Below, piece by piece: positions 1 to 32,520 of a DNA stretch of 32,520 nucleotides. Position numbers and translations under genes: made by a program. The stretch's first letter is position 1, and each line of letters begins with the position of its first letter. The stretch lies in assembly GCA_031260185.1 (NCBI GenBank), contig JAIRKI010000063.1, positions 1 to 32,520 on the forward strand, given 5' to 3'. The stretch comes from Synergistaceae bacterium (GTDB lineage Bacteria; Synergistota; Synergistia; Synergistales; Synergistaceae). The notes beneath the pieces are model-generated. The model was not told the origin of the DNA and did no database searches. It saw only the letters and a list, made by a program, of their open reading frames with translations.

Positions 1-2
1 TT

Positions 3-134
3 CGTTGTGTTCTTGACGAAAACGTATACGAAACAGGAATAAAAGTTTCTGAATCGGATTTTGAGTCAATAGAAATTTCGGCAGATAAATTTCACCCGGA
101 TTGGAACTATATAATCTGCAAAAAAATGTCATAA
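3..134 (+). pseudogene. C-terminal fragment of an ISAzo13-type transposase, cut by the window edge
   Basis: Frame 3 reads RCVLDENVYETGIKVSESDFESIEISADKFHPDWNYIICKKMS*. The 'LD..Y..GIKVS...FH.DWNY.I' pattern is typical of ISAzo13-family C-termini as I recall them. Confidence 0.6.
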
Positions 135-259
135 CTTGTCAAGGTTATTTTTGGACATTTCCTTACTTCTTTTCCCTCCGCTATCTTTTTTTCAGTATCA
201 CCTCGTAATTTTGCGTCGACAATCCTCTTACGCAAGTCGTTCGACAACGGATTCACCAT
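107..259 (-). pseudogene. N-terminal remnant of an IS630-family transposase
   Basis: Reads MVNPLSNDLRKRIVDAKLRGDTEKKIAEGKEV... then unrelated sequence. 'LSNDLRKRIVDA..RGDTEKKIAE' is the IS630-type HTH start. Confidence 0.55.
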
Positions 260-382
260 TCTGCAAGCCCTCCATTCTCGGATCGCTTACAGAATAATAT
301 ATAGTGTATGTTTTGTCAAAGTGCTATAAAAAGATATTAGACAGGCTTTGACAATTTTATCAAACCGCATATGACTCCCTCC

Positions 383-3300
383 TCATTCCTCAAACCCTGA
401 ATCCCGTACTCGCAGTGTCCGGCAATTCTCGGAGATTGTCCGCACGGTTTGCTGAGTGAAACCGTCATTGCTTTCGGCCTCGACTTCCAGTGAGACCTTG
501 ACCTTCGCGCCGTTAACGGAAATCAAGTGTTGAATTATTTCCTCGACGTACTTCTGCGTATCGCGGTTTATTCGCGTTGTATCGAGGTCGGCGGACATAA
601 AGAACCGTTTGTTTTTCGGCGCGGGCGGGTCTTCGTGAGCCCCGGCAGGTTGTGTCCCAGTGCCGTCGCTTGGCGGATAAATGGTGGCTGTCGAGGAACC
701 GTCGTTTCCAATGCTCGCGGGAACGCTTGCCCCACTGCCTGGAGCGCGAGCCGCCGCTTCTGCCTGACGTTTCGCTTCATCATCGGCAATCTGTTTCTGC
801 GCCGTAGCCACTTTAACCAGATAACCGGAACGCTCGATAATGCCGACATACTGGTTGAATTTCAGGTCGATATAACGTGTGCCGTCAAAACCGGATGCGA
901 ACGCGAAATACTCAGTGGAGTTCAGTCCTGTCTGGATTGCCTTTTCGAGGACGATGTCGTTTGCCAAGCGTGGGAGATAGCAGTAGGTGCATAGATACTC
1001 CCACAGTTTTTTGACGGCGATGTTGTCTGTGTCCTTCCACAGCACGTTGTCCAGTTCCATCCGCAGGAGAGCCGGTGCCCACTCTACGATGATCGCCTCG
1101 TTCTGGAGCATCTTCTTGGCGGCTTTGGAGACAATGCCGTCATTGCCGCCGCTGATGCGAACGGTATCCCAGACGATAGTTTTCATGTCCGCGTCTTTGT
1201 CGATGTATGGCACGAGAAGCCAGCAATACGCTTCCTTAATCCGGGCATCCACAGTCTCGTTGCTCCTGCGGAGGTTGTTGTCCGTCTCGCGGTTTTGCGC
1301 GGCGTCAAGGTTCAAGTCTTCGCTGTCGTTCTTGATCGACTTCCACGCAAGGCAGAGCCGAACTTCCTGTTTCAGGCTCGACATCAAATCCTGGTCGGGC
1401 GCGATAAACGCGAGCATATTGCGGTAAATACGCGGCGTATTGCCGCGGTTATTCAGAATATCCGTGACCGCCATCATAGCTGTGTTGCTCTTATTGGTCG
1501 CTTTGTATTCGTCCGCGGGGCGCAAAATGACAATGCGGGCAGCCTGTTCGTCGGGTACGTCCAGCGATGACGACGGGCAGATATGAATGCCGGCGAATGG
1601 AGGCTCCTTGCGAAGCCCGCGAAGCCGCGTCTCGATTTCATACTCCACATCGGAAGCGGAAACCTGCGTGGCTCGGTCTTCCACGGTCTTGCGCAGCGTC
1701 GGGCGAGTATCGTACCAGAAGCGGTCGCCGGACGGATTGGTGTAAAGATAGGCAAGCGAGGATGTCAGTGTGTTAAGCGCGTCGTTGAAGTTGGCGATAT
1801 TCTCGCCGGGCTGAAGCACGCCGAGACGGATTCGGGAAGCCTCGATGCCGCGCACATTCTGGCCGCGAGACGTCGGCGCCGAACCGAGCATTACCGCTCT
1901 CGCTACCCTGCGTGAAGCGAGACAGGAACCATAGCGGATATTCCTCTGGTCGTTCTGGTATGGAACAGAATTTTTGCCGTCCACTTCCCGATCAACCAAT
2001 CCGTTCCACTCCTCACCAAGATTGCGCATCAGTTCGAATTGAACATTGCCGGAATCGAGCGGAATTGAACCCGGCATGATGATCAAACTGGCGTCATTGC
2101 CCATCCAGAGTTCGTGAATCACTGCCGCCATCAGGCGCAGTACGCCGCGTGTGCGCTGAAATCTCCCCAAAGTCGACCAGTCCTCATACAGCCGGTCAAA
2201 AATTTCCGGGTGTATCGGATAGCACGAAATCATGCGATTTTTGTATTCCAATTCTTTGGCTTCCATCGGAAAATCACTCTGGTTCTCATTGTACATCTGG
2301 CTGAACTTTGCGCAAACGGTGTCGCGCCCTTCGGGATTTTTACAGTCGAGAAACAGTCTGCGGCGCACGACCTCAAAACCCTCGTTAGCGGCGACGGGTT
2401 TCCATATCGACTCCATGCGTCCGAAGGTATGCTCTATCGTTTCAAGGGCGGTCTTGCCCGCCTCGCCGCCGATTTCAATTTCGGATTCTGGGATGGACGC
2501 CACGACGAGGCTGTTCTTGCTTGCCCGTGACGCCTCTGTCATTTCCTGAATGAACGAGATGAAGTTGTCGAACGTGCCTGCCGGAAGTCCGATAGTGCCG
2601 TAGATTTTCTTGGCGTACGCGACCAACTCGTCCATAAGGATAAGGCAGGGCGCGGCGGCGTCAAACAGATTTTTTAACGCTTCCGAACCGGGGGAAACGC
2701 CCTTTCTATCCGCTTCTTTCACAAAATCGTAGAGTTTCGGATTGCCCGCCGACTCCGCAAGCTGCGCCGCCATTTCTCCCCACAGCGTGTTGATGGTGAT
2801 GCCGGGCATGTTGTTCGGGCGCTTGCTCCTTGTCGGGTCGAGCGCGGTGCCGACAAGAACGGAGACATTCGCTTTCGGCAAAACCGAAACTCCAGCAAGC
2901 TGCAACACGGGTTTGACATTGGGTATCTTGTCTATGGGCACTCTGCCGCGCATCATGTGGTACAGCGCCAGCATACTGTGCGTTTTGCCGCCGCCGAACG
3001 CGGTCTTTAACTGGATGACAGGCTCTCCGTCCTTGCCGCAGACGCGCCGGAGCGATTGTTCCAAAAGGCCGGTAATACCTTCGGTGACATACGTGCGGGC
3101 AAAGAATTCAACCGGGTCGCGGTATTCGAACGAACCTTCACCACGCGCCACTTGCGCCAAGTCGGCGGCAAACTCGGCATTTTTATAACGTCCCTGCGCC
3201 ACGTCGGGATGAGGCTCTATGACGTCACGCCAGATCGGCAGATTGCTCATCGGAGACTGGAGCAATATATTGTTTCTGTTGGTACGCCCTGCGCGTTGTA

Positions 3301-3838
3301 TGAGAGATGAAATGCCGTCCGAAGCTATTTTCATTGAATTTGCGTCAATATCGATCCCTTTTGCGAAAATCGTCATTGAGCCGTTCTCGGAACCGTAGCG
3401 CGAGGCCCGAAGCAGTCCGCGGATTTTCTCCGCGCTCTCCGGGTCGATTTGCTCGGCGAGCCTCGACATGGTGTCCAGCGCGCGCCATGTGTCGTCGTCG
3501 GAGAAATCCTGTCCTCCGATATGCGCGAGTTTGTTTCGTACGCCCATAAGTTCTTTCGCCCAGGTGCGATGATCAATGGAGAGTTTCTTGCGGAAAACCG
3601 CGTTCCAGTTGATGTCGAACAGTAACAGGCACCTCTGGATGTCGAGCGATTCCGTCAGCGTTTTGTCGTCGCCGGAAGCGGGCAGGCCGTGTTTTTGGTC
3701 GTCATACAGCGCGTCGATGACGGCAGTCTGCCACCAGTTCTCTTTATAATTATTTTTGAGTTCTCGGACGATATATGGAGCGAACGCGCCCAGCAGTATT
3801 CTTAATCCCTGCGAAACCTGTACGTGATTGTCGGCCAT
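383..3838 (-). CDS. Swt1-HEPN + DUF499-type AAA ATPase (anti-phage-associated ATPase)
   Basis: 1151 aa. N-terminal HEPN-like region with RNKLAH (RX4H), Walker A 'FGGGKTHSMLALYHMM', Walker B-like 'CLILMDELVAY'. Confidence 0.8.
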   Translation of the reverse strand: MADNHVQVSQGLRILLGAFAPYIVRELKNNYKENWWQTAVIDALYDDQKHGLPASGDDKTLTESLDIQRCLLLFDINWNAVFRKKLSIDHRTWAKELMGVRNKLAHIGGQDFSDDDTWRALDTMSRLAEQIDPESAEKIRGLLRASRYGSENGSMTIFAKGIDIDANSMKIASDGISSLIQRAGRTNRNNILLQSPMSNLPIWRDVIEPHPDVAQGRYKNAEFAADLAQVARGEGSFEYRDPVEFFARTYVTEGITGLLEQSLRRVCGKDGEPVIQLKTAFGGGKTHSMLALYHMMRGRVPIDKIPNVKPVLQLAGVSVLPKANVSVLVGTALDPTRSKRPNNMPGITINTLWGEMAAQLAESAGNPKLYDFVKEADRKGVSPGSEALKNLFDAAAPCLILMDELVAYAKKIYGTIGLPAGTFDNFISFIQEMTEASRASKNSLVVASIPESEIEIGGEAGKTALETIEHTFGRMESIWKPVAANEGFEVVRRRLFLDCKNPEGRDTVCAKFSQMYNENQSDFPMEAKELEYKNRMISCYPIHPEIFDRLYEDWSTLGRFQRTRGVLRLMAAVIHELWMGNDASLIIMPGSIPLDSGNVQFELMRNLGEEWNGLVDREVDGKNSVPYQNDQRNIRYGSCLASRRVARAVMLGSAPTSRGQNVRGIEASRIRLGVLQPGENIANFNDALNTLTSSLAYLYTNPSGDRFWYDTRPTLRKTVEDRATQVSASDVEYEIETRLRGLRKEPPFAGIHICPSSSLDVPDEQAARIVILRPADEYKATNKSNTAMMAVTDILNNRGNTPRIYRNMLAFIAPDQDLMSSLKQEVRLCLAWKSIKNDSEDLNLDAAQNRETDNNLRRSNETVDARIKEAYCWLLVPYIDKDADMKTIVWDTVRISGGNDGIVSKAAKKMLQNEAIIVEWAPALLRMELDNVLWKDTDNIAVKKLWEYLCTYCYLPRLANDIVLEKAIQTGLNSTEYFAFASGFDGTRYIDLKFNQYVGIIERSGYLVKVATAQKQIADDEAKRQAEAAARAPGSGASVPASIGNDGSSTATIYPPSDGTGTQPAGAHEDPPAPKNKRFFMSADLDTTRINRDTQKYVEEIIQHLISVNGAKVKVSLEVEAESNDGFTQQTVRTISENCRTLRVRDSGFEE

Positions 3839-3849
3839 TTTGATTCCCC

Positions 3850-4421
3850 CTAATCGTTGGAGTTAGTGCGCGATATTTCCACGCACTTGATCCCATATTG
3901 CCGCAATTGCTCCACATCTACCAAATCAAACGATAATTCTTTAAATTTTTTGAAACGCGGCTTATTTAGTCCTGTCGGGACGTGGCCGCTGATTTTTTCT
4001 TTCAGCCTGCCTCGTTCGCGAGGAGTTAACGTATTCAAATGTATAACGAGCACATAAACGACATCTTTCGTAAATTCGTCTCCCAAAGAATATTTTCTCA
4101 GCAAGCTGTCTTTAATTTTCTCGCCCATTTCGAGATTAAAACAGCATGGGCTTCTTCCTGGTCTGGATTGAGAAGAGTGCGCTTCTTTTTTCCCGTTCCG
4201 GCCTCAACGAGTAATTTATAATCATGTTCACGTTGTTCTTTTGACGCGTTTGGATGTTGAAAATCCTTGACCTCGATAAAATAAAGACAATTTGCGGATT
4301 CAACAACAAAGTCTACGGCTTTCATGCCTCTCGGGTTAGTCTGCGTATCGTCAAACCGCTCCGCAATGCCGCAATCGGAAAAATCGAACCGCAGATTACC
4401 CTCCTCAAAAGTATTATTCAT
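3850..4421 (-). pseudogene. PD-(D/E)XK-like nuclease partner 1, split over two frames (4098..4421 and 3850..4128)
   Basis: First ORF carries VDFVVESANCLYFIEVK. Second ORF (LEMGEKIKDSLLRKYSLGDEFTKDVVYVLVIHL...) looks like the C-terminal half of the same protein in the -1 frame. The ATG at 4421 overlaps the upstream ATPase stop. Confidence 0.6.
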
Positions 4422-5415
4422 CGTCCTGTATCCCCATTGCGTTGGCAACTACCGCATTAAACAGCTTTTCTCCAGCCTTTTCAAGTACGTTTTCAGAGAG
4501 ATTTGTATATTCGGAAGACGATACACATTCGATGCTGCCGTTTTCCGTTTTCGATAGATTGAAGAACATGACGCTATTAACGTCTGATTTTTTAATGTCA
4601 AAGTACCGCGCAAGGTTATAGTTATGCGTTGCGAGAAAAATCTGCACACCATTGCTTTGAAGTTCGAGAAGAATTTCAACAAGAACAGGCACAAGTTCTG
4701 GGTTAAGGCTGTTTTCTGGTTCGTCCCAAAAAAGGATTGAGCCTTTTTTGATTTGTTCATTACGAATCAAGGCTGCAAGCAATCCGAGCTTTCTAAACCC
4801 AGACGCTTCTGCTGAAAACTCAATTTTTTTTCCGTTTCTTACTATATAGAACACCTGACCGTCACATTCTACATCGCCGCCGATAACGTTAAATATCTTT
4901 CTTACGAGCGGTTGGGGTGTACGTTCCCCAGCGACACGAGATTTTTTGATAATATCGATCTCACAGCGGTTAAAGGAAAGTAGTTTACTCTCCCATGTTT
5001 CGGGCAACGAATGCGAGTTCGACAGCATGTCCTTTTCAGGGATATAAACCCTTGAAATTTCCTGTTTACCGTCAGTCCAGGAATCTTCATAATCCGACAA
5101 TGATGCGTAATGCATTGATCTTCTATTCAAGCCCATTCCCGTTAAGTTACCTTGTATAGTCACGCCATCTCGCTGCAATGTGATTTCTGTATTGCGAATC
5201 TCCTCATCACACTTGCCACAATCTATTTCATTAATATTATTGTAGAAATAGCTGCACCAATTGTGTTTTGAGCCGAAGCAATAAATCACCTTCATCAGCG
5301 TCGTCTTGCCCGTCGCGTTTGCGCCAATCAGCACGTTCACACCGGGGCAGAAGTCCACGGAAAACTCTCCCTTGAACACCAAAAAGTCCTTTATTTCCAC
5401 ACGATTGATTGCCAT
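4414..5415 (-). CDS. AAA (AAA_15/AAA_21-like) ATPase, pair 1
   Basis: Walker A GANATGKTTL, Walker B ILFWDEPENSLNPEL, H-loop ATHNYNLARYF. RBS GGAGG upstream of ATG 5415. Confidence 0.8.
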   Translation of the reverse strand: MAINRVEIKDFLVFKGEFSVDFCPGVNVLIGANATGKTTLMKVIYCFGSKHNWCSYFYNNINEIDCGKCDEEIRNTEITLQRDGVTIQGNLTGMGLNRRSMHYASLSDYEDSWTDGKQEISRVYIPEKDMLSNSHSLPETWESKLLSFNRCEIDIIKKSRVAGERTPQPLVRKIFNVIGGDVECDGQVFYIVRNGKKIEFSAEASGFRKLGLLAALIRNEQIKKGSILFWDEPENSLNPELVPVLVEILLELQSNGVQIFLATHNYNLARYFDIKKSDVNSVMFFNLSKTENGSIECVSSSEYTNLSENVLEKAGEKLFNAVVANAMGIQDDE

Positions 5416-5436
5416 AAATGTCTGCCTCCATCTCCC

Positions 5437-5937
5437 TCAATTTGTGATCAGTTTTCGCGCAGCCGCCGTTTTCTCATTTATGACGAATATTTCCGGCTTC
5501 CAAATATTCGCCATGCACCGTGATTGACGGACTCGATTTCGTAGAGCTTTTTTAATCGGGTCACACCAGGCAGTCTTAAAACCGTTAATCACCAAAATGA
5601 ACACAAGTGAAACTTTATCCGCCGGCTTGAAATCAGCGGGAAAACCGTTATCCGCAACACCAACATCAATCGATGAATAGAGATTCAGCGAATGTACGAA
5701 CTTGTCGCACATTTCCTCGACCTCTTCGCGAAACCGCGTCGATTTCTTATCGTCTGTATCATTCAGTTTTGGAAAAGATGATTTTGCCTCCACAAACATC
5801 AGTTTGCAACCCTTCGCCCGAACGAACTCAACCGACTTTACGCTGCCTCTAAGCCGTGTGTAGAACGGGGATTTTTCGATATGAAAGACATTATCGGCAA
5901 TGAAATCCATACCGCTTTCGGTTATTGTCTCAATCAT
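5437..5937 (-). CDS. PD-(D/E)XK-like nuclease partner 2 of the AAA ATPase
   Basis: VEFVRAKGCKLMFVEAK resembles the D/E...ExK core. ATG 5937 overlaps the ATPase stop (ATGATTGA). The annotated ORF extends to 5967. Confidence 0.55.
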   Translation of the reverse strand: MIETITESGMDFIADNVFHIEKSPFYTRLRGSVKSVEFVRAKGCKLMFVEAKSSFPKLNDTDDKKSTRFREEVEEMCDKFVHSLNLYSSIDVGVADNGFPADFKPADKVSLVFILVINGFKTAWCDPIKKALRNRVRQSRCMANIWKPEIFVINEKTAAARKLITN

Positions 5938-6946
5938 CGCCAAATACTCCGTCCAGTTCTTTTTCATACAGTTTCACAGGTTCTTCCGTAAGTTTGTTCG
6001 GTTCGAGCAAGTCAAAACGATCGTTGGAATTCACCTTGATATACTCCCCGTCTTTATAAAGCGAGTGGAACATCACACTGTTCTCTTTTTGCTTGCAAAC
6101 TGGAAAGTAGCTCGCGAATATTTCACTGTGTGTAGCGACGAAAATCTGCACGCCATTCATCTGAAGATCCAGCAATATGTCCACCAAATATGACATCAGT
6201 TCAGGATTGATATTACATTCCGGCTCGTCCCAAAAAAGAATACTGTCTTTTTCAAGGAGTCCATTGCGAATAAGTTTCTCCAACACTCCAAATTTCCTGA
6301 ACCCTTCTGCCTCAAACGAGAACTCGATTTTTTTTCCGTTGTCTTTTTGGATAAAGAAAGTATCGTCTTCGAATACAACTTTCCCGTGAATGATGTGATT
6401 TATTTTTTCGAGTATTTCCGTATAAACGGGAGGCAGTTCGCGCGCCTCGGGAAGTTCGGCGTTCACTACGATATCGATTTGCGTTGCGTCAAATGGGATT
6501 TTGTATTTCTCGTTCAACGCCAAAAAGCCCTTTGAATGCGACAGCATTTCTGTAGTTGGAATAAAAATGGATTTCATGTCTAAATTCCATAAATTAACGT
6601 TCTCGTTCTTTATCGGGAGTTTGTCGTCTTTATATTCAAACGTAATAGTAGTAGCGTTGTTATTGTAAAAAATCTTTATGAAAAAAGGGGCATTATCCTT
6701 CGAATCAAGAGCCAAATTCAATCCAGAATTATTTTTAGAAAAATAATCTAAGATGCTTTTTTTCCACTCGCTCGTCTGTTGTTTCCACATACGTGAAAAT
6801 TCACATGCGGCGTATAAAACTTTTAGTAAAGTTGTTTTTCCTGTGCCATTGCCTCCGATAATAACGTTCACACCAGAACAGAAGTCCACAGCAAACTCTC
6901 CCTTAAATACCAAAAAGTCCTTTATTTCCACACGATTGATAGCCAT
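5930..6946 (-). CDS. AAA (AAA_15/AAA_21-like) ATPase, pair 2
   Basis: Starts MAINRVEIKDFLVFKGEFAVDF like pair 1. GGNGTGKTTL, ILFWDEPECNINPEL, ATHSEIFASYF. RBS GGAGG at 6956-6960. Confidence 0.8.
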   Translation of the reverse strand: MAINRVEIKDFLVFKGEFAVDFCSGVNVIIGGNGTGKTTLLKVLYAACEFSRMWKQQTSEWKKSILDYFSKNNSGLNLALDSKDNAPFFIKIFYNNNATTITFEYKDDKLPIKNENVNLWNLDMKSIFIPTTEMLSHSKGFLALNEKYKIPFDATQIDIVVNAELPEARELPPVYTEILEKINHIIHGKVVFEDDTFFIQKDNGKKIEFSFEAEGFRKFGVLEKLIRNGLLEKDSILFWDEPECNINPELMSYLVDILLDLQMNGVQIFVATHSEIFASYFPVCKQKENSVMFHSLYKDGEYIKVNSNDRFDLLEPNKLTEEPVKLYEKELDGVFGDD

Positions 6947-6966
6947 AACTGTCTGCCTCCAGTAAA

Positions 6967-9747
6967 TTATTCTTTGAACAGCATCGTTTGTTTGCCGCTT
7001 GCCTCGCGTGCGGCGAGTTCCGCCGCTTTCGACTGCACGTCCGGCCACGCGATGACGAGCGAGTTGTAGGCGTACGCCTCAGCCGCCCAGCCCTTGCGCT
7101 CCGCGATGGTGAACAGGCGGTACGCCAGAGCCTTGGCTTGTTCCGGCTTGGATGTAAAGATATCCGCCACAATTCGCGCCACGCCGGATACACCGTCTTT
7201 TTCGAGTGCACGGACGAGTTGTTGAGCGAGAAGCCATATTATTTCCGCGTCAATCTTTTCTGGAACCTCTTCTCGGGTGAGCAGACGGACGACGCCTTTT
7301 TGCGCGTACAGGACGCCGCGAGCCGACAATTTCTCCACCGATGTATTTTTTGCCCGCGCCAGAACATCAGCTTCGCCGAACTTCACGTCGCTGAAGGCGT
7401 ACTGCGTATATAGATCAACGCAGAAACGGCTGTCGCGGTCAAGTTCGCCGTCCTGCTCGGTAAAATAAAGGTCGAGTTCTTGATTGATGATTTGCAGCGC
7501 CGACCGCACGCTCATCGGTGTTCCGTCCGCTTCCAGCACTTTGGAAAAACGCGAGTATACGCCCATGCCGGGGCCGATTGCTGACTGCGCCAAATCCACC
7601 GGTGCGATGTTGCTCGCTTGCAATTTTTGCAAGGCGGGCTTGAGTTCACGTTTCAGCGCGTTGATAAAGTCGCGGCGGGTAGCTATCGGCGCGTCGGCGG
7701 GACGCTTGCGGCAGACGAGGACGATGGAGGAGGCGAGGGCGTTGGTGTTCTGGCCCACAGAACGATTCGCCATTTCGGTTCTCATCGGCCACGTACCGGT
7801 TATTGAAAATCCAGATTTGATGACAGCAGATAACATGGTCTCCCATCCAGTGGAAGCAGTTTGTACGTCGTCGCCATCATCCTGGGATTCGCTTTGTTTG
7901 AAAGCATAATAAATCGTGACTGGCATGTCCTCGCAGGCATAAGTGAAAACTTGATGAAACACTTTCAACATGCCACTCTCGAAAAAATCTCGTGCTTTTT
8001 CTGTGCTACCATCGAAGCGATACGGCGTCGCGACGAGTTCTTCTGTCTTTGGGACAAGCATCGTACCGAACAAATTCGGGTAAGTATCTTTAAGTGATTG
8101 ACGAAGCCAGATGTAAAAAAAGTCGGAGAGATCGGCATAACCGATGTTATCGTAGTAGGGGGGGTCTGTAGACACCATAATATTGTGAAATTCTTTACCG
8201 CTCTGAGCATCGGATTGTATGACGTTTCCGTTGATCATAGCTGGTAGAATGTTCACGCATTTTGCAACCCAATCAAGCATATTATCAAAGCATCCGGCCG
8301 AATTACTAAACGGGTTAGCTTCAGCATAATCCCAAACCATCGGAATTGCCTGCCGTCCGAAAGTATTCCGAATCAGTTCTTTTGAATTGTGCCATGAACA
8401 TATCGTCGAATGATAATCGGATAACCTGTCCACTACGAACGCTAAATACACTCCCACCGCCTGCCCGTAGGCAACCGCGCCATTACCGTCATCGGCCAAC
8501 GGCGTCGGGTCGTTGTTCATCCCCGTAGCGACGGCGTCCTCTTCGGCCATCTTCTGCATCTCGCGCACGAGGCCGCTGAACGTGGTGAGGGCCGTGAGCT
8601 GGCGAGATGTGAAGAGGTCGGAGAAATTTTTCAGCCCATAGTTGGGAGTTTTGAAATCACGAGGATTGTGAGGCAAAATAGCGTCTGGGTAGTTTTCCGG
8701 TTTCTTGACGTCAGCGGCTTTAATATGAGCCTCATCCGGCGATAAATAAATGCGCCCGTTGTTTCCTTCAGCGACGATAGCAATCAATCGGCTGCCCATG
8801 CGTCCCTGCCGCCCTTCTTCGCGGATATACTGGAAAGCGACGGGAGTCCCGCAGCAAATACATCTTGTCCCTTTACGATTCACAGTTCCCTCCGGTGCGT
8901 TACGTCCCTGCTTCACAATATAAGAAATTCGCCCATTTTCGATGACAGGTTCCACATAGGCCTCTTTGTCTTTTTTCTTGGAAAGCTCAAAGGAATGCGC
9001 CAGCGGCATCTCACACCCGCACGCCGGGTTCGGGCACTTCACTGTCCGCGCCCAAATCCACGCGATGACTGTATGTTCCTTCCCGTGTTCGTCCTTCACT
9101 TTCGGGTACAGATGCCCGATCTTCTCGAAGGCTTTCTTCTTCATCCACTGGCCATAATAACGCACATCCTCCGCAAGCCCGCTCGCCCCTGTCCATGTTG
9201 CGACAAGGCGGTTTGAATCCGGGTTCACAGGAGGCTGTCCCGCAAATTTCGGCGGTATCTCTATCATCGCTTTGTTTATCATCACGGCGACGGGGTTTAA
9301 GTCGCTGGCGTGGGCTTCAAGTCCGAGCCGCTGCGCTTCGAGCGGAATCGAGCCGCCACCGGCGAAGGGATCAAGCAGAGCGGGCGGGTTGCCGTCAGTG
9401 GATTTCATGATCTCGGCTTTTGCCTCGTCGAGGACTTCTTTGTTGTTGGAGTTCTCCCACTTCACAAGCCGTTCGAGTATGCCGAACAGACGCTTCCGTT
9501 CCTTGGTCTGCGCTTCTTCGGTCGGGAATTCGTCGGGGTGCGACGATGGGTCGTCCACCAAAGATGACCAGATGACGGCTCGCGCCGCCGCGAGCGGACG
9601 CCGCGCCCACCACAGGTGCAACGTGGACGGGTGCCCGTGGCGTATCGACTTTTCACGGGCGGACTCGGCGTTGATTGCTTTCAAAGGAAGGGCGACTTCA
9701 ATGAGTTTTTTCTTCTGTCCCATGGCCGTATCATGTATATTGTTCAT
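6967..9747 (-). CDS. DUF1156-type DNA methylase
   Basis: LPLKAINAESAREKSIRHGHPSTLHLWWARRPLAAARAVI, LDPFAGGGSIPLEAQRLGLEAHASDLNPVAV, STDPPYYDNIGYADLSDFFYIWLR. Confidence 0.88.
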   Translation of the reverse strand: MNNIHDTAMGQKKKLIEVALPLKAINAESAREKSIRHGHPSTLHLWWARRPLAAARAVIWSSLVDDPSSHPDEFPTEEAQTKERKRLFGILERLVKWENSNNKEVLDEAKAEIMKSTDGNPPALLDPFAGGGSIPLEAQRLGLEAHASDLNPVAVMINKAMIEIPPKFAGQPPVNPDSNRLVATWTGASGLAEDVRYYGQWMKKKAFEKIGHLYPKVKDEHGKEHTVIAWIWARTVKCPNPACGCEMPLAHSFELSKKKDKEAYVEPVIENGRISYIVKQGRNAPEGTVNRKGTRCICCGTPVAFQYIREEGRQGRMGSRLIAIVAEGNNGRIYLSPDEAHIKAADVKKPENYPDAILPHNPRDFKTPNYGLKNFSDLFTSRQLTALTTFSGLVREMQKMAEEDAVATGMNNDPTPLADDGNGAVAYGQAVGVYLAFVVDRLSDYHSTICSWHNSKELIRNTFGRQAIPMVWDYAEANPFSNSAGCFDNMLDWVAKCVNILPAMINGNVIQSDAQSGKEFHNIMVSTDPPYYDNIGYADLSDFFYIWLRQSLKDTYPNLFGTMLVPKTEELVATPYRFDGSTEKARDFFESGMLKVFHQVFTYACEDMPVTIYYAFKQSESQDDGDDVQTASTGWETMLSAVIKSGFSITGTWPMRTEMANRSVGQNTNALASSIVLVCRKRPADAPIATRRDFINALKRELKPALQKLQASNIAPVDLAQSAIGPGMGVYSRFSKVLEADGTPMSVRSALQIINQELDLYFTEQDGELDRDSRFCVDLYTQYAFSDVKFGEADVLARAKNTSVEKLSARGVLYAQKGVVRLLTREEVPEKIDAEIIWLLAQQLVRALEKDGVSGVARIVADIFTSKPEQAKALAYRLFTIAERKGWAAEAYAYNSLVIAWPDVQSKAAELAAREASGKQTMLFKE

Positions 9748-10156
9748 CAGCTTCCCTGATTGCTTCCAGAATTTCATTATAATTAGCCTCGCGCTCCGCG
9801 TTGCCGTATAGCTCTACGCCAATATCGCGCTCGATAGCGTCAATCTCCGCCGCCAAGTTAAGTACGTCAATCGTTGCGGAATGCCAAATATCTGTAAAAT
9901 CTACAGATTCATAGTCGTGAGTGATGACATTCCTGGTTTTGCGGATTGCCGCCCAAGGGACGTTTTTGTACCGCGCTTTCACGCCGTCTGACAAAGCGCG
10001 GCAAAGCTCGCCGATATTGGCCGGCGTCTGCGTCACGGCTCGCTTCTTTTCTTCGTTTTGCATGAAACCATCATATTCAACGCCGTCAATGAACTTGTTG
10101 ACAAGCCGCGCTTCTTCCCTCATCTTGGCCAATATGCGTCTATCCCTCAGTTCCAT
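9731..10156 (-). CDS. hepT: HepT-like HEPN toxin (DUF86)
   Basis: 141 aa with IRKTRNVITHDYESVD: RNVITHDY matches RX4HXY. Lies directly downstream of an MNT gene. Confidence 0.8.
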   Translation of the reverse strand: MELRDRRILAKMREEARLVNKFIDGVEYDGFMQNEEKKRAVTQTPANIGELCRALSDGVKARYKNVPWAAIRKTRNVITHDYESVDFTDIWHSATIDVLNLAAEIDAIERDIGVELYGNAEREANYNEILEAIREADEQYT

Positions 10157-10431
10157 AGCATTTCACCACTTTTTCTATGCGCAGATGCGTTTCTTTCGGC
10201 AAGGGCAGCTTGAGTACGTCCACTTTCATATGCAAGGTTTCCTCTAAATCCGCCGTCAGACCCGCCGTAGTGAACAAAGAAATTGAAGTCGCATCGAAGT
10301 CACAGCAAATCCAAATCGCTTTTATCATTTTGAGTTCCTCTGGCGTAGGAACCAAAATAATAGGCGTTTTGGACTTTGTATTTCGTGGCCGCTTCTTTTA
10401 CGGCGTTGCATATATCCTCGTGCGTAAGCAT
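10140..10431 (-). pseudogene. mntA: MNT-type nucleotidyltransferase antitoxin, frameshifted
   Basis: ATG 10431 reads MLTHEDICNAVKEAATKYKVQNAYYFGSYARGTQNDKSDLDLL then TGA (10302-10300). The homologous C-terminal half (DFDATSISLFTTAGLTADLEETLHMKVDVLKLP) continues in another frame to 10140. AAGGAGA RBS upstream. Confidence 0.75.
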
Positions 10432-10435
10432 AACG

Positions 10436-10582
10436 CTATGTCTCCTTTATGTCCCGTCTTAACGTCACTTCCGCGCCGCCAGTCATCTCCGCGATGCCGT
10501 AATTCACGCTCGTCGCCGCGAGGTCGGGCCGCTCGTGGAACGGGCGCTTCAAGTATACTGTTTTCGCGTCCGCGCGGTTCAT
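10436..10582 (-). CDS. 48-aa ORF homologous to the C-terminal tail of the helicase
   Basis: MNRADAKTVYLKRPFHERPDLAATSVNYGIAEMTGGAEVTLRRDIKET* versus helicase tail KDTKTVYLKRPFRERPDFAVTSVNYNIEDLAHDAEVIFEESR*. Confidence 0.7.
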   Translation of the reverse strand: MNRADAKTVYLKRPFHERPDLAATSVNYGIAEMTGGAEVTLRRDIKET

Positions 10583-10584
10583 TA

Positions 10585-11841
10585 TTATTTTTCTTCCCGT
10601 TCGGGATTTGCCGCGTAGATTGTCAACATCAGTTCCGCATCGTCGATCAAACGATATTCCGGCCGGAGCCCCGATAATTTTTTGCTTTCAACCAAGATAA
10701 TCGGAACGCCCTCGCCGCGTTTGTCCATTATGAATTCACGATTACCCGTATAACTTTCGATATTCAACGGGCATCGCGCAAGCAAGCTCGTGAGCAGTTC
10801 ATTGCGGGCAGATTGGCGCAAGGGCAGGCTGTCGAGCGTCATGGTGTTTGTGATTGTTCCCGGCGAGAAAATTTCCAAACGGTCGGCAAACAGATGTACA
10901 CGGATTTTAGAGCTTTGGATGGAATAATCGCGGTGCGCCGCGGCATTCACCAATGCCTCAAAAACAGCGTTCATGGAAAATTGGGGAATTTCTCTGCGAG
11001 CGGGGTTTTTTACCGCGTAAACCCTCATATTCTTTTTCACGAACCGATACGCGGCGGCGATTTGCGCGTCCAGGGGACCGACAATATCCCTGGCGTCCAA
11101 TTGATAGGCCGCGTTGCGCTCAGTTCCGCGATACGCGACAGCCTGGATAAAGGCGTTCGCCAAATATTCACGCGGTTTTTCAGAAGCCATCAGGATTCCG
11201 CTTACAGTGGGAAAAACTTCGCCATCCTCATTTTGTGAGAGTAGTTTCATTTTACATAAAAATTCTTCGTCGCCGGATGGAGAAAGCGGCGTCCTGAACT
11301 TTTCCCAAAGGTTCCTGTCGAGCGTGTTTTTCGATACGGAAGGCACGACCTGCTCGTCAAAACGGATCAAACGCGATTGGCTGCGTTGTTGAAAAAGCCT
11401 CGCCAGCACGTCAGGTTCCATTTCCCGCTTGGAACTGCCTGTGCGATTGAAATAACCATGCGGGCTCTTATGAACGAAAATGCTTCGTGGTATGTCGACG
11501 CGCACGATACACCGTTCTTCGCCGCCGCCATTTATAAGCGGAATTTTACGGATGCGGCAAAAGAGCGGCGGATTGATCGAGTCGTTGCAAATCTCGCGCA
11601 CCCATGTTTCAACCGCCTCCAATTTATCGACGGGAATACCGGCAATCGTCTTGGATTTGTCGTCGACGCCGAACACAAAGACGCCGGCGGCGGAATTCGC
11701 CATCGCGGCAAATTCGTCGGCGATGTCGTCGCGGCGCGGTTCCGCCACTCGATTTCCTTTGTATCTCAAGTCTTTTAACTCAAGGGAAGAATCTTCCCCC
11801 AAACGAATTTGCCGCAGAAGTTCGTCGGTTGTGTCAAACAT
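10585..11841 (-). CDS. AlbA_2 (Schlafen-type) ATP-binding / transcriptional regulator-like protein
   Basis: MFDTTDELLRQIRLGEDSSLELKDLRYKG..., GVFVFGVDDKSKTIAGIPVD, FEALVNAAAHRDYSIQSSKIRVHLFADRLEIFSPG. Confidence 0.75.
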   Translation of the reverse strand: MFDTTDELLRQIRLGEDSSLELKDLRYKGNRVAEPRRDDIADEFAAMANSAAGVFVFGVDDKSKTIAGIPVDKLEAVETWVREICNDSINPPLFCRIRKIPLINGGGEERCIVRVDIPRSIFVHKSPHGYFNRTGSSKREMEPDVLARLFQQRSQSRLIRFDEQVVPSVSKNTLDRNLWEKFRTPLSPSGDEEFLCKMKLLSQNEDGEVFPTVSGILMASEKPREYLANAFIQAVAYRGTERNAAYQLDARDIVGPLDAQIAAAYRFVKKNMRVYAVKNPARREIPQFSMNAVFEALVNAAAHRDYSIQSSKIRVHLFADRLEIFSPGTITNTMTLDSLPLRQSARNELLTSLLARCPLNIESYTGNREFIMDKRGEGVPIILVESKKLSGLRPEYRLIDDAELMLTIYAANPEREEK

Positions 11842-11843
11842 GC

Positions 11844-14621
11844 TCAGGCCTCCAGGGTTATGCGCTTGTAACGATTGTCGAACGCCTCGCGTCCGCCTTC
11901 CATAATTGTACAAATGGATTCGCGGATGGGGATTTCCTCCAGACCGCCCTGACAGTCAAGTTGAATTTGGCCGCCGGCGAATTTCAGAATATGCACGAGT
12001 TCCGAGTCGCCATTGACGACTATATTCGGGTTATGCGTCGCGATAATCAACTGGCGGCGGTTTTTATTTTCGTGGATCTGTTTCACTATTAAATCGTAAA
12101 TCAAAGCGTTGTCCAAATCATCTTCCGGCTGGTCGATGACGAGCGGCTCTTTGCCATAGCTCAACAAAAACGCCAGAATGGCTGCCGCTTTTTGACCGGC
12201 GGAACCTTTTTCCAGATCGTTGAAACGAGAATTGCTCGCTGCCGGGGAATATTTGACGCGCAGGAGGTCTTCGGGAAACCAAATTTCAAAACGATCCAAC
12301 AATTGAGGTTTTTCATTCAAAAGCCTGTTGAGCCTTGCATCGAATCGGGTATCAGCGGCATTGGAGATGCCATTGGCGATATTCAGCGTTTGGGTTTTTA
12401 CCTTCGCAAGCAAATCCGGAATATCCCGTACGTTTGTCTCGGGCCGCTCCCATTGAATGAGAGAGAAAAGAATACCGCGTTCGTTTTCCGGTTCGTACAC
12501 AGATCTGACGAATCTGCCTTCTTCGAGTCCGAGCAAATCGCGGTAGTCACTTTCGAGCGTGCTGATATCGCCAAACGGGACAAATTCCATTCGCACATAC
12601 GAATTACCGCCAATGACGGAATTGACGAATCTGGCGCGCCTATCCAACAGTTCCTCGCGCATGGTTTTAAATTGTGCGCCGAGAGCGGCGATTTGCGCTT
12701 GAGTGGTTTCCAGGTCTTTCCTGACGGAAGTCAATTCACGCAATTGCTGTTGCAACTGATTGCGCAGGCTTACCCATTCGCTGTAAGTGGCGAGATTCAG
12801 TTGGCTTTGTTTTTCAGCGTATTCTTCGACAAGAGCTTTGTATGCCGCGACGCTCCGCCGATATGCCATCGCGAATTTGCTGTCGTTGTTCGCGTCTTCC
12901 CATCGCTGACCAATGGACATTACATCCAGGGATAATTTTCGCAACTGTTCGGCGACGGTTCGCAGTTCACGGGTGGATTGTTCGTAAATCGATTGTATTT
13001 CGCCGCGAGCATCGTCCTCGTCGTCAAAAATATGCGAGGGAAAATCGGGAAGCGACAAGGCGGGAACGACATCGGAAATCTGCCGCGAAATCGCGTTGAA
13101 ATCTTCTTTGCGCGGCAGACCATTCCATTGCTGTATCCGCTTTTGATAATTTTTCAAAATTTCGCCGTGCCCTTTTTCCTCGTATTGTTTCAGGTCACGT
13201 TCGACATCGGCGAGCTTGACGCGGAACCGCGGTTCGTCGGCAAGGCGGCGCGACAAATCGCGTTCACGCTCTTTCAACTGGAAAAACCGGCTTGCGGTAC
13301 TGTCCCAACGAGTTTGCCATTCGGCCCGATCGACATCCGGAGCGAGATCTATGATGTCAAGCAACCCGCGTGGGTTGGAGGCGAGTTCTTCAATCTGTTT
13401 CTGGCTGTAAATGCTGAGAGGAAAACGTTCCTGAATGTTTCCCGCTTCAACCGGAACCCAAGTGTCATGCTGTTTTTCATCGAGCGCGGGACCGTTCCCA
13501 TCTTTACGCCAGCGCAATCGATACGTCGCGCCGCGTCGTTGAAGCTCCAACAGAATTTCTGTGTTATCCAGCATCACGCCTTTGTCGCCGGACAGCCGGA
13601 CAAAGTGTTCAATTTTCTCCCCGGTGCGCGAACTATCCGGCAATGATTGCTCTCGCCGCGCCGCGAGGCGGATGGATTCAACCAGCGTAGATTTGCCCGC
13701 GCCGCGCCCGCCAATCAGAGAGTTGAAATGCGGGTGCAAAACGGTCACGAATGGCTGACCGGGAATGCGCCCGCACACGCTCATGTTTTCGATGGCGAGT
13801 CGGGTCAAATAAATATCGGGATCGTGATTCGGGTTTTCAGCTTGGTTTTTCACACAAAATACGCGGTCGGACATGGCAAGACGCAAACCCGTAATTGAAG
13901 GCCCGCTCATTTTGATCCAACTTGTATGTTTACCGATGTCTTTTGGCGTATGAGCGTCTGAACCCGCGATTTTGGCGAGGCGATCTATCTCGGGTTTCAA
14001 GTCGTTCCCGGCGGTATCGAACTTGTCGATATCGCGGAATTCTGCCGCAAACACCGTATCAAGGCTTCTTTTAAGTTCGGGAGTCAATGAATTTTTCCCA
14101 TCGAGCAATCCCTTTGCGCCGTCAATGTGAGCGGGAATAGCTATACCGCCGGAGCCTTTGATCACTTGAACGACATCGAGAAAACTTTTGCTCGTTGCCG
14201 TGTTGTTCCCGTCGCCGAAGCCGTTCTCGATACCGCAGGCTCCGAGGACGGCTGTTATTACTTGGCTGTCGCAATCGACATCAAAAACCGCAAGCAGATG
14301 TACGCGACTCGCGCTGTCGCCCACGGTAATTTCGACGCCGGGGAAAATATGCAACTCTCTATACCATTCAGGTTGTGGGTTTTGCGTACTGAGTTCAGCG
14401 TTTCTCGCCTTCAATCGGTCAATCCATTCACCGGAATTATGATCTGTCACGACTACGCAATCGATCCCGGCCGACATCGCCGCCTTCAGCCAATCATCTT
14501 CGGTCGCGCCCATTTCTTTATAATCGCTCGACGCGGGCGTGTGCGTGTGAAAATCACACTTCCACCACCTGCTTCCCGGAACGCCGAATATTTGATGAGA
14601 TGTTTTTGTGTTTAACGGCAT
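11844..14621 (-). CDS. TrlF-type PHP-domain + SMC-like AAA ATPase
   Basis: KCDFHTHTPASSDYKE, VVVTDHNSGEW (PHP); GGRGAGKSTLVES (Walker A); DQPEDDLDNALIYDLIVKQIHENKNRRQLIIATHNPNIVVNGDSE. Confidence 0.82.
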   Translation of the reverse strand: MPLNTKTSHQIFGVPGSRWWKCDFHTHTPASSDYKEMGATEDDWLKAAMSAGIDCVVVTDHNSGEWIDRLKARNAELSTQNPQPEWYRELHIFPGVEITVGDSASRVHLLAVFDVDCDSQVITAVLGACGIENGFGDGNNTATSKSFLDVVQVIKGSGGIAIPAHIDGAKGLLDGKNSLTPELKRSLDTVFAAEFRDIDKFDTAGNDLKPEIDRLAKIAGSDAHTPKDIGKHTSWIKMSGPSITGLRLAMSDRVFCVKNQAENPNHDPDIYLTRLAIENMSVCGRIPGQPFVTVLHPHFNSLIGGRGAGKSTLVESIRLAARREQSLPDSSRTGEKIEHFVRLSGDKGVMLDNTEILLELQRRGATYRLRWRKDGNGPALDEKQHDTWVPVEAGNIQERFPLSIYSQKQIEELASNPRGLLDIIDLAPDVDRAEWQTRWDSTASRFFQLKERERDLSRRLADEPRFRVKLADVERDLKQYEEKGHGEILKNYQKRIQQWNGLPRKEDFNAISRQISDVVPALSLPDFPSHIFDDEDDARGEIQSIYEQSTRELRTVAEQLRKLSLDVMSIGQRWEDANNDSKFAMAYRRSVAAYKALVEEYAEKQSQLNLATYSEWVSLRNQLQQQLRELTSVRKDLETTQAQIAALGAQFKTMREELLDRRARFVNSVIGGNSYVRMEFVPFGDISTLESDYRDLLGLEEGRFVRSVYEPENERGILFSLIQWERPETNVRDIPDLLAKVKTQTLNIANGISNAADTRFDARLNRLLNEKPQLLDRFEIWFPEDLLRVKYSPAASNSRFNDLEKGSAGQKAAAILAFLLSYGKEPLVIDQPEDDLDNALIYDLIVKQIHENKNRRQLIIATHNPNIVVNGDSELVHILKFAGGQIQLDCQGGLEEIPIRESICTIMEGGREAFDNRYKRITLEA

Positions 14622-14623
14622 CC

Positions 14624-17600
14624 TTATCGCGACTCCTCGAATATGACTTCCGCGTCATGCGCCAGATCTTCGATATTATAGTTTACGCTCGTCACCGCGA
14701 AGTCAGGGCGTTCGCGGAACGGACGCTTCAAGTATACGGTCTTCGTGTCCTTGCCGTCTACCTCTACAATCGCCAGAATATATTCGTCCGGTTTGTTCAG
14801 CGCCGTGAGTATCTCGTTCTTGCTGACCGTGACGGTGGTCGCGCCTTTTATCCTGCCTTTTACCTCGATGAAGCGGAGGGGAGCCAGTTCGCCACGGATA
14901 TTTTCCGGTATCAGCGATTCCACGTCGTAGCCGCATTTCGCCGCGCTCACGTCGCGGGGGACGAATCCGAGCGACGTTTCGATTTCAATTACGGTTTTCA
15001 TCGCGGCAAGTTCAACCTCGCGCCGAGCCATTGTGTCTGCGGTAAATGTGTCAACCTTGCCAGTCAGCTTGTTCAGCAGTCCTCGCGGGATGATGAGCGC
15101 GCCGCCGACTATCACTGGCGGCATCGCGGAGATGAGTTTTTCTGTCTCCAGTTCGGCAAGCCGTTTCCGCATACGGGCTTCCAGTTCCTCGGCGCGGCGG
15201 GCCGCCATCCGGGAGTTCTGTTTAGCGTTGGTCTTGCCGGCCGCCTCTTTCTGCTTCAAATCGGCGGAGCGAAAGTCCCAATATTGTATCTCGGAGGTCA
15301 TCCGCTCTTTGACGGCTTTCATTGTCTTGTCGATGAGTTTCGTCTTGCGCTCGCGTACCTCGGCGACATGGGCGGGGATAACCCGCGAAATGGCATAGCC
15401 GACCGCGATTTCTTCCACGTTCGATTGCAGCCACCGCTGACTTCCGATAAACGAGCGGATGGCGGCTTGCTCGTCCTCTTTGGCGGCTCGGTAATCGAGG
15501 TACGGAGCGTATCCGGCGTTTGCCGCCGCGCCATCCTCCTTTATCTCCACAAAATGGATGTGCTTGGAAATAACGCGCTTGCTCCCATTCGGCAGGATAA
15601 CGCCATCTTGAACGGAATCTTCCACATAGAACAGAAGTCTCGGTTCCGTGCCGTAATCGGCGTCGTCGATGAAAACCGCGCCGCGTTTCAGCGCGTCCAT
15701 GTTTCGCTCGCGCACAAGGTCGATGGTCGCTTCAAGCAATGGATGTCCCGGCGCAATCAGCGCGGCGGGAACTTGCCCTTGTACGCTGCGGTAGGGTTTG
15801 TCGAAGCAAATCCGCTCATAGCGCCCGAGAACAGGCTCGCCGAAGCCTGTCCGCATGTCACGGTTACGGACGGCAAACGGCACAGAGGTGATTTCATAAC
15901 GCCCCTTTTCGCGCGCGCGGATTTTGCTCCCGACGCCGGTGAACGCCTCTATAAAAAAGGATTCGACGAAGTGCGGCTGAAGTTTATGCGCTTCCATACG
16001 CTCCATATCCTCACGGATTGTCGCAACTTGACGGATGTCCATTGCGTTCTCGGTCAGCGCGTGTTCGTCGAGCAGCCGTTGGAGCGCTTCTCGGTCGAGC
16101 GAATGGTCGACCACTTGATAGAGCCTCGCCCTGACATCCGGGTCGTTGCCGTAACGTATGGCTTCGAGTATCAGGCCTTTCAGCGACTTGTTATCGAATG
16201 TCACTTTGCCGAGAACGTCAAAAACTTTCCCGTGAAGGGCTTCGCGCTCCTGTTCCAATTTCTCGAAAAGTCGCTGGAACACCATACCCTCGCGGGTTTC
16301 CTTTGAAACAAGATTCCACAAATGGCATACTTCCGTCTGTCCAATACGGTGGATGCGCCCGAAACGCTGTTCAAGCCGGTTCGGGTTCCACGGCAGGTCG
16401 TAGTTCACCATCAAATGCGCCCGCTGGAGGTTGATGCCTTCTCCCGCCGCGTCGGTGGCGATGAGGATTCGCACTTCCCTGTCCCGCTTGAACAGTTCCT
16501 CGATCTTTCGCCGCTCGCCGCGGAGCAAGCCGCCGTGTATGGTCACAACAACTTCTTCGCTGCCGAGCAAGGAGCGGATTTTGTCCGTAAGATAACGGAG
16601 CGTGTCGCGGTGTTCCGTGAAGACAATCAGTTTCTCGCGTTGCCGCAGTCCGGGCTCCGGCCCGGCCGCTCCGAACATATTGTCATTGTCTTGGAGCAGT
16701 TTGGAGAGTTCGTCCCACTTGCGGTCAACGCCGCTTTGACGGACATCGTTCGCCATGCGCTCCAGCTTTTTCAGCGTGGCGATTTCCGCTTCCAGCTCAG
16801 CGATGGTCTGCGCCGCCGACGCCTGATCGGCTACTTTTTCCTCCGCGTCTTCCAGTTCCGAAGACGGCAGGTCGTCATCGTCGCAGTCCTCATAAGAGGC
16901 AGTGAAGATATATTCAGAAGCCCGTTTTCCGAGCCGTTCCTCGGCAAGTCGGTTTTCAAGCCGCTCGCGGCGGCGTCTCAATGATTGATAGATGGCTTCG
17001 GGAGAGGATGCAAGTCTTCTCTGCAATATCGTCAGAGCAAAGCCGATCGTGGTCTTCCGCTCATTGTTCAGTTGGTCGGCGCGGTTGAACTCTTTCTGTA
17101 CATATTCCGTCACCGCTCCGTACAGTTTCGCCTCGATGGGTGAAAGGTCATAGTTGACCGAGTAGGCGATGCGCTCCGGGAACAACGGCGTCCCGTCGAA
17201 TTTCAGCAGTTCCTCTTTCACAAGTCGGCGCATCACATCGGACATATCCACAGCTTGACCGCCGCTTCTCGCCACGCCCTCGAAACGGTCCCGGTCGATA
17301 AGCGACATGAAAAGCCGGAAATCTTCCTCTTTGCCATTGTGCGGCGTGGCGGTCAAGAGCAAAAAGTGTCTTGTAATGGACGAGAGAAGCCGCCCGAGCT
17401 GGAACCGTTTTGTGTATTTGATTTCGCCGCCCCAAACGGTGGCGGACATCTTGTGCGCCTCGTCACAGACGATCAAGTCCCAGTCGGTGACTTTCAGTTT
17501 TTCCCGAAGATCCTCGTTGCGGGAGAGTTTGTCCAGACGGACGATGCAGAGATTCGTTTCCGTAAACACGTTGCCCGTAACGGCGGATTCGATGCGGTCA

Positions 17601-18151
17601 TTCGTGAGAATCTCAAACCGCAAATCGAACTTGCGATAGAGTTCATCCTGCCACTGTTCGGCCAAGTTTCCGGGGGAGACTATCATGCAGCGTTTCAGGT
17701 CGCCGCGCACGAGCAGTTCTTTTAAGAACAGCCCGGTCATGATCGTTTTGCCGGCGCCGGGGTCGTCCGCAAGGATGTAGCGGAGCGGCAGACGCGGGAG
17801 CATTTCCCGATAAACCGCCGAAATCTGGTGCGGCAACGGCTCGATCGACGACGTATGCACGGCGAGGTACGGATCGAATATATGGGCGAGGTTGATGCGA
17901 TAGGCTTCCGACGCAAGGCGCAACAGATCGGCGTCCGCGTCGAAACTCCAGGGCAGGCTCCCGTCCGCGACGGTAAGTCGCTCTTCGTCTTCCCTATACA
18001 CAAGTTGGCTGGCTAGCTGCCCTTTGGCGTCCTTGAACGTAATCTCCATGACGGCGTTGCCGTACCATTTTGCGGCGACAACGCTGACGGGGGCGTTCCC
18101 GGCTATACCGACGACATTTGCACCAACCGTTATATCCTCAAGTCGAGCCAT
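14624..18151 (-). CDS. SNF2/SF2 helicase with C-terminal DUF3883-like domain
   Basis: DDPGAGKTIMTGLFLKELL, LIVCDEAHKMSA, LLLTATPHNG, RLEQRFGRIHRIGQ; C-terminal RFIEVKGRIKGATTVTVSKNEILTALN. Confidence 0.88.
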   Translation of the reverse strand: MARLEDITVGANVVGIAGNAPVSVVAAKWYGNAVMEITFKDAKGQLASQLVYREDEERLTVADGSLPWSFDADADLLRLASEAYRINLAHIFDPYLAVHTSSIEPLPHQISAVYREMLPRLPLRYILADDPGAGKTIMTGLFLKELLVRGDLKRCMIVSPGNLAEQWQDELYRKFDLRFEILTNDRIESAVTGNVFTETNLCIVRLDKLSRNEDLREKLKVTDWDLIVCDEAHKMSATVWGGEIKYTKRFQLGRLLSSITRHFLLLTATPHNGKEEDFRLFMSLIDRDRFEGVARSGGQAVDMSDVMRRLVKEELLKFDGTPLFPERIAYSVNYDLSPIEAKLYGAVTEYVQKEFNRADQLNNERKTTIGFALTILQRRLASSPEAIYQSLRRRRERLENRLAEERLGKRASEYIFTASYEDCDDDDLPSSELEDAEEKVADQASAAQTIAELEAEIATLKKLERMANDVRQSGVDRKWDELSKLLQDNDNMFGAAGPEPGLRQREKLIVFTEHRDTLRYLTDKIRSLLGSEEVVVTIHGGLLRGERRKIEELFKRDREVRILIATDAAGEGINLQRAHLMVNYDLPWNPNRLEQRFGRIHRIGQTEVCHLWNLVSKETREGMVFQRLFEKLEQEREALHGKVFDVLGKVTFDNKSLKGLILEAIRYGNDPDVRARLYQVVDHSLDREALQRLLDEHALTENAMDIRQVATIREDMERMEAHKLQPHFVESFFIEAFTGVGSKIRAREKGRYEITSVPFAVRNRDMRTGFGEPVLGRYERICFDKPYRSVQGQVPAALIAPGHPLLEATIDLVRERNMDALKRGAVFIDDADYGTEPRLLFYVEDSVQDGVILPNGSKRVISKHIHFVEIKEDGAAANAGYAPYLDYRAAKEDEQAAIRSFIGSQRWLQSNVEEIAVGYAISRVIPAHVAEVRERKTKLIDKTMKAVKERMTSEIQYWDFRSADLKQKEAAGKTNAKQNSRMAARRAEELEARMRKRLAELETEKLISAMPPVIVGGALIIPRGLLNKLTGKVDTFTADTMARREVELAAMKTVIEIETSLGFVPRDVSAAKCGYDVESLIPENIRGELAPLRFIEVKGRIKGATTVTVSKNEILTALNKPDEYILAIVEVDGKDTKTVYLKRPFRERPDFAVTSVNYNIEDLAHDAEVIFEESR

Positions 18152-18268
18152 TTCTTTTCCTCAATAGCCTCCGCAAACGATATGTCTATATATCGGTCAC
18201 CACTTTCCGTTAAAAAAGGTGTCAATGGGATCGGTTTTGACGAGAAAAGAAAACAAACTGACCAATCA

Positions 18269-19447
18269 TCATCTTCCGTAAAGAGATGAACACAGTTCCG
18301 CCGCGAGCCGTTCCCCTTCCGATATCAACCGCACCGCGTCGCCGAGAGACGACGGGGACGGGCCGTTATACGTTTCCAACGCACGCTCTATTACATTCGA
18401 TATGGCCAAAAACGGAATACGCCCGTCCAGAAAGGCGCTCACCGCGGCTTCGTCGGCGCCTACCAGAAGCGGCGGATAGGGGCCGCCCCGCCGCCCCGCC
18501 TCGCGGGCTATTGAAAGACATGGGAAACGCGTCTCGTCGGGAGCGAAAAATTCCATCGACCAGTTCTCACACTCCGGCGCGGCAAATTCCTCCATGCCGC
18601 CGAGCGGCAGACGGTCAGGCCACGCGAGCGCAGCGGCGGAAGAGATTCTCATATCGGGTTTGTGGAGCAGCAATTTCACGGTCGCGTCGCTGAACTCGAC
18701 CATTCCGTGAACCTGAGACGACGGGTGTATGACGGCTCTTACCCGTTCCGTTCCCAGCCCGAACAGCCGCGCGGCCTCTATGCACTCGATGCCTTTATTC
18801 ATCAGGTTGGAGGAGTCCACGGTAATTTTAGGGCTCATATTCCAAATCGGATGCCTCAGCGCCTCGCGCGGCGTGACGTTTTTCATGCGTTCGGCGGAAA
18901 ACTCCCTGAAAGGGCCTCCGGACGCCGTCAGAATCACGCGACTTATGTGCGGCCGCGGCTCCGCGCGGAGGCACTGCCAGATCGCGTTATGCTCGCTGTC
19001 GAGAGGACGAAGCTGGTCGGGGCGTCTCGCGAGCGGCATCAGCCACGGCCCGGCCGCCACGACGCTCTCCTTGTTCGCGAGCGATACGTCCTTGTCCGAT
19101 TCGAGCGCCCGTTTGAGCGCGAATATCGCTTCGGTTCCCGAGGAAGCCAGCACCACGTGATCAGCCTCGCCGAGTCCCGCGATGTTTTCGAGACCCGCTT
19201 CCCCGCTCAGCAGTTCTATTCCGTTTTCTTTGAACATCGTCGAATCCTCGGCGGACGGGTTCGCGAGATACGCCGTCTTTGAGCCGAAGCGCTTCGAGAG
19301 GGACAGAAGTTTGCGCGCGTTCGAGCGCGCCGCCATCGCGACGACGCCGAACCGCTCCGGAAACCGCGCGCATATGTCGAGAACGGCGCCGCCGACGATG
19401 CCGGTCGCCCCGATCACGGAAATCCGCGTGAAAGAATCAGAAAACAT
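18269..19447 (-). CDS. dxr: 1-deoxy-D-xylulose-5-phosphate reductoisomerase
   Basis: MFSDSFTRISVIGATGIVGGAVLDI, LANKESVVAAG, LDSEHNAIWQCL, SASGGPFR-like ILTASGGPFREF, HPIWNMSPKITVDSSNLMNKGIE. Confidence 0.88.
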   Translation of the reverse strand: MFSDSFTRISVIGATGIVGGAVLDICARFPERFGVVAMAARSNARKLLSLSKRFGSKTAYLANPSAEDSTMFKENGIELLSGEAGLENIAGLGEADHVVLASSGTEAIFALKRALESDKDVSLANKESVVAAGPWLMPLARRPDQLRPLDSEHNAIWQCLRAEPRPHISRVILTASGGPFREFSAERMKNVTPREALRHPIWNMSPKITVDSSNLMNKGIECIEAARLFGLGTERVRAVIHPSSQVHGMVEFSDATVKLLLHKPDMRISSAAALAWPDRLPLGGMEEFAAPECENWSMEFFAPDETRFPCLSIAREAGRRGGPYPPLLVGADEAAVSAFLDGRIPFLAISNVIERALETYNGPSPSSLGDAVRLISEGERLAAELCSSLYGR

Positions 19448-20322
19448 CAACCTATTACCTCGATTATGAAAAAAGTCAGAGTGGCGTTGACAAGTATGCT
19501 GTCGAAACGGTCGAGAAAACCGCCGTGCCCTGGTATCAGGCTTCCGGTATCCTTGACGCGCGCCTCGCGCTTCAGGACGCTTTCCGCGAGATCGCCCAAC
19601 TGCCCGGCCACCCCGCACAACGCGCCCAGCAAAACCAGCGGGAAAGGGGGCAGGTCGAAGAGCACCGGAAGAAGGGAACCGCACACGATACTGGCGACGA
19701 CGCCCATCCAAAAACCCTCCCAGCTTTTTGCCGGACTCACCCTGTCACAGAGAGGGGATTCCCCGAACATCGTGCCGGCGAGATACGCGCCCACGTCGCA
19801 ACTCCAGGTACAGAGAAAAATGGTAAGCAGATATTGTTTCCCCAGCGGATGAGAGCGCAGGAGTATCAGGAAACTCCACGGAAGAACCACGTAAACGAGG
19901 CCTGAGAAAGTGCCCCCGATGTTCCAGAGGGCGTAACTGTGCCCGGTCGCCTGACGCCGGACGGTCTCCGTGAAAAGAACGAGCACCGCGATCATCGCCA
20001 TTATCGAGAGCGTCACGGCGTAACTCAATCCTGCCGATACGGCGAGAAGCATCGACACCCCGCCGACGATGCCCAAGCCGCGCGAAAGGCGGAATTTGGT
20101 GTAAAGCAGGCCGTAAAGCTCCCACAACGAGCGGAGCGCTATCAGAGAAGCCACGATATCCCACGCCGCGCCCCCGGCGATTATGGCGCTTACGACACAC
20201 GCCACTATCGCGGCGCCGCTCGCGGTTCGCTTAAAAAAATCGTGTTCCTTGACCGCTGAGGTCTCCCTGGGTCTGCCCGTCTTATCTTCACCACTACGCC
20301 GCAACGGTTTATGAAGCTCCAT
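19447..20322 (-). CDS. cdsA: phosphatidate cytidylyltransferase
   Basis: Multi-TM protein ending SPAKSWEGFWMGVVAS...GDLAESVLKREARVKDTGSLIPGHGGFLDRFDSILVNA. Confidence 0.88.
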   Translation of the reverse strand: MELHKPLRRSGEDKTGRPRETSAVKEHDFFKRTASGAAIVACVVSAIIAGGAAWDIVASLIALRSLWELYGLLYTKFRLSRGLGIVGGVSMLLAVSAGLSYAVTLSIMAMIAVLVLFTETVRRQATGHSYALWNIGGTFSGLVYVVLPWSFLILLRSHPLGKQYLLTIFLCTWSCDVGAYLAGTMFGESPLCDRVSPAKSWEGFWMGVVASIVCGSLLPVLFDLPPFPLVLLGALCGVAGQLGDLAESVLKREARVKDTGSLIPGHGGFLDRFDSILVNATLTFFIIEVIG

Positions 20323-21052
20323 AACGGCGCTCCCTTTCCGAAAAACTCGATATGGCAAGTTCCAGTTCTTTTCCGCCGAACTCGGGCCAGTACAGGTCGG
20401 TGAAATAATACTCGCTGTACGCGCCCTCCCACAGCCAGAAGTTGCTCGTCCTGAAATCCCCGCCGGTCCTTATGATGAGATCGGGATCGGGAATGTCGGG
20501 GGCGTAAAGTTTGCTTCGCACGGCGTCTTCGGTGACCGGGAATTCCGCTCCCTCCGCGAGCAGACGGTTCACCGCGTCAACTATTTCCCGCCTGCCTCCG
20601 TAATTGACGCATATTATCACGTCGATCGCGCGGTTTTCCCGTGTTTTTTCCTCCGCCGCGCGGACGCCCTCGCGTATATCATTGTCGAAAGCGTCCGTCC
20701 TGCCGACGAAACGGATTCTCGCCCCGCGGGCGTGCAGCCGTTCGATCTTGTTTTTCAGATAGAGGCGGAACAGGCCCATCAATCCTTCCACCTCGGAGGC
20801 GGCCCTTTTCCAGTTCTCCGTGGAGAACGCGTAAAGCGACAGGTATTTTACGCCAAATTCATGCGCGCTGTCTATGACGTTCTCGAACGCGCTCATCCCC
20901 GCGCTGTGGCCGGCAATCGCCGGCAATCCCTTTTTTTTTGCCCACCGCCTGTTTCCGTCCATTATAATCCCTATATGTACTGGGATTTTCACCGAACCGC
21001 CGTCAATCGGCAAAAGAAACGCCTCCCGTTCCGCCGGACATTTTCGCTTCAT
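20309..21052 (-). CDS. uppS: isoprenyl transferase (undecaprenyl diphosphate synthase)
   Basis: HIGIIMDGNRRWAKKKGLPAIAGHSAG, LSLYAFSTENWKR, PDLIIRTGGDFRTSNFWLWEGAYSEYYFTDLYWPEF. Confidence 0.92.
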   Translation of the reverse strand: MKRKCPAEREAFLLPIDGGSVKIPVHIGIIMDGNRRWAKKKGLPAIAGHSAGMSAFENVIDSAHEFGVKYLSLYAFSTENWKRAASEVEGLMGLFRLYLKNKIERLHARGARIRFVGRTDAFDNDIREGVRAAEEKTRENRAIDVIICVNYGGRREIVDAVNRLLAEGAEFPVTEDAVRSKLYAPDIPDPDLIIRTGGDFRTSNFWLWEGAYSEYYFTDLYWPEFGGKELELAISSFSERERRYGAS

Positions 21053-21671
21053 CCCATTTTTTTCTGACTTCCTGTATGTCGAGCCAGGCCAAATGTTTGG
21101 GCCCGCCCTGTTTCTTGTCGTACTCGTAACGGAGCAGATAACTGGGGTGGAACATCGGCATCACCGATATCCCCCGCCAGTCGAACCAGCGTCCCCGCAG
21201 CCTGCTTATCGCCTCGGTGGTTTTCAATATCCATTTTGTGGGGGTCGCGCCCAACGTGACAATGATCGCCGGGTTCACGAGCAATATCTGGGTTTGCAGG
21301 AACCTGTCGCACGCCGCTTCCTCGTCGGGCCGAGGGGTTCTGTTTCCGGGCGGCCTGCATTTTACGACGTTCGCTATATATACGTCGTTTCTGTCGATGC
21401 CGACGGACGACAGAATTCTCGTGAGAAGCCGGCCCGCCCTTCCGACGAAGGGACGCCCCGTCTCGTCCTCGGTTTCGCCGGGCCCTTCGCCGACGAACAT
21501 GAGGCGCGAGTTCGCGTCCCCCTCGCCTAAAACCACGTTCGTCCGGGTAGACGCGAGCGCGCAGGCCTCGCAGGAATTCGCCTGCCGGCGGCATTCATCC
21601 CACAGCGCCTCGGCGACGCCGCGTCTTTCATCCCGGTTCAGCGCGAATATCGTCTCTTCCGTCATCTTCAA
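21003..21671 (-). CDS. type-4 uracil-DNA glycosylase
   Basis: CEACALASTRTNVVLGEG, FVGEGPGETEDETGRPFVGRAGRLL, NVVKCRPPGNRTPRPDE. Confidence 0.88.
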   Translation of the reverse strand: MKMTEETIFALNRDERRGVAEALWDECRRQANSCEACALASTRTNVVLGEGDANSRLMFVGEGPGETEDETGRPFVGRAGRLLTRILSSVGIDRNDVYIANVVKCRPPGNRTPRPDEEAACDRFLQTQILLVNPAIIVTLGATPTKWILKTTEAISRLRGRWFDWRGISVMPMFHPSYLLRYEYDKKQGGPKHLAWLDIQEVRKKWDEAKMSGGTGGVSFAD

Positions 21672-22519
21672 AACTCCACGCCCGTCACGCTGACGTTGAC
21701 GTTATAAACGTTGAGGCCGCTGAAATACCCGACGCTTTTTGCGGCGCTCCGCCTGACGGTCTCCGCTATCTGCGGTATGTTTTTCGGGCCGGGCTTGATT
21801 TTCATCTCTATATCTATGGAGAGCGAGTCCTCATCTGTGGATGAAACCCTGCTCACCGGGGCCGAACCGACCTGGGGCACTTTCGACGCTATGTGGGAAG
21901 CCAATTGTTCTATCGCCTCGGGCTCGATATGAACCTCCCCGTAGAAGCTGAAAGGCGGGCGGACTATGGTCTTTTCGCCGTCGTAGGGCGATTTGGAACG
22001 CCAGAGGACTTTCAGCCGCCCAACGAGTTTTCCCGCGAAATTCTTGCGCACCAGCACGTGCGATACCGGTATCACGTGCTGTCCCTTGAGTACTCTCTCT
22101 TTTCGGGCTCTCGCTATTTCCTCCGGCGTCGCCACGTCCTCTATGCGCACGATCCTGTCGGGCGGAGGGAAACCGAGTTTATGAATTATCCTGCGGGCCA
22201 TGTCGTCCGACGTCGCGATGACCATCACGGAGCATGGCGCGGCCTTCTCGAAAAACCGCCTGACCGACGCGAGATGTTCCTCGTACTCGAACATGGCGCG
22301 TCTTATGGCGCGAATCCGGTTGCGTTCCGCCTTCGCGCTCCTTCCGCAAACTATCTCCGTGCGCCGTATCACCAAACCGTCGTCTATGATATATTCCGCG
22401 TCCAGGCAGTCGGCCACCATCTGCGCCCTCTGGCTCTTGCCGGTGCCGGCCGCGCCGGTGAAAGCGCGGGTTCTGACCGACCCGAACGTATTTTGCGCCG
22501 CGATAACGTCACTCATCAC
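21668..22519 (-). CDS. P-loop NTPase with a C-terminal Asp23/Gls24-like segment
   Basis: N-terminal AFTGAAGTGKSQRAQM. C-terminal SIDIEMKIKPGPKNIPQIAETVRRSAAKSVGYFSGLNVYNVNVSVTGVEF resembles the Asp23 pattern. Confidence 0.65.
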   Translation of the reverse strand: MMSDVIAAQNTFGSVRTRAFTGAAGTGKSQRAQMVADCLDAEYIIDDGLVIRRTEIVCGRSAKAERNRIRAIRRAMFEYEEHLASVRRFFEKAAPCSVMVIATSDDMARRIIHKLGFPPPDRIVRIEDVATPEEIARARKERVLKGQHVIPVSHVLVRKNFAGKLVGRLKVLWRSKSPYDGEKTIVRPPFSFYGEVHIEPEAIEQLASHIASKVPQVGSAPVSRVSSTDEDSLSIDIEMKIKPGPKNIPQIAETVRRSAAKSVGYFSGLNVYNVNVSVTGVEF

Positions 22520-23786
22520 CGTCTTCGGCGGGCAGCAGTTCTATCCGCGCCCCCAGCGACGTCATTTTTTCCGTCAGATTCTCGTAACCTCTCCATACAT
22601 GTTTCAACTCCCGCACGACAGTCCGCCCCTCGGCCGCGAGACCCATGAGGATCAGCGCCGCTCCCGCCCTCAGGTCGGAAGCCCTCACTTCGCCTCCGTT
22701 CAACTTCGGCACGCCGATGACGATCAGCGTGTTTCCCAGAGTGTCTATCTTGCCTCCCATGCGCCTCAACTCGGGCACGTGCGCGTAACGCGAGTCGAAC
22801 ACGCTCTCGTGAATGACGCTCGTGCCTTCCGCCACGCACAGCGCCGCCGTTATCTGAGGCTGCACGTCCGTCGGAAAACCGGGATACGGCGACGTGGTCA
22901 GCGTAACGCCGTTCCAGTTTTTTCCGGCGGCATCCAGCGCGACGGAATTCGGGGTCGTCTCGAAATCCACGCCGGCCTCGCCGAGTTTCGACAAAAGAGC
23001 CGCCAGATATTCCGGGTTTATGCCGTTTACCGTTATGCCGCCCCTCGTTATGAGACCGGCCAGAAGATATGTGCTCGCCTCTATCCTGTCGGGTATTATC
23101 CTGACCGTGGCCGACTCCATGTCACGCGTGCCCCTGACGGTTATCGTGCCCGTGCCGTCGCCCTCGACGTATGCCCCCATCGCCCTCAACGCCTGGGCGA
23201 GGTTGGAAATTTCGGGCTCGCGGGCGGCGTTTTCGATGACGGATTGGCCCGGCGTCAGCGCCGCGGTCATGAGCAAATTCTCGGTCGCGCCGACGGACGG
23301 AAAATCGAACGTCACACGGGTCGCCGAAAGCCCCGAAGCGGTCGCGTGAACCGACCCCTGTTCCAGGTCTATCTCGGCGCCCATGCGGGCGAGTCCCTTC
23401 AGGTGAAAATCTATGGGCCTGCTGCCTATGGCGCAGCCTCCGGGTAGCGGCAACACGGCCGCGCCGCACCGCGCGACCAAAGGACCCAAGACGAGCGACG
23501 AGGCCCGCATTTTGCGAACCAGATCCGCCGGAGTCTCCCATTTCAGTTCTTCCGGAACGTCTATCGTCATCCTGCCGTTTTCGAAATTTATTTCGGCGCC
23601 GAGATGCCTCAGCAAATCGGACATCGTATGAATATCGCGCAGATTCGGAACCCGCTCGAGGGTCAGACGTCTGCCGCGCAACAATAAAGCCGAAGCCATC
23701 ACCGGAAGCGCCGCGTTTTTGGCCCCCTGAACCGTTATCGCTCCCGAGAGCGGCGATCCTCCGCGAATTGCCATCGATTCACTCAA
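22509..23786 (-). CDS. murA: UDP-N-acetylglucosamine 1-carboxyvinyltransferase
   Basis: GAKNAALPVMAS; LPGGCAIGSRPIDFHLKGL with active-site Cys; FPTDVQPQITAAL; DLRAGAALILMGLAAEG. Confidence 0.92.
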   Translation of the reverse strand: MSESMAIRGGSPLSGAITVQGAKNAALPVMASALLLRGRRLTLERVPNLRDIHTMSDLLRHLGAEINFENGRMTIDVPEELKWETPADLVRKMRASSLVLGPLVARCGAAVLPLPGGCAIGSRPIDFHLKGLARMGAEIDLEQGSVHATASGLSATRVTFDFPSVGATENLLMTAALTPGQSVIENAAREPEISNLAQALRAMGAYVEGDGTGTITVRGTRDMESATVRIIPDRIEASTYLLAGLITRGGITVNGINPEYLAALLSKLGEAGVDFETTPNSVALDAAGKNWNGVTLTTSPYPGFPTDVQPQITAALCVAEGTSVIHESVFDSRYAHVPELRRMGGKIDTLGNTLIVIGVPKLNGGEVRASDLRAGAALILMGLAAEGRTVVRELKHVWRGYENLTEKMTSLGARIELLPAEDGDE

Positions 23787-23837
23787 TCAATTCACTCCTG
23801 TCGGTATGTCGCCGTCACCAAATATATTACAAAACCC

Positions 23838-23982
23838 CGGGCGCTGCCCGAACCCGGCAGGGAGCAAGCTCCCCGCACTCTCTAAAATTTTTTTTATTTT
23901 CACCCGTAGGGTGAAAATAAAAAAAATTAATAAGGGGTCAAGGGGACTAGGTCCCCTTGTGGGGTACGGGGCGGAGCCCCGT
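23838..23982. repeat. Cluster of five consecutive hairpins (REP/BIME-like)
   Basis: CGGGC/GCCCG 23838-23850; GGGAGC/GCTCCC 23860-23873; perfect 20-bp stem 23886-23905/23909-23928 (loop GTA); CAAGGGGAC/GTCCCCTTG 23939-23959; ACGGGGC/GCCCCGT 23966-23982. Confidence 0.85.
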
Positions 23983-25108
23983 GATTTTGCCTTTCGAGTA
24001 TGTCGGCGATCCGCGCTGAAGCCGCGCCGTCGCCGAAAGGATTTTTATTTTTTTTCTCCTCCGCGCGGCGGTACTCGCCCTCGTCTGAGAGCAATCTGTC
24101 GGCGATACTCACGATATTCTCCGTACTTGTTCCGGCGACGACAGCCGTTCCGGACTCAACGGCCTCGGGGCGTTCCGTGACATCGCGCAGCACAATCACA
24201 GGCTTCCCCAGCGCCGACGCTTCCTCCTGCACGCCGCCGCTGTCGCTCAAAATTATTTTACAATGTTTCAGCGCACGGACAAAATCGGGGTAATCGAGTG
24301 GGTCGCGCAAAATTACCCTGTCGTTATCACCAAGAATTTTTTTCATGGTGTCTCTCACCGCGGGATTTCTGTGCATCGGCACGAGCGCCCGCATACATCC
24401 GTGACGGCGCAGGATTTCAGACAGGGCGAGACAAATCCTTTCCATCGCCTCGCCCCATGACTCGCGCCTGTGCGCCGTCATCAGGATGAAAGGAGAGCCT
24501 TCGAGTCCGGCGAGGGCCGGTGACGCCGTGTCCCCGACGATATCCAGCGCCGAATGAAGCGCGTCGATGACCGTGTTTCCCGTCACGTACAGGCTTTTTT
24601 CGCCAGGACGCTCGCGCCTGAGATTGGATGCGGCATGTTCCGTCGGGGCGAAGAGCCAGCGCGCGATTCTGTCGGTGAGCGTCCTGTTCATCTCCTCCGG
24701 GAACGGCAGGCTCATGTCGAAACTTCTGAGCCCGGCCTCGACGTGGCCTATGGGTATTTTGCGATGAAAAGCGGCGAGCGACGCCGCGAAAGTCGTGGTC
24801 GTATCCCCGTGCACCAATACCGCGTCCGGCCGTCCCGAATCGAACAGCTCTCCCACTCCCGTTATGACCGACGCGGTTATGTAGTCGAGCGACTGAACCC
24901 GCTTCATTATCGCGAGATCCGCGTCGGGCGAGAGGCCGAAGAAAGAGAGCGCCTGACGCAGCATATCGGTATGCTGTCCCGTCGAGATTACCCGCACCGA
25001 GAATTTGCCGCGCTTCCTCAGTTCCCTTACGACGGGCGCCATTTTTATCGCTTCCGGCCGCGTGCCCATCACGACGTCGATTTTTTTCGCGTTTTTCGTG
25101 AACCGCAT
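23927..25108 (-). CDS. wecB: UDP-N-acetylglucosamine 2-epimerase (non-hydrolysing)
   Basis: IDVVMGTRPEAIKMAPVVREL, VHGDTTTTFAASLAAF, VEAGLRSF, MTAHRRESWGE, LSDSGGVQEEA. The upstream extension of the listed ORF overlaps the next gene and is spurious. Confidence 0.9.
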   Translation of the reverse strand: MRFTKNAKKIDVVMGTRPEAIKMAPVVRELRKRGKFSVRVISTGQHTDMLRQALSFFGLSPDADLAIMKRVQSLDYITASVITGVGELFDSGRPDAVLVHGDTTTTFAASLAAFHRKIPIGHVEAGLRSFDMSLPFPEEMNRTLTDRIARWLFAPTEHAASNLRRERPGEKSLYVTGNTVIDALHSALDIVGDTASPALAGLEGSPFILMTAHRRESWGEAMERICLALSEILRRHGCMRALVPMHRNPAVRDTMKKILGDNDRVILRDPLDYPDFVRALKHCKIILSDSGGVQEEASALGKPVIVLRDVTERPEAVESGTAVVAGTSTENIVSIADRLLSDEGEYRRAEEKKNKNPFGDGAASARIADILERQNHGAPPRTPQGDLVPLTPY

Positions 25109-25110
25109 CC

Positions 25111-25980
25111 TCAATACCGCGTCATGAAGTAATATCCCATACCCACCATGGCCATGTGCGTCACGACTATCAGGGACAAAACCTCCCATGTCGCGAGTTT
25201 CAAATCGAGCAGAATATGGTGCAAATGCCCCCGGTCGGGGCAAAACGGGGATCGCCCGCGGGCAATCCTTCGCAGCACGGCAAACAGCGTGTCGGTGACC
25301 GGCATTCCCCCGATCAGAAACAGCGTCAAAAGCATCGGGAACGGGCGCATATGGAAAAAGCCGGGGAAAATATCCCAGGCGAGATGCGACGAACATACGT
25401 AACCGAGGAGCGTGGCGCCGCCGTCGCCCAGAAAGGTGCGCGCGCGGGGAAAATTCCACAGCAGCACTCCCGCGATGAGCCCGCAGAACGGGAGCCATGT
25501 GTAGGGATTTCCGCTTCGGAACGCGAGACAGGACGTAGCGAAAGCGAGCGAAAGGGCGAGCCCGTCCATCCCGTCGACAAAATTATAGGCGTTGGTGCAT
25601 CCGGCGATCCAAACGAGAAACAGCGCCCTCTGATAAATCGAAACCGGCATGGGTATGACAACCCACGCCGCCGAGAGCAAATGCACGAAAAGTCTTTTGA
25701 GCGGGGACATGGGATGCATGTCGTCCATATAACCGACCAGAAACACCAATGTGGCGCCGGTCGAGACGTAAGGAACCTCCACGCCGGGATTCGGATTCAC
25801 GAGCGCCCACAGGAGATATCCCGTCCAAAGGACTATGCCCGCTCCCCTCGGCGTCACCGAGGGATGCCTGTGTCTGTCGCCGGGAACGTCCATGAGGCGG
25901 AACGTCCTGGACAATCTCATGGATACCGGCGTCGCGATGACGCCCCACAAAAAATTCAATATCGCGGAAAAAATCGCCAT
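25111..25980 (-). CDS. WecA/MraY-like glycosyl-1-phosphate transferase
   Basis: YNFVDGMDGLALSLAF, RTFLGDGGATLLGYV, PFCPDRGHLHHILLDL; multi-TM. Confidence 0.85.
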   Translation of the reverse strand: MAIFSAILNFLWGVIATPVSMRLSRTFRLMDVPGDRHRHPSVTPRGAGIVLWTGYLLWALVNPNPGVEVPYVSTGATLVFLVGYMDDMHPMSPLKRLFVHLLSAAWVVIPMPVSIYQRALFLVWIAGCTNAYNFVDGMDGLALSLAFATSCLAFRSGNPYTWLPFCGLIAGVLLWNFPRARTFLGDGGATLLGYVCSSHLAWDIFPGFFHMRPFPMLLTLFLIGGMPVTDTLFAVLRRIARGRSPFCPDRGHLHHILLDLKLATWEVLSLIVVTHMAMVGMGYYFMTRY

Positions 25981-25998
25981 GTTGACGGCAAGCGCTCC

Positions 25999-26469
25999 CT
26001 AACCGCCTTTTTGGGCGCGTGACTCGTAATCGGCTATCTTTTGCCTGCGGACGAGGTGACGCCCTCCATCCGGTTCGCTGCCGAGCCATGCTTTCACGAT
26101 GCCGCGCGCGAGACCGGGGCCGGTCGTTCGTCCCCCCAGGGCGAGCACGTTGGCGGCGTTATGTTCCCTCGACAGGCGCGCCGTGAATTCGTCCGCGCAC
26201 AGGGCCGCGTAAACGCCCTTCACCTTGTTGGCGGTTATCGACATTCCGACGCCCGTGCCGCATACCAGAATCCCGCGGTCCGCCTCGCCGGACGCGACCA
26301 TGCCGGCCGCCCTTATCCCCAAGTCGGGATAATCCGCTGATTTTTCATCCGAATACGCGCCGCAGTCCTCGACGTCATGCCCCAATTCGGACAGATAATT
26401 TTTTATGTCCTCTTTCATCGCGAAACCGGCGTGATCGGAAGCGACCGCTATTTTCATTTTCATGACCAT
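25999..26469 (-). CDS. rpiB: ribose-5-phosphate isomerase B
   Basis: KIAVASDHAGFAMKEDIKNYLSELGHDVEDCGAYS...GILVCGTGVGMSITANKVKGVYAALC. Confidence 0.92.
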   Translation of the reverse strand: MVMKMKIAVASDHAGFAMKEDIKNYLSELGHDVEDCGAYSDEKSADYPDLGIRAAGMVASGEADRGILVCGTGVGMSITANKVKGVYAALCADEFTARLSREHNAANVLALGGRTTGPGLARGIVKAWLGSEPDGGRHLVRRQKIADYESRAQKGG

Positions 26470-26532
26470 TCCTTTCAGTCAAAGGCGCGAGATAATTTTA
26501 TTTCAATCTTCTTTATTTCAAACTTCTCCCCG

Positions 26533-28434
26533 TCAATCGGCCGCGCCTTGCCCCGCCAGCGAAGGCCAGATTGGAACCCAGTCCGAAAAGCGTATCATAT
26601 CTATATTCGAGAACAGGGAGAGAGTCGTATCCGACGGGTAACCGTACGTGGTGACATCAGGGGGCAACGGCACGCTGAGCGCCCATTCGACGCTGCCGTT
26701 CCGCGGAACCCGGTTTATCTCTTCGGTGTAGTATGTCTTGCCGAAGGTCATTCTCGACACGCGGTTCATCAGCACCGACGCCGGCCTCGCGACGGCCATG
26801 ACATCGAGGCGGACTCCCTGTTGCAGAAGAAAGGCCAGAAACGATTCCGCATCGCCGTCCGGCATCGAAATCCTCGAATCGGCCACTATCACGCGCGGAA
26901 TATTTTCGCCCGCTCTCGACAGGCCCGCGATATCGCGCATGACGTCGGAGACCGAGCCGGCTTGTGTCACGCGTTCGCCGCCGGGAAGCGCGCCCCCGGC
27001 GGGAGCGTAAAACCTCGCATCGTCATCGAAGCCGGCTCTTACGGACGTTATCCGCGAAGGCCGCACCTCGCCTCTCCAGATGACCTGCGTCGTAGGCGCT
27101 TTATTTCGTATGAATTTCTGAAAAGGCGACGAGACGGTTCCGCGGAGCGTGAGAATGTCCGCACCCCCGGACGTCTCTATCCGGGGGTCGCTCAGTCTCA
27201 GCGCGCCGAATATCTCGCGGCGTCCCGGCCGCGTCTCTCCCTTCCACCATGTACGCGCGGAAACAGTCGTGGACAGGAGCGAATCTTCGGCCCAGGTCAT
27301 GCTCCACGCCTCGCTCATTCCGTCGGCGACGGTTTTCACATCGGCGGAAACGGCGCCGACCGGATAACGCGAGTATAAAACCCCTCTCTCGGAGAGCGCG
27401 TACAACTCCCCCAACGGGCCCCATTCGACGTCGCGCGGCCTTTCCACATCGAAACTGTCCAGCGGATTCAGCGTATACGCGTCCAAAACGTAGACTTTCC
27501 CGCCGCTCCTGTCCGCTACGGCGAGAAGCGGCCCGTACGCCGCCACGGCCACCGGTTCGAAGAGTTTGCCGCCGCCCTCTTCTCCGTCGGGCGGACGCCA
27601 TTTCAGCGTCTCCTTCACGGCTGGGAATTCCAGGAACCTCAGATATCCTCCGCTTCTGTCCGCGACGGCGAAGAAAGTGGAATCGACGCAAACCGCGTCA
27701 GCGATGTTGATTTCGAGCGAAGGTTCTTCGCCGAGAGTTGCCGTTAAAGAAGAATCCAACGTCATCTTATAGACCGAGCCGTTTTCGAGAAAGACAAAGA
27801 CGATATCCCGCGAGACTGGCACAGCGGCGGCGGGACGCTCCAAAGCGACTGACGCCCGCCGCCCGCCGCCGAATATCCAGACTCTTCCCCCCAAAGTATC
27901 GCACACGAATATATTGTCTCCCGACGAAGAAATTTTCCCCAGCCCGGCGGCTCCCCGCAGGGACAAGGGATCGCTCACTGGCAGCGACATCAGCGAATTG
28001 ACGGTGTGCGAGCTGAAAGAGAGCGCCGAAGGCTCGCCGTCTGCCGCGAGCGAACTTTTTATCATGTCCCGCTCGTGCTTCATGACGTCCAGTATTATGC
28101 GGGCGCGGTAATCGTCGCGCCTCACTTCCATATATTGGCTCATGGAATCCGTCGCGTCGGAATAAAGTCCCAGCCGCCTCTGCGTGAGGCTCCGCATGAA
28201 ATATACGTCGACGAAATACACGTTCCGCGATATCGCATCGGAGAGAGAGTCGAGGGCGTCCCACAGCCGGTTTTGGAGAAAATGGTCATACGCCGCGAAA
28301 AACGCCGATTCCGCCGCCTCCCTGTCCACCGCCGGCTGGATGAGTTCCCCGCCCGTCGTCGCCGCTGGCGCGAAAACCGCCAAAGCCATTATCGTCAACA
28401 GCAAAAACATCTTTTTTACCGCGTTTTCATTCAT
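26533..28434 (-). CDS. exported hypothetical protein with TPR-like N-terminus and propeller-like middle
   Basis: Signal peptide MNENAVKKMFLLLTIMALAVFAPAATTGGEL. TPR-like helices. Repeated GG.V.V/D... segments. Confidence 0.55.
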   Translation of the reverse strand: MNENAVKKMFLLLTIMALAVFAPAATTGGELIQPAVDREAAESAFFAAYDHFLQNRLWDALDSLSDAISRNVYFVDVYFMRSLTQRRLGLYSDATDSMSQYMEVRRDDYRARIILDVMKHERDMIKSSLAADGEPSALSFSSHTVNSLMSLPVSDPLSLRGAAGLGKISSSGDNIFVCDTLGGRVWIFGGGRRASVALERPAAAVPVSRDIVFVFLENGSVYKMTLDSSLTATLGEEPSLEINIADAVCVDSTFFAVADRSGGYLRFLEFPAVKETLKWRPPDGEEGGGKLFEPVAVAAYGPLLAVADRSGGKVYVLDAYTLNPLDSFDVERPRDVEWGPLGELYALSERGVLYSRYPVGAVSADVKTVADGMSEAWSMTWAEDSLLSTTVSARTWWKGETRPGRREIFGALRLSDPRIETSGGADILTLRGTVSSPFQKFIRNKAPTTQVIWRGEVRPSRITSVRAGFDDDARFYAPAGGALPGGERVTQAGSVSDVMRDIAGLSRAGENIPRVIVADSRISMPDGDAESFLAFLLQQGVRLDVMAVARPASVLMNRVSRMTFGKTYYTEEINRVPRNGSVEWALSVPLPPDVTTYGYPSDTTLSLFSNIDMIRFSDWVPIWPSLAGQGAAD

Positions 28435-28527
28435 ACTTTTCGACCTCTGCCCCGTTTGTTTTCGATCATCGCGATTATAACAAGAAAACTCCCGTCGCGA
28501 GCATCCGCGAATCAAGGGCCGGCACGC

Positions 28528-29325
28528 TCATTTCGAGAGAACTATTTCCAATCCGTCCCGCGTGATGAGACTCATCCCCTCCTCCCTCACGACAAAACCG
28601 TTGATTTTGGACAGCGTTTTGAGAAATTTGTCCTCCTGTTCCATCAAATGCCGAGGCCCCGCTTTCCTCGTGGCGGCGCCGTCCGTTATCAAAAGTTTTC
28701 CGTCCGACGCTATCCACGCGGCCGTATAGTCATTCACCGACGCCGTTCCCGTCACGCGTCCGTCCGAATGGAATCGCATGGTCACAGGAGAGCCCGATAT
28801 TTTTTCGTCCCCCAGGGACACGACTTTCCATTCCACGCCGGTGGGAATCTTTAAATCGGAAATCCATATTTCCCCCACCACTGGAGGCAGCTTATCGTAT
28901 CCAACGTAATCCTTGCCGGCTATGACGAGCGCGGCGCTGTCGCTTTCGCACCAAAGGAACGTCCCGGGATCGAGCGTGTGTTCGTACTTCGCGCCCGCCC
29001 CGGCGTCGGCCCTTTTCAAAAGGTAATTTTTCCCGTCGGCCGTGAGCGCGAGTTCATCATCGTTAGCTGTTTCCCTTATCAAGACATAACGAAAATACGA
29101 TATGCCCTTCACGCGAAACACGGCGGTATCTCCGTCGCTCAGGAAATAAGTGGAAGGATCCCCCGTCACTTCGTATTTTTCGCCCAAATCCGCCGCGGCG
29201 CGTTCAAGGACATAGGTTTTTCCGCTTATCTCGGCGGTCAGCGTATCGGTAGGAGCCGCGCCCGCCTGTGCCGGCGCCGAAATAAGCGCCATCGCGACAA
29301 AAAATGCCCAATATATTTTTCTCAT
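28528..29325 (-). CDS. exported protein with C-terminal META/HslJ-like domain
   Basis: Signal peptide MRKIYWAFFVAMALISAPAQAGA. C-terminal VEWKVVSLGDEKISGSPVTMRFHSDGRVTGTASVNDYTAAW...GLEIVL. Confidence 0.55.
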   Translation of the reverse strand: MRKIYWAFFVAMALISAPAQAGAAPTDTLTAEISGKTYVLERAAADLGEKYEVTGDPSTYFLSDGDTAVFRVKGISYFRYVLIRETANDDELALTADGKNYLLKRADAGAGAKYEHTLDPGTFLWCESDSAALVIAGKDYVGYDKLPPVVGEIWISDLKIPTGVEWKVVSLGDEKISGSPVTMRFHSDGRVTGTASVNDYTAAWIASDGKLLITDGAATRKAGPRHLMEQEDKFLKTLSKINGFVVREEGMSLITRDGLEIVLSK

Positions 29326-29482
29326 ATCCCCAAAACCTCTTTTCGCGTTAAAAAATTTTTTTGTCATGCTAAAGAGAATTTATAAATATCCCTTGTTCAT
29401 ATGCTTGAACAACATCCGTTCCATCCTGAAACAACTCGGTAGTCATATATTGATCTATCGCGAATCGACATGAACAGGATTT

Positions 29483-29638
29483 TTACTTACCTCGCATATC
29501 CCCTGTATGCGCGAGTATGGATATTTTGTTTCTGCCTTTGGCCATTTTTACGCTGTGTCGCCCGCGCCCGGTCTCTTCTTCGTAACCTTTTGATTTGAGA
29601 AATGCCATTATCTCGTCAACTGTGGACACGAATCCCAT
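29483..29638 (-). pseudogene. HicA-like mRNA interferase fragment
   Basis: MGFVSTVDEIMAFLKSKGYEEETGRGRHSVKMAKGRNKISILAHTGDMRGK*: HicA-like 'FLK..G+.E..GRG+H...' ending at GDM where the family continues (KGT...). No adjacent hicB seen. Confidence 0.5.
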
Positions 29639-29947
29639 GAGAGCTTTTCTCTCCGTAAAAAATCACCCTTTATGCCGTCATTTTATCATAGGTGATAAAT
29701 AGAAAACATGTTGAAATACCTTTTAGGAGGCAATGATATGATTGTAGTCGAAGGAATAAGAACCTGTTTTCAATAACGCTTCGCTTCATTTATTTATATC
29801 GTCCGCTTTGCTCATTCTATTTAGAATAAATCTCTATATGCACAATGGTGCTAATGCCTCTATAATGTGAGTTAACAAACTCGCAATGGAGGAATGTAAT
29901 TTCATTTCTAAATCAACAAGGCATTAATTATCCAAGGCCATGAGGTA

Positions 29948-30097
29948 ATGGACGTTGAACACATATGGGACGAGCTTAAAGAAAAAGGGTTCTACAACCG
30001 CGTATTTTCTGGCATTGACGCTTTGGGGGATCACTTGGTCGATGAGCTTTTTAAACTTGAAAACTCTCCGGAGATTAAACATTCAAGGGCGCCGTAG
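29948..30097 (+). pseudogene. C-terminal remnant of an IS630-family transposase
   Basis: MDVEHIWDELKEKGFYNRVFSGIDALGDHLVDELFKLENSPEIKHSRAP* matches the IS630 'NPVEHIWD.+REKGF.N..F.SID.+...L' region. Confidence 0.6.
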
Positions 30098-30852
30098 TCC
30101 GGCCGGTTTTCATTGAAACATTCTTTGAACTGTCCCAGAATGATCCCGGCGCAGTTCCGCAGTTTCCCCGAATTTAAAAGATGACGTGCGTAGCGGTCCA
30201 ACCGGCCGACGGATTCCGTTACCTCTTCCATAAACAATATTTTATTCTCCGTATCGACTTCATAAAAAGTGCCGACGGACGCCGACAGAAGGGAAAGGTT
30301 TCCGCCGACCAACACTCCTTCGGCTTTGCCCTCTTTCAATACGGAAACGGGATGCCCCCGGGGGTTTTTAAATTCATAAGCGTCGCCGGCGTTGACGGCG
30401 CCGAAAAAACTTTCCGATGTTTCACCGTCAAAATTGTCCAGCATATTTGAGGATACCATCGGCCCGTGGAACCTCACAAAGCCGCATATCTGATTCAACG
30501 CGAGGTGCAGGCAGGTGACGTCGCTGTAACCCACGAATATTTTTGGGTTCTTTTTTATCAAATCCAAATCGATGTAGGGCATCGCCCCGGCGGCGCCGTA
30601 TCCGCCCCGAACGCAGAAAACAGCGTCGATGCCCGGATCCCCGAACATTTTATTGATCCATTTACCCCTGACGGCGCCCTTGTCCGCCAAAAAGCCCGCG
30701 TAGTCCGTCGCCAGATTGTCCGCCGCGACCGCCTTATACCCCAGTTTTTCGATAAAAGAGACGCATTGCCCCGCCCTGTACCCGGATACCGCGGAGCCGC
30801 AGCAAATCAAACCGACGGCCGCGCCGTCCTTCAGTTTTTTCGGGTATTTCAC
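30031..30852 (-). pseudogene. S66 LD-carboxypeptidase, 3' end apparently replaced
   Basis: CVRGGYGAAGAMPYID, FVGYSDVTCLHLAL, LFMEEVTESVGRLDRYARHLL. ORF ends SGEFSSLKSSSTK, encoded antisense to the IS630 remnant; C-terminal catalytic-His region absent. Confidence 0.65.
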
Positions 30853-30865
30853 CGTCGGTTGTCTG

Positions 30866-31402
30866 TCAGCCCCAGAGCGTATTGGTCAGGAAACAAGCCG
30901 CCAGCAGAGAGGCGAGATCGCCGAGCAACCCGGCCACGACGGCGTGTCTGACCTTTGTGACGCCTATGCTGCCGAAATAAACCGCGAGAACATAAAAGGT
31001 CGTTTCCGTGGAGCCCATGGCGACTGAGGCCATTCTGCCTATTTGCGAATCGGCGCCGTGCGCCGTCAACAAATCGGTCAGTATGCCTTCGGCGCCTCCT
31101 CCCGAAAAAGAACGCATAATACCCATTGGAAGAATTTCCGCGGGCATATCGATTAAATTCGTGAATGGACTCAATATGGCAACGAGCCAGCTCATCGCGC
31201 CGGACGCGCGAAACATCCCGATAGCGCACAGCATACAGACCAAAAAAGGCACGATCGTGACGGCCACGGTCAAGCCCTCTCTCGCGCCCTCCACAAACAC
31301 CTGATAAACTTTTACCTTTTTGAATATGGCGTATACCGGTATGGTGAATATGACAAACGGAAGAGCGTATTTCGACACGAATTCCATCAGTTGAACGAAC
31401 AT
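30866..31402 (-). CDS. spmB: spore maturation protein B-like (nucleoside-recognition domain)
   Basis: GAREGLTVAVTIVPFLVCMLCAIGMFRASGAM, SFSGGGAEGIL, STETTFYVLAVYFGSIG. Confidence 0.82.
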   Translation of the reverse strand: MFVQLMEFVSKYALPFVIFTIPVYAIFKKVKVYQVFVEGAREGLTVAVTIVPFLVCMLCAIGMFRASGAMSWLVAILSPFTNLIDMPAEILPMGIMRSFSGGGAEGILTDLLTAHGADSQIGRMASVAMGSTETTFYVLAVYFGSIGVTKVRHAVVAGLLGDLASLLAACFLTNTLWG

Positions 31403-31406
31403 GATT

Positions 31407-32120
31407 TTACCTCCCCGGCCCGGGGCCGACGGAAACCGTCTTTTTCGCCGGCGCGCCTTTCCACTCCTCATAATCCTCGTTCAGCCGCAGCGTGCCCGCT
31501 TCTCTTTCCCTGTCTATCATGCTTTGCAGATTCCAAGTCTTTGTTTTGCCGAACAGGATGGCCGCGGCAATGCCTGTCGCGGTGGATATTACGGTCGCAA
31601 CGATTATGGCCCCCAGCACCTCCGTGGGATTTTTGGAGCCGGCGCTGGCGCGCAGGGCGATTACGCTTGTGGGAATGAGCGTTACGGATGTGGTGTTGAT
31701 CGCCAAAAACATGACCATGGCGTCCGTGGCCATATCCTTGGTTTTATTCAGGGACTGCAAATCCTTCATCGCTTTCAGGCCGAAGGGCGTTGCCGCGTTG
31801 CCCAGTCCGATGACGTTGGCCGCGAGATTCATGACCATGGAACTCATCGCCGGATGATCGGCCGGTACGTCAGGGAAAAGTTTTGTCATAACCGGTTTTA
31901 TCGCCAAGCCGATTTTTTCGGTAACGCCGGCTTTTTCGGCCACCTTCATGAGGCCCATCCAAAACACCATGACGCCAACCAACCCTATGACAATGTCCAC
32001 AGCCGTTTCGGCGAAGCCGAAGAGAGCCGTTTGAACCCCCTCGATGTTGCCTGTCGCCACCCCGGCGAGAATCGCTATGGCGACCAAACCTACCCAGATA
32101 TAATTCATCATGACGAACAT
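31407..32120 (-). CDS. spmA: spore maturation protein A-like
   Basis: MNYIWVGLVAIAILAG, PVMTKLFPDVPADHPAMSSMVMNLAANVIGLGNAATPFGLKAM. Confidence 0.85.
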   Translation of the reverse strand: MFVMMNYIWVGLVAIAILAGVATGNIEGVQTALFGFAETAVDIVIGLVGVMVFWMGLMKVAEKAGVTEKIGLAIKPVMTKLFPDVPADHPAMSSMVMNLAANVIGLGNAATPFGLKAMKDLQSLNKTKDMATDAMVMFLAINTTSVTLIPTSVIALRASAGSKNPTEVLGAIIVATVISTATGIAAAILFGKTKTWNLQSMIDREREAGTLRLNEDYEEWKGAPAKKTVSVGPGPGR

Positions 32121-32181
32121 ACTCCTTTACATTTACAACATAACGACGAATCCGACATTAAAATTATATCGCGATATTCGT

Positions 32182-32330
32182 AAGCGTCAAATTGAATAAC
32201 CACCTATGAGGGTGCGCGGCAAATTTATGGGTAAAGATAGGTTCGGACAGCGGATTGCCGCCCGAACCGGCGTCCTATCCTTACCTGCGATTTTGTCGCG
32301 CATCCGCGGGTGATTGTCTATTTGACGCTT
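32182..32330. repeat. 149-bp imperfect palindrome (MITE-like or long hairpin)
   Basis: Ends AAGCGTCAAAT...ATTTGACGCTT. About 60-nt arms align imperfectly. Apex GTTCGGacaGCGGattgCCGCCCGAAC. Confidence 0.7.
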
Positions 32331-32520
32331 CCAAGACACCTGTTATACCAGCAGGTGCTTTTGCAGTATATCGTACTTTCCGCTGACTGTCTACACTGAC
32401 GGCAAAAACCTCAAAATCAGACTCGCGTAATATTTTCCCATAACAGCCAAAGTCCTTTTTCCGTACATTCAGTACCACACGACATCTAGCCTCAAATTTC
32501 TATGGACACCTGCTGGTATA

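Follow-up and report, generated by a model that had tools for sequence, protein, structure and literature searches.

The window, a 32,520-nucleotide stretch of Synergistaceae DNA, contains a complete Hma system, a DUF499-centred and BREX-related locus that is home to two tandem ATPase–partner pairs lying between hmaB and hmaC. Judged by profile matches, both pairs belong to HEC-02 (Hma-embedded candidate 02), a candidate defence module that is already in PADLOC-DB and reportedly stems from a 2024 preprint by Payne et al. The upstream (alpha) pair is intact as read; with its ATPase intact and its nuclease frame-broken, the downstream (beta) pair is probably inactive as read. Our preferred account, which we hold with some confidence though well short of certainty, is of an Hma system with two HEC-02 modules, each a PARIS-like guard, in which the beta pair is probably inactive and neighbouring pairs recombine.

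HmaA, HmaB and HmaC are all present in the one locus, where the minus-strand gene order is HmaA, Ppl, Schlafen/AlbA_2-HATPase, HepT-like RNase, HmaB, A2, B2, A1, B1 (in two frames) and HmaC (Table 1). At least five accessory defence-type modules are found within this Hma locus (383–18151), namely Ppl, Schlafen/AlbA_2, HepT and the two HEC-02 pairs, and HmaC additionally bears a HEPN domain. The MNT-like gene adjoining HepT (GSYARGTQNDKSDLDLL motif; 10140–10420, minus strand) is also broken across two frames, which may reflect a sequence error or a decayed pair, since HepT toxins would not be expected to lack an intact MNT. The same genome carries a second, distant HmaC/DUF499-like gene (G000:C2:7657–9519, E 1.6e-51).

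Table 1. Features of the Hma locus and its two HEC-02 pairs (coordinates are those of the window).
Feature	Coordinates	Strand	Evidence
A2, HEC-02A sensor ATPase (AAA_15/AAA_21, OLD/ABC type), alpha pair	5930..6946	-	PADLOC PDLC04213 E 5.5e-104; Pfam AAA_21 1.6e-15
A1, HEC-02A sensor ATPase, beta pair	4414..5415	-	PADLOC PDLC04213 E 3e-86; Pfam AAA_21 1.3e-23
B2, HEC-02B alpha-subfamily PD-(D/E)XK-like nuclease, start possibly 5937	5437..5967	-	PADLOC PDLC04221 2.1e-38
B1 first part, HEC-02B beta subfamily, ATG start, VDF...FIEVK	4098..4421	-	PADLOC PDLC04220 7e-15; PDLC04219 positions 5-94
B1 second part, other frame, KIKDS helix and C-terminus	3850..4128	-	PADLOC PDLC04219 7e-13, positions 81-156
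5' homology tract of A2, about -16 to +83	6864..6962	-	91% identical over 98 nt to A1 tract
5' homology tract of A1	5333..5430	-	same 98-nt, 91% comparison
HmaA, SNF2 helicase with NOV_C domain	14624..18151	-	PADLOC HmaA 1667 bits; Pfam
HmaB, DUF1156 adenine methyltransferase	6967..9777	-	PADLOC HmaB 1213 bits
HmaC, HEPN_Swt1 + DUF499 ATPase	383..3838	-	PADLOC HmaC 1068 bits; Pfam HEPN_Swt1, DUF499
Ppl (PHP + SMC-like ATPase), embedded defence gene	11844..14621	-	PADLOC Ppl 4e-149
Schlafen/AlbA_2 + HATPase_c_4 protein, embedded accessory gene	10585..11913	-	Pfam
HepT-like RNase, embedded accessory gene	9731..10156	-	Pfam HepT-like 4e-16

The first-pass annotation had described two tandem ATPases of AAA15/21 type with a common start, each preceding a small gene that has a nuclease-like core, and for the ATPases this description was confirmed throughout. 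A1 and A2 share the N-terminus MAINRVEIKDFLVFKGEF[A/S]VDFC[S/P]GVNV and carry a Walker A motif (GxNxTGKTT), a Walker B motif (LFWDEPE) and an H-loop region (ATH); their Pfam AAA_21/AAA_15 scores lie well over threshold. The proteins are 333 and 338 residues long and 41–44% identical overall, and the HEC-02A profile spans their full length (residues 1–328 at 3e-86, and 1–333 at 5.5e-104). This profile also matches AriA and PtuA/retron effector ATPases as well as Rad50 and OLD-type proteins. No TOPRIM domain fused to A1 or A2 was matched by PADLOC or Pfam. Two PADLOC-DB labels seem to be swapped, in that PDLC04145 (170 positions, labelled HEC-02A) matches the partners and PDLC04146 (344 positions, labelled HEC-02B) matches the ATPases.

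The small gene with its V[D/E]F...F[I/V]E[V/A]K core is likewise found after each ATPase, but in partner 1 a frameshift breaks the gene in two. Both B1 halves match one HEC-02B profile (PDLC04219, 171 positions) at positions 5–94 and 81–156, and the reading frame is lost near 4113–4136, between the ExK motif and the conserved K..DS helix, so that the catalytic core is divided. The overlap of B2 with A2 is 38 nt for a B2 start at 5967 and 8 nt for one at Met11 (5937); the homologue alignment and the disordered first nine residues of the AlphaFold2 (AF2) model favour the latter. The partners cannot be recognised as duplicates of each other, since B1 was not recovered when phmmer was run with B2 as query. 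The two match different HEC-02B models in PADLOC and carry different signatures (ESGMxF...VEF...FVEAKSS for the alpha type of B2, EGxLxxF...VDF...FIEVKD for the beta type of B1); two large HEC-02B subfamilies and some smaller ones are visible.

Residues E60, K62 and K89 (B2 numbering) are invariant in 21/21 aligned HEC-02B partners, and an acidic residue occupies the place of the VEF glutamate in all 21, as anticipated when the partner was proposed to be a small ExK nuclease rather than a TOPRIM protein. The AF2 model of B2 (pLDDT 85.4, pTM 0.83) places a hairpin of strands 48–52 and 55–62 around the acidic residue and ExK, with K89 on a long helix (73–101), and a beta partner was modelled at pLDDT 90.1. 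The element order of both confident models fits the PD-(D/E)XK core, while Foldseek returned no match at E ≤ 0.001 with either. Among the best 50 matches of the beta model (best E 0.037) about four fifths are, judged by their names, PD-(D/E)XK or XPF-type proteins, including Hjc, Mus81-Eme1, BstEII, Bse634I, N.BspD6I, EcoO109I and R2; the weak matches of the B2 model are mixed, with Shedu, arenavirus endonucleases, Mus81-Eme1 and HamAB among them. Subthreshold Pfam matches of several partners are to the REase-fold families DpnII, Tox-REase-9, SduA_C and ERCC4. A PDB sequence search with B2 gave no match, and one with the partner alignment gave only 2eo0 (E 1.2). Neither B2, the B1 halves nor nine homologues had a DUF4435/TOPRIM or AriB match in Pfam or PADLOC, which upholds the view that the partner is not TOPRIM. 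Because no Foldseek match reaches E 0.001, the case for the fold of HEC-02B is built from motif, topology and the kinds of protein among the weak matches, from which a PD-(D/E)XK nuclease is likely but not proven.

The module had been put forward as an undescribed one, and this does not hold: the pair is known under another name, given its matches to the HEC-02A/B profiles and the published pairing of OLD-ABC ATPases with PD-(D/E)XK nucleases among the backup effectors of BREX and Hma loci in the accessible text of PMC12839542. The same text has OLD-ABC ATPases partnered by HNH, PD-(D/E)XK or PIN nucleases in place of TOPRIM and treats Hma as type 1 BREX-related (BR) systems. A further report spells out HEC as Hma-embedded candidate, crediting a guilt-by-embedding preprint, and describes anti-phage activity of several HECs, with HEC-06 but not HEC-02 mentioned by name (PMC12988326); we found no experiments on HEC-02 itself in the literature searched. 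Both window genes match the HEC-02 profiles full-length (B1 only in two frames), in the same order and within Hma. The window differs in having tandem pairs of different effector subfamilies, one effector being split, and the family differs in occurring also in BREX and alone. With the backup effectors of BREX and BR systems the window shares domain pairing and location type, BR type 1 being Hma, but in its accessible text that paper tallies taxa, and neither tandem pairs nor mosaic ATPases are discussed (PMC12839542).

The layout had also been likened to PARIS, and here the comparison proved apt: both pair a small nuclease with a sensor ATPase of AAA_15/AAA_21 type, and AriA profiles match HEC-02A with E from 1e-17 to 2e-25. 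AriB, however, is a TOPRIM/DUF4435 nuclease, whereas HEC-02B lacks such a match and has an ExK core; since HEC-02B is not TOPRIM, the pair is not PARIS, and we rejected membership of that family. Gabija and OLD were likewise set aside, the 333- and 338-residue ATPases bearing no TOPRIM. Septu and retron I-A PtuA–PtuB resemble HEC-02 in the ATPase head (PDB profile matches 5e-11 to 2e-8, and PADLOC PtuA matches), but PtuB is an HNH nuclease and HEC-02B has no HNH match.

We gathered HEC-02 pairs from relatives, viral contigs and other genomes and placed their context by reference-protein search, judging it on flanks of a few kb. The neighbourhood search that had been suggested found the ATPase–partner pair outside this operon, in more than 25 loci that include BREX and free-standing ones; this recurrence, together with profile E-values as low as 5e-104, makes the pairing no coincidence. 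Counts were made with HEC-02B families, because HEC-02A matches in every genome through shared AAA parts; the HEC-02B families occur in 16 and 11 of the 188 genomes of the phylum sample, and a scan of genome contigs with the ATPase alignment gave at least four loci. Within Hma, HEC-02 lies in the window and in L103, L104 and L105, the pairs of the latter three between hmaB and hmaC, and L042 retains an ATPase beside HmaB. Five loci (L027, L050, L052, L054, L055) carry HEC-02 between BrxC and PglX, and in two more (L028, L048) it adjoins PglXI in a type-3-like BREX; PADLOC confirmed BrxC, PglX and PglZ in L050 and PglXI, BrxHI, PglZ and HEC-01 in L048. Other pairs, among them those of L024, L029, L031, L033–L035, L040, L041, L045, L049, L053, L097, L101 and L106, have no Hma or BREX genes in the examined flanks.

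Some of these loci merit separate mention. In L048 (3387–9532) the methyltransferase of one BREX operon is flanked by HEC-01A/B and HEC-02A/B. Two viral contigs with HEC-02 look like real phages: L053 encodes a Zot-like protein (phrog_197, 1e-89), and both an anti-repressor and an SSB are encoded on L049. In L053 (840–9551) the Zot-like and other phage genes accompany the HEC-02 pair, giving the impression that the module travels on a filamentous-phage-like element. The 'viral' contigs that contain BREX may instead derive from cells. A Methylomonas koyamae plasmid carries an HEC-02 relative, the match touching a brxC annotation, and a plasmid tblastn search with B2 gave one weak match.

The supposition that the window pairs were duplicated and diverged holds only in part. 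Near their 5' ends A1 and A2 share the 98-nt tract of Table 1, outside which the identity of the genes drops to about 35–67%. Each window ATPase has its closer relatives among same-subtype ATPases elsewhere and not in the ATPase next to it (A2 scores 307–314 bits against the L103/L105 ATPases and 213 bits against A1), and the effectors belong to two subfamilies; the tandem is therefore old or separately acquired rather than a fresh copy, and we rejected simple in-place duplication on the same grounds. In G004 (L042), of the same genus, the DNA upstream of the single ATPase resembles that upstream of A2 and the ATPase itself resembles A1, a pattern compatible with two histories: the alpha pair may have been inserted between hmaB and the beta pair, or the 5' end may have been converted later.

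Damage recurs among the relatives, where beta-type pairs are affected in G113, G114, G004 and G021. G113 (L105) and G114 (L103), of one genus, have an alpha pair followed by the same 281-nt remnant in which an ATPase start is joined to the end of a beta partner (phmmer 1.5e-6 against B1 and 3.7e-12 against the G021 partner); the alpha partner of G113 has an internal deletion. G021 has a stop in its beta-type ATPase and a partner without the ExK region. The C-terminal end of the G004 HEC-02A (L042 7150–8385) passes into MATE-transporter-like sequence with no partner, a configuration attributable to rearrangement or misassembly; HmaC of G004 is on another contig. A further tandem HEC-02 occurs in L024 (G073; 9265–12005), where decayed ATPase pieces precede an intact beta pair.

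The ATPase of G166 (L104) is a mosaic, and its C-terminal end agrees in type with its effector. In columns 181–300 it is identical to the G004 beta-type ATPase at 104/118 positions, and in columns 331–390 it agrees with the alpha-type ATPases of G114/G113 at 43–44/59 and with G004 at 13/49; its partner is of alpha type. Across 30 pairs, effector distance tracked the stretch of the ATPase beyond the H-loop (r 0.74) somewhat more closely than the stretch ahead of Walker B (0.67), with partial Mantel values of 0.49 for the C-terminal end versus 0.29 and a resampled 5–95% range of the difference of 0.00–0.39. These data are only suggestive of a tie between ATPase C-terminus and effector type, and docking of the effector by this end is a lead. 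We tentatively, and with more doubt than belief, extend this to tandem HEC-02 loci as recombining arrays, in which tracts shared at the ATPase start and near Walker B would allow the sensor middle to be swapped between neighbours, the C-terminal end remaining paired with its adjacent effector, so that new sensor–effector combinations arise within a single locus.

In the guard model, by analogy with PARIS, the HEC-02A ATPase would keep the HEC-02B nuclease inactive until it recognised a phage factor. The most plausible such factor would be an anti-restriction or DNA-mimic protein able to disable the surrounding Hma or BREX methylation machinery. Recognition would free or activate the nuclease, which would then cut nucleic acid and halt phage growth, possibly at the cell's cost; recombination between neighbouring pairs would leave the ATPase middle exchangeable and the C-terminal end with its effector type. 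PARIS AriA/AriB respond to Ocr, an inhibitor of RM and BREX (PMC9122126), and the embedding in Hma and BREX agrees with this model. Guarding these systems cannot be the only role of HEC-02, because most loci outside Hma and BREX have no methylation system in the examined flanks. That distribution bears also on the reading of HEC-02 as a direct restriction module, whose ATPase would scan or load on foreign DNA like OLD, Gabija or Rad50-type nucleases, with the nuclease cutting and Hma methylation as the self mark. PD-(D/E)XK enzymes are mostly DNases, the ATPase profile matches Rad50 and OLD-type proteins and HEC-02 is embedded in methylating systems, all of which count for direct restriction, but many pairs lack a methyltransferase in the examined flanks, so that the self mark cannot be general, and an ATPase of about 340 residues is too short for a long coiled coil; we regard this reading as unlikely. 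Less probable still is a toxin–antitoxin pair whose ATPase neutralises the nuclease and whose loss would poison the cell. The two-gene operon with its short overlap, the small nuclease beside a larger partner and the mention of AbiEii toxin in the Pfam name of AAA_21 would suit such a pair, yet the window effector is broken though its ATPase remains, and all that survives of the beta pair in L103/L105 is a remnant, both as expected of a dispensable module, and deleting either PARIS gene was non-toxic (PMC9122126).

The inactivity of the beta pair within our preferred guard account depends on the B1 split being real. If the split came instead from faulty base-calling or assembly, or from programmed frameshifting, both pairs would be functional; the assembly is indeed fragmented (1.43 Mb, 140 contigs, 72.9% complete) and the MNT-like gene beside HepT provides a second frame break. 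However, HmaA, HmaB, HmaC and Ppl (about 12.5 kb) are free of frame breaks, no classical slippery heptamer lies at the site, and the damage to beta-type pairs in the four other genomes also argues against this reading, so that we consider it improbable that both pairs are functional.

In conclusion, what was supposed to be a new two-gene system is the named but little-studied HEC-02, a portable module that turns up in Hma loci, in BREX of two kinds and on its own, whose beta-type pairs are often broken and whose ATPase C-terminus is a likely place of effector docking. If HEC-02 does guard methylation-based defences as PARIS does, the same guard logic would be served by an unrelated nuclease.
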